NCBI GenBank assembly: GCA_001885315.1
Contig: MLPZ01000015.1
Span: 62,001-126,000 of the forward strand
Reading direction: 5' to 3'
Length of the DNA: 64,000 nucleotides
From: Treponema sp. CETP13
Lineage (GTDB): Bacteria; Spirochaetota; Spirochaetia; Treponematales; Treponemataceae
Made by a program: the position numbers and the translations under genes. A model generated the notes under the pieces. It saw only the letters and a program-made list of their open reading frames with translations, ran no database searches and had not been told where the DNA came from. Numbering within the stretch: the first letter of the stretch is position 1; every line of letters starts with the position of its first letter. This document shows, piece by piece, positions 1 through 64,000 of this stretch.

Positions 1-5
1 ACCGC

Positions 6-1166
6 ATGATAACAGTGCTGGGATTAATGGCCTTTTTGGCAAATGGCGACAATTATGCAGCAGCCCCGCTTTTAATTAATATATCAAAAGATCTAAATCT
101 TACAATTAGTGCGGCCGCACTCTCCGTTACCGCATACATGCTTGCATTTGGAGTATTCACTTTACTTTTTGGGCCTTTATCTGACAGATATGGCAAAGTA
201 AAAATTATTAATATTGCAGCACTTGGAACAGCTATTTTTAGCATACTCGGTACATTTGCTTTTAATTTACCCTCTCTTATATTTTTTAGAGCAATGAATG
301 GTGCTTTTGGGGCAGGAATCTTTCCTGTTACTATAGCCTTTATAGGACAGAGCTTTGAAGCTAAAAATCGTCATAAAGCCATTGCCAGTTTAATGGGACT
401 CATGTTTTTAGGAGCAGCTACAGCCACTGCAATTGGCGGATTTCTCTCGTATTTTGGATCTTGGAGAATGGTGTACATGACCTACGGTATTAGTGAATTA
501 ATAGTTGCTATTATTATGCTTAAAATGTTAGAACGCGACACACCACAAAATACTACATTGCATTTGATTAAAGCATATAAAGACCCATTTACAAATTTTA
601 ATTTTTTGCGCCTTGTAATAACAATTTTCTTTGTTGGATTTTGTGTTTTTGGAACATTTACCTATTCAGGTAAATTATTAAAAGAAATTACTGGCTATAA
701 CATTCTTGCAGTTGGGCTTATTTTATCTCTTTTTGGAGTAGGAACAGTAGTTGGTAGTAAGATTGCACCAAAATTAAAACCAAAATTAAAACATGGCTTT
801 TTAGTCTTGGCAGGTTTGATTGGCTTAATTTCTCTTTTAACACTTTCTATTACCCAAAATGTATGGATACTATCTATAGGACTTATTGGATTTGGACTTG
901 CTTTTATTTTTTTGCAATCAACACTCGTTTCGACTGCACAAGAAATGCTTCCAAAAGCCAGGGGAACGGCTATGTCACTTGCATCTTTTAATATGTTTGT
1001 AGGAGGAGCTGTAGGGACAAGTTTTAATGGGTATCTAATAAAAACATATCCAGTTTCAACAATATTTCGGAATGCATCAATCATCATTTTAATAGTTAGC
1101 ATCATTGCAGCTTTCTTTGTAACACGTTTTGAAAATCATGCTAAAAATAGCAACCAATTAGGTTAA
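6..1166 (+). CDS. MFS (DHA1-type) drug/sugar efflux transporter, 5' end at window edge
   Basis: A 12-TM major facilitator, probably a proton-driven exporter of the DHA1 drug-efflux group in the inner membrane. The first helix carries AFLANGDNYAAAPLL, typical of this group, and the loop between TM2 and TM3 carries the MFS signature GPLSDRYGK near residue 60. The frame is open to the first base of the window, so the true start may lie a few codons upstream of the ATG used here. The substrate cannot be read from sequence. It ends 20 bases before acr3 and probably shares its transcript, so an arsenic-related role is possible but unproven. Confidence 0.82.
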   Translation: MITVLGLMAFLANGDNYAAAPLLINISKDLNLTISAAALSVTAYMLAFGVFTLLFGPLSDRYGKVKIINIAALGTAIFSILGTFAFNLPSLIFFRAMNGAFGAGIFPVTIAFIGQSFEAKNRHKAIASLMGLMFLGAATATAIGGFLSYFGSWRMVYMTYGISELIVAIIMLKMLERDTPQNTTLHLIKAYKDPFTNFNFLRLVITIFFVGFCVFGTFTYSGKLLKEITGYNILAVGLILSLFGVGTVVGSKIAPKLKPKLKHGFLVLAGLIGLISLLTLSITQNVWILSIGLIGFGLAFIFLQSTLVSTAQEMLPKARGTAMSLASFNMFVGGAVGTSFNGYLIKTYPVSTIFRNASIIILIVSIIAAFFVTRFENHAKNSNQLG

Positions 1167-1186
1167 TTTTTTGGAGAGCCACAAAT

Positions 1187-2227
1187 ATGAGTAACGAAAA
1201 AAAAAAAGGGATATCTTTTTTTGAAAAATATCTATCTATATGGGTTTTATTATGCATGGGAATTGGCATTTTAATAGGTAAATTTATTCCACAAATTCCT
1301 CAAACACTCGGAAAATTTGAATATGCAAATGTTTCTATTCCAATTGCAATATTAATTTGGATAATGATTTATCCAATGATGATGAAAGTCGATTTTAAAA
1401 GTGTTAAAGACATAGGTAAAAATCCCAAAGGGCTTTTTGTTACTTGGGTAACAAACTGGCTAATTAAACCTTTTACAATGTTTGGTATTGCAAGTCTTTT
1501 CTTCTTTGTAATTTTTAAAAACCTTATCCCTTCAAATATTGCAAAAGAATATTTAGCAGGTGCTGTTTTATTGGGTGCTGCACCTTGTACTGCAATGGTC
1601 TTTGTATGGAGCCATCTCACAAAAGGAAAGCCTGCATACACTGTTGTACAAGTCGCAACCAACGATTTAATTATTTTAGTAGCCTTTACTCCTATTGTAG
1701 CCTTTTTATTAGGAGCCGGAGGAGTATCAATTCCATGGGACACTTTAATTTTGTCAGTAATATTATTTGTAGTAATTCCATTAACTGCTGGTATCCTATC
1801 AAGAATAATAATTTCTAATAAAAAAGGAATTAAATATTTTGAAGAATCATTTATTCCTAAATTTAATAATATAACAACAATTGGGCTGCTACTAACACTC
1901 ATAATTATATTCTCTTTTCAAGGTAACGTAATTATTAATAATCCTTTACACATACTTTTAATTGCAATACCACTAACAATTCAAACTTTTTTAATATTTT
2001 TTATTGCATATTTTGCCTGCAAATTATTAAAACTTCCTCATGATATTGCAGCCCCAGCCGGAATGATTGGAGCTTCTAATTTTTTTGAATTAGCTGTTGC
2101 AGTTGCTATTTCACTTTTTGGAACACAATCTCCTGCCGCGCTTGCTACAATAGTAGGAGTATTGGTAGAAGTTCCTGTAATGTTAATACTTGTAAATATT
2201 GCAAATAAAACAAAAAAGTGGTTTTAA
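1187..2227 (+). CDS. acr3: Arsenite efflux permease, Acr3 family
   Basis: Integral membrane As(III)/H+ antiporter of about ten helices. Family features: the N-terminal helix ending in GILIGKFIPQIP, the helix-4 motif GAAPCTAMVFVWSHL with the Cys required in Acr3 proteins (near residue 132), and the C-terminal helix segment GASNFFELAVAVAISLFG. The length of 346 residues is normal for the family. The start follows a weak GGAG (tggagagccacaaatATG). It follows the MFS gene by 20 bases. An ArsR-type regulator lies about 1.4 kb downstream, separated by a lipoprotein gene and a strong terminator, so the two arsenic genes are linked but not in one simple operon. Confidence 0.92.
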   Translation: MSNEKKKGISFFEKYLSIWVLLCMGIGILIGKFIPQIPQTLGKFEYANVSIPIAILIWIMIYPMMMKVDFKSVKDIGKNPKGLFVTWVTNWLIKPFTMFGIASLFFFVIFKNLIPSNIAKEYLAGAVLLGAAPCTAMVFVWSHLTKGKPAYTVVQVATNDLIILVAFTPIVAFLLGAGGVSIPWDTLILSVILFVVIPLTAGILSRIIISNKKGIKYFEESFIPKFNNITTIGLLLTLIIIFSFQGNVIINNPLHILLIAIPLTIQTFLIFFIAYFACKLLKLPHDIAAPAGMIGASNFFELAVAVAISLFGTQSPAALATIVGVLVEVPVMLILVNIANKTKKWF

Positions 2228-2266
2228 AAATAGTAATTTTGCTTACATATAGTATCATATCTTAAA

Positions 2267-2291
2267 ATGCTACTGAAATTATCAGTAGCAT
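2267..2291. repeat. Perfect 10-bp inverted repeat after acr3
   Basis: ATGCTACTGA and TCAGTAGCAT pair around a 5-base loop 40 bases after acr3. No T run follows on the plus strand, so it is not a standard intrinsic terminator. It could stabilise the 3' end of the mRNA or bind a protein. The rest of the 255-base gap before the lipoprotein holds only that gene's promoter. Confidence 0.5.
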
Positions 2292-2414
2292 ACCAAAGTT
2301 GAAATCATTTAAATTGCATTCCTCCTTTTCTCTTAAATAATTACCTATAATTGCAACACTTTTATAGCAGAATTTAAGATTTTTTAAATTAAAAATTTAT
2401 TCTTTGCTCAAACC

Positions 2415-2443
2415 TAGACAAATACAGATTTCTGTCTTATCAT
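2415..2443 (+). promoter_or_regulatory. Sigma-70-type promoter of the 2483 lipoprotein
   Basis: TAGACA, a 17-base spacer, then TATCAT: five of six consensus bases in each box. The -10 ends 39 bases before the ATG. The spacer contains a small palindrome, ACAGATTTCTGT. Confidence 0.6.
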
Positions 2444-2482
2444 CTATGGCGAAAAGGAATACAGAGAAAAGGAGAAAGAAAA

Positions 2483-3526
2483 ATGAATAAACGAAAAGCT
2501 TTATTTATTATTGGTTTTGTCGCAGCAATATTTGCGTTAACAGGTTGCCCTACAGAGGGAGAAACTACAGAAGAAGGTCTTACGACAGCAGAAAAAGCTA
2601 CCGTTACTGCTATTGATGTAAGTACAATTCCTGCTAGTAATGCTACAAAGGACATAACAGAGGAAAATTATACAACCATAATGACCTCTATTACAGAAGA
2701 TGAAGGAATGCAGTTTTTACTAGGTTTACTCGAATCAGAAGATGATGCTGATGATAGTGATGGGGAATACTCCTCAGAAAACTCAGTAGAAAAATTTTTT
2801 CCTTTAATGTTGTCATCCAATACAACAGAAGAAGAGCTCGAAGATATAATTGAGGAGTTTACTCAAAAAGCTACTGCATTCGAGAATGATATGTTAGCAA
2901 ATGGATCCGGAACACTTGTTTACAATCCAACGATTGATAGTGTTGAAACAGGAATAGATGGATTTACTTTATCGATTCCGACCTCTAGTATAAACATTTC
3001 GTCTTCACTGCATGACGATGATTATCTTGATATGGTCGGAGCTGTATCTTTTGCAGGAAGCTCCTCAATCAATGTTGCCAATTTTATAGCAGGTATGGCA
3101 GATGAAGAATTAGAAACCCCTACATCTATAGTAAAAGATATTAATACCAATATCGCCTTTAATGCAAATGCATTTTGTAGCGATGCCAAGAATGAAAGTG
3201 AAATAGAAATCAGTGTTAGTTATGCAACAAGTTATGGCATGTCGGTTTGTATTGAAGAAGATGGTTACGACAGCATAGGGGGTAAATTACTTGCTTCACT
3301 CGAATTTTCTTATAACGGTACTATAAAACCAATTGAAACATTAATTGGCTTACTTGATGGATATCCTACTGATTCTGAGATCGAAGACGCAATAAACAAT
3401 TTACCACTCACCATAAGCATTTCCATAAAAGCATACGACAATGACAACAACGAAACTTATACAATTATGGATACAAATTCTTTATATGATGCATATACAC
3501 TGCTGTATCCAGAAACTGAAGAATAA
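2483..3526 (+). CDS. Hypothetical lipoprotein, 347 aa
   Basis: I do not recognise the family. A basic N-terminus and hydrophobic stretch end in the lipobox FALTGC (Cys22), so the mature protein should be lipid-anchored. The mature part starts with a Thr/Glu-rich linker, has a very acidic patch near residue 90 (ESEDDADDSDGE), and continues as a mostly beta-looking, Asn/Ser/Ile-rich domain. The start is fixed by an AAAAGGAG ribosome site. It has its own promoter and ends 19 bases before a strong terminator, so it is transcribed alone, between acr3 and arsR. Nothing in the sequence links it to metals. Confidence 0.75.
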   Translation: MNKRKALFIIGFVAAIFALTGCPTEGETTEEGLTTAEKATVTAIDVSTIPASNATKDITEENYTTIMTSITEDEGMQFLLGLLESEDDADDSDGEYSSENSVEKFFPLMLSSNTTEEELEDIIEEFTQKATAFENDMLANGSGTLVYNPTIDSVETGIDGFTLSIPTSSINISSSLHDDDYLDMVGAVSFAGSSSINVANFIAGMADEELETPTSIVKDINTNIAFNANAFCSDAKNESEIEISVSYATSYGMSVCIEEDGYDSIGGKLLASLEFSYNGTIKPIETLIGLLDGYPTDSEIEDAINNLPLTISISIKAYDNDNNETYTIMDTNSLYDAYTLLYPETEE

Positions 3527-3545
3527 AATACTCACTTAGTAAACT

Positions 3546-3580
3546 AAAAAGAGCTACACATGATGTGTAGCTCTTTTTAT
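3546..3580 (+). terminator. Strong intrinsic terminator after the lipoprotein
   Basis: Perfect 15-bp stem AAAAAGAGCTACACA with a 3-base loop (TGA) and a T-rich right arm. The flanking A and T runs make it usable in both directions. It separates the lipoprotein from the arsR operon; the arsR -35 box starts at its last base. Confidence 0.9.
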
Positions 3581-3622
3581 TGACTCTTTTTATATTTATT
3601 CATATACTCATTCAAGTATATG
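3580..3622 (+). promoter_or_regulatory. arsR promoter with overlapping ArsR operator
   Basis: TTGACT (3580-3585), 17-base spacer, TATACT (3603-3608). The -10 lies inside a perfect dyad CATATACT-cattca-AGTATATG (3601-3622). ArsR/SmtB repressors typically bind AT-rich dyads that overlap the promoter, so this is the expected autoregulatory operator: bound ArsR would cover the -10, and metal binding would release it. Confidence 0.72.
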
Positions 3623-3642
3623 TTAAATATAAAAGGTAAGAT

Positions 3643-3996
3643 ATGTCAGATTTAAATACATTTTTTAATTTAGCTTCGGATGAAACAAGATTACGTTTAA
3701 TAATTTTGTTATCACAAGAAGAACTATGCGTTTGTCAATTATGTGGAATTCTTAATTTATCACAACCAAAAGTCTCCAAACACTTAGCAAAACTCCGTGC
3801 CGCTGAATATGTAAAAACAAAACAAAAAGGTAAATTTATTTTTTATTCCTTAAATATTAAAAACACTATCATTACAAATATGATTAAAGATATTTTTCTT
3901 CATCTAAAGGAATATCCTTCTCTAAAAGAAGATAATAATCGTTTAGCAATAAAAGATACTTTTTTGACTATGTGTACTTGTAATACTAACTTTTAA
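3643..3996 (+). CDS. arsR: ArsR/SmtB-family metalloregulatory repressor
   Basis: Winged-helix dimeric repressor of 117 residues, expected to leave DNA on binding As(III), Sb(III) or a related thiophilic ion. The alpha-3 motif ELCVCQLC (residues about 27-34) is the ELCVC-type arsenite site. The recognition helix follows (LSQPKVSKHLAKLRAAEYV). An extra C-terminal CTC (MCTCNTNF) offers two more thiols, which some ArsR proteins use as ligands. The ribosome site is AAAGG. Its promoter overlaps a dyad that is probably its own operator. It heads an operon with a 15-codon Cys-rich ORF and a TauE/SafE permease, so the effector could also be a sulfur species. Confidence 0.9.
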   Translation: MSDLNTFFNLASDETRLRLIILLSQEELCVCQLCGILNLSQPKVSKHLAKLRAAEYVKTKQKGKFIFYSLNIKNTIITNMIKDIFLHLKEYPSLKEDNNRLAIKDTFLTMCTCNTNF

Positions 3997-4005
3997 GGAG
4001 TTTCT

Positions 4006-4053
4006 ATGCTAAAAAGAAGAAAATGTTGTCCTTGTTGGTGGAAAGGTAATTAG
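4006..4053 (+). CDS. 15-residue Cys-rich peptide (CC-x-C-W-W) between arsR and tauE
   Basis: The ORF MLKRRKCCPCWWKGN begins 9 bases after the arsR stop. It has a near-ideal ribosome site (TAAGGAG, 5 bases before ATG), better than that of arsR itself, so translation is likely. Three of 15 residues are Cys in a CCPC cluster flanked by basic residues and two Trp. I recognise no family. The last codons overlap a small terminator-like hairpin (4042-4071), and the tauE start follows 54 bases later. Two readings fit: a regulatory leader peptide whose translation or ligand binding controls read-through into tauE, or a tiny metal/thiol-binding product. The existence of the ORF is seen; its function is inference. 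Confidence 0.6.
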   Translation: MLKRRKCCPCWWKGN

Positions 4054-4071
4054 CCTTTTTCTATTTTTTTT
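4042..4071 (+). terminator. Weak terminator-like hairpin overlapping the Cys-peptide stop codon
   Basis: AAAGG (4042-4046), loop TAATTAG, CCTTT (4054-4058), then TTCTATTTTTTTT. The stem is only 5 bp, but the U-rich tract is long. The left arm is the Lys-Gly codons of the peptide and the loop contains its stop codon, so a terminating ribosome would block the hairpin. It is a candidate attenuator for tauE. Confidence 0.4.
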
Positions 4072-4107
4072 ACTAAAAAAATTAATCACTTATTTCAAGG
4101 AGAAATT

Positions 4108-5049
4108 ATGAAAGATTCATTTATGAAAAAATATGGTTTTGTTACCATTTTATTAATTATAATAATAACAGCTGCCATTATATCGTTAGCTTTTAACCTA
4201 ACACCAAGTAAAGCTGGAGCAGCAGGAGTTCCTGCTATTACGGGCCAATACATTATTATTTTACTTCTAGTTGGACTTTGTGCTGGCCTTTTAGGCGGCT
4301 GGATAGGAACTGGTGGATGCAGTGTTATGCTACCTATATTAGATTTATGGTTGGGGTTTCCAACTGCAATCGCTGTAGGAACAACTCTTTTTGCTGTAAT
4401 TTTTACTGCCGTTTCGGGTGGATACGGTCATTTTAAGCGACATAACTTAGATAAAAGAGCAACGCTTTGGATTGGCGGTGCTGGAATCGTTGGTGTTGTA
4501 ATTGGCTCATGTTTATTTACTTTCTTATCTTCTAAATCAAAATTACTTGGATTAATTATTGGTATCGTATTTTTATGGCCATCAATTAGAATGATTTACG
4601 AAGGCATTAAAGGGTATACAAAAAAAGCTGTTTCCAACAAACCTGCTACCCCACCTGCAACCGCTCCAATTCCTGGCAAACCCGCCGGATTCTCTGTTTT
4701 TGGGTCTCTTGTTGGTATTTTTACAGGTATAGTTGGTCTTGGAGGTGGTTACGCCCTTGTTCCTGGACTCATATATATTTTTGGTGCAGGAGTTTATGTA
4801 ACAATGGGAACATCCCTTGCAATCATGGTTCCAATGGCAATAGTAGGCGGAACTATAAAACTTGCTCAAGGGTATGTATATTTAAGCGCAGCACTTTTGC
4901 TAGCAACAGGAACAATACTTGGAGCACAAATTGGGGCTGCAACTATTAAAAAGTTTAAACCAAATACGTTAAAACTCATATTTGGAATTTACTTTTTATA
5001 TGTAGCAGCTAAGTTTATTACTATTTTCTTTGGAATTCAGATTTTTTAA
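4108..5049 (+). CDS. Sulfite exporter TauE/SafE-family permease
   Basis: 313-residue integral membrane protein with two repeats of the TauE/SafE fold. The glycine-rich repeat motifs are visible: GGWIGTGGCSVMLPIL and GVGTTLF-like AVGTTLFAV in the first half, GIVGLGGGYALVPGL and TMGTSLAIMVPMA in the second. An extended Pro/Ala loop (about 170-190) joins the halves. Family members move sulfur-containing or C2 anions across the inner membrane. The ribosome site is CAAGGAGAAATTATG. Placement behind an ArsR with a CVC motif and the Cys-rich peptide suggests a thiophilic-metal or sulfur-stress inducer. A strong terminator follows. Confidence 0.86.
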   Translation: MKDSFMKKYGFVTILLIIIITAAIISLAFNLTPSKAGAAGVPAITGQYIIILLLVGLCAGLLGGWIGTGGCSVMLPILDLWLGFPTAIAVGTTLFAVIFTAVSGGYGHFKRHNLDKRATLWIGGAGIVGVVIGSCLFTFLSSKSKLLGLIIGIVFLWPSIRMIYEGIKGYTKKAVSNKPATPPATAPIPGKPAGFSVFGSLVGIFTGIVGLGGGYALVPGLIYIFGAGVYVTMGTSLAIMVPMAIVGGTIKLAQGYVYLSAALLLATGTILGAQIGAATIKKFKPNTLKLIFGIYFLYVAAKFITIFFGIQIF

Positions 5050-5082
5050 TGTAGCAATTAATTAATAAAAGATTATTAACAT

Positions 5083-5130
5083 ATAAGCCATTAGAAATAC
5101 TACCTGTAATTCTAATGGCTTATTTTTTTT
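5083..5130 (+). terminator. Intrinsic terminator after tauE
   Basis: 14-bp stem ATAAGCCATTAGAA / TTCTAATGGCTTAT with a 13-base loop and a T8 tract. It ends the arsR-peptide-tauE transcript. Confidence 0.88.
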
Positions 5131-5166
5131 TAAGTGATCAATAATTTTAAATGATTTTTTTGGCAT

Positions 5167-5195
5167 TTGACTCTATACTAATTGTAGGCTATTAA
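5167..5195 (+). promoter_or_regulatory. Promoter of the HAD 5'-nucleotidase gene
   Basis: TTGACT, 17-base spacer, TATTAA, ending 21 bases before the ATG. An AAGGAG ribosome site lies between. Confidence 0.55.
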
Positions 5196-5216
5196 ATCTA
5201 TTCTAAGGAGTTATAT

Positions 5217-6578
5217 ATGTCACTTTTTGTAAACCGTCTACTTAACATGAAAAAAATCAAAGTTATTGGTTTTGATATGGATTATACACTTGTTCGATAT
5301 AACACAGAACTTTTTGAAGAATTAACCCATTCTCTTGCTTGTAAAAAACTTGTTTCTAAATATGACTATCCCGAAAAAATAGCTACTCTTAAATTTGATA
5401 TAAATAGAACAATTGGAGGACTCGTCTTAGATCGTCGAAACGGAAATATTCTAAAATTAAGCAGGTTTGGCAAAGTAAAAATATCTTTTAGTGGCCTTGA
5501 AATGATAGATTACAGAAAACAAACAGATTTGTATCAAGATTTGGCCATTGACCTTAGTAGCCCTGATTATATAAGCCTTGATACAGCCTTTGCAATTTCT
5601 AAAGGGGTTCTTTTTGGACAAATAGTTCAATTAAAAAAGGAAGGACTAACACTTCCTAACTTCAAACAGATTTTCGATGATATCGAAAAAGCTATTGATG
5701 AAGTCCACCAAGACGGATCCCTAAAAAAAGTTGTCACAAATAATTTCGAAAAATACGTCATAAAAGATCCTCTTGTTACAAAAATGCTAGAACTATACAA
5801 AGGATACGGCAAAAAACTCATGATTATAACTAATTCAGATTTTAACTACACAAAGAAACTTCTGGATTACGCTCTTAATCCTTTTTTCACTCAGTATAAA
5901 AAATGGGAAGATGTTTTTGATGTAGTCATAACACAAGCCGAAAAACCTGCTTTTTTTCAACGTCCTGCACGTTTTTTGCACATTATTAATAATACTGGAG
6001 CCATGGAAAATCATATCGGTTCTGTTGCAAAAGGAATTTTTCAGGGGGGCTGGTTTGCAAAATTACAACAAGATTTGGGTGTACATAGCTGGGAAATCCT
6101 TTATTTAGGCGACCATATTTATGGCGATGTTGTTTCGTTAAAAAAACAATGTGGATGGCGTACAGCTTTGGTTCTCGAAGATTTAGAAAAAGAAATCGAA
6201 GGAATACACCGTTCTGCCCCGCTGCAAAATAAGATTGACAGTTTAACCGATAAAAAAAATAAGCTCGAAAAAGAAATCAATAAAATGGACATTCTACGCG
6301 CAGAAGGACAACAAATAGATCGAAAAAAACTTGATGAACTTTTTTCAGAAACAGATAAACTCAACAGTCAAATTTCTGAGCTTTTAGGCCAATACAAAAA
6401 CTACTTTAATCCCTATTGGGGAGAAGTTTTACGTGCAGGGAGTGATGAAAGCCGATTTGCTGATCAAGTTGAGCGTTATGCGTGTATCTATATGACCCGT
6501 GTATCTGATTTGTACAAATATTCACCCAAAACATACTTTAGACCAACACGGCGAACACTTCCTCACGAAGAACTTTAA
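5217..6578 (+). CDS. HAD-IG family 5'-nucleotidase (cytosolic purine nucleotidase-like)
   Basis: Cytoplasmic HAD-superfamily phosphatase related to cN-II/HAD-IG 5'-nucleotidases, likely to dephosphorylate purine nucleoside monophosphates. Motif I is FDMDYTL with Asp20 (nucleophile) and Asp22. Motif II is in KKLMIITNSDFNYTK, and motif III/IV is YLGDHIYGDVVSLKK. A long charged coiled-coil-like insert (about 340-395, rich in Lys/Glu) separates the last motif from a C-terminal segment ending ACIYMTRVSDLYKYSP, as in eukaryote-like cN-II relatives. At 453 residues it is of normal length. The start at AAGGAGTTATATATG is convincing. It is monocistronic, with its own promoter. Confidence 0.88.
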   Translation: MSLFVNRLLNMKKIKVIGFDMDYTLVRYNTELFEELTHSLACKKLVSKYDYPEKIATLKFDINRTIGGLVLDRRNGNILKLSRFGKVKISFSGLEMIDYRKQTDLYQDLAIDLSSPDYISLDTAFAISKGVLFGQIVQLKKEGLTLPNFKQIFDDIEKAIDEVHQDGSLKKVVTNNFEKYVIKDPLVTKMLELYKGYGKKLMIITNSDFNYTKKLLDYALNPFFTQYKKWEDVFDVVITQAEKPAFFQRPARFLHIINNTGAMENHIGSVAKGIFQGGWFAKLQQDLGVHSWEILYLGDHIYGDVVSLKKQCGWRTALVLEDLEKEIEGIHRSAPLQNKIDSLTDKKNKLEKEINKMDILRAEGQQIDRKKLDELFSETDKLNSQISELLGQYKNYFNPYWGEVLRAGSDESRFADQVERYACIYMTRVSDLYKYSPKTYFRPTRRTLPHEEL

Positions 6579-6708
6579 TTAGAATGTTTTAAAAATCCGT
6601 GATATACTAAAGTATGATACAAAAAAGGGAGCAAAAGATTTTCTACTTCTCAATGGTATATATATCAAAAATATTCTTATGAAAATTTAATAATTTAAAG
6701 AGAAAAAT

Positions 6709-8646
6709 ATGGGGAACAAAAATAAATGTAGAATAGCCTTTCTTCTTCCTGATTTTAACAGTGAATACACTGTAGCTATTTCTAGAGGAGCTTTGAAAGC
6801 TGCTGAAGATTTAGGGGTTTCAGTTGTTTTTTTTGGGGTTGGAGAATTAGGAAGCCCTCTTCTGTATACTCAAAACCGTAACAAATTATTTTCTCTAGTT
6901 TATCCAGAAAATTTTGATGGTATTTTATATCTCTCTTCTTCTATTTCTAATAATATAGGGGTTAAACCTTTTCTTAATTTTATTACAAAATATGGCAATA
7001 TTCCTTCTGCTCATATAGGAATAAAAACTACCAATAGCACTTGTTTTACTATTGATGATAGATCTGGTATGTATGCTGTGGTAGAACATCTTATAAAAGT
7101 TCATAATCGAAGAAAAATAGCCTTTATAAAAGGAACTTCAGGCCTTTTTGAAGCAGATGAGAGATTAATAGGATATAAAAAGGCTCTAAGTGACAATGGA
7201 ATTAAATTTAATGAGCAATATATTTTTGAAGGTAATTTTATTAGAGAGAGAGGGATTTTAGCAGTAGAAGAATTTCTAGATAATAGAAAAATTTCGTTCG
7301 ATGGTTTAGTAGGTGCCAATGATCTTATGGCTCTATACGCTATGAAAGAACTTCAAAAAAGAGGTTTTAATATTCCTAAAGATATTAGTATTGCAGGATT
7401 TGATGATTTGCCTAGTGCTAAAAGTTATAAACCAGAACTAACAACTATTCATCAACCGGCTACAGAGCTCGGATATATGGCCGTACAAGAATTCTCCAAA
7501 GAATTGATAACTCCCTCTTCAAAACCAAATACTTTTGATCTTCCTACACAATTAGTTGTCAGAAAATCATGTGGTTGCAACATTGAAAACCCAACCTTAA
7601 TTAAAAATATTTTTTCTATTCCATATATACCTGACACAACAAAAAATGAACAAGAAGAATTTACAACAATCTTAAATGGTATGACAAGAAATATTATTGG
7701 CTCATTTCATGAAGATGACATTTGCCAAGTTTTAGATAAAAATCTTAGATTGTTTAACATAGAGAATTTTACCATAGCTAAATACATCGATGACAACAAT
7801 GTACAAATTTTTTATGATTTAAAAACACATTCAAAAAAAATAGTTTCGACTAAACATCTTATTATAAATTATAGCAAAGTAAATAAAAACTCCTATTCTC
7901 GCTTTATTTTTCCACTCTATCACAAAAACCAAGACATAGGTTTTTTTATTTCGGATGCCAACCAAAATCAACTTCGCATTTTAGAAGAATTAGGAGATCA
8001 CCTTTCTGCAGCTTTAAAAGCAACAGATCTTTTAGACCATGCCCTTAAGTATTCAGAGCAATTAGAAAAAGAAGTTGCATTACGAACAAAAGAGTTAGCA
8101 GAACGCTCTAAAGAACTCGAAAACGCTCTAGAAAAAGTAAAACAAGCTAATAAAAAATTAGAATGGTTGTCTGTCATAGATGAACTGACAGGTTTATACA
8201 ACCGCCGAGGTTTTTTGACTTCTTCAAAACAAAATATAGAACTTGCAAAAAGAAATGACTCGGAAATAATGCTTATCTTTTTTGATTTGGATGGATTAAA
8301 ACAAATTAATGATAATTATGGCCATAAAACAGGCGATATTGCAATTCAAGCTATAGCAAACATTCTTCAAATGAGCTTTAGAAAATCTGATATTATTGCT
8401 AGATTTGGAGGTGATGAATTTACGGTTCTATCAATTAATTGCTCTATTAGTCAGTATAATCTTATCCAAAAACGCATAAATGAATTAATAAATGAATACA
8501 ACAAAAAACCTCACGAATTTATTTTATCTGTATCTTCAGGAGCAACTCAGTATAAAATAAACGAAGATTTCACTCTTAAAAAACTTCTCGATGAGGCTGA
8601 TAAAGAATTATACAAAGCAAAATCAAAAAAAAATTGCAAACATTGA
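6709..8646 (+). CDS. Diguanylate cyclase with LacI-type periplasmic-binding-like sensor domain
   Basis: Residues 1-290 match the ligand-binding fold of LacI/GalR regulators and sugar-binding proteins (start CRIAFLLPDFNSEYT; IAGFDDLPSAKSYKPELTTI near 230-250), but with no DNA-binding helix and no signal peptide, so the sensor is cytoplasmic. A middle region (about 310-440) may be GAF-like. A coiled coil (about 445-485) leads to a C-terminal GGDEF domain with GGDEF at 567-571 and an RxxD inhibitory site (RKSD) five residues upstream. Catalysis of c-di-GMP synthesis with product inhibition is therefore likely. The effector may be a small sugar or similar ligand. The ribosome site is a modest AAAGAGA. 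It stands alone. Confidence 0.85.
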   Translation: MGNKNKCRIAFLLPDFNSEYTVAISRGALKAAEDLGVSVVFFGVGELGSPLLYTQNRNKLFSLVYPENFDGILYLSSSISNNIGVKPFLNFITKYGNIPSAHIGIKTTNSTCFTIDDRSGMYAVVEHLIKVHNRRKIAFIKGTSGLFEADERLIGYKKALSDNGIKFNEQYIFEGNFIRERGILAVEEFLDNRKISFDGLVGANDLMALYAMKELQKRGFNIPKDISIAGFDDLPSAKSYKPELTTIHQPATELGYMAVQEFSKELITPSSKPNTFDLPTQLVVRKSCGCNIENPTLIKNIFSIPYIPDTTKNEQEEFTTILNGMTRNIIGSFHEDDICQVLDKNLRLFNIENFTIAKYIDDNNVQIFYDLKTHSKKIVSTKHLIINYSKVNKNSYSRFIFPLYHKNQDIGFFISDANQNQLRILEELGDHLSAALKATDLLDHALKYSEQLEKEVALRTKELAERSKELENALEKVKQANKKLEWLSVIDELTGLYNRRGFLTSSKQNIELAKRNDSEIMLIFFDLDGLKQINDNYGHKTGDIAIQAIANILQMSFRKSDIIARFGGDEFTVLSINCSISQYNLIQKRINELINEYNKKPHEFILSVSSGATQYKINEDFTLKKLLDEADKELYKAKSKKNCKH

Positions 8647-8675
8647 ATAAAGAATAGACTTTATAAATTTTATTT

Positions 8676-9364
8676 TTAAGCTTTATTCCATCTATTTTGT
8701 TTCCATGCTTTTTGTTCATTTATATTTAAAAAGGTCCATGCAACAATCCGACTAATTTTATGTCCTTGCCCCATTAAGATAGTATGCATTTGTGCAACAT
8801 TAACTTTTTTTAATTCTTTATAAATAGGACGTAAACTTTCTTTCTTAGACACAAGACTAGTAAACCAAAAACAATTAGATGAGAACTTAACGCTTTCTTT
8901 TATCATTATTTTAATAAAAGAGATTTCTCCCCCATCACACCAAAGTTCATTAACATGGCCTCCAAAATTCAAATTTGTTTTTTTCGCTTTTATTTTAAGA
9001 TTTCTATTTTTTTTATGATTTTCCGCAATGGCTTCTGCCTCTGAAACATGAAAAGGAGGATTACAAACTGTAAAATCAAAATACTCATTTACTCTTATAA
9101 TACCTGTAAAAATATTTTTTGAATTTTTTTGTAATCGTAAAAGAATATTATTTTTAAGGGAATCATTCTTTTCTATTATTGTTTGAGCAATTTGTAAAGA
9201 TTTTTTATCAATGTCAGATCCGATAAAATCCCAACCATATATTTGATGTCCTAACAATGGATATATACAATTTGTTTTAAATCGGAACAATCACGTGAAA
9301 GTTGCTTAAAATCATACCGCTGTCGATGTAAACTTCTAGTATGAAGAGTATCTTTAGAATCCAT
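8676..9364 (-). pseudogene. rlmF: rlmF (23S rRNA m6A1618 methyltransferase), broken by internal deletion and frameshift
   Basis: The 3' part (9290 to 8676) encodes the RlmF catalytic core: NCIYPLLGHQIYGWDFIGSD, the NPPF catalytic motif in DFTVCNPPFHVSEAEA, NFGGHVNELWCDGG and MGQGHKISRIVAWTF. The 5' part starts with ATG at 9364 in another frame and reads the RlmF N-terminus LHTRSLHRQRYDFKQL, then hits a stop at 9251. Against the usual protein of about 300 residues, roughly 80 residues between the two pieces are missing, including the SAM-binding motif I just before NCIYP. The gene keeps a good promoter (TTGACC-17-TATCAT). No active product is expected. A sequencing or assembly error could explain the frameshift but not the loss of about 80 codons. 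Confidence 0.8.
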
Positions 9365-9370
9365 AATTCT

Positions 9371-9399
9371 ATGATAGAGAGAGCTTGGAGTAAGGTCAA
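9371..9399 (-). promoter_or_regulatory. Promoter of rlmF, leaderless geometry
   Basis: On the minus strand TTGACC (9399-9394), 17 bases, TATCAT (9376-9371), then six bases (AGAATT) and the ATG. No ribosome site is present. The predicted transcript starts at or next to the start codon. Confidence 0.6.
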
Positions 9400-9425
9400 T
9401 AAGATAGATGCTTACAACTTACGTA

Positions 9426-10121
9426 TTACACAGCTTTTAAGTAATTCATAAAAGAGTTATAAATGGCTTCATGTCCATTTTTATTTGGATGGATTCCATC
9501 ATCACAAATTAAAGATGTATAGTGATTGCTCATTAAAAAGCTTTTTCTAACATCAATAATTCGTAAATCATTTTTTCTAGCGGTATCAACAAGCGCATCA
9601 CTATAAACCTCTTGCCAACGATATATTTTATTAACATCATCAAGCCACTTTAAAATATTCTCCTTGTTTAGGCCACGCGATACCCATTCTAAATACCGGT
9701 TAGGTTCTAGCGGTGGCAATGACATAAAAATAGGAGAAAGTTTTAAGTTTTTAAAGATATCAATTATCGATTGCAAATTAGAAACAAATAAATCAAAAGG
9801 GGTATTAGGATCATGTGGCATAGTAGGAGTTTCAGAAATTTCATTCCATTTAAAATCACAGTCATTTCCACCAAACTCAATTAACACAATATCATCTTTT
9901 TGTGGAGGAGCTTTTAATATTGACCGTTTTATTCGCTCAAACGCTTTAACCGTTGTCATACCAAAGCGTGCATGATTAGATACAGACGAACCCGTCGCTG
10001 TTGCAAAGCGTTTAACACAATTGTCATCAAGTACCTGATATCCTTCTGATGTTTCATCGCGAACAATACCTTTTAAAATCGAATCACCCCAAACACTAAT
10101 ATGCCTATTTTCAATATTCAT
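9426..10121 (-). CDS. SGNH/GDSL-family hydrolase
   Basis: 231-residue esterase/lipase-like protein. Block I is SVWGDSILKG with the catalytic Ser in GDS (about residue 13), block III is the GGND oxyanion motif (EFGGNDCDF), and block V is DGIHPNKNGH carrying the catalytic Asp and His. No signal peptide is seen, so it is probably cytoplasmic. The ribosome site is a GGGGGTAGG stretch. It lies 31 bases downstream of the acyl-CoA ligase gene and is probably co-transcribed, which would fit hydrolysis of an acyl ester or thioester. The substrate is unknown. Confidence 0.85.
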   Translation of the reverse strand: MNIENRHISVWGDSILKGIVRDETSEGYQVLDDNCVKRFATATGSSVSNHARFGMTTVKAFERIKRSILKAPPQKDDIVLIEFGGNDCDFKWNEISETPTMPHDPNTPFDLFVSNLQSIIDIFKNLKLSPIFMSLPPLEPNRYLEWVSRGLNKENILKWLDDVNKIYRWQEVYSDALVDTARKNDLRIIDVRKSFLMSNHYTSLICDDGIHPNKNGHEAIYNSFMNYLKAV

Positions 10122-10152
10122 GCCTACCCCCTATTATTGAAACAGCTTCTAA

Positions 10153-12048
10153 TTAAGAAAAAATACTCTCAATCTCTTTTGCATATAATTTATTTACTTC
10201 TGTTCTTTTTAATTCTTGTTTTGCAGATAATTCACGAGGAACTTCAAAAACCTTTGTTAATAAAATAAAATTATGAATATGCTCAAAAGACTTAAATCCA
10301 TGATGATGCCCTACCTCATTGTCAATTTCTTTTCGATATAAGGCTTTTATCTCTGGTAATTGAATAAGATCTTCTATTCCCTCATACTCAATACCATTTT
10401 CTTTTGCATATTCTTGTAAATTTGTAAACTCAGGAACAATTAAAGCACCAAGATGTTTTTGATCTTGTCCTACAACAACTGCAGTATCTATAAAATGAGA
10501 ATATGCTAAATGTTTTTCTATCGGTACAGGTTCAATATTCTCTCCATCAGAAAGAACAATTGTATCTTTAATTCGGCCAACGATAGCAAGAGCCCGATCA
10601 TAGGTCATAACACCAAGATCACCAGTATTTAACCAACCATCTTCAGATAAAACCTTAGCCGTTGCTTCAGGATCTTTATAATAGCCTTTCATAACTTGTA
10701 CACTTCGAGCAAAAATTAGTCCCATTTTACCTGGAGGGCACTCGTTTCCATCTTCATCTATAAGTTTAACTTCCATGCCTGGGAAAGGTGTCCCAACAGT
10801 TCCAGCCTCTAAAGTAGCAAGGTTTCTAACAGCAATAACAGGCCCTGCTTCTGTTAATCCATAACCTTCCATTAGACAAATTCCTGCAGCAGCAAAAAAT
10901 AAATCTATTTTCTTTTGTAAACTGCCACCACCAGAAACCGCAGCTTTTAAATTAGTACCAAAAAGAGAACGTATCGGTTTAAGAACTACATTCCGTCCAA
11001 ATGCATTAATTGGCATGAGCAAAAGACGTGGAATAGCACTTACTATTTTGTCAAACAAACGATTTCTTTTTTTAAATCTAGGTGTAAGTCCTTTGTATAA
11101 ATTATCAAGACGTGCATACACACCCCCAATACTTACAAAAAAACTAAAAAGAATTCTTTTTATAGGACTTGCAGCCGCCATTTTTTTCTGAATATTTCTA
11201 TATACTGATTCCCATATTCGTGGAACTGCAGTTGTATACTGTGGATTAATATCTGCAAAATCTTTCATCATAATCGCACCGATAGGTTTAGAGTATGCAA
11301 GCCCAACTCCATTACCTAATGCTATATACTGAACAATACGCTCAAAAGAATGCCATACAGGTAACATTGTTAGCCAAATATCGCCAGGCTCAGTCCCCAT
11401 GCGCTCTCCACCGCCCGAAACATGTGAAAGGTAGTTTGCCTGAGTAAGAGGAACCCCTTTTGGAAGCCCTGTAGTACCTGAAGTAAAAATAATAGTCGCA
11501 ACATCTTCTTTTTTCCCATCATCAACCAAATTTTCAATTTCAACCGGATTTGTTTCACGATATTTTTTACCAAGTTCTATCACTTGTTCAAAAGAAATCA
11601 CGGAAAAATCTGATATATCAGCAACATTTTTATAATCTTGCATAACAATTACAGTTTTTAAATCAGGTAAATCTTTTTTTGCTTTAACAAGACGGTTTAC
11701 TTCGACATCTCTTTCAGCAACCATAAATCGGCAATTAGTAATTCCATAAATAATACTTATTTCACCATCTGAAATATCGCGACCGCGTGGTACATCGGCA
11801 GATCCACATGCTTGAATACCAATATCAGCTACACTCCATTCTCTTCGATTATCAGAAAGAAGCCCCACAGGTTCTGCTTTTTGAAGCCCTAGACTTAAAA
11901 GACCTGCACCAAAATCAAGTGAATCCTGGTAAAAATCTGCAAAACTCCGTGAAATAAACGGGGTTCCTTTTGATTTTCGATAATACTGGGCATTTAAATC
12001 CGGGTACTTAGTTTGGACTTCTCGGATAATTTGTGGAATAGTGTTCAT
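10153..12048 (-). CDS. Long-chain-fatty-acid--CoA ligase (AMP-binding)
   Basis: 631-residue adenylate-forming enzyme of the FadD/long-chain acyl-CoA synthetase group: fatty acid + ATP + CoA to acyl-CoA. The P-loop-like motif is TIIFTSGTTGLPKGVPLT (about 185-205). The second AMP motif is LMEGYGLTEAGP, and the hinge/acidic motif is NTGDLGVMTYDRALAIVGR followed by KDTIVLSDGENIEP. The long insert between the first two motifs is typical of the long-chain group that includes many spirochaete and eukaryotic enzymes. It probably acts at the inner face of the membrane. A clear AGGAGA ribosome site precedes the ATG. The SGNH hydrolase gene follows in the same direction. Confidence 0.92.
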   Translation of the reverse strand: MNTIPQIIREVQTKYPDLNAQYYRKSKGTPFISRSFADFYQDSLDFGAGLLSLGLQKAEPVGLLSDNRREWSVADIGIQACGSADVPRGRDISDGEISIIYGITNCRFMVAERDVEVNRLVKAKKDLPDLKTVIVMQDYKNVADISDFSVISFEQVIELGKKYRETNPVEIENLVDDGKKEDVATIIFTSGTTGLPKGVPLTQANYLSHVSGGGERMGTEPGDIWLTMLPVWHSFERIVQYIALGNGVGLAYSKPIGAIMMKDFADINPQYTTAVPRIWESVYRNIQKKMAAASPIKRILFSFFVSIGGVYARLDNLYKGLTPRFKKRNRLFDKIVSAIPRLLLMPINAFGRNVVLKPIRSLFGTNLKAAVSGGGSLQKKIDLFFAAAGICLMEGYGLTEAGPVIAVRNLATLEAGTVGTPFPGMEVKLIDEDGNECPPGKMGLIFARSVQVMKGYYKDPEATAKVLSEDGWLNTGDLGVMTYDRALAIVGRIKDTIVLSDGENIEPVPIEKHLAYSHFIDTAVVVGQDQKHLGALIVPEFTNLQEYAKENGIEYEGIEDLIQLPEIKALYRKEIDNEVGHHHGFKSFEHIHNFILLTKVFEVPRELSAKQELKRTEVNKLYAKEIESIFS

Positions 12049-12248
12049 TGTTTCTCCTGTATAAATACAAACTTCCCTTATGTCTATTTAGACACAATTT
12101 ATTTTGCATAGTTGCATTATTTGTATATCTTTGTATATACATGTTACACTTATAATAATATTTATCAGTTACTTTGTCTTAAAAGTTTAAACAGTTTTTT
12201 TATGTTTATATGATATTATTTACCTTTTTTATGGGAATATAAAATACA

Positions 12249-12818
12249 ATGAATTTACTAGAATTATTTTTAATTGCTATAGGATTATCAATGGATGCTT
12301 TTGCTGTAGCAATCTGTATTGGGTTATCAATGCAAGAAAAAAGTATAGGGAAAGCCCTTATTGTCGGCCTTTATTTTGGCATTTTCCAAGCACTTATGCC
12401 TTTAATTGGTTATTTTTTTGGCATCCAATTTTCTGACAAGATTACAGCATACGATCATTGGATAGCGTTCGTTCTTCTTGGTTTTATTGGCGCAAAAATG
12501 ATAAAAGAAAGTATTTTCGATCCCGAAACTTGCCCTTCAAGCACAAGTTCGTCTTTAAGTTTTAAAACTATGTTTCCACTCTCTATTGCTACAAGCATAG
12601 ATGCTCTTGCTGTTGGAATTTCTTTCTCTTTTTTTAATGTTAACATAGCACTTTCTGCTTTGTTAATAGGGCTTGTTACACTGTTTTTTTCGATGATAGG
12701 GGTTAAAATAGGTAATATATTTGGGTTAAAGGTTAAGAAGAGAGCTGAATTGGCTGGTGGTATTATTTTAATCTTAATAGGGCTTAAAATTGTTCTTGAA
12801 CACACAGGGATTCTTTAG
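12249..12818 (+). CDS. mntP: Putative manganese efflux pump MntP
   Basis: 189-residue, six-helix inner-membrane protein of the MntP family. The two internal repeats begin with the acidic motifs GLSMDAFAVAICIGLSM and ATSIDALAVGISFSF, whose Asp residues bind the ion. The family exports Mn2+. No yybP-ykoY riboswitch is recognisable in the 200-base upstream gap, which holds only AT-rich sequence and the divergent ligase promoter region. It is followed 21 bases later by corA, so the pair forms a divalent-cation operon. A TATAAA lies five bases before the ATG, but no matching -35 was found. Confidence 0.92.
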   Translation: MNLLELFLIAIGLSMDAFAVAICIGLSMQEKSIGKALIVGLYFGIFQALMPLIGYFFGIQFSDKITAYDHWIAFVLLGFIGAKMIKESIFDPETCPSSTSSSLSFKTMFPLSIATSIDALAVGISFSFFNVNIALSALLIGLVTLFFSMIGVKIGNIFGLKVKKRAELAGGIILILIGLKIVLEHTGIL

Positions 12819-12839
12819 ACATAAAAGGGAGGAAGAATT

Positions 12840-13904
12840 ATGGCAAGGTTTTTAATAAAAAAAGAAAAAACTATTGGACAAGTACCAGGAGAACCTGTTT
12901 TTATTGGAGAACAAAAAGTATCGTCAACTTCTATTCAGATGATAGATTATGATAAACATACTTTGACTGATATGAAGATAGAAGATATTAGAGAAGCTAT
13001 AAAACATAAAGATACATCTACGGTTACATGGATTAACATTAATGGGCTACATGATACAGAGCTAATAAAAAAAATAGGTGAAGGATTTAATCTTCATGCT
13101 CTAGTTTTAGAAGATATTGTTAACACCGGACAACGGCCAAGATTAGAAGACTATGATAATTGTTTATATCTGGTACTTAGAATGATGTTCTATGAAAATA
13201 AGACCGGGAAAGTTCAAAGCGAACAATTAACTATATTGGTTGGTGAGACTTTTTTATTAACATTTCAGGAAAAACCAGGTGATGTTTTTAATCCAGTTCG
13301 TGATCGTATAAAAAATCAAAAAGGACGTATTAGAAAAGTTGGGTCAGATTATCTAGCTTATGCCATCTTAGATACTATAATTGATAATTACCTTGTAATA
13401 ATCGAAAGAATTGGGGATAAAATAGAAGATATCGAAGATTTAATTCTAGAAAATCCAGATGAAACTATACTTACAAAAATTAACTCCTACAAACGCGAAA
13501 TTAATTATTTAAGTAAAACAATTCGCCCAGCAAAAGAATTTATTTTGCAATTGTGCAAACTTGAATCTGAGATAATAAAAGAACCTACCCGCACTTTTTT
13601 TAGAGACCTTCTTGATCTTTCTAGTCAAGCAGTAGATGCAATAGATACATATCGCGACATGTTATCTGATTATTTAAGCATGTATAATTCACAAGTAAAT
13701 AATAAACTCAACGAAATTATGAAAGTATTAACAATTTTTTCTGCAATATTTATTCCTATCACATTCATAGCAGGCGTTTATGGTACGAACTTTGACTTTA
13801 TTCCTGAATTACACTTTAAATATGGATATTTTGTAATGTGGGGAGCAATGATAGTCCTTGTTTTATTTATGATACGTTTTTTCCATCATAAAAAATGGTT
13901 TTAG
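12840..13904 (+). CDS. corA: CorA-family divalent cation transporter with GTN in place of GMN
   Basis: 354-residue CorA-type channel: a large N-terminal cytoplasmic domain, a long stalk helix (about 220-290) and two C-terminal helices. The pore signature normally reads YGMNF. Here it is YGTNFDFIPEL, with Thr at residue 316. The C-terminus is basic (HHKKWF), as is usual. CorA proteins conduct Mg2+, Co2+ or Ni2+, and ZntB relatives with GxN variants carry Zn2+, so the Met-to-Thr change may alter ion choice. A GGGAGGAAG ribosome site precedes the ATG. Partnered with mntP upstream. Confidence 0.9.
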   Translation: MARFLIKKEKTIGQVPGEPVFIGEQKVSSTSIQMIDYDKHTLTDMKIEDIREAIKHKDTSTVTWININGLHDTELIKKIGEGFNLHALVLEDIVNTGQRPRLEDYDNCLYLVLRMMFYENKTGKVQSEQLTILVGETFLLTFQEKPGDVFNPVRDRIKNQKGRIRKVGSDYLAYAILDTIIDNYLVIIERIGDKIEDIEDLILENPDETILTKINSYKREINYLSKTIRPAKEFILQLCKLESEIIKEPTRTFFRDLLDLSSQAVDAIDTYRDMLSDYLSMYNSQVNNKLNEIMKVLTIFSAIFIPITFIAGVYGTNFDFIPELHFKYGYFVMWGAMIVLVLFMIRFFHHKKWF

Positions 13905-13911
13905 GCTTATA

Positions 13912-13946
13912 GTGATTTTATCACAGTAACTAGTTGCAATAACAAG
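13912..13946 (+). promoter_or_regulatory. Two palindromic candidate operators upstream of the persulfide-reductase fusion gene
   Basis: GTGATTTTATCAC (13912-13924) is a 5-3-5 palindrome with Crp/Fnr-like half sites. GTTGCAATAACAAG (13933-13946) matches eight of ten fixed positions of the GTTGT-N4-ACAAC palindrome seen at hcp and the Crp/Fnr gene. They lie 42-76 bases before the ATG. No clear -35/-10 pair was assigned. Confidence 0.3.
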
Positions 13947-13987
13947 TATGTTTAATTCGATAAATACTTATTGAATGGAGGTATTTT

Positions 13988-16597
13988 ATGAAGATACTTA
14001 TTATTGGTGGAGTTGCAGGTGGAGCCAGCGCAGCTGCAAGATTACGACGGCTCGATGAAAATGCTGAAATTATAATGCTCGAGAAAGGACCTTACGTTTC
14101 TTATGCAAACTGCGGACTCCCTTATTATATAAGTGGTACTATCGCTCAAAAAGAAACACTAGTAGTTACAGAAGCTCAGTTATTTCGAGATCGATTTAAT
14201 ATTGATGTTAGAACAATGAACGAAGTAACTTCTATTGATAAAGAAAATAAAAAAGTAACAATCGTTAATCATGAGACTAATAAAGAATACACAGAAAATT
14301 ATGATAAATTAATACTCTCTCCTGGTGCCTCCCCTAAAATCATGTTTCCAGATGCTGTAAAATATGATGGAGTTTTCACCCTTCGAACAGTTCCTGATAC
14401 CATCAAAATAAAAGACTACATTCAAAAGAATGATAGTAAATCTGCCGTTGTTATTGGCGGAGGTTTTATTGGCATAGAAACGGCTGAAAATTTAAAAGAA
14501 GCTGGTCTTGATGTTACTATTATAGAATTTGCACCTCATATTATTGCCTCTATGGATCGTGAAATGACCAATGTTTTGCATGAACACTTACAAAGCAAAG
14601 GTTTAAGTTTATGGTTAAAAACAGGTGTCACAAAAATTACACAAAACACACCAACACAAAGTGCCAGTTCATTACATCTAGAAGTAAACACTGGAAAATC
14701 AATTGATGCTGATGTCGTAATTATGTCAGTTGGAGTTAATGCTGAAAGCGGTTTAGCAGAAAAAGCAGGTCTCGATTTAGGAATGCGCAAATCGATTGCT
14801 GTAAATGAATTTATGCAAACCTCTAACCCTGATATTTATGCAGTCGGAGATGTTGTTAATATTGTTAATGGTGTAACAGGAGAAGAAGGCCTGATTCCTT
14901 TAGCAGGTCCTGCAAACAAACAAGGTCGAGCAGTTGCCGAAAATGTTTTAGGTGGTAAAACAAAAGCAAATGTATCTTGGGGAAGCGCAGTTTTAAAAGT
15001 ATTTGATCTAACAGCAGCATCTACAGGATTTAGCGAAGAATCTTTACAACGCGATGGATATACTTTAATAACTTCGGACAAAATTGACACAACTGCCGAT
15101 ACTGAAAAAACATATTATAAAACATATCTTCATACAAACACCCATGCTGGATATTATCCAGGAGCTACTTCTTTACAAGTAAAAATGCTTTTTGATAAAA
15201 AAGGTAAAATTTTAGGAGCACAAGCTATTGGCTATTCGGGAGTAGAAAAACGCATCGATGTGTTAGCAACTGCTATGCAAATGGGAGCCACGGTTGCAGA
15301 TTTAGAAAAACTTGAATTATGTTACGCTCCTCCGTTTTCTTCAGCTAAAGATCCAGTAAACATGCTCGGATATACTGCAAATAACATATTAAAAGGCGAT
15401 ATGAAAGTATGGTATGCCGAAGAATACGAAAATATACAAAATGCTGCAAAAGAAGGTAAAGTACAACTCTTTGATAGCCGCTTCGAAGTCGAACATCTTA
15501 TGGGTAACCTAGATAATACAATTGATATTCCACTAGACAGCTTACGTCCAAATATTTCTAAACTTGATAAAGAAAAACCAACCTATGTCTTTTGTATGGT
15601 AGGATTACGAGGTTATGTAGCTACTCGTCAACTTATGAATAATGGTTTTAAAAATGTCTACAACTTAAGCGGTGGTTTTAAAACATTAAAACTTGTTCAA
15701 AATACAAAAACAATATGGACCGCCCAAACAGCTTCAAACTCACCTTTTTTAAAATCACTTACAGATGAAATAGTTTCAAATCAAAGTGAAGTAAATACTC
15801 CTAATGCAAAAGAAATAAAAATTGATGCTCGAGGACTCGCTTGTCCAGGTCCTATCATGAAAGTTTCTAAAAACATGAAAGAAGCTTCTAATGGTGATAA
15901 AATAACAGTTGAAGCAACTGATCCAGGTTTTTTAAGCGACATAAAAGTATGGTGTGAAAGAACCGATAATACCTTTATATCTGGCCAAAACGACAAAGGT
16001 GCTATTACTGTTAAAATACAAAAAGGTACTGGAGAGGTTCAAGCTGGTACTTTAGAAAACACAACAAATACACCACAAACAACAGTAAATACTGCCCATT
16101 CAAACAATGAACGTGCTAAATCCCAAGGAAACGACAAAAGTATGGTCGTTTTTAGTGGCGACCTTGATAAGGCAATTGCAAGTTTTATTATTGCAAACGG
16201 AGCAGCAGCAATGGGCCGTAAAGTAACTATGTTCTTTACTTTCTGGGGCTTGAATATTCTACGCCGACCAAAAAAAGTAAGTGCAAAAAAAGATTTTATG
16301 GGCAAAATGTTTGGAGCAATGCTTCCACGAGGGACAACAAAGCTTAAACTTTCCCAAATGAATATGGGCGGTATGGGTCCTAAAATGATTAGGAATCTTA
16401 TGAAAAATAAGAATGTGCCTTCTCTAGAAGAACTTATGCTATCGGCACAAGAAGCTGGAGTTAAATTTGTAGCTTGCCAAATGTCCATGGATCTTTTAGG
16501 AATTACAGAAGCAGAGCTTATTGATGGTGTAGAGATTGGTGGAGTTGCTACATTCCTAGGTTCCGCAGAAAATTCTGACACAAATCTATTTATCTGA
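13988..16597 (+). CDS. Four-module CoA-disulfide/persulfide reductase: FAD/NAD oxidoreductase-rhodanese-TusA-DsrE
   Basis: An 869-residue fusion for cytoplasmic sulfane-sulfur handling. Residues 1-450 are a CoA-disulfide reductase: FAD motif GGVAGGASAAARLRR, redox Cys42 in YANCGLPYY, NAD motif VVIGGGFIGIE. Residues about 460-560 are a rhodanese domain with active Cys536 in FCMVGLRG. Residues about 610-685 are a TusA-type sulfur carrier (DARGLACPGP, Cys619). Residues about 718-869 are a DsrE-like domain with a Cys in FVACQMSMDLLG. Together these could reduce persulfides or pass sulfur along the three thiols. The start follows GGAGGTATTTTATG. It is followed 36 bases later by a pyridoxal-kinase-like gene. 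Related fusions are known; the four-module version is longer than the usual two-module enzyme. Confidence 0.92.
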   Translation: MKILIIGGVAGGASAAARLRRLDENAEIIMLEKGPYVSYANCGLPYYISGTIAQKETLVVTEAQLFRDRFNIDVRTMNEVTSIDKENKKVTIVNHETNKEYTENYDKLILSPGASPKIMFPDAVKYDGVFTLRTVPDTIKIKDYIQKNDSKSAVVIGGGFIGIETAENLKEAGLDVTIIEFAPHIIASMDREMTNVLHEHLQSKGLSLWLKTGVTKITQNTPTQSASSLHLEVNTGKSIDADVVIMSVGVNAESGLAEKAGLDLGMRKSIAVNEFMQTSNPDIYAVGDVVNIVNGVTGEEGLIPLAGPANKQGRAVAENVLGGKTKANVSWGSAVLKVFDLTAASTGFSEESLQRDGYTLITSDKIDTTADTEKTYYKTYLHTNTHAGYYPGATSLQVKMLFDKKGKILGAQAIGYSGVEKRIDVLATAMQMGATVADLEKLELCYAPPFSSAKDPVNMLGYTANNILKGDMKVWYAEEYENIQNAAKEGKVQLFDSRFEVEHLMGNLDNTIDIPLDSLRPNISKLDKEKPTYVFCMVGLRGYVATRQLMNNGFKNVYNLSGGFKTLKLVQNTKTIWTAQTASNSPFLKSLTDEIVSNQSEVNTPNAKEIKIDARGLACPGPIMKVSKNMKEASNGDKITVEATDPGFLSDIKVWCERTDNTFISGQNDKGAITVKIQKGTGEVQAGTLENTTNTPQTTVNTAHSNNERAKSQGNDKSMVVFSGDLDKAIASFIIANGAAAMGRKVTMFFTFWGLNILRRPKKVSAKKDFMGKMFGAMLPRGTTKLKLSQMNMGGMGPKMIRNLMKNKNVPSLEELMLSAQEAGVKFVACQMSMDLLGITEAELIDGVEIGGVATFLGSAENSDTNLFI

Positions 16598-16633
16598 TAT
16601 AACGTAGGTATTCTATTTCAAAGGGAAAAGTAA

Positions 16634-17479
16634 ATGAAAAGAATACTTACAATTCAAGATATTTCATGTATTGGAAAGTGCTCACTCACCGTAGCACTTC
16701 CTATTATTTCGGCGATGGGTGTTGAGACTGCTATTTTACCTACAGCAGTTCTCTCCACTCACACCATGTTTAAAGGGTTTACCTTTAGAGATTTAACACA
16801 AGACATTACCCCAATTTCTAACCACTGGAAAACACAAAATATTAATTTCGATGCTATATATACTGGATACCTTGGTTCATATGAACAAATTGATTTAGTA
16901 GAAAAAATATTTTCAGAATTTACTACCCCTACCACAGAGACTGCTAATAAAACATTAAAATTTGTAGATCCTTGTATGGCCGACAATGGTAAATTGTACT
17001 CGGGTTTTACAAATGAATTTGCCGTTAGAATGGCTAAACTTGCTGGAAAAGCCGATATAATTGTCCCCAATCTTACCGAAGCATCTTTTTTACTGGACAT
17101 TCCATACAAAGAAAGCGGCTATGATGAAAAGTATATAAAAGATATCCTTTTAAGACTTGCAGATTTAGGAACAAAAAAAGTTGTAGTAAAAGGTGTCTGT
17201 CTTAATGAAAATGAACTCGGTATTATGTCATATGACAGCGAAACTAAAGAATTTTCAAGTTATTTTCACCAAAAATTGTCCACAAGTTTTCATGGTACCG
17301 GTGATATTTATGCAAGTGTCTGCATGGGCGCACTCATGCAAGGTAAAACTTTTAACCAAGCTCTTAAACTTGCTGCAGATTTTGTTGTGCGTTCTATAAA
17401 AGCAACACTTACACATTCAGATCACAACTCCTATGGAGTCGACTTCGAAACTGAAATGCCTTGGCTATTAAACCAATAA
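16634..17479 (+). CDS. Pyridoxal/pyridoxamine kinase-like protein (ThiD/PdxK-type)
   Basis: 281-residue ribokinase-superfamily enzyme close to pyridoxamine kinases. It starts with RILTIQDISCIGKCSLTVALP, the substrate-binding N-terminus of that group, and has TGYLGSYEQ, the Asp-rich VDPCMADNGKLY, VPNLTEASFLL, and the C-terminal anion-hole/catalytic segment HGTGDIYASVCMG with the catalytic Asp. It would phosphorylate vitamin B6 vitamers with ATP to supply PLP; IscS and CysK in this window are PLP enzymes. An AAAGGGAAAAG ribosome site fixes the start. It is probably co-transcribed with the upstream fusion gene and converges on the pentapeptide-repeat gene. Confidence 0.87.
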   Translation: MKRILTIQDISCIGKCSLTVALPIISAMGVETAILPTAVLSTHTMFKGFTFRDLTQDITPISNHWKTQNINFDAIYTGYLGSYEQIDLVEKIFSEFTTPTTETANKTLKFVDPCMADNGKLYSGFTNEFAVRMAKLAGKADIIVPNLTEASFLLDIPYKESGYDEKYIKDILLRLADLGTKKVVVKGVCLNENELGIMSYDSETKEFSSYFHQKLSTSFHGTGDIYASVCMGALMQGKTFNQALKLAADFVVRSIKATLTHSDHNSYGVDFETEMPWLLNQ

Positions 17480-17494
17480 ACTAGTAAAATAATT

Positions 17495-18112
17495 CTACTC
17501 TTCTATTGTAATTCCAAGGTAATACAAGAAACTAGATGCAGCAGGCAAACTAAAACGGGCTTTTTTAAGCTTGTTAGCCTTAGGATCAATTGCATATCCA
17601 TATGCAGTACGGAAATCAGCTTTTTCTAGATTGCAACCTAAAAAACCGGTATCCTGAAATTGTGTTTCAACAAAAGAGATTTCTTGCATAGGACAGTTTT
17701 CAAAAGATGAACCACGTATCATACATTTTTTAAAGTACATGTTTTTTAATGTATTATTATAAAAGACACAACTATCTAACAGACAATCGCCGTATTCTTG
17801 ATAAAAACCAAAGCCACTGCACTCTGCAAAATTCATACCTGTAAGTCGGCTCGAAATGAAAACACAATTATCCCATACTGTTGATTCCATCTTGCACATC
17901 AAAAATCGGCAATTGTTGAATTTACATTCCTGAAAGATACACTCGTTTAAATCTGCATTTGTAAAAGTACATAAATTAAATATACAGGAATCAAAAGTAT
18001 GCTCATGCATATCAAATTCTGCAAACTCAATTCCATCACAAATGACTCCGTCATGATACGGATCTAGGGTTAGTTCTCTCTGGGCATTTTCTGTCGTAAT
18101 TGTATTACTCAT
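17495..18112 (-). CDS. Pentapeptide-repeat protein
   Basis: 205 residues, nearly all built from pentapeptide repeats of the A(D/N)Lxx type (for example FTNADLNECIFQECKFNNCRF), with many Cys at the outward position. This predicts a right-handed quadrilateral beta-helix. It resembles QnrB/McbG-like DNA mimics in repeat content, but nothing here proves gyrase binding. No signal peptide is seen. It lies 17 bases downstream of the galactanase on the same strand and may share its transcript. No ribosome site is obvious before the ATG. Confidence 0.85.
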   Translation of the reverse strand: MSNTITTENAQRELTLDPYHDGVICDGIEFAEFDMHEHTFDSCIFNLCTFTNADLNECIFQECKFNNCRFLMCKMESTVWDNCVFISSRLTGMNFAECSGFGFYQEYGDCLLDSCVFYNNTLKNMYFKKCMIRGSSFENCPMQEISFVETQFQDTGFLGCNLEKADFRTAYGYAIDPKANKLKKARFSLPAASSFLYYLGITIEE

Positions 18113-18129
18113 ACGCTAAGATATCACGT

Positions 18130-19356
18130 TTACTTAAACGCTGAAAGTGAATCAAGCATTTTCCCATCAAAATCGAATAGAGCTTGATTATCCCAACCAG
18201 AACCACCCCACCATTTTTTGGCACTTTCGGCATAATCTACAGCATACTCTGAAGCCCAACCTGAACCATAACTATTCCATAAAATTTGTCGTTCAGCATA
18301 TGAATCCCCAGGAACAGGAACCCAGGCCGGTTCCCAATAAAACACCCCAATACCAGAATCACCTAAACTAGCCACAGCGCTAATGACATCTTTAATACAT
18401 TCTGATTGCCCTTTAGCAGAAACCTCATACGGTAAGTCAACTTCAGAAAAAGAAGAAATATTATTTGAATACCCATCACCATCTAATAACGTATAAGGAT
18501 ATGAAAACTCAGATATCATCACTTTTTTACCACTTAAAGCTATAACATCTCTAAACACAGATGTAAGATTCTCTAAGGTTCCATGCCAAAAAGGATACCA
18601 CGACGAAGCAAAAATATCATAATCAACATTTGCATTTTTTAAGCTCCCCGCATACCATAGATAAGACCCCACAGAATCTGGGCTTGTAAAATGCAACGCA
18701 ATTTTGATCGGATTAAAAGAGCTATCTTTTTTAGACTGCTCCCCAGAAACTTGCCTAACAGCTCGACAACCTTCCTTCATAAGTTTGATTACGTTTGACC
18801 AAACAGTTTCTCCACACATAGCTCCCATTGTTTCATTACCAATTTGCACCATACCTACATTTACACCCGCAGTAATTAACTGGGTTAAACTAGTATAGGT
18901 AAAAGTGTAAAGAGCATTCGCTTTATCACTTACGCTCATTCCATCCCATGCTTTTGGCGCTTTCTGACTTGAAGGGTCTGCCCAAAAATCTGAGTAATGA
19001 AAATCAACCAGCAAAGGCATATTATATTTTGCAGCACGCGTACCAATTTTTATTGCTTGTGATAGATCATTGTTTCCACCACCGTACCCATTGCCATCTG
19101 TATTAAACGGATTATTCCATATCCGAACTCTAATATAATTAACTCCATTATTTTTTAAAATAGAAAATATATCTTTTTTATTTCCATAGCTATCACTAAA
19201 TTCTACACCACTATCTTCAAGTGAAATAATGCTTGAAATATCAACACCTTTTACAAAATTATCAACATCATCAGTTTCTACAACCCCAGAAGTGTTTACA
19301 CATGAAAAAAAAGTTAATATCATACTTACACAAAACAATAATTTAAGGATTTTCAT
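18130..19356 (-). CDS. Arabinogalactan endo-beta-1,4-galactanase (GH53), lipoprotein
   Basis: 408-residue glycoside hydrolase of family 53 that cleaves beta-1,4-galactan side chains of pectin. The lipobox LTFFSC (Cys19) predicts surface or periplasmic anchoring. GH53 landmarks: FVKGVDISSI, NYIRVRIWNNPF, LVDFHYSDFWADP, the acid/base Glu in MVQIGNETMGAMCG, and the nucleophile Glu in VMISEFSYPY; the end has FYWEPAWVPVPG. An AAGGAGAAA ribosome site precedes the ATG. It suggests access to plant-derived pectin, as in a gut or rumen niche. The gene is divergent from the Crp/Fnr regulator, whose operator lies 43 bases upstream of this start. Confidence 0.93.
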   Translation of the reverse strand: MKILKLLFCVSMILTFFSCVNTSGVVETDDVDNFVKGVDISSIISLEDSGVEFSDSYGNKKDIFSILKNNGVNYIRVRIWNNPFNTDGNGYGGGNNDLSQAIKIGTRAAKYNMPLLVDFHYSDFWADPSSQKAPKAWDGMSVSDKANALYTFTYTSLTQLITAGVNVGMVQIGNETMGAMCGETVWSNVIKLMKEGCRAVRQVSGEQSKKDSSFNPIKIALHFTSPDSVGSYLWYAGSLKNANVDYDIFASSWYPFWHGTLENLTSVFRDVIALSGKKVMISEFSYPYTLLDGDGYSNNISSFSEVDLPYEVSAKGQSECIKDVISAVASLGDSGIGVFYWEPAWVPVPGDSYAERQILWNSYGSGWASEYAVDYAESAKKWWGGSGWDNQALFDFDGKMLDSLSAFK

Positions 19357-19398
19357 CCATTTTCTCCTTAATTCTTTTTATAAGTTTAGTTTACTTTA

Positions 19399-19428
19399 GT
19401 TGTAATTACAACAAAAAAGAAGTACTAT
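19399..19428 (+). promoter_or_regulatory. Promoter and HcpR-type operator of the Crp/Fnr gene
   Basis: Perfect palindrome GTTGTAATTACAAC (19399-19412). Its TTGTAA (19400-19405) serves as the -35 of TTGTAA-17-TACTAT (19423-19428), which stands six bases before the ATG. The operator covers the -35, so autorepression is expected. The same GTTGT-N4-ACAAC motif occurs upstream of hcp. Confidence 0.68.
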
Positions 19429-19434
19429 TTATTT

Positions 19435-20187
19435 ATGAATACAAATAATTGGACTAAAATTTCTCCACTTAATTATATAGATGTCTTGATGCATAATGAC
19501 CTTTTTAGAGGGATAAATAAAGAAGACCTTACAAGCATGCTTTCTTGTTTAGAGTTTAAAGTTAAAAAATACTCAAAAGGCACTCCTATCTTTACAGCTG
19601 GTGAAGTCAGGAAAGAAGGCTTTCCATTAGGAATCATAGCAGATGGCAAAATTGAGCTTGAACGCAATGATTATTGGGGATACCATTCAATTTTGCAAAC
19701 ACTTACAACTGGACAAACATTTGCTGAAGCAGCAGCTTGTTCTGGACTATCTGTTTTCCCAATCAGTATACGTGCAAGTGAAGACACTATTATTTTATTT
19801 GGAAATTACAAAAAAATGACCACTACATGCAAAAATGCCTGTCACCATCACACCCAATTAATACAAAACATGATTCAAGTTCTCGCATCAAAGAATTTTT
19901 TTCTTACACAAAAAATCGATCATTTGTCACGACGAACAACGCGTGAAAAAATTATAAGCTATCTTTCTGATATTGCACTTAGAAAAGGGTGTGTAAGCGA
20001 TAATGTTAAAAATGGATTCTCTTTTGAGATACCTTACAATCGACAACAACTTGCTGATTTTTTAGCTGTAGAGAGAAGCGCCTTAAGTGCAACATTAGGA
20101 AAGCTAAAAAAAGACGGTATCATTAGTTTTAATAAAAACCATTTTACTTTGTACGAAATGGACCAAAATTCGGAGGCTCATTTATGA
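19435..20187 (+). CDS. Crp/Fnr-family regulator, HcpR-like
   Basis: 250 residues: an N-terminal cNMP-binding-type beta-roll (about 20-140) and a C-terminal winged helix with recognition helix in YNRQQLADFLAVERSALSATLGKL. It lacks the N-terminal Cys cluster of Fnr. A CxxxC at about 129-133 (TTCKNACHHH) could bind metal or haem but is unproven. Genome context and the shared operator with hcp argue that it is the HcpR-type NO-responsive activator known from other anaerobes. The gene has no ribosome site and a -10 six bases before the ATG, so the mRNA is probably leaderless. Its TGA overlaps the start of the Rrf2 gene (ATGA), so the two are translationally coupled. Confidence 0.84.
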   Translation: MNTNNWTKISPLNYIDVLMHNDLFRGINKEDLTSMLSCLEFKVKKYSKGTPIFTAGEVRKEGFPLGIIADGKIELERNDYWGYHSILQTLTTGQTFAEAAACSGLSVFPISIRASEDTIILFGNYKKMTTTCKNACHHHTQLIQNMIQVLASKNFFLTQKIDHLSRRTTREKIISYLSDIALRKGCVSDNVKNGFSFEIPYNRQQLADFLAVERSALSATLGKLKKDGIISFNKNHFTLYEMDQNSEAHL

Positions 20188-20594
20188 TGATTTCAACAAA
20201 AGGACGATATGCAATGCGTGTTGTTATAGACCTTGCGCAAAACAAGGATGAGGGTTTTATTTCCCTTAAAAATATAGCAGAAAGACAAAAAATTTCTTTA
20301 AAATATTTAGAAATTATCATTTCGAATTTAAATAAGGCTGGTTTTGTAGAAAGCAAACGTGGTAACGATGGTGGATATCGACTTGTACGCGCTGCTTCAG
20401 ATTATTCTGTTTCTGAAATATTAAATAGTGTAGAAAAATCCCTTTCTCCTGTTAAATGCGTCGATAAAAATGAAACAGCTTGTAAAAATGAAAGTGAATG
20501 TCTCACCCATCCTCTTTGGCAAAAATTGGATACTGTTATTGACCAATACCTAAAAAGTGTAACTCTTGAAGACATACTTTTAAGAAAATTATAA
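20184..20594 (+). CDS. Rrf2-family regulator, IscR-like
   Basis: 136-residue Rrf2 winged-helix regulator. The N-terminus MISTKGRYAMRVVIDLA and the wing GNDGGYRL are characteristic. Three Cys (92, 100, 106; spacing C-x7-C-x5-C) match the IscR-type Fe-S cluster loop, with a wider first gap than the C-x5-C-x5-C of E. coli IscR. It probably represses the iscS-iscU pair just downstream through the TATTCCTAT dyad at 20639. An alternative ATG lies at 20187. It is co-transcribed with the HcpR-like regulator by the ATGA overlap, which joins nitrosative and Fe-S control in one operon. Confidence 0.88.
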   Translation: MMISTKGRYAMRVVIDLAQNKDEGFISLKNIAERQKISLKYLEIIISNLNKAGFVESKRGNDGGYRLVRAASDYSVSEILNSVEKSLSPVKCVDKNETACKNESECLTHPLWQKLDTVIDQYLKSVTLEDILLRKL

Positions 20595-20613
20595 TTTTTC
20601 TTTCTATTTCCTA

Positions 20614-20663
20614 TTGATTTAGTATGAATTAAATGTTATATTCCTATTAGTTAGATAGGAATA
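20614..20663 (+). promoter_or_regulatory. iscS promoter with Rrf2-type operator
   Basis: TTGATT (20614-20619), 17 bases, TATATT (20637-20642). A perfect dyad TATTCCTAT-N7-ATAGGAATA (20639-20663) covers the -10 and reaches the AGGAG ribosome site. Its ATTCC/GGAAT core resembles IscR/Rrf2 type operators. Repression by the adjacent IscR-like protein is the natural reading. Confidence 0.66.
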
Positions 20664-20673
20664 GGAGTATTAC

Positions 20674-21861
20674 ATGCAAATTTATGCTGATAACGCCGCT
20701 ACAACAAAAACGAGAGCGAGTGCAATAGAAGCCATGATACCGTATTTTAGAGAAACATTTGGTAATCCTTCAAGTTTAAATACACCAGGACAACTTGCAA
20801 AAGAAGCCCTTACTGATGCACGAACTAGATTAGCAAAGATTCTAAACAGTGATCCATCAGAAATTTATTTTACATCTGGAGGAAGTGAATCTGATAATCA
20901 AGCTATTAATTCTGCTGCTATTGCAGGGGCTAAAAAAGGTAAAAAGCACATAATTTCATCTGCTTTTGAACATCATGCTGTTTTACATACACTAAAAAAT
21001 CTCGAAAAACAAGGGTTTGAAGTAACGCTTTTAGATGTACATAAAAATGGAATGATACACCTAGAAGAACTTGAAGCAGCTATAAGACCAGATACCGCGC
21101 TAGTTACTATTATGTTTGCAAACAACGAGATTGGATCTATTCAACCAATAACTGAAATAGGGAAACTTTGTAGAGAAAAAGGTATTACTTTTCATACAGA
21201 TGCCGTTCAAGCAGTCGGTCATATTGACGTGGATGTGCAATCACATAATGTAGATATGCTTTCATTTTCTGCTCATAAATTTGGAGGGCCAAAAGGTATT
21301 GGGGCATTATATTGCAAAAAAGGAATCCCTCTTTCAAATCTTATAGAAGGTGGTGCGCAAGAACGTAACAAAAGGGCTGGAACAGAAAATCTACCGGCAA
21401 TAGTTGGCATGGCTACAGCTTTAGAAGAAGCTACTTCAGAAATGAAAGAGTTAAACCCAAAACTTACACTTCTTAGAGACAAACTTATAAAAGGGCTTTT
21501 AAAAGTTCCACACTCCATCTTAAATGGAGATCCTAAAAAACGACTACCAGGAAATGTGCATGTCTGTTTTGAAGGAATAGAAGGCGAAGCTCTTTTGCTA
21601 ATGCTTGATGAAAAAGGTATATATGCTTCTTCAGGCTCTGCTTGCACATCAGGATCTCTCGATCCAAGTCATGTATTGTTAGCAATAGGACACCCACATG
21701 CAATAGCTCACGGTTCTCTTAGACTTTCACTATCTGACAATATTACTGAACAAGAAATTGATTATATGATACAAGAGATTCCAAAGGTCGTAGCATATTT
21801 AAGAAATATGTCACCAGTATGGAAGGATCTTGTTACCGGGAAAAAGGATTTTATGATTTAG
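20674..21861 (+). CDS. iscS: Cysteine desulfurase (IscS/NifS type)
   Basis: 395-residue PLP enzyme: cysteine to alanine plus enzyme-bound persulfide for Fe-S assembly. The PLP Lys is K202 in FSAHKFGGPKG, the PLP-contact His is in SAFEHHAVLHTL, and the active Cys is C324 in SSGSACTSGSLDPSHVL. The short loop with SGSACTSG is the group I (NifS/IscS) form. Ribosome site TAGGAGTATTACATG. It heads a two-gene operon with the IscU scaffold and is probably under Rrf2 control. Confidence 0.95.
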   Translation: MQIYADNAATTKTRASAIEAMIPYFRETFGNPSSLNTPGQLAKEALTDARTRLAKILNSDPSEIYFTSGGSESDNQAINSAAIAGAKKGKKHIISSAFEHHAVLHTLKNLEKQGFEVTLLDVHKNGMIHLEELEAAIRPDTALVTIMFANNEIGSIQPITEIGKLCREKGITFHTDAVQAVGHIDVDVQSHNVDMLSFSAHKFGGPKGIGALYCKKGIPLSNLIEGGAQERNKRAGTENLPAIVGMATALEEATSEMKELNPKLTLLRDKLIKGLLKVPHSILNGDPKKRLPGNVHVCFEGIEGEALLLMLDEKGIYASSGSACTSGSLDPSHVLLAIGHPHAIAHGSLRLSLSDNITEQEIDYMIQEIPKVVAYLRNMSPVWKDLVTGKKDFMI

Positions 21862-21902
21862 AAAAATCATTAATTATAGAAATTTATGTATAGGAGTTAT
21901 AT

Positions 21903-22286
21903 ATGTTATACAGTGATAAAGTTATGGATCATTTTAGAAACCCTCGCAACGTTGGAACTATTGAAGATGCAAACGGCATTGGAGAAGTTGGAAATGCAAA
22001 ATGTGGTGATATCATGAAAATGTACTTAAAAATTGATGAAAATGAGATAATCACGGATGTAAAGTTTAACACATTCGGGTGTGGTTCTGCTATTGCAACA
22101 AGTTCTATGGCTACAGAAATGATTAAGGGTAAAAAAGTAGATGATGCACTGAAAATTTCAAATAAAGCTGTTGTAGAGGCTCTTGACGGACTCCCTGCAA
22201 ACAAAATCCACTGTTCAGTACTAGCAGAACAAGCTGTTAAAGCTGCTGTAGAAAACTATCGCGAGCATAAAAATAAATCAGCATAA
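21903..22286 (+). CDS. iscU: Fe-S cluster assembly scaffold IscU/NifU N-terminal type
   Basis: 127-residue scaffold with the three cluster-ligand Cys at 34 (NAKCGD), 60 (TFGCGSAIA) and 104 (KIHCSVLA), and the conserved Asp36. The start MLYSDKVMDHFRNPRNVG is classic. It receives sulfur from the IscS upstream. The LPPVK motif that HscA recognises is replaced by LPANK (98-101), as in NifU/clostridial-type scaffolds; no hscA or hscB is present here. It ends before a strong bidirectional terminator. Confidence 0.95.
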   Translation: MLYSDKVMDHFRNPRNVGTIEDANGIGEVGNAKCGDIMKMYLKIDENEIITDVKFNTFGCGSAIATSSMATEMIKGKKVDDALKISNKAVVEALDGLPANKIHCSVLAEQAVKAAVENYREHKNKSA

Positions 22287-22323
22287 ACAAATTATTATAC
22301 AAATAATTTCTTATTATTTATAC

Positions 22324-22362
22324 AAAAGCCTTATATCTGATAATGTCTCATATAAGGCTTTT
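22324..22362. terminator. Bidirectional terminator between iscU and the convergent lipoprotein
   Basis: 13-bp stem AAAAGCCTTATAT / ATATAAGGCTTTT with a 13-base loop and A/T flanks. It serves iscU on the plus strand and the 22367 gene on the minus strand. Confidence 0.85.
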
Positions 22363-22366
22363 AATA

Positions 22367-22900
22367 TTAATCATCTAAAATAATATTAAAATTAGCAATC
22401 GTTTCATTTATTTCTGGTTTAATTGACTCTATTATATAATCCCCAAACATAAATTGTATTTTAATATCGTCAGAATTATGAACTAATTCCAGAAAATCTT
22501 CTGGAGCTAATTCTGAAGTATATCTAAATTTAATAGGATCTACATTCTTCATAATTATTTTTTTATTCATAACAGAATAAACTGTATCATGAACACAAAA
22601 TCCAACGGTTACATTTTTTAAATCTTCCACTCCATTTGGTAATTCTTTTATAGAATAATTAACATTAATGGGATCATACAGAGCACCATTTTTAACCCGT
22701 ATCGTAAAGTCGATATCTGCTAAAAAATGTTTATCTTTTATTTTTGTAGAACGTATGTAATATTGTTGTACATCATCTTCTAAAGCAAAAGTCAAAACTT
22801 TTTCTGATGTTTGACAGGAAGAAAAGAGAAAAATACTAATTAATAATAAAAAGGCAAAAAGCCATTTCTGACTTTTTGCCAATCGAATTGAATAATTCAA
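22367..22900 (-). CDS. Hypothetical lipoprotein, 177 aa
   Basis: Family not recognised. The hydrophobic signal ends in the lipobox FLFSSC (about residue 29), so it is an anchored exported protein. The mature part is beta-rich and acidic. The start is TTG directly after the stop of the upstream TRL gene (TAA-TTG), with AGGTGA five bases before it, so translation is coupled to the upstream gene. A terminator-type hairpin (22853-22880) lies within its signal-peptide codons. Expression should depend on read-through of that hairpin. Confidence 0.68.
   Translation of the reverse strand: MNYSIRLAKSQKWLFAFLLLISIFLFSSCQTSEKVLTFALEDDVQQYYIRSTKIKDKHFLADIDFTIRVKNGALYDPINVNYSIKELPNGVEDLKNVTVGFCVHDTVYSVMNKKIIMKNVDPIKFRYTSELAPEDFLELVHNSDDIKIQFMFGDYIIESIKPEINETIANFNIILDD
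22848..22880 (-). terminator. Intrinsic terminator inside the signal-peptide codons of the 22900 lipoprotein
   Basis: On the minus strand GGCAAAAAG, a 10-base loop, CTTTTTGCC, then TTTTT: a 9-bp stem with a U tract. It lies 20 bases after the TRL stop codon and would end that transcript, yet it also encodes the KSQKWLFAFLL part of the next protein. Confidence 0.68.
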
Positions 22901-23230
22901 TTATTCACCTGTTACAACAGTTGTTATAGTTGTTGAAATAACATTCCAGTCAATTCTAGTATCTACAGTAGAAATTTTAGAAATTCCACCATTAGCTGCA
23001 GCAGCTTGAATTCCGCTATCTTGTTTAAAAGGAATCAAAATATTAAGAATTGTTTTAGTTGAAGCTTCTCCAACTTTTGATCCTACAGGATTTGATGTTG
23101 CACATACAGGTGCTACTGTTGAACATGCAGTTAATGCAAGAGCAATTACTAATGTTCCTGCTAAGACTACTAATTTTTTCTCCTTGCGAAATATATTAAG
23201 GTACTTTAATTTTAATATAAAACAAAACAA
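22901..23230 (-). CDS. TRL-like family small lipoprotein with unclear start codon
   Basis: TRL-like family: the mature segment CATSNPVGSKVGEASTKT and the Gly/Ala-rich AAANGGISKISTVD are the family signature. The lipobox is LALTAC. The coordinates use a TTG at 23230, but this would add about 17 odd residues before the signal peptide. A perfect ribosome site AAGGAG (23185-23180) is followed in frame only by AAA AAA TTA GTA: no ATG, GTG or TTG stands where MKKLVVLAG should begin. Either the start codon was deleted or a non-canonical codon is used. Function unknown; the gene neighbours hcp. Confidence 0.65.
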   Translation of the reverse strand: MFCFILKLKYLNIFRKEKKLVVLAGTLVIALALTACSTVAPVCATSNPVGSKVGEASTKTILNILIPFKQDSGIQAAAANGGISKISTVDTRIDWNVISTTITTVVTGE

Positions 23231-23258
23231 AAATCAATATAATATTATTTTTTTAATG

Positions 23259-24956
23259 TTATTTCCCAAGGATTTCTGCAAGATCTTCTTCTGCTGTAGT
23301 TGTAGGAGCAATGTTGTATGTTTTGACCAAGTGATCAAGGACATTTGGAGAAATAAAAGCAGGTAATGTAGGACCTAACTTAATATTTTGAATGCCCAAA
23401 TCGAGCAAAGTAAGTAATATACAAACAGCTTTTTGCTCGTACCATGATAACACCATAGATAATGGAAGTTCATTTACACTGCACTTAAAGACTTTTGCTA
23501 GAGCGACTGCTACAGTAATTGCGCTGTAAGCATCATTACACTGTCCCATATCTAAAAGACGTGGCAGTCCTCCTTCTTTACCATTTACCGTCCCCAACTC
23601 AAGGTCATTAAAACGATATTTACCACAAGCAAGAGTTAATATCATAGTGTCTTTAGGAGTCGCTTTTACAAAATCGGTAAAATAGTTACGTCCTGGGCGA
23701 GCACCATCACATCCACCAACTAAAAAGATGTGTTTTAAGTCGCCATTGTTAACAGCTTCTACTACTTTATCAGCAACACCTAATACTGTATTATGACCAA
23801 AACCAGTTGTTACATGATCCCCACCATTAATACCAGTCATGTGAGTGTCTTCTTTGTACCCACCCAACTCAATTGCTTTATCTATAATTGCAGAAAAATC
23901 TTTTTTTCCATTTGCATCTGCACTAATATGTGGAACATTAGGAAAAGAAACAACTTCTGTTGTAAAAACGCGATCTATATAATTTTCTTTTGGAACCATA
24001 AGACAGTTAGTTGTGAAAAGAACAGGTGCAGGAATAGGTTCTGACCCCGCACCTAAATCACTTTTACCACCAAATTCTTTTTGCTGATTTTGCCATGCAG
24101 TACCAAAGTTACCTTTTAAGTGTTTGTATTTTTTAAGTTCTGGATATCCATGAGCAGGGAGCATCTCGCCATGAGTATAAACGTTAACGCCTTTACCTTC
24201 TGTTTGCTCTAACAATTGTTGTAAATCGAGTAAATCATGTCCGGTAACAACAATAAAAGGACCTTTTTCGACAGATAATGGAACAGTTGCTGGAACAGGA
24301 TTACCATAGGTAGTTGTATTAGCTTTATCTAATAATTCCATGCAAGCAAGATTTGTCTTACCGGTTTCCATTACGATCGGAAGAAGCTCATCCATCCCCC
24401 AATCTTGACCAATTGCATACAGTGCTTTATAAAAAAACATGTTTACGCTTTCATCTTGGAACCCTAAAACTCGAGCATGATATGCATAAGCTGCCATTCC
24501 TCGAAGACCAAATAAAATAAGTGATTTTAATGAACGAATATCTTGATTTGCATACCAAACTTTATTCATGTCATAATCAGCAAATTGATCTTCGTCAGCA
24601 GGTTCTTCAGCGATACTGCCACAGCTACCACATGAACCACAACATCCTGAGCAACCACCAGCAGAGACAGTCAACGAAGCTATTTCTTCATGTATACGAC
24701 CAATAAGTCGTAATAATGTGTCATTATTAAAGTTTACATTTGTAATACAGGTAAATAAACCTTCAAGAATCAGGGCATCTGCATTATCAGTACGACCACC
24801 TTCTTTTGCAGCACGAGAAAGAGCAATCATTGCACCTGTTAATTCATCTTGTAGACCAGCAGTATCTGCTTTTTTACCACAAACTCCAGCAGCACCGGTA
24901 CAACCTTTACCACCAGCGGTTTGTTCACACTGAAAACAATACATCTTATCATCCAT
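23259..24956 (-). CDS. hcp: Hybrid cluster protein (Hcp), hydroxylamine/NO reductase type
   Basis: 565-residue cytoplasmic Fe-S enzyme that removes NO and hydroxylamine or forms NO signals. N-terminal cluster Cys are C7, C10, C19 and C26 (MYCFQCEQTAGGKGC), the C-x2-C-x8-C spacing of [4Fe-4S] Hcps such as Desulfovibrio rather than the E. coli type. Hybrid-cluster residues are visible in GVNVYTHGEMLPAHGYP, LFTTNCLMVP, VGGCDGARPGRNYF and LACGKYRFN. A five-Cys insert (residues 102-112, GCSGCCGSCGSCGS) is not part of the usual protein. AGGAGTT ribosome site. Its promoter carries an HcpR-type site at -41.5. Confidence 0.95.
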   Translation of the reverse strand: MDDKMYCFQCEQTAGGKGCTGAAGVCGKKADTAGLQDELTGAMIALSRAAKEGGRTDNADALILEGLFTCITNVNFNNDTLLRLIGRIHEEIASLTVSAGGCSGCCGSCGSCGSIAEEPADEDQFADYDMNKVWYANQDIRSLKSLILFGLRGMAAYAYHARVLGFQDESVNMFFYKALYAIGQDWGMDELLPIVMETGKTNLACMELLDKANTTTYGNPVPATVPLSVEKGPFIVVTGHDLLDLQQLLEQTEGKGVNVYTHGEMLPAHGYPELKKYKHLKGNFGTAWQNQQKEFGGKSDLGAGSEPIPAPVLFTTNCLMVPKENYIDRVFTTEVVSFPNVPHISADANGKKDFSAIIDKAIELGGYKEDTHMTGINGGDHVTTGFGHNTVLGVADKVVEAVNNGDLKHIFLVGGCDGARPGRNYFTDFVKATPKDTMILTLACGKYRFNDLELGTVNGKEGGLPRLLDMGQCNDAYSAITVAVALAKVFKCSVNELPLSMVLSWYEQKAVCILLTLLDLGIQNIKLGPTLPAFISPNVLDHLVKTYNIAPTTTAEEDLAEILGK

Positions 24957-24980
24957 ACATAACTCCTAAAAATCTAGCCA

Positions 24981-25014
24981 AACGCCATAAAACCAATTAA
25001 GTATTTATGGCGTT
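24981..25014 (-). other. 5'-UTR hairpin of hcp
   Basis: AACGCCATAAA / TTTATGGCGTT, 11 bp with a 12-base loop, between the predicted hcp start site (about 25027) and its ribosome site. No U run of useful length follows. It could be an mRNA-stability element; the same bases could also act as a weak terminator for enolase upstream. Confidence 0.5.
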
Positions 25015-25033
25015 ATACGCAATTATTGATAGA

Positions 25034-25075
25034 AGTATAGCAGGACAAAAAAGCTAGCTCCGTTGTTTTTACAAC
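25034..25075 (-). promoter_or_regulatory. hcp promoter: HcpR-type operator plus -10, no -35
   Basis: Palindrome GTTGT-AAAA-ACAAC (minus strand, 25075-25062) and -10 TATACT (25039-25034). The base stretch at -35 (CGGAGC) does not match consensus. If transcription starts seven bases past the -10 (25027), the palindrome centre is at -41.5, the class II activator position for Crp/Fnr proteins. The palindrome matches the one at 19399. Confidence 0.68.
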
Positions 25076-25079
25076 AAAA

Positions 25080-26459
<1,380 letters not shown>

Positions 26460-26467
26460 CACATTTT

Positions 26468-26623
26468 TTATTGTTCTACAAAATCATCTTTTCCAACCCC
26501 ACAGACTGGGCATACCCAATCATCAGGAATATCTGCAAATTCCGTACCTGGTTTTATTCCACCATCAGGATCACCAATTGCTGGGTCATATACATACCCA
26601 CATACAGTGCAAACATATTTCAT
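26468..26623 (-). CDS. Rubredoxin
   Basis: 51-residue iron protein that shuttles single electrons in the cytoplasm. The two Fe-binding knuckles are [10 protein letters not shown] (Cys5, Cys8) and [11 protein letters not shown] (Cys38, Cys41), with the usual [20 protein letters not shown] between them. The ribosome site GGAGAAAAAT precedes the ATG. Rubredoxins supply electrons to NO/O2 reductases and rubrerythrins in anaerobes, so its placement near hcp fits, though no flavodiiron or rubrerythrin gene is in the window. A short dyad GAAACTT-N9-AAGTTTC lies at 26639-26661 just upstream. Confidence 0.96.
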
Positions 26624-26740
26624 ATTTTTCTCCATTCTGAAACTTTTATTTTATAAGTTTCATTTAATTAAGATTACCTTAGTATATGCCTGAAAATATA
26701 GGATTGTCTATCCTTTTAGGCATATTACTTACAAATTTCT

Positions 26741-27523
26741 TTATCCTAAAGCAACATCCAAAACCATCATAAGTGTAAATCCTACAACAGCTCCAATAGT
26801 TCCCAAATCAGAATGTTCATCACTTTGGCTTTCTGGAATAAGCTCTTCTACAACAACATAAATCATGGCACCAGCAGCAAATGCTAAAGTATAGGGCAGA
26901 ATAGAAGTAATTAAGCCTGTAATTAATATAGTAAGAACCGATGCTATTGGTTCTACAGCACCAGATAAGGTTCCCTTCCAAAAGGCCTTTAACTTTGGTT
27001 CGCCCCCTGCTTTTAGTGGCATTGAAATTATAGCACCTTCTGGAAAATTTTGAATAGCAATACCAAGAGCTAAAGCCAATGCCCCTGAAGCTGAAATAAG
27101 ATTATTTTTAGCAATAAGACCTGCAAACACAACCCCAACAGCCATTCCTTCAGGAATATTATGTAAAGTTACCGCAAGCATGAGCATAGTATTTTTTTTT
27201 AATTTTGTATGAGGTCCTTCTGGTTCATTTGAATTTAGATGCAAGTGAGGAATAAGATGGTCAAGCAAAAGCAAAAACATTGCTCCGACTAAAAATCCAA
27301 CAGCTGCAGGAACCCACGCTATACCTCCAGCACTTATTGACATGTCAATTGCTGGAAGAAGCAGTGACCAAACAGAAGCAGCAATCATTACTCCTGCTGC
27401 AAAACCTAGCAAAACCTTTTCTATTTTTGGATTTACTTTATCTCGTATAAAAAAAACCATGGCACTACCAAGAGTAGTCCCTATAAACGGCAAAGAAAGC
27501 CCTGTCAAAACTGTAGAATCCAT
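26741..27523 (-). CDS. ZIP-family metal transporter (ZupT/GufA-like)
   Basis: 260-residue, eight-helix divalent metal transporter. The metal site motifs are HNIPEGMAVGVVFAG in TM4 and QNFPEGAIISMPL in TM5; a His-containing loop (DHLIPHLHLNSNEPEGPH) follows TM3, as is usual for cytoplasmic metal-binding loops. The second motif has Asn-Phe-Pro-Glu where many ZIPs have His, which is typical of the GufA branch. It would import Zn2+, Fe2+ or Mn2+. AGAGGTG ribosome site. Monocistronic. Confidence 0.9.
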   Translation of the reverse strand: MDSTVLTGLSLPFIGTTLGSAMVFFIRDKVNPKIEKVLLGFAAGVMIAASVWSLLLPAIDMSISAGGIAWVPAAVGFLVGAMFLLLLDHLIPHLHLNSNEPEGPHTKLKKNTMLMLAVTLHNIPEGMAVGVVFAGLIAKNNLISASGALALALGIAIQNFPEGAIISMPLKAGGEPKLKAFWKGTLSGAVEPIASVLTILITGLITSILPYTLAFAAGAMIYVVVEELIPESQSDEHSDLGTIGAVVGFTLMMVLDVALG

Positions 27524-27595
27524 ATAACACCTCTCATTAATAATAACCTAACAATTATAAAAAAACAATAAAACCTGTTGTGTATAGAAAAGAAT

Positions 27596-28711
27596 CTATT
27601 TTTTTGAAAGTCCATTTCCACCTTGATGTTTAATTATATACATTGCATCATCAGCACTTTTTAGTATATCAAAAGGAGTGTGTATCTCTTTTGATATACC
27701 TGAAACACCAACGCTAAATGAAATATCCCAATATTTGTGGGGATTATTTTTTCTTATAGCTCGTGCTTTTGTAATAAAACTTTCAGCAGCTTTTAATGAA
27801 CTATCTATATTAGATTCAGTACAAATAACTAAAAACTCATCTCCACCAAGACGACAAACAATATCTGTATTTCTATAATTTGCACATAAAAAATCAGAAA
27901 TCCATTTTAAAACTTCATCTCCAGCTTCATGACCAAAGTTATCATTTACGCTTTTAAACCTATCAGCATCTATAAACAAAACAGAAAAAGGAGTCCCGTA
28001 TCTTTCCCATGTTTTGATACATTGTTCTATTATTATTAAAGCCTGTCTTCTATTAGGTAACCCGGTTAATTCATCATTCATTGACATTACTTTAAGTTTT
28101 TTATTAACAGCTTCTAATTCAGCCGTGCGTTCTTTTACCTTAAATTCTAAAGTTTTATTTACTTTCTCTAATTCTAAATTTTTTCCATTTACAATAGTAA
28201 ATAATGACTGTAAGGCTTTTAAAAGTAGCTCTGAATTTCTGTCTGTTTTTTTTGAGTCTTCGATATATGCCATTTCGGGAGGCATCCCACCTTTAACAAG
28301 AACAATTTGACGCCCTAACTTTTTGTCAATATTCAAAATATGGTACGTTAACCAACTAATTAAATATTCAATAAATTTTTGAATCTTTGCTTTGTTAATC
28401 TCGGTATCAGAAATTGATCCAAAAAAAGTTTCGCATTTTTTTCTAAATTCGTTATGTTCTATTTCGTGTTTTTTTACATACCGTTCATCTAGCTTATATT
28501 TTTGCATTAAATCTTCTTCTGCTGTTAGATGAGTATGTATATAATCTTCTAAATTTTTCCCTAATTCATCAAGATCATTTTTTTCTATTTTTTTTTCGGA
28601 TAAACAAATATTAATAGCTTTGTTTAGTTCGTTAACTAAACTTTTATGCTGTTCATCAATAAAAGATATTTCTGTATTAAAACTTTGATCCCATTTAAAA
28701 ACCTCTATCAT
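27596..28711 (-). CDS. Bacteriohemerythrin-GGDEF diguanylate cyclase
   Basis: 371 residues. The N-terminal hemerythrin domain (1-135) carries the di-iron ligands in order: DEQHKSL, HTHLTAEEDLM, HEIEHNEF and LTYHILNIDKKLG. After a short coiled coil (about 165-205) comes a GGDEF domain with an intact GGDEF (CRLGGDEFLVI) and an RxxD inhibitory site (RNTD) five residues before it. Such fusions are known O2/redox-tuned c-di-GMP synthases. Here it would tie oxygen or NO level to c-di-GMP. The ribosome site is AAGGATAG. Confidence 0.92.
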   Translation of the reverse strand: MIEVFKWDQSFNTEISFIDEQHKSLVNELNKAINICLSEKKIEKNDLDELGKNLEDYIHTHLTAEEDLMQKYKLDERYVKKHEIEHNEFRKKCETFFGSISDTEINKAKIQKFIEYLISWLTYHILNIDKKLGRQIVLVKGGMPPEMAYIEDSKKTDRNSELLLKALQSLFTIVNGKNLELEKVNKTLEFKVKERTAELEAVNKKLKVMSMNDELTGLPNRRQALIIIEQCIKTWERYGTPFSVLFIDADRFKSVNDNFGHEAGDEVLKWISDFLCANYRNTDIVCRLGGDEFLVICTESNIDSSLKAAESFITKARAIRKNNPHKYWDISFSVGVSGISKEIHTPFDILKSADDAMYIIKHQGGNGLSKK

Positions 28712-28808
28712 TAGCTATCCTTTTCTTACGATTGCATTCAACAATAAGATACTATATTTTAACACAGATTTCATTTATTTTAAAAAAAAGACATATTACT
28801 TACTGTAT

Positions 28809-29714
28809 TTAATATAATGTATCCCCTAATAGGCGTGCTAATAAATCTACAGCTGTCTTTGCAGTTTGATTACATACATCAAGTACGGGATTTACTTCGA
28901 CAATATCACATGAGCAAACTTGGCCTGTAGCGCACATCTCTTCCATAAGAAGAAAACCTTCTCTTGGAGTCATCCCATAAGGAACTTGAATTCCTACCCC
29001 TGGAGCAAACTGTGGATCAAGCACATCGATGTCAAAACTAATATGAATAAGATCAACTCTTTCTTTAAAAAAAGTTGTTACTTTTTGCATAACGGTATTT
29101 AAGCCCAAACGATCAATATCACTCATGGAAAACACTTTTACGCCCGCTTTTTGCATAAGTTTTTTTTCACCGGCATCAATATCACGGCAACCAACATAAC
29201 AAACATTTTCTGGGTCAATTTTAGTGCCAGGATAATATAGATTTGTCAGTTCTGGAACTCCTATACCACAAGATCCACTCATACACATTCCATGAATATT
29301 TCCAGAAGGAGAAGTCTCAGGTGTATTAAAATCACCATGAGCATCTACATATAAAACACCAAGAGTTTTTCTTTGTTTTTTTGCCACAGCCGATAAACCA
29401 GCAACACTGCCAAGAACAATTGAATGGTCACCACCAAGAACAATGGGGAAATCCCCTTTTTCAAAAGTTTTTTCAACAGCTTGTGCTAACTGATTGCACC
29501 CTTTTACTATGGGAGCTAAATATCGAAGACTCTCTTCTCCGGACAATGAATATTCTTGTGGCTCTAAATCAAGCGGTGTTGAATCATAGGTTTTATGTCC
29601 TAAGTTTTCCAAGCGATTTTTAAGTCCTGCAAGTCGAATTGCTGAAGGCCCCATATCAGATCCATGTCGTTTTCCACCAAAATCCATTGGAACTTCAATC
29701 ACATGAACATTCAT
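28809..29714 (-). CDS. rocF: Arginase
   Basis: 301-residue ureohydrolase: arginine to ornithine and urea. The Mn-binding signatures are GGDHSIVLG, DAHGDFNT and SFDIDVLDP; EVNPVLD closes the site. Length and N-terminus (VIEVPMDFGGKRHGSDMGP) match RocF-type arginases rather than agmatinases. The ribosome site AAGGAGATATGA is good. Alone between the hemerythrin-GGDEF gene and the trk operon; no other arginine genes are nearby. Confidence 0.93.
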   Translation of the reverse strand: MNVHVIEVPMDFGGKRHGSDMGPSAIRLAGLKNRLENLGHKTYDSTPLDLEPQEYSLSGEESLRYLAPIVKGCNQLAQAVEKTFEKGDFPIVLGGDHSIVLGSVAGLSAVAKKQRKTLGVLYVDAHGDFNTPETSPSGNIHGMCMSGSCGIGVPELTNLYYPGTKIDPENVCYVGCRDIDAGEKKLMQKAGVKVFSMSDIDRLGLNTVMQKVTTFFKERVDLIHISFDIDVLDPQFAPGVGIQVPYGMTPREGFLLMEEMCATGQVCSCDIVEVNPVLDVCNQTAKTAVDLLARLLGDTLY

Positions 29715-29739
29715 TCATATCTCCTTAAATTCTATTGTT

Positions 29740-31182
29740 TTATCGTTTCCAGTATGCAGGTACAAAAAACATTATCATTGTATAAAGTTCAAGACGTCCA
29801 GCAATCATCGCGAAAGAAAACCAATATTTTGCTGCATTACTAAAAAAACTGTAATTTTCCATTGGACCAACTCCTGCAAAACCTGGCCCAATATTACCCA
29901 CAAGAGCTAAACTAGCTGTTAATGAAGTTATTAAATCTGCTCCATTCAAAGAAGCTATAAAAGCCGTAAACATAACGAATAAAAAATACAAGAAAAAAAA
30001 GGCAGCAACATTATATACAATATCTTTGCGTCCAGCTCGTCCATTTAAATGAATTGTAAATATACCATGAGGATGAAGCATTCTTTTTGTTTCGTTAGTA
30101 AGCTGTTTAGCAACAACCACCCAGCGTATTACCTTTATACTTCCTCCTGTAGATCCAGAACAACCACCAATAAACATAAGTATAAACAGTACCATTTTTG
30201 CAGCCTCTGGCCATGCATTAAAGTTTGCTGTACTAAACCCTGTAGTAGTCATAATCGAAGATACTTGAAAAGCTGAATATCTAATAGAATTCCATACTGT
30301 GCCATATAAAGGATAAATTATAATTGTAACGACAAAGGTTGCAATTGCTAAAATCCCAACATACACCTTTAATTCCGTATTTTTAAGAACGTTTTTACCC
30401 CGACCAGTTAAAATCATATAGTATAGAGAAAAGTTAACCCCAGCGAGGAACATAAATATGGTGCAAATCCAATCAATTGCTGCTGAGTTATATGCACCAA
30501 CACTGGTATTTTGAGAACTAAACCCACCAGTTCCCAATGTTGCAAATGTATGCCCAAGCGCATCTACAAAATCCATACCTGCTAGCATAAGCAAAATAGT
30601 CTGAATAATTGTAAAAGCTCCATATGTCATCCATAATATTTTTGCAGTGTTTGTAATTTTTGGAGTTATTTTCCCTTTTTCAGGTCCTGTCGTTTCTGCT
30701 TTTATAAGCTGAAAACCTCCAACTCCTAAAAGTGGTAGTAATGCAACGGTCAAAGCAACTATTCCCATTCCACCAAGCCAATGCATTTGCATTCTCCATA
30801 AATTAAAAGAACGTGGCAAACTTGTAATTTCTGGAAGTATTGTAGCTCCAGTAGTTGTAAAACCGGAGGCGCTTTCAAATAAAGCATCTGCAAAGTGTGG
30901 AATATAACCCGAAATCATAAGAGGCATAGCACCTAGAATGCTTGAAAAAATCCAGCATAAGGCAACAGTCGTAAATCCAGTGCGAGGATTTAGCTTAAAT
31001 TTATTATTTCGCGTAAATAATCTAATTACTATCGCTATTATAAAACAAAAAATGATGGGTTCTAAAAAAGCTGGAATCATTTCTACTTCTGAATAATATA
31101 TTGCAACCCCGGTAGGGAGTAACATTGTTGCAGAAACAATTACAAGAAGAGCAGATACTAACCGAATTAAAGAAACTATCAT
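29740..31182 (-). CDS. trkH: K+ uptake transporter subunit TrkH/KtrB
   Basis: 480-residue membrane pore subunit of the Trk potassium system, about ten helices in four M1-P-M2 repeats. Selectivity-filter regions include ASGFTTTGA, GTGGFSSQNTS, TTTGFSTANF and GNIGPGFAGVGP, each with the conserved filter Gly. It depends on a TrkA RCK subunit, encoded directly upstream with a one-base TAATG stop/start overlap, so the two are made together. Third gene of a three-gene operon. Confidence 0.95.
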   Translation of the reverse strand: MIVSLIRLVSALLVIVSATMLLPTGVAIYYSEVEMIPAFLEPIIFCFIIAIVIRLFTRNNKFKLNPRTGFTTVALCWIFSSILGAMPLMISGYIPHFADALFESASGFTTTGATILPEITSLPRSFNLWRMQMHWLGGMGIVALTVALLPLLGVGGFQLIKAETTGPEKGKITPKITNTAKILWMTYGAFTIIQTILLMLAGMDFVDALGHTFATLGTGGFSSQNTSVGAYNSAAIDWICTIFMFLAGVNFSLYYMILTGRGKNVLKNTELKVYVGILAIATFVVTIIIYPLYGTVWNSIRYSAFQVSSIMTTTGFSTANFNAWPEAAKMVLFILMFIGGCSGSTGGSIKVIRWVVVAKQLTNETKRMLHPHGIFTIHLNGRAGRKDIVYNVAAFFFLYFLFVMFTAFIASLNGADLITSLTASLALVGNIGPGFAGVGPMENYSFFSNAAKYWFSFAMIAGRLELYTMIMFFVPAYWKR

Positions 31183-32603
31183 TACTCATGAACCCCAAAT
31201 TGGGCTAAATTATTTTGACTCTGTTTGTCTTTTTTTCTTCTGTCTGCAATTAAAACTATTTTATCTCCTTCTTCAAAAACTGTTTCTGAATCAGGAACAA
31301 CAAACTTGTCTAATTCTTTTTTCTCTATTAAAAGAACAAGAAAATTACCTATAGAAAAATCACGCAAATGTTTCCCTGCTGCAGCACTTTGGCCATCAAT
31401 AGTTACTTGAACTATCTCAAATTTTCCATCAGCTATTGAATGCAAGTCTGTAACACTCTTTCCTCGCAAATGACTTAAAATTGTATCAACTACAGCGTCT
31501 TTTATAGGAACAGCAACATCAATGCCAATATTTCGGGCAATCATTCCGTAGTTACAACTTTGCACAAGACAAATTGTTTTACGAACTCCTATAGTTTTCA
31601 AATATGCTGCTGTAACCATATTCCTTTCATGATTTTTTGTAGCAGTAATTACAAGATCAAAAGTATTTAATTGTTCTTCTTCAATAAAATTCTCATCTGT
31701 AATATCAGCACGATGAACTGTAGCTCCTAAAAACTTTTCTGATGCTTCTTTTGCTCGTTTTTTATCTGGATCGATGATAAGAAAATCTTGTGAAAACTTT
31801 TTGTGTACACCAAACAAACGTGAAAAAGTTGTTGTTGGTTGATGACTTATAATTTTTTCGGCAATTTTAGAACCAATACGACCTGCTCCAACTAAAGCAA
31901 TCCTATGCAATTCATGGACTTCCCGACCACAACAGGCTAAAAAAGCAGGAATATTTGTTTTTTCAGTTACTATTGTTAATCTTGTACCTGCTTCAAGAAT
32001 GCTTGAGCCAGAAGGTAAAGAAGGCTCCCCTTCCTTTTCAATATAAGCCAACATAAAAGGTAATGTAGTAAAATTACGCATCTCAAGAACGCGAATCCCA
32101 TCAAATTTAGAACCTTTTTCTACCTGTAAACTTATTAAGGCGGTTTCTGAATCCTCAAAATCGGTAACTTCTGTCGCAGCACCACTTTCCATAGCTTTTA
32201 CAATAGCTTTTGCAGCTTCTTCATCGGGATGAACCATAAAATCTATGCCATACGGCGGACGATGATTTGCTAGTTGCGGTTTTGCACAATAATAATCATA
32301 GTTTCGAACCCGTGCAATTTTCATTACCTTTGGATACATCGAATCTGCAAGTGAACAAATAATCATATTAAGTTCATCGGATTCTGTTAACGTAATGAGC
32401 ACATCTGCTTTTGAAATCCCTGCATCTTCAAGCGTTTCTAGATTATTTGCAGTTGCTTGCATTACCATGCAATCTAAACGATTTGAAATATGGCGAACTT
32501 TTTCTTCGTCGCTATCAATTAATACAACATCATTTTTATTCGAAATAAGTCTTTTTGCCAGTTGTGTGCCAGTAAATCCTGCACCAACAATTATAATATT
32601 CAC
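31182..32603 (-). CDS. trkA: Trk K+ transport NAD-binding regulatory subunit TrkA
   Basis: 473 residues with two RCK modules: NAD-binding Rossmann motifs IVGAGFTGTQLAKRL at the start and ALVGAGRIGSKIAEKI near 237, each followed by a TrkA-C domain. It binds the cytoplasmic face of TrkH and gates it by NADH/ATP. The start is GTG, overlapping the stop of the ECF gene (TAGTG), and its own stop overlaps trkH. This tight coupling supports one functional unit. Confidence 0.95.
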   Translation of the reverse strand: MNIIIVGAGFTGTQLAKRLISNKNDVVLIDSDEEKVRHISNRLDCMVMQATANNLETLEDAGISKADVLITLTESDELNMIICSLADSMYPKVMKIARVRNYDYYCAKPQLANHRPPYGIDFMVHPDEEAAKAIVKAMESGAATEVTDFEDSETALISLQVEKGSKFDGIRVLEMRNFTTLPFMLAYIEKEGEPSLPSGSSILEAGTRLTIVTEKTNIPAFLACCGREVHELHRIALVGAGRIGSKIAEKIISHQPTTTFSRLFGVHKKFSQDFLIIDPDKKRAKEASEKFLGATVHRADITDENFIEEEQLNTFDLVITATKNHERNMVTAAYLKTIGVRKTICLVQSCNYGMIARNIGIDVAVPIKDAVVDTILSHLRGKSVTDLHSIADGKFEIVQVTIDGQSAAAGKHLRDFSIGNFLVLLIEKKELDKFVVPDSETVFEEGDKIVLIADRRKKDKQSQNNLAQFGVHE

Positions 32604-33211
32604 TAATCATCCTCGCGAGAAAGCTTAGACTTTTTATTGGCACTCGAGACATCTTTTATACTTACAACAGAGACCGTAATAACAGTAGCAGCAGCCGCTT
32701 CGAGCAATGAATTTCCTACAAGCACGGCAAAAAACACTTTCCAGTCTATAGCGTGAGCAATGACAAGTGAACCTAAAACAAACACAGAATGTAATACTGT
32801 ACCTAAAAACGCAGCCAACCCAATAGCTAAGAGATTTGGGAAATATTTTATTTTATTTGAAATAGATGCAAAACCTCTATAAATTGTCCAGGTTGAAGCG
32901 GCAAAAAGCAAACGTGGAAGAACAGAAATAAGAGGATTAACAAAGAATGGATCAATAGGTCCTGTTGGCATTGTCGCAGCCATTATAAGAGAAGTTAGTC
33001 CAAATATTAAACCGGTTGTAACCCCAGAACTAAATCCTAACATAATGCATGCAAGAATTACTGGCACATGCAAGACAGTTATACTTGCACCAGAAAACCA
33101 AGGAATGTATCCTAAATGAGTAATTGCTAATAAAACAGTTAAAGCACCAAGTGCAGCTGTTACCGCAAGGTTTAGATTCATAGTTTTTTTCGTTTTTTTC
33201 GTTTTTTTCAT
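32603..33211 (-). CDS. ECF-type transporter substrate-binding (S) subunit
   Basis: 202-residue, six-helix membrane protein of the ECF S-component type. After a lysine-rich N-terminus come the A-rich helix of the AxxxA kind (LNLAVTAALGALTVLLA) and HVPVILACIMLGFSSGVTTGLIFG, typical of vitamin/metal S units. The substrate is not evident. No ECF ATPase or T subunit is in the window, so it would use shared partners. It heads the trk operon with overlapping stop/start. The N-terminus (KKTKKTKKT) comes from a 9-base tandem repeat; an internal ATG at 33181 is a possible alternative start. No ribosome site is clear. Confidence 0.78.
   Translation of the reverse strand: MKKTKKTKKTMNLNLAVTAALGALTVLLAITHLGYIPWFSGASITVLHVPVILACIMLGFSSGVTTGLIFGLTSLIMAATMPTGPIDPFFVNPLISVLPRLLFAASTWTIYRGFASISNKIKYFPNLLAIGLAAFLGTVLHSVFVLGSLVIAHAIDWKVFFAVLVGNSLLEAAAATVITVSVVSIKDVSSANKKSKLSREDD
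33183..33209. repeat. Three perfect tandem copies of a 9-base unit at the start of the ECF S gene
   Basis: GTTTTTTTC repeated three times on the plus strand, read as (KKT)3 on the minus strand right after the ATG. Each copy has a run of seven A/T bases, prone to slippage. Confidence 0.85.
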
Positions 33212-33253
33212 AACGAAATGAGTTTATCATAAGATACCGGCCTTGACTAGTTC

Positions 33254-33269
33254 TTGTGTATATACACAA
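33254..33269. promoter_or_regulatory. 16-bp perfect palindrome between the trk operon and cysK
   Basis: TTGTGTATATACACAA, 43 bases upstream of the ECF S gene on the minus strand and 132 bases before cysK. TTGTG-N6-CACAA is the half-site pattern of several Crp/Fnr-type operators, but differs from the GTTGT-N4-ACAAC site near hcp. Confidence 0.4.
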
Positions 33270-33301
33270 TGTATTTATGTAGATATACTAAATAAATACA
33301 C

Positions 33302-33322
33302 TATTCCTACCAAAACACTAGG
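33302..33322 (+). promoter_or_regulatory. Candidate Rrf2 operator upstream of cysK
   Basis: TATTCCTA-N9-TAGG has the same bases and spacing as the operator at iscS (20639-20663). The outer right half is not conserved. It lies 80-100 bases before the cysK ATG. Confidence 0.42.
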
Positions 33323-33401
33323 CTAAAAGTTTTTTTTACTATATATTAAGTATAGTATTATAGTAGAATACAATTACCATATTTTCATAAAGGATGTTAT
33401 T

Positions 33402-34346
33402 ATGACAATAGTAAAACACGTTAACGAATTAATCGGGAACACCCCGTTGCTGGAACTTTCTAACTTTGAAGAAAGTCATAAATTACCAGTTCGACTGTGT
33501 GCAAAACTTGAAAAAATGAACCCAAGCGGAAGTGTAAAAGATAGAGCCGCATTATTTATTATAGAAAAAGCATTAAAAGAAGGTAAGCTTGTTGCAGGAA
33601 CCCAAAAAAATCCATCAAAATCTGTATTAATAGAAGAAACCAGTGGTAACACAGGAATTGGATTGGCCTCTATTGCAGCAAGTTTAAATATTCGTTGTAT
33701 TTGCGTTATGCCGGAAAACATGAGCGAAGAACGGAAACAAATTCTTAAAGCCTATGGAGCTGAAGTTGTTTTAACCCCAGCACAAAATGGGATGCAAGGA
33801 GCCGTCGACAAAGTCAATGAACTTGTAACTCAAATACCCGGAAGCTTCGTTGCTTCTCAATTTGATAATCCAGCAAACCCAGAAGCTCATTATAAAACGA
33901 CAGGGCCAGAAATTTGGGAACAAAGTGAAGGAAAAATCGACATCTTTATTTCCGGTATTGGAACAGGGGGAACCCTTTCTGGGACAGGAAAATATCTAAA
34001 AGAACAAAATCCAAAAATCCAAATTATTGGGGTCGAACCAGCTGAATCACCAATTATAACTAAAGGAACAACAGGTCCACACAAAATTCAAGGAATAGGA
34101 GCAAATTTTATCCCAGACAATTATATTGCTAAATATGTGGATGAGATTTTACGGTGTCCTTCAGAAAAAGCTTTTGAATATGGAAAAGAAATTCCTAAAG
34201 AAGGAATTCTTTGTGGAATATCTAGTGGGGCAGCACTTTGGGCAGCAGAGCAAGTAGCATTTCGTCCTGAAAATGCAGGAAAATTAATTGTATGCGTCTT
34301 TCCTGACGACGGAGCCCGTTATTTATCCACAAATTTATTTACATAA
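33402..34346 (+). CDS. cysK: Cysteine synthase (O-acetylserine sulfhydrylase)
   Basis: 314-residue PLP enzyme: O-acetylserine + sulfide to cysteine. The PLP Lys is K46 in NPSGSVKDRAA, the substrate loop is EETSGNTGIGLA, and the phosphate loop is GIGTGGTLSGTG. The C-terminal SSGAALWAA is standard. The ribosome site is AAAGGATG. Product cysteine feeds the IscS pathway in this window, and a half-conserved copy of the iscS operator lies upstream. A terminator follows 63 bases after the stop. Confidence 0.95.
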   Translation: MTIVKHVNELIGNTPLLELSNFEESHKLPVRLCAKLEKMNPSGSVKDRAALFIIEKALKEGKLVAGTQKNPSKSVLIEETSGNTGIGLASIAASLNIRCICVMPENMSEERKQILKAYGAEVVLTPAQNGMQGAVDKVNELVTQIPGSFVASQFDNPANPEAHYKTTGPEIWEQSEGKIDIFISGIGTGGTLSGTGKYLKEQNPKIQIIGVEPAESPIITKGTTGPHKIQGIGANFIPDNYIAKYVDEILRCPSEKAFEYGKEIPKEGILCGISSGAALWAAEQVAFRPENAGKLIVCVFPDDGARYLSTNLFT

Positions 34347-34362
34347 TCTTACTTAATCAATC

Positions 34363-34392
34363 TTGACATTTTCTTAATTTGTATGGCATTAT
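34363..34392 (+). promoter_or_regulatory. Candidate promoter before the cytidylate-kinase-like/ABC operon
   Basis: TTGACA (34363-34368), 18 bases, CATTAT (34387-34392), with an extended TG motif (TGGCATTAT). Transcription would start near 34399 and run at once into the hairpin at 34409. Confidence 0.5.
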
Positions 34393-34408
34393 TAACTTGT
34401 GCTTGAAG

Positions 34409-34460
34409 AAACGCGCAAGACCAATGGCGGTTTAACTATTGGTCTTGCGCGTTTTTTTTT
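34409..34460 (+). terminator. Very strong intrinsic terminator abutting the next ribosome site
   Basis: 17-bp perfect stem AAACGCGCAAGACCAAT, 12-base loop, and a T-run ending at 34460. The AGGAGG ribosome site starts at the next base and the ATG is at 34471, so no promoter fits between. A competing pairing exists: CTTGTGC (34396-34402) with GCGCAAG (34413-34419) of the left arm. Terminator for cysK, conditional attenuator for the next operon, or both. Confidence 0.88.
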
Positions 34461-34470
34461 AGGAGGCTTC

Positions 34471-35073
34471 ATGAGTGATCATCTTATCATTACTATTGTA
34501 AGAGAATTTGGGGCAGAAGGACATGAAATTGGCATGTTGCTTGCCAAAAAGCTTGGTATAAAGCTATACGACAAAGACCTTGTGCAAAAAGCTGCAGAAA
34601 AAAGAGGTATTTCTCAGGGGCGTATAACAGATATAGACGAAACAGCTACAAATAAGTTTTTAAGCCCCTATTCAAAGTTTGGATTATCAATGAATACGCT
34701 TAGCGATGATTTATTTAGAGCAGAACAACAGATTATTCATGAACTAGCAGAAAAAGAAACATGTATAATTGTCGGCCGTTTATCTGACTACATTTTGAGA
34801 GAAGAAAAAAACTGTATGAAGGTTTTTATTTATGCTCCTGTAGAATTTAGAGTTAATAGAATGATAGAAAAATATTCTATTTCAGAACAAGCGGCAAAAA
34901 AACTTGTAAAAAAAATGGATATTGCTCGAAATTATTTCTGTTCTTATTATTCAAATAACAAATGGAAGCCTTTTTTAGAAAAAGATATCATAATTAATCG
35001 AGAATTTTTTAGTGTAGAAGATAGTGTTAAAATTCTTGAAACAGCAGCTAGAACAAGAATGGGGGCTAAATAA
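34471..35073 (+). CDS. Cytidylate kinase-like family protein
   Basis: 200-residue P-loop kinase-like protein of the AAA/cytidylate-kinase-like type found in many anaerobes. It begins IITIVREFGAEGHEIGMLLA, the family's variant P-loop, followed by YDKDLV, and has CIIVGRLSDYIL and a LID-like Arg-rich stretch. The start at 34471 is chosen for AGGAGG just upstream; a longer reading from 34399 would translate the terminator hairpin. Function is unclear: nucleotide or other small-substrate kinase. It is followed directly by the ABC ATPase (stop TAA then ATG), so it is the first gene of the transporter operon. Confidence 0.8.
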   Translation: MSDHLIITIVREFGAEGHEIGMLLAKKLGIKLYDKDLVQKAAEKRGISQGRITDIDETATNKFLSPYSKFGLSMNTLSDDLFRAEQQIIHELAEKETCIIVGRLSDYILREEKNCMKVFIYAPVEFRVNRMIEKYSISEQAAKKLVKKMDIARNYFCSYYSNNKWKPFLEKDIIINREFFSVEDSVKILETAARTRMGAK

Positions 35074-35802
35074 ATGGCAATGATCAAAGTAGAACATTTA
35101 AATAAATTTTTTGGGGATCTTCATGTACTTAAAGATATCAACCTAGAAGTTGCAGAAGGAGAAAAACTTGTTGTTATAGGACCTTCTGGAAGTGGGAAAA
35201 GTACACTAATAAGATGTATAAATTATTTAGAAGAACCTACAAGTGGCGAAATTTTTATTAACAACATAAAGATGACCAAACGTAATAAAACAGAAATGGC
35301 TAGAAAATATTCTTCTATGGTGTTTCAACAGTTTAATTTATATCCACATAAAACAGTTCTTGAAAATTTAACTTTTGCACCTATAAAACTACAAAAAATT
35401 CCAAAGGCACAAGCAATAGAAAATGCGAAAGCTCACTTAGAAAGGGTTGGACTTGGAGCAAAAGCAGATGTTTATCCTCAAAATCTTTCTGGAGGACAAC
35501 AACAACGCGTCGCAATTGCTCGTTCTATGTGCACAAAACAACCAATCATTCTTTTTGATGAACCAACAAGTGCTTTAGACCCAGAAATGGTACAAGAAGT
35601 ACTCGATGTTATGGTTGAGTTAGCAAAAGAAAACATAACAATGATTTGTGTAACACATGAAATGGGATTTGCTAAACAAGTTGCGGACAGAGTTGTTTTT
35701 ATGGATGATGGCCAAATATTAGAACAAGGAACTCCAAAACATTTTTTTGAAAATCCAGAAAATGAAAGGACAAAAAGTTTTTTAAGTAAAATACTTAGAT
35801 AA
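35074..35802 (+). CDS. Polar amino-acid ABC transporter ATPase (GlnQ type)
   Basis: 242 residues with Walker [10 protein letters not shown], signature [14 protein letters not shown], Walker [15 protein letters not shown] and the H-loop VTHEMGFA, characteristic of the polar amino-acid uptake group. It powers the importer formed with the binding protein and two permeases that follow. The ATG directly follows the stop of the kinase-like gene; a second ATG two codons later is possible. Confidence 0.94.
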
Positions 35803-35840
35803 CATCGCAAGATGAAAGTTAAAATAAAGGGAGTATGATT

Positions 35841-36737
35841 ATGTCTAGAACAACAAAAATGAACAGACTGACTATGGTACTAGTTGCAAGTATATTTGCA
35901 ACAATGTTATTTACAGCATGTAATGATGAAAAAAAATCAGAGACGGCTGCCACTACAACAGTAGAACGAACAACAACAACAAGTACCGAATACAATATGG
36001 ATGCTAGTGATATTCAAAAAATTGTAAATGCTGGTGTTTTAAATGTCGGATGTAAAGCTGATGTTCCAAAATTTGGTAGCCAAAACACAGCTACGGGCGA
36101 ATTTGAAGGCATGGAAATTGATATTGCTTACAATGTAGCTGCAAAACTTTTTGGTGTTTCTCCTGAAGAAGCTAAAGAGAAGGGACTGGTAAATTTTACA
36201 GCCGTTACTGCAGCAACTCGTGGTGAACTTTTAAATAACGGTTCTATCGATATGGTAGCTGCTACTTTTACAATAAAACCGGCTCGTCTTGAAAACTGGA
36301 ACTTTTCTACTCCTTATTTTACAGACCATGTTGGTTTAATGGTTAAAACATCTGAAGGTTTTAAATCTGCTGCAGATTTAGACGGAGCTATCATTGGTAT
36401 TGCAGATGGAGCAACAACAGGTGATGCAATTGCAGATTATCTAAAAGAAAATAATATCGATGCAAAGGTAACATTCCATTCATTTGCTACATACCCTGAT
36501 ATTTCAGCTGCTTTGTCATCCGGTAATGTTGATGTTTTTTCAGTTGACCGTTCTATTCTTGCAGGATACAACGATGACACAACAGAGATTCTTCCAGATT
36601 CTTTTGGACCACAAGATTACGGTATTGCAACACGTTTAACTGATACAGACTTTACAAATCTTGTTAATGCAACCGTTGTTGAAATGCTTGATAATGGTTC
36701 AATTGATAAATTATTAACTCAATATGGGATTGAATAA
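35841..36737 (+). CDS. Amino-acid ABC transporter substrate-binding lipoprotein
   Basis: About 298 residues. Signal peptide and lipobox LFTAC, then a Thr/Ser-rich linker and a type II periplasmic-binding domain of the Glu/Gln/Asp class: GVLNVGCKADVPKFG, FEGMEIDIAYNVAAKLFG, FTIKPARLENWNFSTPYF, DGAIIGIADGATTGDAI. The start is set at 35841, eight bases after GGGAG; the ATG six bases earlier is too close. The ligand is probably an acidic or polar amino acid. Confidence 0.9.
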   Translation: MSRTTKMNRLTMVLVASIFATMLFTACNDEKKSETAATTTVERTTTTSTEYNMDASDIQKIVNAGVLNVGCKADVPKFGSQNTATGEFEGMEIDIAYNVAAKLFGVSPEEAKEKGLVNFTAVTAATRGELLNNGSIDMVAATFTIKPARLENWNFSTPYFTDHVGLMVKTSEGFKSAADLDGAIIGIADGATTGDAIADYLKENNIDAKVTFHSFATYPDISAALSSGNVDVFSVDRSILAGYNDDTTEILPDSFGPQDYGIATRLTDTDFTNLVNATVVEMLDNGSIDKLLTQYGIE

Positions 36738-36742
36738 AATTT

Positions 36743-37486
36743 ATGACCAGTTTATTTGATTGGTCAAAATGGTTAAGACTCTTATCTGACGGGCCAACAC
36801 TGCTTACCTTTGCAGAAGGCTTAAAGATAACTATCCTAATAGCTATTGCAGGTTTATTACTTGCAATGGCACTTGGTATAGTATTTGGGTTTATGTCCGT
36901 TGCCAAAAATAAAATACTTAGAGTAATTTCTCGTATTTATGTAGAGCTATATCAGAATACACCATTGCTTTTACAGACTTTTTTTTACTACTATTCAATC
37001 CCAGCATTTCGTCGAAGTGTTCTAGGAATGAGTATACGAGAAGCTCGTCTATCGGGGTTTATTTACGGAATATTAGGAGTTGGACTTTATCATGGAGCCT
37101 ATATGGCTGAAGTAATACGAACAGGGATAGAAGCCATTCCAAAAGGACAAACAGAAGCGGCTCAATCACAAGGGTTTACCGTATTGCAAACAATGATACA
37201 TGTTATCCTGCCACAAACATTTAAGATGATAATGCCTCCAATGACAAATCAAGCTCTTAATCTTGTAAAAAACACATCTGTAGTTGCGCTTATTTCTGGG
37301 TTTGACTTAATGTATTATTCTAATGTATATGTAACCAAAGGGGGAAACCTTAATGGCTATGTACTTTGTGCAATAATGTACTTTATTATTTGTTTACCGT
37401 TAGCTCAGCTTTCTAAACATTTAGAACTTAAAGCAGCACAAGTACCAGAAGATAAAAAAACAGTTAATAAGGGTGAGGTAGCATAA
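36743..37486 (+). CDS. Amino-acid ABC transporter permease (HisM/GltJ type)
   Basis: 247 residues, five or six helices, with the family hallmark ELYQNTPLLLQTFFYYYSIP and the ATPase-coupling loop EAAQSQGFTVLQTMIHVILP. It pairs with the following permease to form the transmembrane channel. It begins five bases after the binding protein's stop and overlaps the next start by one base. Confidence 0.93.
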   Translation: MTSLFDWSKWLRLLSDGPTLLTFAEGLKITILIAIAGLLLAMALGIVFGFMSVAKNKILRVISRIYVELYQNTPLLLQTFFYYYSIPAFRRSVLGMSIREARLSGFIYGILGVGLYHGAYMAEVIRTGIEAIPKGQTEAAQSQGFTVLQTMIHVILPQTFKMIMPPMTNQALNLVKNTSVVALISGFDLMYYSNVYVTKGGNLNGYVLCAIMYFIICLPLAQLSKHLELKAAQVPEDKKTVNKGEVA

Positions 37487-38148
37487 TGAATCAACTTGCA
37501 AGTGTTTTTACAAAAAGTAATATGATTTACATGATGCAAGGACTTTTACTTACTGTAGAAATAGCTATAGCTACAATTATTTTAAGCCTAATTTTTGGAA
37601 CTATTTTAGCATTAATTAAAACATTTGCAAAAGGTAAATTAAAGTTTTTATCATATCTAGCTTCTGCCTATATAGAACTTTTTAGATGCACACCAAACCT
37701 TTTGTGGATATATTTTATTTACTTTGGATTAAAGGGCTCTCAATTTGTTATTGGAAGCTTAATATTTACTGTTTTTACCTCGGCGGTTGTAGCAGAAATA
37801 GTTCGTGGTGGCTTAAATGCTATCCCAAAAGGACAATTTGAAGGAGCTGCATCTCAAGGATTTAACTTCTTTCAAACTTTAGAATACATTGTTCTTCCAC
37901 AGACTTTTAAAAGTATTATTCCAGCTCTTTTATCACAGATGACAACAGTAATAAAAGACACTTGTTATCTTAGAGCTGTTGCTATTGCTGATTTTATGTG
38001 GCAAGGAATGGTAGTCATTGGGCAATATTCTAAATCTTTTATACAAATTATAGCAGTTTTTGCATTTATGGCTGCTGTCTATTTTATAATAAATTTTACA
38101 ATGTCAGTACTTATTCGTAAATATCAAAAACGAATAATGATTCAATAA
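37486..38148 (+). CDS. Amino-acid ABC transporter permease (HisQ/GltK type)
   Basis: 220 residues of the same permease family: ELFRCTPNLLWIYFIYFGL and the coupling loop EGAASQGFNFFQTLEYIVLP. Second half of a heterodimeric channel. The start overlaps the stop of the first permease (TAATG). It is the last gene of the operon and is followed by a bidirectional terminator. Confidence 0.93.
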   Translation: MNQLASVFTKSNMIYMMQGLLLTVEIAIATIILSLIFGTILALIKTFAKGKLKFLSYLASAYIELFRCTPNLLWIYFIYFGLKGSQFVIGSLIFTVFTSAVVAEIVRGGLNAIPKGQFEGAASQGFNFFQTLEYIVLPQTFKSIIPALLSQMTTVIKDTCYLRAVAIADFMWQGMVVIGQYSKSFIQIIAVFAFMAAVYFIINFTMSVLIRKYQKRIMIQ

Positions 38149-38160
38149 AATTATTATAAT

Positions 38161-38208
38161 TTGACAAAAAAAAACACTTCATATTTAATGAAGTGTTTTT
38201 TTTGTCAA
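38161..38208. terminator. Bidirectional terminator between the ABC operon and the outer-membrane-like protein
   Basis: Long stem with CACTTCAT / ATGAAGTG core, A9/T8 runs and outer TTGACA/TGTCAA, loop about 5 bases. It works in both directions for the convergent genes. Confidence 0.88.
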
Positions 38209-38215
38209 TTAAACG

Positions 38216-38764
38216 TTAAAATTGATACCCTACAAGAAAAAATAAATCATACGAAAAATTAAAAGGAAACGAATTTAAGACATCGCTAGTGTCACTATCC
38301 ATTTCTCCTAAATAAAACTTTTTTCCACCTGCAAATCCTAAATCTAATGCAACTTTATTGATTACCCATTTATAACCTACTAGAGCCATAAGGGGTATAC
38401 TAGAAACATACTCATCATCTGTAAATTCATCATAAGTAAAAGCAGAATATCCCCCTTCCACCCCAAAATATATTTCTTTCATTTGTTTTGCAGGATATAT
38501 TCTTGCATTTAAAAAAAGATCATAGCCTGATGTCGTAACACCTAGAATAGATCGGTTAAAGTAAGACCCTAAAAAAGCTAAAGAAAAATTCCCACTTGGG
38601 GTAACAGGCATTTCAACTTTTCCACCATATCTACCTGAAAACAACCCTAGCAAATTTACACTAGTTTCAAATTTGGGTGTTTCGTTCTCTGTAGAAGACT
38701 CTTTTGCATACATTGACATTGCAAAAAATAATAAAACTGTAAATAAAACAAACTTTTTTTTCAT
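38216..38764 (-). CDS. Hypothetical exported outer-membrane beta-barrel-like protein, 182 aa
   Basis: The signal peptide (about residues 1-20, ending AMSMYA) is followed by alternating hydrophobic/polar strands with Gly and aromatic residues (GYDLFLNARIYP, GLFSGRYGGKVEMP) and a C-terminal aromatic, LVGYQF. This is the pattern of a small eight-strand outer-membrane barrel. Family not recognised; DUF3575-like proteins look similar. AAGGAGATG ribosome site. No partner gene is evident. Confidence 0.65.
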   Translation of the reverse strand: MKKKFVLFTVLLFFAMSMYAKESSTENETPKFETSVNLLGLFSGRYGGKVEMPVTPSGNFSLAFLGSYFNRSILGVTTSGYDLFLNARIYPAKQMKEIYFGVEGGYSAFTYDEFTDDEYVSSIPLMALVGYKWVINKVALDLGFAGGKKFYLGEMDSDTSDVLNSFPFNFSYDLFFLVGYQF

Positions 38765-38835
38765 ACCGCATCTCCTTTATAAATTTTTCACATAAAAACA
38801 CACTAATAATTTGATGGTAAAATGAAAAAACACAT

Positions 38836-38859
38836 CTGTCAACAAAAAGTCAATATAAT
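38836..38859 (+). promoter_or_regulatory. Pho-box-like direct repeat upstream of alkaline phosphatase
   Basis: CTGTCAA-N4-AAGTCAA: two GTCAA cores 11 bases apart, the spacing of PhoB boxes, directly followed by a TATAAT. It lies about 120 bases before the alkaline phosphatase start. No other Pho-box or PhoB/PhoR gene is in the window. Confidence 0.38.
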
Positions 38860-38980
38860 TTGCTTTTAACAAATTTTATGCAATAAAATACTTTTTTTAT
38901 AAAATTTCATCTTTTGCTAACCTTGTATTAATAATTTTAAACTACTTTTAGCTTAATTATTTTTATAAGGATGGAATAGA

Positions 38981-40468
38981 ATGAAAAAGAAATTGTCCAG
39001 TATTTTAATTACCATTGGAATGGTAGTTTTAGTTTATGCAAGTGGCGTCCAAGAAACCTCCACTGACAAAACATCGAAACAGCAGGAAAGTAATACCAGT
39101 GCTAAAAACATTATATTACTTATTGGTGACGGAATGTCTGCGGCTCAGATTGAAACAGCTGATGCTTATTTGGGCGCTCAAAACGGCAAAATGCTCGATC
39201 AACTCTGTTTTGAATCTTTCCCGCATCAAGGGTTAACAACTACGTATGCAAATGACCGCTTTATTACTGATTCTGCTGCGGCAGGAACTGCTATCGCAAC
39301 AGGCCATAAAACATATTGTGGTGCTATTTCTGTAAATGAAGAACATAAATCATTAAAAACTATTCTTGAATATGCACAAGATAAAGGTAAAGCAACCGGA
39401 ATTATTACTACAACTCGTGTAACGCATGCTACTCCTGCAGTATTTCTTTCACATAATAAAGATCGTGATGCAGAAAATGATATCGCAGTAGAAGAATCTA
39501 CAAGTAATGTTGATTTTTTAGCCGGTGGTGGCTATCGGAATTTTATTGGTCAAAACAATGCATACAATTTAAATTCAAAAAGAACTGACAATCAAGATTT
39601 AATCGAAAATATGAAAAAAGCTGGCTATACCGCTTTCATTAGTGAAGAACAGACTGTAGCTTTTAATAACTACGTACCTAAAAAAGGTGAAAAAATAGTA
39701 GGACTTTTTGGATCTTCCCATTTAGATTATGCAATAGACAAGACTAATCAACCTACTCTTGCACAGATGACCTCAAAAGGTCTTGAGTTATTAAGTAAAG
39801 ATAGTGATGGTTTTTTTATGATGGTAGAAGGCGGCCGAATTGATCATGCATGTCATGCAAATGATGCAACCTCTGCAATTATGGATACACTTGCCTTTAA
39901 TGATGCAGTACAGGTTGCAATTGATTTTTACAACAAAAACCCTGAAGACACACTCATTATTGTAACCGGAGATCATGAAACTGGTGGACTAACATTAGGT
40001 TTTGCAGGAACTTACTATGAAAGCGCTTTTGACAAACTCCATAATCAAAGTATTTCATATGAAAATTACCAATATGGAAAATTCCAAGAATACAAAGATT
40101 CTCATGATGCAACCAACGCTACATTAAACGACTTACGTGGTGATATTTCAAAATATTTTGGCCTAGATAACTTAACGGCAGATGAAGAAACTGCTTTAAG
40201 TGATGCTCTTATTAGAAGCATTTCCGGAAAAGTAATTAAAGGCTCTAGTGAAGCAGATTATCTTTTGTACGGTGGATATGAACCTTTTATTATGCAAGTT
40301 ACTCATATTGTGAATAACAGAGCAGGTGTTGCATGGACATCATATTCTCATACTGCAGTTCCTGTTGCTACTTTTGCAATTGGACCTGATAGTAATCAAA
40401 TAAATGGTATGTTTGACAACACCAAAGTTTTTGATTTTATGGCAAATGCTTTTAATGTTGTAAATTAA
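38981..40468 (+). CDS. Alkaline phosphatase (PhoA family)
   Basis: 495-residue exported phosphomonoesterase. A signal peptide precedes a short Gln/Ser/Lys linker; there is no clear lipobox (VYASGVQE). The active Ser lies in FITDSAAAGTAIATG, and metal ligands lie in LLIGDGMSAAQ, VEGGRIDHACHAND, VTGDHETGGL and SYSHTAVPV. It releases phosphate outside the inner membrane. AAGGATGG ribosome site. A Pho-box-like repeat stands upstream, as expected for a phosphate-starvation gene. It is followed 56 bases later by the yibE/F gene. Confidence 0.93.
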   Translation: MKKKLSSILITIGMVVLVYASGVQETSTDKTSKQQESNTSAKNIILLIGDGMSAAQIETADAYLGAQNGKMLDQLCFESFPHQGLTTTYANDRFITDSAAAGTAIATGHKTYCGAISVNEEHKSLKTILEYAQDKGKATGIITTTRVTHATPAVFLSHNKDRDAENDIAVEESTSNVDFLAGGGYRNFIGQNNAYNLNSKRTDNQDLIENMKKAGYTAFISEEQTVAFNNYVPKKGEKIVGLFGSSHLDYAIDKTNQPTLAQMTSKGLELLSKDSDGFFMMVEGGRIDHACHANDATSAIMDTLAFNDAVQVAIDFYNKNPEDTLIIVTGDHETGGLTLGFAGTYYESAFDKLHNQSISYENYQYGKFQEYKDSHDATNATLNDLRGDISKYFGLDNLTADEETALSDALIRSISGKVIKGSSEADYLLYGGYEPFIMQVTHIVNNRAGVAWTSYSHTAVPVATFAIGPDSNQINGMFDNTKVFDFMANAFNVVN

Positions 40469-40523
40469 ACTATTATTTGTAATTTTTTATTAAAAATACA
40501 TAAAATCTAAAAGGTGGTTTGGT

Positions 40524-41666
40524 ATGAATAACAAAAAAAATATAATTGCAACAATTGTCTTATTTATAATTACATGCTTTCTCGCATTCATACCAAACCA
40601 ATTTTCTCTCTCTCGCAATCAAAAAGCATATAAAGTTCGGGTAATAAATGTAGATAATACCAATTTAGAGCAATATGGCATTGCAAAAGTTGGCCAGCAA
40701 TCCTTTACTGTTGAGTTTTTAACAGGACCAGACAAAGGGCGTAAAGTTTCTGGTGTTAATTATTTAATGGGAAAAATGGAACTTGATACCGTTTATAAAA
40801 CAGGAGATACCGCTTTGGCAACTCCTTTTATCCAAGAAGGGATAGCCACAAATGCAACCCTTATTGGAATATACCGTCTAAATTACGAATTTATTGTTTT
40901 ACTCATTTTTGCGCTCGCACTTTTATTATATGCCGGTTGGATAGGTGCAAAAGCACTTGTTTCGTTTTTATTTTCGGGTATGATGATATGGAAAATCATG
41001 CTCCCCTTGTTTTTAAAAGGATATAACCCTGTAATTGTTGCCTTTGCAGTTGTCATAATTTTATCCGCAGTTATTTTGTTTTTAATTGGTGGATTTACAA
41101 AAAAAGCAGTTGCAGCATTTGTAGGAACAGTTAGTGGCATTGCTGTAACTTGCATTTTAGCCTTGTTTTTTACACATCTCTTTCAAATCAGTGGAGCGGT
41201 TAAACCTTATACAGAAACATTACTCTATAGTGGCTATCCTCATTTACAAATAACACAAATATTTATTGCAGGCATTTTTATGGCAGCTTCTGGTGCTGTT
41301 ATGGATGTTTCGATGGATGTTGCTTCAACAATAGAAGAAGTTGCATTTCATAAACCAGATATTAGTAAGAAACAACTTATCCTATCTGGCTTTCGTGTAG
41401 GACGTTCTGTTATAGGAACAATGACAACAACCTTATTATTAGCTTATTCAAGCAGTTATATGGGACTTCTTATGGTTTTTATGGCTCAAGGAACTCCTCT
41501 CATTCAAATAGTAAATTTAAATTATGTTGCTGCAGAGATTTTAAACACAATTCTAGGAAGTTTCTCACTTGTTTTAACAGCTCCTTTAACGGCTTTAGCA
41601 GCAGGAATCTTATATGGTAAATCTGAAAAAATGGAGGGAAGTTATGAAATTACAAATATCAACTAA
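40524..41666 (+). CDS. YibE/F-family membrane protein
   Basis: 380 residues: one N-terminal anchor, an extracytoplasmic beta domain (about 35-115, VRVINVDN... TVEFLTGPDKGRKV) and seven or so helices. FMAASGAVMDVSMDVASTIEE is the family's conserved core. Function is unknown in general. AAAAGGTGG ribosome site. The 3' end overlaps the following glycosyltransferase ORF by 23 bases, so they are co-translated. Confidence 0.87.
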   Translation: MNNKKNIIATIVLFIITCFLAFIPNQFSLSRNQKAYKVRVINVDNTNLEQYGIAKVGQQSFTVEFLTGPDKGRKVSGVNYLMGKMELDTVYKTGDTALATPFIQEGIATNATLIGIYRLNYEFIVLLIFALALLLYAGWIGAKALVSFLFSGMMIWKIMLPLFLKGYNPVIVAFAVVIILSAVILFLIGGFTKKAVAAFVGTVSGIAVTCILALFFTHLFQISGAVKPYTETLLYSGYPHLQITQIFIAGIFMAASGAVMDVSMDVASTIEEVAFHKPDISKKQLILSGFRVGRSVIGTMTTTLLLAYSSSYMGLLMVFMAQGTPLIQIVNLNYVAAEILNTILGSFSLVLTAPLTALAAGILYGKSEKMEGSYEITNIN

Positions 41667-42765
41667 TTCTAAAAAGAGGTTAGCATTCTCTTGTGCAGGA
41701 GAAGGTTATGGCCATATTGCCCGTATAGTCGCTTTAAGTGAAGAACTCAAAAATGATTTTGATCTTTTCTATTTTGTACCTGAAAGCGTTCAAGATTTTT
41801 TAATAAACCATCTGGGAAACGTCACAGTAATAAGTATTCCGTCATTCCATTTTGTACTTAAACAACATGGAGTCGATTACTTACAAACTGGAAAAGAAAA
41901 TTGTGAATATATTATAAAATTTAAGTCTATTACAAAAAGTATTCAAGAACACCTTAAAATACACGAAATTGACGCTCTTGTTTGTGATTTCGAACCATTT
42001 GTCTCTAGTGCGGCAGCTGCACTAAATATCCCATTTATGAATTTTAGCCACCCAGGTATTTTACTCAAAACTTTTCCGCTTAGTTTTACTGGAATTTGTA
42101 GCCGTATTGTTGCACGGTTTATGACACCAAGTTCACAGGCAAATAAATTCTGTTCGTTTTATAACGGCGAAATCGGGCCTGTTATTAGAAAAGAAATTCG
42201 TAATAAAACGCCCATTGTTAAAGATTTTTATCTTGTTTATACAAAAAAAGATTCTCGAAATAAAATACTCAAAACTCTTGAAAATTTTCCACATGAAAAA
42301 TTTGAAATTTATCCGCGTAAAGACGGTGATTTTGCAGAAGCATTGCGCTCATGTAAGGGAGTAATAGCTCCTGCTGGGCATCAATTACTTTCAGAAGCCT
42401 TATACTTAAATAAACCAATCCTAGCAATTCCACAAAAAAATCAATATGAACAAAAAGTGAATGCTCGAATGCTCGAAAAATCAGGAAGAGGTTTTGCTGG
42501 AAATATTAAAAGCATACAAGAAGACTTGTTTCGTTTTATACATTCAATAAATGAATTTCCCTATAAAGAAAACAAGTTTGAGCATTTTTGTTTTACCGAT
42601 GACACACAGACTATTGTTAATTTTATAATAAGATTTGTTTATAAAGAAACGCAAAACAACCAAGAGCGCAAAAACATATACACATACACTTATTTTAATA
42701 CCATACAAGAAAAAATACAACGATTCCAAAATGAAATCTTGGATGATTCAAATATTGCTCAATAA
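41644..42765 (+). CDS. Glycosyltransferase, MurG/GT28-like
   Basis: About 373 residues. The N-terminus KRLAFSCAGEGYGHIARIV has the Gly-rich loop of GT-B enzymes such as MurG and UGT-like proteins, and the C-terminal half has a donor-binding segment (GVIAPAGHQLLSEALYLNKPILAIP) with the expected EALYLNKP motif. The acceptor is not known. The start is placed at 41644, seven bases after GGAGGG; a longer frame beginning at 41614 would sit wholly inside yibE/F. Cytoplasmic, probably membrane-associated. Confidence 0.8.
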   Translation: MKLQISTNSKKRLAFSCAGEGYGHIARIVALSEELKNDFDLFYFVPESVQDFLINHLGNVTVISIPSFHFVLKQHGVDYLQTGKENCEYIIKFKSITKSIQEHLKIHEIDALVCDFEPFVSSAAAALNIPFMNFSHPGILLKTFPLSFTGICSRIVARFMTPSSQANKFCSFYNGEIGPVIRKEIRNKTPIVKDFYLVYTKKDSRNKILKTLENFPHEKFEIYPRKDGDFAEALRSCKGVIAPAGHQLLSEALYLNKPILAIPQKNQYEQKVNARMLEKSGRGFAGNIKSIQEDLFRFIHSINEFPYKENKFEHFCFTDDTQTIVNFIIRFVYKETQNNQERKNIYTYTYFNTIQEKIQRFQNEILDDSNIAQ

Positions 42766-42772
42766 ATTTAAA

Positions 42773-43531
42773 TTAATTTTTTGCCATTTCATACAAAATC
42801 ACCGCAGCAGCTTGAGCAACATTTAAACTATCAAGAACGTGCACAGGAGTCGAAATTGTTAACAAGTAATCACAGCGAGCCTTTACCGCCTGCGAGATCC
42901 CATTTTCTTCATTCCCCAATACAACAAGCAGAGATTTTTTTTCAGGAGATAAAGAAGGAATGTCTTCAATTAATTTAGTTCCATGAACATCTGTACCTAA
43001 ACGAAGAATTTTACCACGGACTTCTTCGAGTAATTCAGGAATAGATCGAACACCCAAAATATTTACATATTCCATACCGCCTTGAGCTATCCGATAAGAA
43101 CTTGTTGTAATACTCGATTGAGCTTCGTCCATTGGAATAATAATATTCTTAACACCAAAAAAAGCTGCTGAACGAACAATTGCCCCTATATTATTTGCAT
43201 TGCCAATATGATCGAGTAATAAAGCACTTTCTTTATTTGCAATCAAACCTTTTATGTACAAAGGAGATAAAATTTCAATCTGAGGCATATCAATCATGGC
43301 TACAACACCTTGATGGTGAACTGTTCCACTTAATTTTTTTAAATCGTCTTCATGTGATACTTGATTATATGGAGCTTTCCGAATCGCAAGAGTTTTACAC
43401 AAATCACCAAAAAGACGAGATCTTTCTGCTGTATAATAAAACCGAGTTATTTTTTGAGGATTCTTTTCGGCCAATGCTTTTACTGCAGCAAGTCCACATA
43501 CAGCAAGCTCGTTATTCTGTTTATTTTTCAT
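42773..43531 (-). CDS. SpoU-family RNA methyltransferase (TrmH/RlmB-like)
   Basis: About 252 residues. N-terminal substrate-binding domain (NELAVCGLAAVKALAEKN) and C-terminal knotted SPOUT domain with the three motifs: HIGNANNIGAIVRSAAFFG, LVVLGNEENGIS and LDSLNVAQAAAVILYE. It 2'-O-methylates tRNA or 23S rRNA; RlmB-like by domain layout. The start is set at the ATG at 43531; a longer frame would begin at 43570. The chosen ATG has no ribosome site but a TATAGT exactly six bases upstream. Confidence 0.87.
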   Translation of the reverse strand: MKNKQNNELAVCGLAAVKALAEKNPQKITRFYYTAERSRLFGDLCKTLAIRKAPYNQVSHEDDLKKLSGTVHHQGVVAMIDMPQIEILSPLYIKGLIANKESALLLDHIGNANNIGAIVRSAAFFGVKNIIIPMDEAQSSITTSSYRIAQGGMEYVNILGVRSIPELLEEVRGKILRLGTDVHGTKLIEDIPSLSPEKKSLLVVLGNEENGISQAVKARCDYLLTISTPVHVLDSLNVAQAAAVILYEMAKN

Positions 43532-43537
43532 ACTTTC

Positions 43538-43566
43538 ACTATACAAACAATATTGAAATTTGTACA
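43538..43566 (-). promoter_or_regulatory. Promoter of the SpoU gene, leaderless geometry
   Basis: Minus strand: TGTACA, 17 bases, TATAGT, then GAAAGT and ATG. The predicted transcript starts at the start codon. Confidence 0.5.
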
Positions 43567-43606
43567 CCAAAGATATAAAACCAAATATGATATTTATTTA
43601 ATCCTT

Positions 43607-44329
43607 TTAAATATCATTAAGACTATGAAAATCCGAAGCTATATAAATAATATTTTTTTCTGTACTATTTTTACCATCAAGTGTATATCTATTATCTGAA
43701 TATGATAAAAGTGTTTCCATAGAAGTATCCCCTTTTTTTGCCAGATATCTAACAAAACGACCTCTCTCCATTTTAGTATATGTGCTATAACTTTTTGTTG
43801 TTCCTTTGATTTTTTGCAAAAAGTGTATCGTAATTGTTTGTTCTGGCGGTAAAAGTGCTCCAAATTCTTTTGAACACAAATTAACAAAGGGACTTGTTAG
43901 CAATTTTTTAAATTGTTTTTGATAAAAATCTTTGTTTACAAAAGGAAATTTTGTTTTAAAATCTAACCTGTAAGGACTTATTAAATCAGTTGGTCTTAAT
44001 AAACCATATAAACTGTCTGCAATGAGAAGATTTTCACTTAAAAAATTAATTTCTTCTTTTTGCAATGTTGTCACACCAATATTTTTATATTGTATCCCAT
44101 CATACAAAAACAAAGCAGGATGGGTAATTTTACCAAAATTTTTATACATTTCAAAAACTTGTTGTGCAATTTTATTACTACATTTAAAAGCTTTTTGTAA
44201 GTCACCTATTTTATATTCTTTTATACAAGAGGCTAATTTATTTGCCCGTTGGTTAAACATTGGAATTGTGGGAATATTTGTATATGGCTTTTTATTCATT
44301 TTTTTTGCAGGCGATATAATAATTTTCAC
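43607..44329 (-). CDS. yaaA: YaaA-family peroxide-stress protein
   Basis: 240 residues matching YaaA (DUF328): IISPAKKMN at the start, LFLYDGIQYKNIG and ADSLYGLLRPTDLISPYRLDF in the middle. In E. coli YaaA lowers free iron during peroxide stress. The start is GTG, with GAGGG four bases upstream. No OxyR or PerR gene is near. The neighbour ettA is divergent. Confidence 0.9.
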   Translation of the reverse strand: MKIIISPAKKMNKKPYTNIPTIPMFNQRANKLASCIKEYKIGDLQKAFKCSNKIAQQVFEMYKNFGKITHPALFLYDGIQYKNIGVTTLQKEEINFLSENLLIADSLYGLLRPTDLISPYRLDFKTKFPFVNKDFYQKQFKKLLTSPFVNLCSKEFGALLPPEQTITIHFLQKIKGTTKSYSTYTKMERGRFVRYLAKKGDTSMETLLSYSDNRYTLDGKNSTEKNIIYIASDFHSLNDI

Positions 44330-44421
44330 GTAACCCTCTAGAATATTTATCTAGTATAAATTTTAACCTACAATAACACAAAACTCGATTTTATGCCCCT
44401 CTTCTCCCTTCTTTTAATACC

Positions 44422-44430
44422 TGTTACACT
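44422..44430 (+). promoter_or_regulatory. Extended -10 promoter of ettA, leaderless geometry
   Basis: TGTTACACT: an extended -10 (TGn-TACACT) with no -35 match. Six bases (CTATAT) separate it from the ATG at 44437, and no ribosome site is present. Confidence 0.5.
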
Positions 44431-44436
44431 CTATAT

Positions 44437-46197
44437 ATGGCAAAGACAGTTGACGATAAAAAAATTATTTATTCGATGGATAGAGTTAGTCGCTCTTACG
44501 GTACTAAAACAGTCTTAAAAGACATTAGTATTTCTTATTATTATGGCGCAAAGATTGGAGTTATCGGTGCTAACGGTGCAGGTAAATCTAGTTTATTTAA
44601 AATTTTTGCAGGTTTAGATAAAGATTATGCAGGAGATATTTCAATTGCTCCTGGTTTTTCTATTGGATACTTAGAACAAGAACCGGAACTTGAAAAAGGT
44701 AAAACAGTTAAAGAAATTGTTTCCGAAGGAGTTCAGCCAATTCTCGATTTACTTAAAGAATTTGACCAAATTAACGAAGCTTTTGGTGAAGAAGATGCTG
44801 ACATAGAAAAACTATGTGACCGACAGGCAGCCGTACAAGATAAATTAGATGCAGCTGATGCATGGAACCTTGATAACAATCTAGAACTAGCTATGGACGC
44901 CCTTCGTTGCCCTCCACCTGATCAAATAGTAGATGTTCTTTCTGGAGGAGAGCGCCGTCGTGTTGCTCTTTGTCGTCTACTTTTGCAAAAGCCAGATATT
45001 TTACTTTTAGATGAACCTACAAACCATCTTGATGCCGAAACAGTTGCATGGCTTGAACGTTATTTACAACATTATGAAGGTACAATTATAGCCATTACCC
45101 ATGATCGCTACTTTTTAGATAGCGTTGCTGGATGGATTTTAGAATTAGACCGTGGAGAAGGGATTCCATACCAAGGAAATTATTCTAGCTGGCTTGAGCA
45201 AAAGGAAAAACGTCTTGCAATAGAAGAAAAACATGAAAGTTCAAGACAAAAAGCACTTAAAAGAGAACTCGAATGGATTCACATGAATGCAAAAGGGCGA
45301 CAAGCAAAACATAAAGAACATATTTCAAAATATGAAGAGTTGCTTTCTAATAGTGGCAAAGGCGATATCAAAGATTCACAAATTATTATTCCTGCAGGAC
45401 CTCGTTTAGGGGGAGTTGTAATCGAAGCTAAAGGATTAACAAAAAGCTTTGGAGACAGGCTCTTATTTGAAAACTTAGATTTTACCATACCACCTGGAGC
45501 AATAGTCGGAATTGTTGGCCCTAACGGTGCTGGTAAAACAACTTTATTTAAGTTAATTGCAGATGCTGCTGGACAAACGGTCGAGCGAGCTGATGGAAAA
45601 GAAGGTGGAGAAAAACCTACATCAGGAAGTATAAAAGTTGGAGAAACCGTCAAACTTACATACGTTGATCAGCTCCGTTCTAAACTAGATGATAATAAAA
45701 CCGTTTGGGAACAACTTTCTAATGGACTTGATATTATAAAATTAGGTGCTACCGATGAAAAAGGAAGAGCACTGAGTGGAACTCTACGACAAATAAACAG
45801 TCGTGCATATTGCTCATGGTTTAATTTTAATGGAGCCGACCAACAAAAAAAAGTTGGCGTTTTAAGTGGTGGTGAAAAAAACCGATTAAACCTTGGTATG
45901 ATGCTAAAAGAAGGCGCAAACGTTATTTTACTTGATGAACCTACAAACGATTTGGATGTCGAAACAACGCGCGCTTTAGAAGATGCAATAAATGATTTTG
46001 CCGGATGTGTACTTGTTGTTAGCCATGATCGTTGGTTTTTAGATCGTATCTGTACCCATATTTTAGCTTTTGAAAATAACTCAGAAGTAAAATGGTTTGA
46101 AGGAAACTACTCTGAATATGCAGAATGGTGCAAAAAAGAAAGAGGAATAGACATAGAGACACCTCATAGAACTATATACAAAAAAATGAGCCGTTAA
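44437..46197 (+). CDS. ettA: Energy-dependent translational throttle protein EttA (ABC-F)
   Basis: 586 residues, two ABC domains, no membrane part. Walker A GANGAGKSS and GPNGAGKTT, signatures LSGGERRRVALCR and LSGGEKNRLNLGM, Walker B LLLDEPTNHLDAET and ILLDEPTNDLDVET. The linker between domains (about 255-310, Lys/Glu-rich) fits EttA's P-site tRNA-interaction motif. It acts on the 70S ribosome at the E site and gates the first peptide bond under low energy. It is about 30 residues longer than the E. coli protein. No ribosome site; promoter geometry suggests a leaderless mRNA. Confidence 0.93.
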   Translation: MAKTVDDKKIIYSMDRVSRSYGTKTVLKDISISYYYGAKIGVIGANGAGKSSLFKIFAGLDKDYAGDISIAPGFSIGYLEQEPELEKGKTVKEIVSEGVQPILDLLKEFDQINEAFGEEDADIEKLCDRQAAVQDKLDAADAWNLDNNLELAMDALRCPPPDQIVDVLSGGERRRVALCRLLLQKPDILLLDEPTNHLDAETVAWLERYLQHYEGTIIAITHDRYFLDSVAGWILELDRGEGIPYQGNYSSWLEQKEKRLAIEEKHESSRQKALKRELEWIHMNAKGRQAKHKEHISKYEELLSNSGKGDIKDSQIIIPAGPRLGGVVIEAKGLTKSFGDRLLFENLDFTIPPGAIVGIVGPNGAGKTTLFKLIADAAGQTVERADGKEGGEKPTSGSIKVGETVKLTYVDQLRSKLDDNKTVWEQLSNGLDIIKLGATDEKGRALSGTLRQINSRAYCSWFNFNGADQQKKVGVLSGGEKNRLNLGMMLKEGANVILLDEPTNDLDVETTRALEDAINDFAGCVLVVSHDRWFLDRICTHILAFENNSEVKWFEGNYSEYAEWCKKERGIDIETPHRTIYKKMSR

Positions 46198-46213
46198 AAG
46201 AATAGGTAAAAGT

Positions 46214-46250
46214 AAAAAAAGCACAGGGCATATACCTTGTGCTTTTTTTT
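46214..46250 (+). terminator. Intrinsic terminator after ettA
   Basis: A-rich stem AAAAAAGCACAGGG with loop CATATA and CCTTGTGCTTTTTTTT (one G-U pair). It lies 17 bases after the ettA stop and also faces the convergent adenosine deaminase gene. Confidence 0.85.
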
Positions 46251-46283
46251 ATAAAACTAATTCTTTAAATAAAACCTACAAAC

Positions 46284-47324
46284 CTAGTTGTGAACTTCTT
46301 TTTCGGCTTTCTCCCATGCAGCAAGAACCGTATCTGTATATTTTTTCTTTTCTTCAACCGAAATAAAAGCAGCATCAAAACCATTAAGTACTAGTTGTTT
46401 AATCTCTTTCATCGTAAAATTTAATTGACTATAAAGATTCCAATACTCATCCGTTATTGAAACTTTAAAAAAAGAAGGATCATCAGAATTAATCGTAATA
46501 AATACGCCTTCATCATAAAAATAGCGAACAGGATGTTCACTCATTTTTTTTACTACTTTTTTTGTAAAAAGATTACTAGTCACACAAATTTCTAATGGAA
46601 TTTGCGATTTTGTAAGTCTTTTTACTAGTTCTTTATCTTGAATTGCAGTAATGCCATGCCCTATTCGTTCGATACCAAGATAATTTATAGAATCAATAAT
46701 AGATTGAGGACCTACATCCTCTCCAGCATGGGCAACCACATGCAATCCAACCTTTTTGGCTTCCTTAAACACTTCTGCATACTCTTTTGCTGGCCCATTA
46801 AGTTCATCTCCCCCTAAACCAATACCAATAATGTGCGAATCATTGAGTTTTTGAATAAGAGAAAGATTATGCATGGCATTTTCGACACCAAAAGTTCTTG
46901 AAACATCGATAATTAATTTTACAGTAATGCCTTTTTCTTTTTTTATTTGATCTATTTTAGAATCAATTATTGAAAGCATCTCTTTAAACTCAAAACCTTT
47001 TCTTAGAAAAGAAGTTGGAGAGAAAAAAACTTCTGCATAAACAATATTATTATTTTGCAAATAAGAACCTAAATCTTCAAAAAGATATTTTAAATCTTCA
47101 GGAGTTTTTAGCAACTTTTGTAACTTAATAAAACACTGAACAAATTCACTTAAATTATTAAAACTAAAGAAATTATCTAATTCTTTTGAATTTATAAGGC
47201 TTGAATCTTTATTTTGCTGATATAATTTTTTAATTGTAGCCTCTGTTACAGCGGCTTCACTATGAATATGAATTTCAGCCTTTGGGATTTTTTTCATAAA
47301 CGTATAAAATTCAAGTTTTTTCAC
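46284..47324 (-). CDS. add: Adenosine deaminase
   Basis: 346-residue amidohydrolase: adenosine to inosine and ammonia. Zn ligands are the HIH of AEIHIHSEAAV, VAHAGED (catalytic Glu/His) and NSDDPSFF; GIERIGHGITAI carries the catalytic His. The first motif is HIHSEA rather than the more common HxHLDG, so it is a divergent member. The start is GTG after GGGAGG. Purine salvage fits with the HAD 5'-nucleotidase upstream in the window. Alone. Confidence 0.9.
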   Translation of the reverse strand: MKKLEFYTFMKKIPKAEIHIHSEAAVTEATIKKLYQQNKDSSLINSKELDNFFSFNNLSEFVQCFIKLQKLLKTPEDLKYLFEDLGSYLQNNNIVYAEVFFSPTSFLRKGFEFKEMLSIIDSKIDQIKKEKGITVKLIIDVSRTFGVENAMHNLSLIQKLNDSHIIGIGLGGDELNGPAKEYAEVFKEAKKVGLHVVAHAGEDVGPQSIIDSINYLGIERIGHGITAIQDKELVKRLTKSQIPLEICVTSNLFTKKVVKKMSEHPVRYFYDEGVFITINSDDPSFFKVSITDEYWNLYSQLNFTMKEIKQLVLNGFDAAFISVEEKKKYTDTVLAAWEKAEKEVHN

Positions 47325-47482
47325 TTAGCCTCCCATTATTATCCTACATAATAGTATAACACATATTCTAAGTGTTATTAACACTCGAAAATTTTGTTTA
47401 TATTTGACATTAATATATACTTCGGCGATAATCATATAAAATTTTAGTTTAATTTATTATTTTAAAAAAGGAACTATATAAT

Positions 47483-48346
47483 ATGATATCTATGAATACA
47501 AAAAAATACACATTAACAGCTACTTGTCCTGATCAACCAGGACTTATTTCTTCAATAACATCGTGTATAGCAGCCTCAGGTGGTAACATCCTTAACCTTG
47601 CTCAACAAACTTCAGTCGATATTGATACTTTTTTTTGTCGTATAGAGTTTGCAGTTATTAATGAATTTGCAGAAAAAGAATTTGCCAAGAGTTTTGAAAT
47701 CCTAGCTAAAAAATTCACCATGAAGTGGAATGTTTATTCTTTTGACAAAAAACAAAGAATGGCTGTCATGGTTTCAAAAACTTCACATTGCCTTTACGAG
47801 GTTCTATTAAAGCATCAAGATGGATTTCTCCATTGTGATATACCTATTATTATTTCAAATCACCCTGATTTGTGCAAAATTGCAACAGAATTTAAAATTC
47901 CTTTTTTTCAAGTCGACACAGAGAAAGGGAAACAGGCTTACGAAGCTGACGTCCAACGCTTATTAGAACAATATAATATTGATATTGTTTGTTTAGCTCG
48001 TTACATGCAAATACTCTCACCTGAATTTACTCGCAAATGGGAAAATAAAATTATTAATATTCATCACGGATTTTTACCAGCTTTTAAAGGAGCAAAGCCG
48101 TATCATCAAGCATGGCATAAAGGTGTAAAAATTATTGGGGCAACAGCTCATTTTGCAAATGAAGATCTCGATCAAGGTCCTATTATTTTTCAAGATGTAA
48201 AACGAGTAAAAGATACACAATCTATAAAAGAATTTGTTGCAATGGGACGTGATATAGAACGTGAAGTACTTGTAGAAGGCTTAAAACGATACTTTAATCA
48301 TAATATTTTTATTTATAATGGACGTACTTTTATCATTGAAAGTTAA
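47483..48346 (+). CDS. purU: Formyltetrahydrofolate deformylase
   Basis: 287 residues: an N-terminal ACT domain (LTATCPDQPGLISSITSCIA) and a C-terminal formyl transferase-like domain with the catalytic triad Asn/His/Asp in RYMQILSPEF, INIHHGFLPAFKGAKPY and DLDQGPII. It hydrolyses 10-formyl-THF to formate and THF. AAGGAACTA ribosome site before the first ATG; a second ATG is three codons in. Convergent with the downstream ABC operon. Confidence 0.94.
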   Translation: MISMNTKKYTLTATCPDQPGLISSITSCIAASGGNILNLAQQTSVDIDTFFCRIEFAVINEFAEKEFAKSFEILAKKFTMKWNVYSFDKKQRMAVMVSKTSHCLYEVLLKHQDGFLHCDIPIIISNHPDLCKIATEFKIPFFQVDTEKGKQAYEADVQRLLEQYNIDIVCLARYMQILSPEFTRKWENKIINIHHGFLPAFKGAKPYHQAWHKGVKIIGATAHFANEDLDQGPIIFQDVKRVKDTQSIKEFVAMGRDIEREVLVEGLKRYFNHNIFIYNGRTFIIES

Positions 48347-48359
48347 AAGATATAAAAAA

Positions 48360-49130
48360 TTATAGCATTTTATCAAGAAAAGCTTTAATACGAGGATGCT
48401 CTGGATTTGTAAATATTTTTTCAGGAGTAGCCGCTTCAAGGATATTACCATCATCCATAAAAATAACTCTATCTGAAACCTCACGTGCAAATGACATTTC
48501 GTGCGTTACTATAATCATAGTCATTCTTTTATCTGCAAGTTTTTTTATAACAGCCAAAACCTCACCAATTAATTCTGGGTCAAGAGCACTTGTAGGCTCG
48601 TCAAAAAGCATTACATCAGGTTGCATTGCAAGAGCTCGAGCAATTGCAACTCGCTGTTTTTGGCCCCCAGAAAGATGCGCTGGATATTCATCATGTTTAT
48701 CACTTAAACCTACTTGAGCAAGTATTTCTGTTGCAATATCAATAACTTCTGTTTTAGTTTTTTTTGCCACAACACGAGGAGCTTCACAAACATTTTGCAT
48801 AACTGTTTTATGAGGAAAAAGATTAAAATTCTGAAAAACCATCCCTAATTTTTCACATCTAGCGCGAATAATAGTTTCAGGAATATGAATTTGTTTTCCC
48901 TCTTTATTTAACGCAATAGGCTCATTTTCTATATAAATATTTCCAGAATCTGTTTTTTCAAGATTTATTAGACATCGAAGAAGAGTGCTTTTTCCAGAAC
49001 CAGAAGGTCCAATAATCGAAATAGTCTCTCCCTGAGAAACCTCTAGATTAACACCTTTTAATACTTTTAGTTTACCAAATTTTTTATGTAAATCTTCTAC
49101 TTTAATCATGGGCTTAATCATATTCTGCAT
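48360..49130 (-). CDS. Polar amino-acid ABC transporter ATPase (second system)
   Basis: 256 residues: Walker [13 protein letters not shown], signature [14 protein letters not shown], Walker [16 protein letters not shown]-loop VTHEMSFA. GlnQ-type. Overlaps the permease gene by 17 bases. Alternative starts at 49121 and 49109 ([12 protein letters not shown]) are possible, and none has a clear ribosome site, so translational coupling to the permease is likely. Confidence 0.92.
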
Positions 49131-49761
49131 ACCTTTTTTCTAATTTTCTAAATCCAAGAACTACTGCATAATTTAATATAAGATAGATAAGCCCTGCAAT
49201 TATAAAAGGGGTAATTGTAAAATCTCGAGCCACAATTTCTTTAGAATTACGAAGTATTTCGCCAATGCCTAAAATGACAATTAAAGAAGTGTCTTTAACT
49301 AGTGTAATTGCTTCATTAGCAACGGGAGGAAGAACGACTTTAAATGTCTGTGGCAATATGATGCGTCCCATCGTTTGCCTATAATTCATTCCAAGTACTC
49401 GTGCCGCCTCATATTGGCCTTTATTTATTGACTGAATTCCCCCTCGGAAAATCTCAGTAAAATAAGCTCCATAATTTAAAATAAAAGTTATTGTTGCCGC
49501 AGTAAAACGTTCAAATCTAAAACCAGGAATTAAAATGGGTAAGCCATAATATACAAAGAAAATTTGTAATAGAAGCGGAGTTCCTCTTACAACAGAGGTA
49601 TAAAACCCCATTAATACTTGAAGAAACTTAGAATTAGAGTTTTTTGCCATAGCACAAATAAAGCCGAGTGGTAAAGAGCAAAGAAGAGTTATAACAAAAA
49701 GCTTAATCGTCGTAACACCCCCTTGAAGAATGTACGACGTTGATTTTAGCAAATATTCCAT
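49114..49761 (-). CDS. Amino-acid ABC transporter permease (second system)
   Basis: 215 residues: [21 protein letters not shown] and the EAA loop [20 protein letters not shown]. Polar amino-acid permease; single in this operon, so probably a homodimer. The start at 49761 overlaps the stop of the binding-protein gene (TAATG) and is preferred over the in-frame ATG at 49794, which would overlap by 34 bases. Confidence 0.91.
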
Positions 49762-50570
49762 TATCGAGGCAATAAAATGTCTTCGCCAAACCACTTTTTA
49801 GAAATAGTAGCAGCAGTGCCGTCAGCAACCATTTCATCAATAGTTTTATCAACAGCAGCTACAAATGCATCTTCACCTTTTCTAAAGCCAATGCCATAAT
49901 TTTCTTCTGAAAAATAATCTGTAGCAACAGTATATGTATCTGTTTTATCTGCAATATAGTAGCGACCTAAAATTTCATCTACTACAACAGCATCAACACC
50001 ACCTGCACTTAAATCCATAAGAGCTTGAACATTGTCTTGATATTTGGAAAGTTCAGCAAAACTTTTTACAACATCAGGTTCTTTATTAATTGCATCTTCT
50101 GCAGTACTACCTAATTGAATACCAACTTTTTTGCCTGACAAATCTGCTTTCGTATCTATTCCAGAATTCGTTCTAACTATTATAATCTGTTTGTTTGCTA
50201 TATATGGTTTAGAAAAACTTATGCTTTTACTTCGTTCTGGGGATATAGAAAGACCATTCCAAATTACATCTATGTCTTTACTATTTAGATCGAGTATTTT
50301 TGCATCCCAATCAATAGGTTGTATCTTAAGCTCGAGATTCATACGTTTGCAAACTTCTTTTGCAAGATCAATATCAAACCCAGTAACTTCGCCATTTTCT
50401 CCCCGAAAACCCATTGGAGGGAAACTGTCATCAAGCCCTAGTACAAATGTTCCTTTGTCCATTATATACTCAAGAGAAGTATCCTCATTTGAGGATTTTT
50501 CCTTAGATCCATTTGCAAATAAAACTGTTGTAGCCACCAACATGACTATAAATATGCCAATTCGTTTCAT
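49761..50570 (-). CDS. Amino-acid ABC transporter substrate-binding protein (second system)
   Basis: 269 residues. N-terminal signal (about 1-20, VLFANGSKE) without a Cys lipobox, so it is free periplasmic or held by other means. Mature domain: TFVLGLDDSFPPMGFRGENG, FDIDLAKEVCKRM, WNGLSISPERSKSISFSKPY and LGSTAEDAI, the polar amino-acid class. TTGGAGATTAT ribosome site. First gene of a binding protein-permease-ATPase operon; the terminal signature of the ligand is not decisive. Confidence 0.92.
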   Translation of the reverse strand: MKRIGIFIVMLVATTVLFANGSKEKSSNEDTSLEYIMDKGTFVLGLDDSFPPMGFRGENGEVTGFDIDLAKEVCKRMNLELKIQPIDWDAKILDLNSKDIDVIWNGLSISPERSKSISFSKPYIANKQIIIVRTNSGIDTKADLSGKKVGIQLGSTAEDAINKEPDVVKSFAELSKYQDNVQALMDLSAGGVDAVVVDEILGRYYIADKTDTYTVATDYFSEENYGIGFRKGEDAFVAAVDKTIDEMVADGTAATISKKWFGEDILLPR

Positions 50571-50722
50571 ATAATCTCCAATAAAAATAGTATTTATGCA
50601 AGTATAGAATATTGCAGCATAGTATGTAAATATTTATTTAGTGGAAAAACGTATTTAATCCTAAATATTCCGTTTATTTTTTTTTGCAACGTATTAGTCT
50701 AACTATATTCTTGTAGAGAATC

Positions 50723-52738
50723 TTAGAAAATTCCTTTTAATTCCTCTGCCCTTCCCGCATTTAAGTTTATAAAAACAGGAGGATACCCAACTGGAGCACA
50801 TATTTGAACATATTCTCCTGTACTTGAGTATCTCATTTTTGTCCATACATGTTGCCAGTTACCGGCTGGTAACCAAACTTTCCATTTTTCTACATTTTTT
50901 TTGATTACAGGAGCTACCATCAAGGAGTCTCCAAGCATATATTGATATTTTATTTTCCAAGATTGCACATCATCAGGAAACTGCAAAAAGAGTGGGCGAA
51001 TAATAGGTAAACCCTCATTTATAGCTTCTTGCTTTGTAAATTCTATATATTTAACTAATTTTTCATGTATTTGAGCAAACCGGGCTACAATTTTATAAGA
51101 GAGCTCTTTGTTTTTCCCTGTAAGCAATGAACTCAAATTGGATATACTATACATGGGTGTAAACATAACAAATTCACACCAGCGATATAATTCATCAACA
51201 GAAAAACTTTTTTTATTAAAAACAACATTATTTTGACAAGTTTTATCAATCGATATGTAATTTACCAATAATCCACTCATACCAGAATTTATTATTTCAG
51301 TAATAGCCTTAGAAAGTTTCTTATATTTTGTAACAAATAAATTTCTAGCACCAAGATAGGCAGTGTCTTTATCAAAATTTAAGTTTACTTTTTTTTGTGG
51401 CATAAAAAAATCAGAATCGACATCTTCAAATACTTCTGTATTTAATTTTGCCCATAATAAAGGTAACTCACAATGATATTGAATTATATTTCCTTTATAA
51501 TTGACAGCATCAAAAGGAGTATATTTGGTATAATCAGAGAACCACCCAGAAAAACCGTTCTCTACCATGTTTTTGCGTAAAATCTGTTTTAACCATTCAT
51601 ACGCGGATTCATTTGATAAATCAATTTGGCAAAAAGGAGAATTTGCAGAATTTAATTTTCTTGAAACATAATCACTACCATCACTTTGTTTTAAGAAATA
51701 CCCTTCTTCATGTGCTTCTTTATACATAGAACAATCTGGATCGACAGAAAGAAATGGATTTATGTAACCCAAAACTTTTATTCCTTTATTATTTATCTTA
51801 GAGACCCAATTCTTAAAATCAGGATATAGATTTTCATCAGGAGAACAATGCCACCATGCAACTTTCTCAGAGTCACGCCCTCGAACTCCTTGCCAATCTT
51901 TAATCCAAATAGCATCTATTTTAATTTTTTCTTTTATGCATTTTTCTATTTCTTTTTCTACTGCCTTCCTACCGCCCTCAACTCCAATAACAGTTCCAAA
52001 TGACCATCTTGGCAAATGGCTAGAACAACCAAGTATCTTGTTTTGCATCTGAACAACTTTAGTTATCGAAGTTGCAAAACAAACGTGAAATGAAACGGTT
52101 GTATCCCATACAGAGATACTTACGTTTTTGTTTTTATTGCCAGTAGCTATATCTAAAATACTATTTGAATCAATAATAAATCCACGATTTTTGCTTGTAG
52201 AAAAGACTGACATAGGCGACAGAGTGGAGATAGTCTCTTTGGTTGAAAAAACGTTTTTTGTATATATTCTTATTGTTTGATCTGTCAAATCGAAAGCGGA
52301 ATACTGATCCCCTAACCCAAAAACTCTTTCGCCAGCCTCTTTTTGAAAAACAAATTTTATTCTTTTTTGTCCATTTTTTAAAGAATGTGCATCAACACCT
52401 ATTTTAATTTTTATGGCATGCTCATAAAATTTTAACTTAATGTTATATTTAACATTTGTTCCCTTTTCACTCCCTATACCAAATAGCATCCCATAAATAA
52501 TTGCAGTAGAAACACCTGTTTGTTGAATTTCACCAGCCCTTTTTAAAATATAACTCCCAATTTTTTTTTCTTTAATTAATAAATTGTCACATTTTGTTTT
52601 TGATAACCAGTTAAATACTTCACACTCTAATGTTGTTTTATCAAAAATAAGAACTTCATTCATCCCAACTCCATTAATTTTTATAGAGTCTTCTTGTTGA
52701 ATTATTAAATAATTACCAATTGCTAGTCTTTTTTCCAT
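50723..52738 (-). CDS. GH31-family protein, sulfoquinovosidase (YihQ)-like, with altered catalytic site
   Basis: 671 residues with the length and layout of YihQ-type GH31 enzymes: beta-sandwich N-domain with GLGDQYSAFDL, barrel motifs IDAIWIKDWQGVRG, VLGYINPFLSVDPDC and IDLSNESAYEWLKQIL, and the tail LMVAPVIKKNVEKWKVWLPAGNW. The nucleophile motif reads GWFSDYTKYTP (Asp402) instead of ADFGEYLP, and the general-acid motif, normally HSDIGGY, is VNYISID with Asn at the aligned position (493). It may be an inactive or re-specialised enzyme. No signal peptide. Start at 52738, not the in-frame ATG at 52753, because TATAAT lies six bases upstream and would overlap the longer form. Confidence 0.83.
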   Translation of the reverse strand: MEKRLAIGNYLIIQQEDSIKINGVGMNEVLIFDKTTLECEVFNWLSKTKCDNLLIKEKKIGSYILKRAGEIQQTGVSTAIIYGMLFGIGSEKGTNVKYNIKLKFYEHAIKIKIGVDAHSLKNGQKRIKFVFQKEAGERVFGLGDQYSAFDLTDQTIRIYTKNVFSTKETISTLSPMSVFSTSKNRGFIIDSNSILDIATGNKNKNVSISVWDTTVSFHVCFATSITKVVQMQNKILGCSSHLPRWSFGTVIGVEGGRKAVEKEIEKCIKEKIKIDAIWIKDWQGVRGRDSEKVAWWHCSPDENLYPDFKNWVSKINNKGIKVLGYINPFLSVDPDCSMYKEAHEEGYFLKQSDGSDYVSRKLNSANSPFCQIDLSNESAYEWLKQILRKNMVENGFSGWFSDYTKYTPFDAVNYKGNIIQYHCELPLLWAKLNTEVFEDVDSDFFMPQKKVNLNFDKDTAYLGARNLFVTKYKKLSKAITEIINSGMSGLLVNYISIDKTCQNNVVFNKKSFSVDELYRWCEFVMFTPMYSISNLSSLLTGKNKELSYKIVARFAQIHEKLVKYIEFTKQEAINEGLPIIRPLFLQFPDDVQSWKIKYQYMLGDSLMVAPVIKKNVEKWKVWLPAGNWQHVWTKMRYSSTGEYVQICAPVGYPPVFINLNAGRAEELKGIF

Positions 52739-52744
52739 TTTTAC

Positions 52745-52774
52745 ATTATACAATTTTATATAGCTTTAATACAA
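52745..52774 (-). promoter_or_regulatory. Promoter of the GH31 gene, leaderless geometry
   Basis: Minus strand: TTGTAT, 18 bases, consensus TATAAT, then GTAAAA and ATG. No ribosome site. It stands 22 bases from the -35 of the divergent proS promoter. Confidence 0.58.
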
Positions 52775-52796
52775 CTTTTATTTCAATTTCTCCAAC

Positions 52797-52825
52797 TTGT
52801 AAAATTCTTAGATTTTACGTACAAT
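52797..52825 (+). promoter_or_regulatory. Promoter of proS, leaderless geometry
   Basis: TTGTAA, 17 bases, TACAAT, then seven bases (ACAGTCT) and the ATG at 52833. No ribosome site is present. Confidence 0.58.
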
Positions 52826-52832
52826 ACAGTCT

Positions 52833-54674
52833 ATGAAAATGTCAAAATCTATGATTTCAACTCTACGGGAAGTACCCGCAGATGCAGTAATTGCCAGTCA
52901 TCAAAATATGCTTCGATCGGGCATGATTCGTAAATTGGGAAATGGAATGTATGCTTATTTACCATTTGGTTTACAAGCTTTCAGAAAAGTTGAAAATATT
53001 ATTCGAGAAGAAATGAATGCCATTGGTTCTCTTGAAATAAAACCTTCTGTTGTTGTCCCTGGAGAACTCTGGAAAGAAAGTGGGCGATGGGAAACAATGG
53101 GAAATTCAATGCTTCGCCCTAAAAATCGTCTTGGGCAAGACCTTGTTGTAAGTCCAACAGCAGAAGAAGCAGTGACGGCCCTAGTAAGAGAAGACCTTTC
53201 TTCATATAAACAACTACCTATAAATGTATATCAAATTAATACAAAATTTCGAGACGAAATTAGACCTCGTTATGGAGTTATGCGCGGTCGTGAATTTACA
53301 ATGAAAGATGCATATTCCTTTCATGCAACTAAAGAAGGATTGGATGAAACCTATTTAGATTTTGAAAAAGCATATTTTCGTATCTTTAAACGACTTGGGT
53401 TGACCGTAATTCCTGTTCGCGCAGATTCTGGTGCAATGGGTGGCTCTGGTTCTGAAGAATTCATGGTAGAAAGTCCTGTAGGTGATGATACACTTATTAT
53501 TTGTCCAGATTGCGATTACGCTGCAAACACAGAAAAAGCAAGCTGTGCCACTGACTACTTTTTAGATGAAAGCTGTGCAAAAACAGCAACCACATTACAA
53601 CCTCAAGAAGTCGCAACCCCAAATGTATTTTCTATTGACGATATGGTTTCGTTTTTTAATATGTCCAATAAGAATTTTATAAAAGCACTTGTGTATGTTG
53701 CATATAATTCAAGTTTAGATTTAACAAAAGCTCCTGGATGTGAAAAACTTGAACGAGAGGGATCGAGTACAGAAAAAACATACCCTGTCTCATATTTTAC
53801 AGTGCTCATACGGGCAGATATAGAAGTGAATGAAGCAAAACTTGCCGCTATTCTTAAAGCAAGCGATGTAGAACTTGCAAATGACGAAGACATTCAACGT
53901 ATATCAGGGGCTCCTCATGGATTTGTCGGTCCTATAGGCTTAAATACGTGTCCAATTATTGCCGACTATTCTGTTATGCAACAGCAAGAAAATGGAACAT
54001 ACTCTATAAATATGCATGATGCAATTGCAGGAGCTGGCAAAGAAGGATATCACGTAAAACACGTCGAACCAGGCCGTGATTTTACTCCTTGGGCAACTGC
54101 AGACCTAAGAACAGTTATTGCTGGAGACAAATGTCCTCAGTGTGGTGGAACTTTCTATTCAAAAAAAGGAAACGAGTTAGGCCATATTTTTAAACTTGGA
54201 TATAAATACACAGAATCTATGAACGTTACTTTTCTCGATGAAACCGGGAAAAACAAAACCCCAATTATGGGATGTTACGGAATTGGAGTTGATAGAGCAT
54301 TAGCTTCAATTATAGAAGAACATCATGATGAAAACGGTATTATATGGCCAATGAGTGTAGCCCCCTATCAAGTTTCACTTATTCCTATTAAATATACTGG
54401 TGAAATGCAAGAAATTTGTGACAAATTAGCCGCAGAAATGCAAAAAGTAGGAATCGAGTTTTTACTTGACGACAGAAATGAACGACCAGGAGTAAAATTT
54501 AAAGATTGTGATCTTCTCGGAATCCCTATACGAATTGTCATCGGAGCAAAAAATTTACCAAATGTAGAGCTAAAACAAAGAGCTAACAATGAAACAGAAC
54601 TCATCCCTGTTACAGATGTTACACAAAAAACATTACAAATAATACAAGATGCAATATCAAATTTAAATTCATAA
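52833..54674 (+). CDS. proS: Prolyl-tRNA synthetase, bacterial type with editing insert
   Basis: 613 residues. Class II aaRS motifs: GMYAYLPFGLQAFRKV and EEMNAIG (motif 1), RDEIRPRYGVMRGREFTMKDAY (motif 2) and the late GCYGIGVDRALASIIEE (motif 3). Residues about 225-400 are the INS editing domain, which removes mischarged Ala. The C-terminal anticodon-binding domain follows (LLDDRNERPGVKFKDCDL). A CxxC pair (CPQCGG) marks a small zinc-ribbon-like loop. It has no ribosome site and is probably leaderless. A terminator follows at once. Confidence 0.96.
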   Translation: MKMSKSMISTLREVPADAVIASHQNMLRSGMIRKLGNGMYAYLPFGLQAFRKVENIIREEMNAIGSLEIKPSVVVPGELWKESGRWETMGNSMLRPKNRLGQDLVVSPTAEEAVTALVREDLSSYKQLPINVYQINTKFRDEIRPRYGVMRGREFTMKDAYSFHATKEGLDETYLDFEKAYFRIFKRLGLTVIPVRADSGAMGGSGSEEFMVESPVGDDTLIICPDCDYAANTEKASCATDYFLDESCAKTATTLQPQEVATPNVFSIDDMVSFFNMSNKNFIKALVYVAYNSSLDLTKAPGCEKLEREGSSTEKTYPVSYFTVLIRADIEVNEAKLAAILKASDVELANDEDIQRISGAPHGFVGPIGLNTCPIIADYSVMQQQENGTYSINMHDAIAGAGKEGYHVKHVEPGRDFTPWATADLRTVIAGDKCPQCGGTFYSKKGNELGHIFKLGYKYTESMNVTFLDETGKNKTPIMGCYGIGVDRALASIIEEHHDENGIIWPMSVAPYQVSLIPIKYTGEMQEICDKLAAEMQKVGIEFLLDDRNERPGVKFKDCDLLGIPIRIVIGAKNLPNVELKQRANNETELIPVTDVTQKTLQIIQDAISNLNS

Positions 54675-54681
54675 CGTTACG

Positions 54682-54725
54682 AAATGTAGTATTAAGCTCT
54701 CACGCTTTCTACTACATTTTTTTTT
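54682..54725 (+). terminator. Intrinsic terminator after proS abutting the next ribosome site
   Basis: AAATGTAGTA / TACTACATTT with an inner AAGC/GCTT stem and a T9 run. GAGGAG, the next gene's ribosome site, starts at the next base, so no promoter fits between. Confidence 0.85.
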
Positions 54726-54739
54726 GAGGAGATTTTATT

Positions 54740-55771
54740 ATTTTAAGCAAGAAAAACTTTTTATTATTTATTTTATTTGGCTTTCTCTTTCCTCTTATGG
54801 CACTTCCAGGAATTAAAGAATATTTACCAACAACAAACGGTCAATATGTTTACTATAAGGATAATTCTTTTACAGAATCTGTTTATTTAGGTTTTTTACA
54901 ATACGATGAAAACACCTATGCAATACGATACGTGACAAAAAGCTCAGCAAACAAAGTTCCAATAATTGAAATAATTGTTACATTAGATTCAGAAAAAGAT
55001 TATGTAGAATTAACTGGAGAGAAAGTATTACCAGCAGTTTCCAATGAGAACACAAATATCTTAAATTATATGCATGACATTTTGTACGAATTTGTTGCAC
55101 GACGCCAAAAAATAAATGAGGTAGACTTTTCTCAATCGTATATTAAACCAATTGAAAGCACAGAAGATTTCCCTCAATTTGGAGGTACTGTTACCCTAAA
55201 CTACAATGCTATAATTCCTTTATTTAGTCTTCAATCTATAATTGATAAAAAAGGAAATGCTTTATTTGAAGTAGTAGAAATGGGATCGATTACAAATGAC
55301 TCCCAAAAGGGATGGGACTCTTTTTTAGGAATCCCTGAGAAAATACCTAGCATTCAGCAAATAGATACCATAAACTCAAAAATTTCAGATGAAGATTTTG
55401 CAAATTTCAATAAAAAATGGGAACAAAAAAACTCTTTTTATTTTATGGGAGAAGAGGCTTTCATGTACTCTTTAGAAGTATCTACAACTGACAGACTTTC
55501 TTTATTGCGTAATTTCTCTTTATCATCAGAAAATAATACAATATATTTTCATAACCAACTTATAGAAATTCTAGAAGATAATGTATTGCGCATAACAAAT
55601 ATTACACAACAAAATGATTCTGATACCTTTTTGCGTGACATAAAAATTTTATCACCTATTATAGACTCGACATCTAGACTTACTGGAATAACACTGTATA
55701 ATGATTATTATTTGAGTAATCTTTCATATTTTAATAAATTAATTAAAACAAGTAGTAAGTATAAAAAATAA
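54740..55771 (+). CDS. Hypothetical exported protein, apparent ATT start
   Basis: Family not recognised. An ATG-initiated reading begins only at 54797, inside the hydrophobic core. The frame is open upstream to ATT codons at 54737 and 54740, and reading from 54740 gives a complete signal peptide (LSKKNFLLFILFGFLFPLMA, cleavage after MA). The ribosome site GAGGAG is eight bases before that ATT. No ATG, GTG or TTG is available. The mature protein (about 320 residues) is acidic and beta-rich, with a YLPTTNGQYVYYKDNSF start. Its gene follows the proS terminator directly and is followed by a membrane GGDEF protein. The ATT start is inference. Confidence 0.58.
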   Translation: MLSKKNFLLFILFGFLFPLMALPGIKEYLPTTNGQYVYYKDNSFTESVYLGFLQYDENTYAIRYVTKSSANKVPIIEIIVTLDSEKDYVELTGEKVLPAVSNENTNILNYMHDILYEFVARRQKINEVDFSQSYIKPIESTEDFPQFGGTVTLNYNAIIPLFSLQSIIDKKGNALFEVVEMGSITNDSQKGWDSFLGIPEKIPSIQQIDTINSKISDEDFANFNKKWEQKNSFYFMGEEAFMYSLEVSTTDRLSLLRNFSLSSENNTIYFHNQLIEILEDNVLRITNITQQNDSDTFLRDIKILSPIIDSTSRLTGITLYNDYYLSNLSYFNKLIKTSSKYKK

Positions 55772-55794
55772 GCATACATGGAGATTTTACTATT

Positions 55795-57330
55795 TTGCCT
55801 GCTAACATTTTATTACACACAGAATTATTAGGTTTTTTTGCTCTCGCTTGCAGTTTTATTGCTGCTATGTTAGCAATTGCATGTTTTTATCGAAAAGATC
55901 AGTTAAAAACACTTTATCAACTCATGTTTTTTTGTATTTCTTTAGGGGCGTGGAATCTAGGAACAGCTCTAAGCACATTAGTTCCAGATACAGCACTTCT
56001 TCCTTTTATTGAAGCTATAACTTATCCATTTGTAGCTCTTACCGCACTTACTTTTTTCTTATTTTGTTATGCTCACTACACAGAAAAAGACCACATTGGA
56101 TATAAAATTACGTTACCATTATTTATTATTCCAATAATAACAATTATTTTTTCACTATTGTATCCTGTTACGGGATTTTTTCAAACTTTTACTGGAAAAA
56201 TTCTTTATAATCCATATCGCCATCCCGAAACAATTTTTGGAGGGTGGTTTTATGTTCATTCTATCTACAGTTATGCGCTTGTTTGTCTTGGTTCAATATT
56301 GCTAGTAATAAAAAGTAGCAAAAAAGAAACAAAAAACCGTATTTCATATATTTTGATGGCATTAATTTCTATAATATATTGCATCCAAAATATATTAGTC
56401 ACTTTTGGAACAAGTTTTGGCTTTCGATTTTCTACCCGCATATTACATCTTTTATTATTAGTAATATTTTTTGGAATAACATTCTACAATAAAAAAGCAA
56501 CCATCACGTATTATGGTAAGTATTCATTTATGGAAAATATAAATGATACACTTTTAATTTTTAACCTTAAAAATGAATTAATCTATTATAATGCAACAGG
56601 AAAAAAGTTCTTTGAAGAAACTGGAATTATCTATAAACCCTATATTTCTTTTCCAAATATATTTGCACAAAACCTATTTACGCCATTAGGTAAAACATAT
56701 TTTGAAAATACAATTGAATGTTATTATTTGCAACACAAAGATAACCACCAAGTGTTTTACATTGAAAAAGCCCCTATTTTTGACAAAAAAGATACGTTAT
56801 TAGGTTGTTATTTAAGCATAAAAAACATGAAAAGTTTTGATAAGTTTACCGAAACCCTTGAAAAAAACGCACATTTAGATTCCCTTTGTCAATGTTCAAA
56901 CAGAGCCCTTTATGAAGAAGAAAAAAACACTCTTTTAGAAGAGGCAAAATATCCATGTGCAGTTTTAATCGCCGACATAGACGATCTAAAAACAGTAAAT
57001 GATTATTATGGCCATAAAACTGGGGATGAGTATATAAAAACAAGTTATAAAATATTGCAAAACAACCTAAAAGAAACAGAATATATATACCGCTATAAAG
57101 GAGATGAATTTTTAATCTTTCTTCAAGATACTACAGATACAAAGATACAAACTTTTAGCGATACAATTAAAAATCAATGTAATAAACAAAAAACCGAGTT
57201 TAACTTTAGTATCTCTATAGGATACTCAATAATTACTAATAAAAAAGAAAGTCTTGAAAATCATATTAAAATTGCCGACGCTAACATGTATCAGCAGAAA
57301 ATTCGTAGGAATTTATTTCCCGTAGAATAA
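55795..57330 (+). CDS. Membrane diguanylate cyclase-like protein with 7TM/PAS and variant GGDEF
   Basis: 511 residues: seven or so N-terminal helices (about 1-235) in a histidine-kinase-type 7TM layout, a PAS-like segment (about 245-340, LIFNLKNELIYYNATG), then a GGDEF domain with the variant motif KGDEF (YRYKGDEFLIF). The first Gly is Lys, and no RxxD inhibitory site precedes it (KETE). Catalysis is uncertain. The start used is TTG at 55795, 11 bases after GGAG; an in-frame ATT stands three bases before it at the same eight-base spacing as in the previous gene. It is co-transcribed with that gene. Confidence 0.82.
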   Translation: MPANILLHTELLGFFALACSFIAAMLAIACFYRKDQLKTLYQLMFFCISLGAWNLGTALSTLVPDTALLPFIEAITYPFVALTALTFFLFCYAHYTEKDHIGYKITLPLFIIPIITIIFSLLYPVTGFFQTFTGKILYNPYRHPETIFGGWFYVHSIYSYALVCLGSILLVIKSSKKETKNRISYILMALISIIYCIQNILVTFGTSFGFRFSTRILHLLLLVIFFGITFYNKKATITYYGKYSFMENINDTLLIFNLKNELIYYNATGKKFFEETGIIYKPYISFPNIFAQNLFTPLGKTYFENTIECYYLQHKDNHQVFYIEKAPIFDKKDTLLGCYLSIKNMKSFDKFTETLEKNAHLDSLCQCSNRALYEEEKNTLLEEAKYPCAVLIADIDDLKTVNDYYGHKTGDEYIKTSYKILQNNLKETEYIYRYKGDEFLIFLQDTTDTKIQTFSDTIKNQCNKQKTEFNFSISIGYSIITNKKESLENHIKIADANMYQQKIRRNLFPVE

Positions 57331-57334
57331 TATA

Positions 57335-58252
57335 CTATGAAAAATCTCGCCTAGTTAAAGGAGAACCAATCCAGATTCCTTCGCCCCCAAGGAAATCTGT
57401 TTTTTCACCATCAATAAGTATTTGAACGCTATCTATTGTAGAAAATTCTGTTGCAGTATATACAATTTGCATAAGCTGACCTCTAAAACCATCTACCCCA
57501 TATTTATTATATAAAAACTCAGAACTAAAGTTTATTCTCGAAACTCCATCTTTTATTGAAGCAGAAATAAGTCTTGTTCCATCAGGGATTAATGATATAT
57601 AACCTTTTTTACTCTCATCATAAGATGGGCCTTCAAGCAAATCATTTAAGGCAGCAGTAAGCGGCATTCCAGTTTTAGGTATTTTTCGGATTGCATCTTT
57701 ACGCGTTAAAGATCCATTAGCTTCAATAACTATAAAACATAAATATTCTTTCATTTTTGGAATACTGGCTGTACTTTTGGCTGTTTCATCTACTTTACTT
57801 TTCTCATCAGCCTTTATATCACTTGTATTATCAGTTTTTGTTTTTTTACTTACAGAAGAAGATTCTGTTTCTTTTGATGTAGTTGTTTCGAGTTCATCCT
57901 TAGATGCTCCTTCTTTGTTAGAAGATTCACCTTCTGTTATAGAAAGATCAGAATCAAGATTATCTGTACCTTTCTTTTCTATCAATTTATTATCATCGTT
58001 TAAGGTAAACTCAGTTTGACTATCATTTTCATTCTGTAACAAAATTGAATCTTCGTTATCCGTTTTTTTAGCCTCAAATTTTTCCACAAATTCTGGATTT
58101 TGACCAAATACATATTTAAAGAAATCGGTTTCCTTTAAAACAGTCATTATATCATTCTGCTTTACTAGAAAAATAATTACAATAATAAGAGTAAACAAAA
58201 CCCATACAGCAGCAGTTATTCCGGATTTTTTATTTTTATCAGATTTTGCCAT
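57335..58252 (-). CDS. GerMN-domain membrane-anchored protein
   Basis: 305 residues. An N-terminal transmembrane helix (about 12-32) is followed by a long charged Glu/Lys/Ser/Thr linker (about 60-160) that looks disordered, then a C-terminal GerMN domain: MPLTAALNDLLEGPSYDESKKGYISLIPDGT, GVSRINFSSEF and DSVQILIDGE. GerMN domains occur in spore-germination and cell-envelope proteins; no sporulation genes are here, so an envelope role is likely. Convergent with the GGDEF gene (5 bases apart). No good ribosome site was found. Confidence 0.8.
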   Translation of the reverse strand: MAKSDKNKKSGITAAVWVLFTLIIVIIFLVKQNDIMTVLKETDFFKYVFGQNPEFVEKFEAKKTDNEDSILLQNENDSQTEFTLNDDNKLIEKKGTDNLDSDLSITEGESSNKEGASKDELETTTSKETESSSVSKKTKTDNTSDIKADEKSKVDETAKSTASIPKMKEYLCFIVIEANGSLTRKDAIRKIPKTGMPLTAALNDLLEGPSYDESKKGYISLIPDGTRLISASIKDGVSRINFSSEFLYNKYGVDGFRGQLMQIVYTATEFSTIDSVQILIDGEKTDFLGGEGIWIGSPLTRRDFS

Positions 58253-58344
58253 TTTTAATTGTTTTCACTCCCAGTATTTTTAATATCTTACTGTATCCTT
58301 GCCTGTTCATTTAAAGACGGTTGTAAACAGCAGCATAACAATGC

Positions 58345-58375
58345 TAAGTAAAGATTTCATGACCATCTTTACTTA
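58345..58375. repeat. 11-bp inverted repeat in the GerMN/ptsI intergenic region
   Basis: TAAGTAAAGAT / ATCTTTACTTA with a 9-base loop. No T run follows. Lies between two divergent genes in a 265-base gap in which I see no coding sequence. Confidence 0.4.
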
Positions 58376-58482
58376 TAGGCAATTATAGCTAAAAGAATAC
58401 GATTTGTCATTGTCTCCAGTCTCTATATCGACAGACAAGCTATTATTCATCATCTCTTTATTTTCTCCTTATAAGAAAGCGT

Positions 58483-58511
58483 TTGACACCTAACGGCTGT
58501 ACTGATATAGT
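58483..58511 (+). promoter_or_regulatory. Promoter of ptsI, leaderless geometry
   Basis: TTGACA (consensus), 17 bases, TATAGT, then TCACTT and the ATG. The expected transcript start falls on the start codon. No ribosome site is present. Confidence 0.72.
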
Positions 58512-58517
58512 TCACTT

Positions 58518-60260
58518 ATGAACAAGTTCCAAGGAGTTTCAGCCTCAAAAGGTATTGCCTCGGGGTCTGCTTTTGTTATAAAAAATGCAGTAAAACGAAC
58601 AATAACAAAAAAAATAATTACTCAGGATGAAATTGAAAACGGGTGGATTCGATTTGAAAAAGCACGTAAAAAAACCATTGATTATTTTACAACACTTCTT
58701 ACCACCTCATCTAAAGAACAAAAAAATATAATTGAATCATATATTTTAATGCTTTCTGATCCTGAATTCATTTTACTTGTAAAAGCATCGTATGAAAAAT
58801 CACTTGTATGTATTGAATATATACTTGAGCAAAAAGTTACAGAATTTGCTAACCAATTAAAGATGGCCAATGACGAATACTTATCTGCACGAGCAGATGA
58901 CATACTTGATGTATACGGAAAAGTTTTAAATATATTAACTAACACACCTGAAACATCTTTTGAACAAATTCCACCAAATTCTATTTTAGTTGCAGATTCA
59001 TTAAATCCATCTGATGCTATCTTTCTTTTTAAGAGCTCTATAAAAGCTCTTATATTAAAAGAAGGCGGAACAAATAGTCATCTTTCAATACTTGCTAGAA
59101 CTTACAACATCCCCCTCGTATTTGGAATTAAAAATATTTTAACATATATAGAATCAGGAAACACTGTTATCGTAGATGGAAATGAAGCTCTTGTGTTTGT
59201 TTCTCCTAATACACAAACTATAGAAACTTATGCTAAAAAAATTACTACAGAAAATAATAGAAAAAACAATTTGCGCTCTTTTATTCTTCAAAATGCATGT
59301 ACAAAAGATAATATTTCTCTTTCTTTTTATGCAAATATAGGTTCTATTGATGATGCAAAACTTTCTGCAGAAAACGGGGCAGATGGGATTGGCCTATTTA
59401 GAACAGAATTTCTTTTTATGAGTAATGCAACCACAAATGGTTTAATTATTAGTGAAGAAAAACAATTTGAAACATACAAAAAGGTTCTCGAAATAATGAA
59501 AGATAAACCTGTCACTATACGTACACTCGATGCTGGTGGGGACAAGCTTATTGAAGCGGAGGGGATGCCCTCTAATAATGAAAAGAACCCTTTACTAGGT
59601 TGGAGAGCTATTCGATTTTGCCTAGACCGAACAGATATTTTTAAAACCCAATTGAGAGCTTTATACAGAGCAAGCGTTTTTGGTTACTTAAAAATAATGA
59701 TTCCACTAATAACTACCGTAGAACAACTTGATTTTACAAAAGAACTTATTAGAGAAGTTCAAGAAGAACTTACTTTAGAAAAAATTCCATTCAATGCAAA
59801 TGTACCTGTCGGCATTATGATCGAAACACCCTCCGCTACAATTCTAGCAGATATTTTTGCACAAAAATGTGACTTTTTCTCAATTGGAACAAATGATTTA
59901 ACACAATATATTCTTTGTGTTGATCGGGAAAATCAAGCCGTTTCAAACCTTTTTCAGGAACTTAATCCTGCAGTTTTACGTCAAATAGAATATACTTTTT
60001 TAACAAGTCAAAAAGCAAAAATACCCCTTTCTGTTTGTGGAGAAATGGCTAGCCGTTCAAAGACTATATTACCTTTAATTGCTATGGGGATAAAAGATTT
60101 TAGTATGTCTCCAGCAAAATTATCAGAAACAAAAGAATTTATCTCTCATTTTAGTTATACTACCATTACTTCATTAAAAGAAAAAATACAAAAATGTTCT
60201 ACTGCAGCACAAGTAGAGGACATTGTCTCAGAATGTATTAATGCAATCACTAACAAATAG
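58518..60260 (+). CDS. ptsI: Phosphoenolpyruvate-protein phosphotransferase (Enzyme I)
   Basis: 580 residues. First step of the PTS: PEP to the His of Enzyme I, then to HPr. Active His is H188 in EGGTNSHLSILAR (the usual GGxTSH has Asn-Ser here). PEP-site motifs: DGIGLFRTEFLFM, RTLDAGGDK, NPLLGWRAIRF and GIMIETPSA; the catalytic Cys is in PLSVCGEMAS. No HPr or EII gene is in the window, so the phosphate acceptor is elsewhere. Very likely leaderless. Followed 9 bases later by der. Confidence 0.94.
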   Translation: MNKFQGVSASKGIASGSAFVIKNAVKRTITKKIITQDEIENGWIRFEKARKKTIDYFTTLLTTSSKEQKNIIESYILMLSDPEFILLVKASYEKSLVCIEYILEQKVTEFANQLKMANDEYLSARADDILDVYGKVLNILTNTPETSFEQIPPNSILVADSLNPSDAIFLFKSSIKALILKEGGTNSHLSILARTYNIPLVFGIKNILTYIESGNTVIVDGNEALVFVSPNTQTIETYAKKITTENNRKNNLRSFILQNACTKDNISLSFYANIGSIDDAKLSAENGADGIGLFRTEFLFMSNATTNGLIISEEKQFETYKKVLEIMKDKPVTIRTLDAGGDKLIEAEGMPSNNEKNPLLGWRAIRFCLDRTDIFKTQLRALYRASVFGYLKIMIPLITTVEQLDFTKELIREVQEELTLEKIPFNANVPVGIMIETPSATILADIFAQKCDFFSIGTNDLTQYILCVDRENQAVSNLFQELNPAVLRQIEYTFLTSQKAKIPLSVCGEMASRSKTILPLIAMGIKDFSMSPAKLSETKEFISHFSYTTITSLKEKIQKCSTAAQVEDIVSECINAITNK

Positions 60261-60269
60261 GAACCCCTT

Positions 60270-61658
60270 ATGAACATACAAACATTTGATACGGAAAAAA
60301 CATATCATAACTTACCAGCAATCGTTATTGTCGGACGACCAAACGTAGGTAAATCTACTCTCTTTAATCGCCTTTTACATAAAAGACGTGCAATTACAGA
60401 TCCTACACCTGGAGTGACACGAGATCCAATTGAAGAAACTGCATTTATTAATGAAAAGCCTGTTTCTATTATGGACACTGGTGGATTTAAACTTGATCGA
60501 GATGAAGGAACTATGGAAGCTGTTATGGATGAATTTGTCGTTCAAAAAACACTTGAATCCTTAAAACACGCTGACCTTATTTTATTATTGTTAGATGCCA
60601 CTCTTATAACTGGAGAAGATGAAGAGTTTATTGACTTACTTAGACCTTATTGGAGCAAAGTTATTGCTGCTGTAAACAAAACAGAAGGTGGAAGATTCGA
60701 AGAAGAAGCTTGGAATTATCAAAAATTTGGTTTCCAAAAATTATTATTCATTTCTGCAGAACACGGAGATCGAATCCCTGAATTAAAAGAAGAGATGATT
60801 AGCCGTTTAGATTTTTCAAGAGTAGAAGAAGGGGAAAAACAAGAGACTATTAAGATTGGAATTATGGGTAAACCAAATACTGGGAAATCCACACTTTCTA
60901 ACTTACTCACAAATTCAAATGCATCAATAGTTAGTGATTATGCCGGAACAACACGTGATGTTGTAGAAGGACAATTTACGTATAAAAATCGTACTTTTCA
61001 AGTAATTGATACGGCAGGTATTCGTAAAAAAGCAAAAGTTAATGCCGCTGTAGAATACTATTCTGTAAATCGTGCTATAAAAGCATTAGATCGTATTGAT
61101 ATTCTTTTTTATATGATAGATGCAGATGAAGGCCTTACAGAACAAGATAAAAAAATTATAGGATTAGCACATGATAGAGGACGAGCAATAATTTTTTGCC
61201 TAAATAAATGGGACACACAAGACCAAACTCGCCGCAATGCAAGAAAAGCAGAAGATAATATTAAAATTATGTTTGGGCACATGCAATATGCACCAATTGT
61301 TGAAATTTCAGCATTACAGAACACAGGGATTAAAAACTTACTTAATATTTCAATGGAATTATATAAACAACTTAACTTAAAGATTGGAACCGGAACACTT
61401 AACACTGCTATTAAAGATTGGGTTACAGCCTATGCTCCGCCAGCACGAAAATCTGGACATTTCAGAGTAAAATATGCCCTACAAGTGAGTACAAATCCAG
61501 TTAAATTTCTTATTTTTGCGAGTAGCCCAGATCAGGTTCCTCAAACATATATTGCATTCCTTAAAAATAAAATGCGCTCTGATTTAGGGTTCGATAAAAT
61601 TCCTGTTGCGATAGAACTTAAATCGTCTCGTAAAAAATGGGAAGATAGGACTCGCTAA
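60270..61658 (+). CDS. der: GTPase Der (EngA)
   Basis: 462 residues, two tandem G domains needed for 50S assembly. G1 motifs GRPNVGKST and GKPNTGKST; switch elements DPTPGVTRD and DYAGTTRD; G3 motifs DTGGF and DTAGI; second-domain G4 NKWD. The C-terminal KH-like domain (about 380-462) follows. AGGAACCCC ribosome site. It is cytoplasmic and ribosome-associated. Its stop overlaps the start of the MerR gene (TAATG). Confidence 0.96.
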   Translation: MNIQTFDTEKTYHNLPAIVIVGRPNVGKSTLFNRLLHKRRAITDPTPGVTRDPIEETAFINEKPVSIMDTGGFKLDRDEGTMEAVMDEFVVQKTLESLKHADLILLLLDATLITGEDEEFIDLLRPYWSKVIAAVNKTEGGRFEEEAWNYQKFGFQKLLFISAEHGDRIPELKEEMISRLDFSRVEEGEKQETIKIGIMGKPNTGKSTLSNLLTNSNASIVSDYAGTTRDVVEGQFTYKNRTFQVIDTAGIRKKAKVNAAVEYYSVNRAIKALDRIDILFYMIDADEGLTEQDKKIIGLAHDRGRAIIFCLNKWDTQDQTRRNARKAEDNIKIMFGHMQYAPIVEISALQNTGIKNLLNISMELYKQLNLKIGTGTLNTAIKDWVTAYAPPARKSGHFRVKYALQVSTNPVKFLIFASSPDQVPQTYIAFLKNKMRSDLGFDKIPVAIELKSSRKKWEDRTR

Positions 61659-62017
61659 TGGCAAGATTTAGTATTGGTGAGGTTGAAAAGATTACCGGAA
61701 TAAAATCACACATACTACGTTATTGGGAAAAAGTAATACCTTCTTTAACCCCACAAAAAGATCAAGGCAATCGTCGCACATATAGCAACAAAGATGTTCA
61801 AATTATTTTGCGACTAAAATATCTTATACAAGAAAAAAAATTTACAATAGAAGGAGCAAGAGATCAATTAATTGACGACTTAGCCTTTCCTACAAATTCA
61901 AAAGGGATACACCTTGCCGAGGCCTCTGCACAAATACAAGAGGCAAAAGGAGAATTACTCGAAATTCTTTATACAATAAACTCACATAAATCAGAATTTT
62001 CTGAGAAATCAAATTAA
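61658..62017 (+). CDS. MerR-family transcriptional regulator
   Basis: 119 residues with the MerR winged helix: FSIGEVEKITGIKSHILRYWEK and NRRTYSNKDVQIILRLKYLI. The C-terminal effector part is short with no Cys/His metal site, so it is not a metal sensor. Many such proteins near der regulate fatty-acid or stress genes, but that is not shown here. Start coupled to der. Confidence 0.88.
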   Translation: MARFSIGEVEKITGIKSHILRYWEKVIPSLTPQKDQGNRRTYSNKDVQIILRLKYLIQEKKFTIEGARDQLIDDLAFPTNSKGIHLAEASAQIQEAKGELLEILYTINSHKSEFSEKSN

Positions 62018-62053
62018 TTACATTGACTCGTAATTAAAAACAAAGGAACTAAT

Positions 62054-63487
62054 TTGAACAACCAAAATCCTAATAAACCACCAAAATCAAAATTTTACAC
62101 TACAACACCGTTACCTAAACATAGGGGTAAACATAGTAAAAAAAATTTTAATACACCAAATAATAATAGTATTATTAAGAAATCAATAAAATTTAAATCT
62201 GATGATCAGCAACCAAAACAGAGGAAACACACAAATACGACAAACCTTACAAAGAGAACTAAACCTATATATCAAAAGCATACCCAAGCAGCGACTATTC
62301 AACAAAAACCACTATTTCGAAATATTCCAACTGAATCACAAGAAATTTTACAGAGTTTTGATACCTTATTACAACATATAAAACCATTAAGTAGTAAACA
62401 ACTACTAGAACTTCCTCATAACATAAAAGCCTTATCACATCAGCTAACAGACGAGCGCTCTACTCGCCACACAGGTTATATGAACCAAACAACACTGCTT
62501 TCTGCATACACAAACTATTTTATGTGGTGGAATCTTATGCGCCTTACACATTTATTTGCAGGACTTCCGGCAAAAGCTTTCGAGTCTTTAAAAGAAAATG
62601 ACTTTTGCTTAGATCTAGGCTCAGGACCTCTCACTCTTCCCGTTGCTTTATGGCTTTCTAGACCGGAACTACGCAAACTTAAATTAACTTTCTATTGTGT
62701 TGATCTTTCAACAACAGCACTCTCTTTAGGAGAAGAAATCTTTTTGTCTGTAGTTGCTGCAACAAACAGGAAAAGTCCAAATCCTTCGGATCCATGGAAT
62801 ATTATTCGTATTAAAGGTAATACAGATACAACACTAAACCATGATGTTTCTGCAGTTTTTTGTGCAAATATGTTTAACGAACTTTTTTGGAATTCAACAA
62901 CTCCTTTAGAATCTGATGCAAAAAAATACGCTAATATGCTTCGTCGTTATGCACAAAAAAAAGCCCTTATAATGGTTGTTGAACCAGGAATCCCACGAGC
63001 CGCACAATTTGTATCCCTCTTGCGAGATAATTTTTTACGCAATGAATACAGCATTATTTCCCCATGTCCTCATGAGAAAACATGCCCTATGAATGGTAAA
63101 AGAGGCAATAAATGGTGTCACTTTGTTTTATCAACTGCAAATGCTCCCAAAAAATTACAAAAATTATCTGATATTTCTAAACTAAGTAAAGACAGAGCAA
63201 CTTTATCTTTTATTATAGTTCGTCCAAAAGTAAATTCAGAAACAGCGATAGCGACTACAACAAATAATGTTAAAGATACCAAAACTTATATTAGAGTTGT
63301 TTCTGATCCAGTTCGTATTCCTGGAAAAGGGGTTGGTAGATATGCTTGTGCACCATGGGGACTAACTCTTGTAATGGAACCTCCCACAAGTTTTTCTGGA
63401 AGCCTCATACCTGTAAATTTGACAACTGAACAAGTGTACCATTTACCTATCGATAAAAAAACAGGTGCCAAGATTTTGTACTTTTAA
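62054..63487 (+). CDS. Rsm22-family ribosomal-subunit-associated methyltransferase-like protein
   Basis: 477 residues. The first 90 are Asn/Lys/Thr-rich and probably disordered. Then comes a methyltransferase fold with SAM loop LDLGSGPLTLPVAL, as in Rsm22 (METTL17) proteins that aid small-subunit assembly. A Cys/His cluster near 335-355 (CPHEKTCPM and KWCHF) matches the Fe-S-binding knuckle of that family. The TTG start follows AAAGGAAC by seven bases. Cytoplasmic. Confidence 0.85.
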   Translation: MNNQNPNKPPKSKFYTTTPLPKHRGKHSKKNFNTPNNNSIIKKSIKFKSDDQQPKQRKHTNTTNLTKRTKPIYQKHTQAATIQQKPLFRNIPTESQEILQSFDTLLQHIKPLSSKQLLELPHNIKALSHQLTDERSTRHTGYMNQTTLLSAYTNYFMWWNLMRLTHLFAGLPAKAFESLKENDFCLDLGSGPLTLPVALWLSRPELRKLKLTFYCVDLSTTALSLGEEIFLSVVAATNRKSPNPSDPWNIIRIKGNTDTTLNHDVSAVFCANMFNELFWNSTTPLESDAKKYANMLRRYAQKKALIMVVEPGIPRAAQFVSLLRDNFLRNEYSIISPCPHEKTCPMNGKRGNKWCHFVLSTANAPKKLQKLSDISKLSKDRATLSFIIVRPKVNSETAIATTTNNVKDTKTYIRVVSDPVRIPGKGVGRYACAPWGLTLVMEPPTSFSGSLIPVNLTTEQVYHLPIDKKTGAKILYF

Positions 63488-63543
63488 CAAAACCTTAACA
63501 ATTTACACATTATATTTTTAATTTTTTACTTTATTCTCTCAGC

Positions 63544-64000
63544 ATGAATCAATTTCTAGAGCTTGAACACAAGGTTATGAAGCTAGTTAAACAAATCAAG
63601 CCTCCAAAAACAAAAGGGGATCGAATTGTAAGAATTATTAACAACTTTTTTTACGTCTATACAGGAAGTCAAGTACAAGAAGTTGCCATGGAATTATCAG
63701 AATTAGATTTACCTGCCATAGCTGTTGTTAATGAAAAACTTAATTTACTTGGACTTATAAAAAGAGCTGATTTAGAAACTCAATTAAGCAAACCATATGG
63801 GCGTGAATTATTACAACGAACTTCTGTTGATGAATTAATGGTATCTCCACAAATATTTGTCTATAACCAGTCTATCGCAGTAATTATTGAAGAAATCCGT
63901 GATGATTTTCAAAATGAAACAATACAATATTACGCCCTTGTTGATAAGCAGCAACAATTCTGTGGTATTTTTTCTTCGCGGACAATGTTGCTTTACGCTG
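63544..64000 (+). CDS. CBS-domain protein, 3' end cut by the window
   Basis: 152 residues are visible and the frame is open to the edge. A pair of CBS repeats is suggested by GSQVQEVAMELSELDLPAIAVV...LLGLIKRADL and by VDELMVSPQIFVYNQSIAVI...YYALVDKQQQFCGIFSSRTM. Such modules bind adenosine nucleotides; in spirochaetes similar ones precede GGDEF or SpoIIE-phosphatase domains, which may follow outside the window. A TATTCT six bases before the ATG and no ribosome site suggest another leaderless mRNA, but the -35 is poor. Confidence 0.72.
   Translation, partial: MNQFLELEHKVMKLVKQIKPPKTKGDRIVRIINNFFYVYTGSQVQEVAMELSELDLPAIAVVNEKLNLLGLIKRADLETQLSKPYGRELLQRTSVDELMVSPQIFVYNQSIAVIIEEIRDDFQNETIQYYALVDKQQQFCGIFSSRTMLLYA

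Follow-up and report, generated by a model that had tools for sequence, protein, structure and literature searches.

An ANTAR-type hexaloop hairpin overlapping the leader terminator of an amino-acid ABC operon in Treponema sp. CETP13, a probable attenuator within a nitrogen-assimilation regulon of the Treponemataceae

An operon for amino-acid uptake in Treponema sp. CETP13 is preceded by an intrinsic terminator that abuts the Shine-Dalgarno sequence of the first gene and overlaps, in its 5′ arm, a hexaloop hairpin of the type recognized by ANTAR-domain proteins. Hexaloop-terminator units of this kind also stand before genes of nitrogen assimilation, both in the same genome and in relatives. 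The leader probably works as an attenuator controlled by ANTAR antitermination, as part of a nitrogen-assimilation regulon of the Treponemataceae. The window analyzed was a 64,000-nucleotide stretch of contig MLPZ01000015.1 (positions 62,001 to 126,000 of the forward strand); all positions given here count within it, and its features are collected in Table 1.

Table 1. Leader elements and genes of the amino-acid ABC operon region (positions within the window)
Feature	Position	Strand	Remarks
cysK	33402..34346	+	Gene upstream; attenuator doubles as its 3′ terminator
Putative sigma-70 promoter	34363..34392	+	TTGACA-18-CATTAT, TG before −10; 10/12 match
Possible degenerate first hairpin (P1-like)	34399..34416	+	GTGC...GCGC; minimum-energy fold of nascent RNA to 34437
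Intrinsic terminator	34409..34460	+	17-bp stem 34409-34425/34438-34454; T9 34452-34460
ANTAR-type hexaloop hairpin (P2, candidate antiterminator)	34418..34433	+	AGACC[AATGGC]GGTTT; closing C:G, A1, G4
Shine-Dalgarno sequence	34461..34466	+	AGGAGG, directly 3′ of T tract; ATG at 34471
First gene, cytidylate-kinase-like protein	34471..35073	+	PF13189; last in relatives' operon
Polar amino-acid ABC transporter ATPase	35074..35802	+	
Family-3 solute-binding lipoprotein	35835..36737	+	Most similar to aspartate/glutamate-binding PEB1 type, but scores under the family cut-off
ABC permease 1	36743..37486	+	
ABC permease 2	37486..38148	+	

The 5′ arm of the terminator, AAACGCGCAAGACCAAT, pairs perfectly with the 3′ arm, ATTGGTCTTGCGCGTTT, over all 17 bp. 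An earlier, sequence-only reading of this DNA had described the terminator, a T tract running to 34460 and AGGAGG beginning at 34461, and all of these were found exactly there. The leader (34397 to 34470) folded with −37.8 kcal/mol (z = −7.4), which none of 200 shuffled sequences matched. Base rates were taken from a 432-kb sample of the genome, drawn as stretches, in which 65 strong terminators were identified, 10 of which lay no more than 110 nt from a gene start. The window terminator was the nearest of these 10 to a start (19 nt; the next, 38 nt), and the placement of a terminator directly before a start is more than chance. No comparable hairpin was seen among the 13 other sites inspected at which T6 runs into GGAGG and ATG. 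The hairpin sequence occurs once in the genome, on which ground an uptake-sequence or repeat-type terminator was rejected.

The promoter proposed earlier at 34363 is present as a 10/12 match, from which transcription would be expected to start near 34399 to 34401. It is weak on its own, since the surrounding 3-kb region contained 12 promoter-like sites compared with 11.4 in shuffles, and it gains plausibility because most of the family leaders scanned carry such a site at a similar position. A scan of the plus strand from 34393 to 35795 identified no sigma-70-like site matching at least 9 of 12 positions, including inside the hairpin and after the T tract, and the operon is therefore probably reached only through the terminator. 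Together with the conservation of the device before orthologous operons, this bears out the proposal of an attenuator with obligatory read-through. An in-frame GTG at 34399, which runs through the terminator, had no visible ribosome site. Rfam covariance models gave no match above the gathering score for the window or nine related loci, in agreement with the earlier remark that no known riboswitch fold is visible.

ANTAR antiterminators are recognized through a hexaloop that has A at position 1 (A1) and G at position 4 (G4) and is closed by a C:G pair (PMC3369931; PMC7496416). Exactly one C-closed A1/G4 hexaloop hairpin was present in the window leader, at 34418 to 34433. The chance expectation at its stem length was 0.0015 per 45 nt, and such a hairpin appeared in 0.13% of dinucleotide-shuffled window leaders. 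Only two of the 65 terminators in the 432-kb sample, the window's among them, had a hexaloop overlapping the 5′ arm. In the window, the overlap involves the upper part of the arm and not its base. Because the hexaloop sits 9 nt into the arm, a 9-bp lower stem could still pair when the hexaloop alone is formed (−15.3 kcal/mol versus −26.5 kcal/mol for the full terminator), and blocking of this lower stem would require the P1-like hairpin. Folded from 34399 to 34437, the nascent RNA is most stable as two adjacent hairpins, 34399-34416 and 34418-34433, joined by a 1-nt linker. The inner part of the first can be read as a hexaloop, GAAGAA, with G at positions 1 and 4 and hence without the A1 of the ANTAR element. 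The two nascent hairpins appear to resemble the published P1-P2 pair, but for the G at position 1 of the first loop.

Orthologous ABC operons in eight related genomes carried a terminator in the leader, mostly directly before the Shine-Dalgarno sequence, and, where the 5′ arm of the terminator begins, a hexaloop hairpin such as GAC[AAAGAG]GTC, CAGC[AAAGGA]GCTG, or TGGC[AAAGGG]GTCA. At one of these loci (L067), a second terminator lies between the first and the Shine-Dalgarno sequence. The gene order in the relatives is ATPase, binding protein, permease, permease, and kinase; the transcript thus opens with a different gene than in the window, but behind the same leader architecture. The device stands before the ATPase gene also in relatives that have no cysK upstream. 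Three loci of one genus (g3) had no such leader before the orthologous operon, though g3 relatives have ANTAR. The PF13189 cytidylate-kinase-like gene was seen to recur in the amino-acid ABC operon at L063 and L066, where it is last, whereas it is first in the window.

The 3′ strand of the hexaloop stem in these leaders is the beginning of the terminator 5′ arm, and because the 5′ strand lies outside the terminator, hexaloop complementarity is an independent constraint. Across 15 hairpins, the stem showed 15 double-change cells compared with 4.3 in shuffles, and a covariation score of 0.60 compared with at most 0.10 for slid versions. Positions C5, A6, A7, G9, and G12 (the closing C, A1, A2, G4, and the closing G) were invariant in the 15 hairpins, and beyond the window's own element 14 others shared these bases. 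Because the loop bases were fixed in the pattern search, which covered 195 genomes of the family, its matches give no independent measure of loop conservation. Independent evidence comes from the stem statistics, from the leaders of the orthologous operons, and from those of GSIII and asnB. A flanking hexaloop stem was found at 49 of the 63 pattern matches that have a terminator stem of 8 bp or more and at 1 of the 30 that have none. Matches L098 (the 3′ terminator of Lon) and L096 were discarded as ordinary or unrelated. The strict motif of the relatives, GACAAMGRGGTC, is absent from the window, and the strict motif ACAAMGRGG had no match in the window's genome. Taken alone, that absence would suggest excluding the genome from the family, but its own asnB, GSIII, and amtB leaders contain the form C[AANGGC]G.

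In the window's genome, hexaloop-terminator units precede GSIII (ACATC[AAAGGC]GATGT), asnB (GGAC[AAAGGC]GTCC), and AmtB-PII (CACGTC[AAAGGC]GACGTG). The unit was found in relatives before asnB, GSIII, GSI, gltB, gltD, amtB, dapF, and the gene of a TPP enzyme. A separate named collection of asnB leaders contained it at 15 of 22 spirochaete-type loci, including Treponema zioleckii, and at 0 of 58 other loci, mostly from Bacteroidota. Since genes for glutamine synthetase, asparagine synthase, AmtB, and glutamate synthase all lie behind this device, the input is more likely to be nitrogen status, conveyed through an ANTAR response regulator, and the amino-acid or cysteine input suggested earlier is not upheld. 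Glutamine and glutamate synthase leaders often contain tandem hexaloop-terminator units (L089, L129, L177, L186, and L170). An ammonium transporter-PII fusion (PF00909 plus PF00543) lies behind a unit at L167:4145-6034 (G000:C3) and at L171:2018-3745. Separately, the leaders L158 and L159 (G000:C14:184084 and G000:C17:136934) both contain AGTGTTRYGCAAYAC and, ahead of T8-GGAGG-ATG, a block resembling GTGYRTGCACT; the arrangement looks like an operator common to two exported proteins.

The window's genome gave one ANTAR match, a response regulator with a receiver and an ANTAR domain (PF03861; E value, 3e−16). Its gene lies directly after glutamine synthetase I, in a cluster also holding GSIII and AmtB-PII, and its relatives of known structure (PDB) include EutV, AmiR, and NasR. 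ANTAR was present in 35 of 36 genomes with the strict element and in 101 of 159 without it (P = 1.3e−5, a figure inflated by kinship). The exception, G169, carries the strict element and a partial ANTAR domain below the cut-off, while no strict element match was obtained in the 101 other ANTAR-bearing genomes. The co-occurrence is confounded by descent, because the genomes with orthologs come mostly from one genus.

Under the ANTAR antitermination model, RNA polymerase would start near 34399 or arrive from cysK, and by default the 17-bp hairpin would form and transcription would stop at 34452 to 34460. A shortage of nitrogen, the presumed signal, would activate the single ANTAR response regulator, which would then hold the hexaloop hairpin (34418 to 34433) in the nascent RNA. 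This hairpin would take AGACC and the loop bases AAT from the terminator 5′ arm, and the P1-like hairpin (34399 to 34416) would occupy the lower part of the arm. With both hairpins on the arm, the terminator would be blocked and the amino-acid uptake operon read, the predicted direction of the response.

Other explanations of the leader can be weighed against this model. An attenuator of the same regulon might be served by a non-ANTAR protein that recognizes the hexaloop hairpin or a purine-rich 5′ end of the transcript. This would suit the presence of one hexaloop in most leaders, as characterized ANTAR targets have two; however, the C:G closure, A1, and G4 all fit the published ANTAR element, the gene functions and the co-occurrence of ANTAR fit it as well, and EutV binds isolated single hexaloops (PMC8934654), making such a factor unlikely. 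We give slightly less credence to a constitutive 3′ terminator of cysK, the operon being transcribed without regulation through leaky termination or from an internal promoter that escaped notice. The hairpin has the place and orientation of a cysK terminator and the window hexaloop is off-register, but the device is kept before the ATPase gene in relatives that have no cysK upstream, a promoter-like site separates cysK from the hairpin, and the hexaloop has a chance expectation of about 0.0015.

The sequence-only reading had itself pointed to CTTGTGC/GCGCAAG (34396-34402 with 34413-34419) as the pairing that competes with the terminator. That pairing exists, and it would be complete in a transcript coming from cysK. 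With a start expected near 34399, however, only GTGC/GCGC (4 of 7 pairs) would fall within the RNA, and the pairing is not conserved in relatives, in which the hexaloop hairpin is the conserved part. Sensing of an amino acid is further opposed by the lack of a visible ribosome site for the possible leader peptide MALLTCA (34383 to 34406) and of an Rfam match, and an attenuator that senses an amino acid or cysteine through this antiterminator is very improbable.

Within the preferred ANTAR antitermination reading, the family leaders suggest a design of their own. A sigma-70-like match was identified in 29 of the 33 leaders scanned, the other 4 giving none, and in the matched leaders the median distance from the end of the −10 element to the hexaloop stem was 11 nt. 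Transcription is therefore expected to begin about 5 nt before the hexaloop, which in most leaders leaves no room for P1 and makes them look like natural units with a single hexaloop. The leader in the window is the exception, being longer (25 nt between these points) and having the possible degenerate P1. It is reasonable to suppose, with moderate confidence, that nitrogen assimilation in the Treponemataceae is controlled by promoter-proximal single-hexaloop ANTAR attenuators that lack a recruitment hairpin and occur alone or in tandem. The supposition covers leaders with a start about 5 nt before an A1/G4 hexaloop in the terminator base, ahead of glutamine and glutamate synthases, asnB, AmtB-PII, and amino-acid uptake genes. 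A 2022 paper on the structure of EutV argued that one hexaloop is the minimal ANTAR motif but that antitermination involves successive contact with both (PMC8934654). Leaders with one hexaloop and no space for a first make the need for two directly testable. What had been an attenuator of unknown input is now a specific, refutable prediction, and a candidate nitrogen-control circuit for Treponema emerges; none was found described in the papers searched, in the main texts of which no mention of Treponema or spirochaetes was found.

Among the closest known systems are the eut operons of Enterococcus faecalis (EutV/EutW), which likewise have an ANTAR-output response regulator and are off by default, and in which an A1/G4 hexaloop hairpin overlaps an intrinsic terminator in its 5′ arm. 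The eut leaders differ in having two hexaloops, P1 for recruitment and P2 as the antiterminator, with a constrained linker. In the Treponemataceae most leaders can accommodate only one, that of the window combines a canonical hexaloop with a possible degenerate one, and the target genes are those of nitrogen assimilation. The NasR-nasF leader of Klebsiella shares an ANTAR protein, a C:G-closed hexaloop, a leader terminator, and nitrogen genes; in that system, however, a NIT domain senses nitrate and two hairpins are used, a single hairpin being bound weakly by NasR (∼12 μM; PMC7496416), while a receiver-domain ANTAR protein is present here. Predicted ANTAR nitrogen regulons in Desulfotomaculum and Pelobacter also comprise glutamate and glutamine synthases and ammonium transporters but have a dual-hairpin motif (PMC3369931). 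By comparison with these systems, the Treponemataceae leaders may represent ANTAR antitermination that departs from the two-hairpin form.
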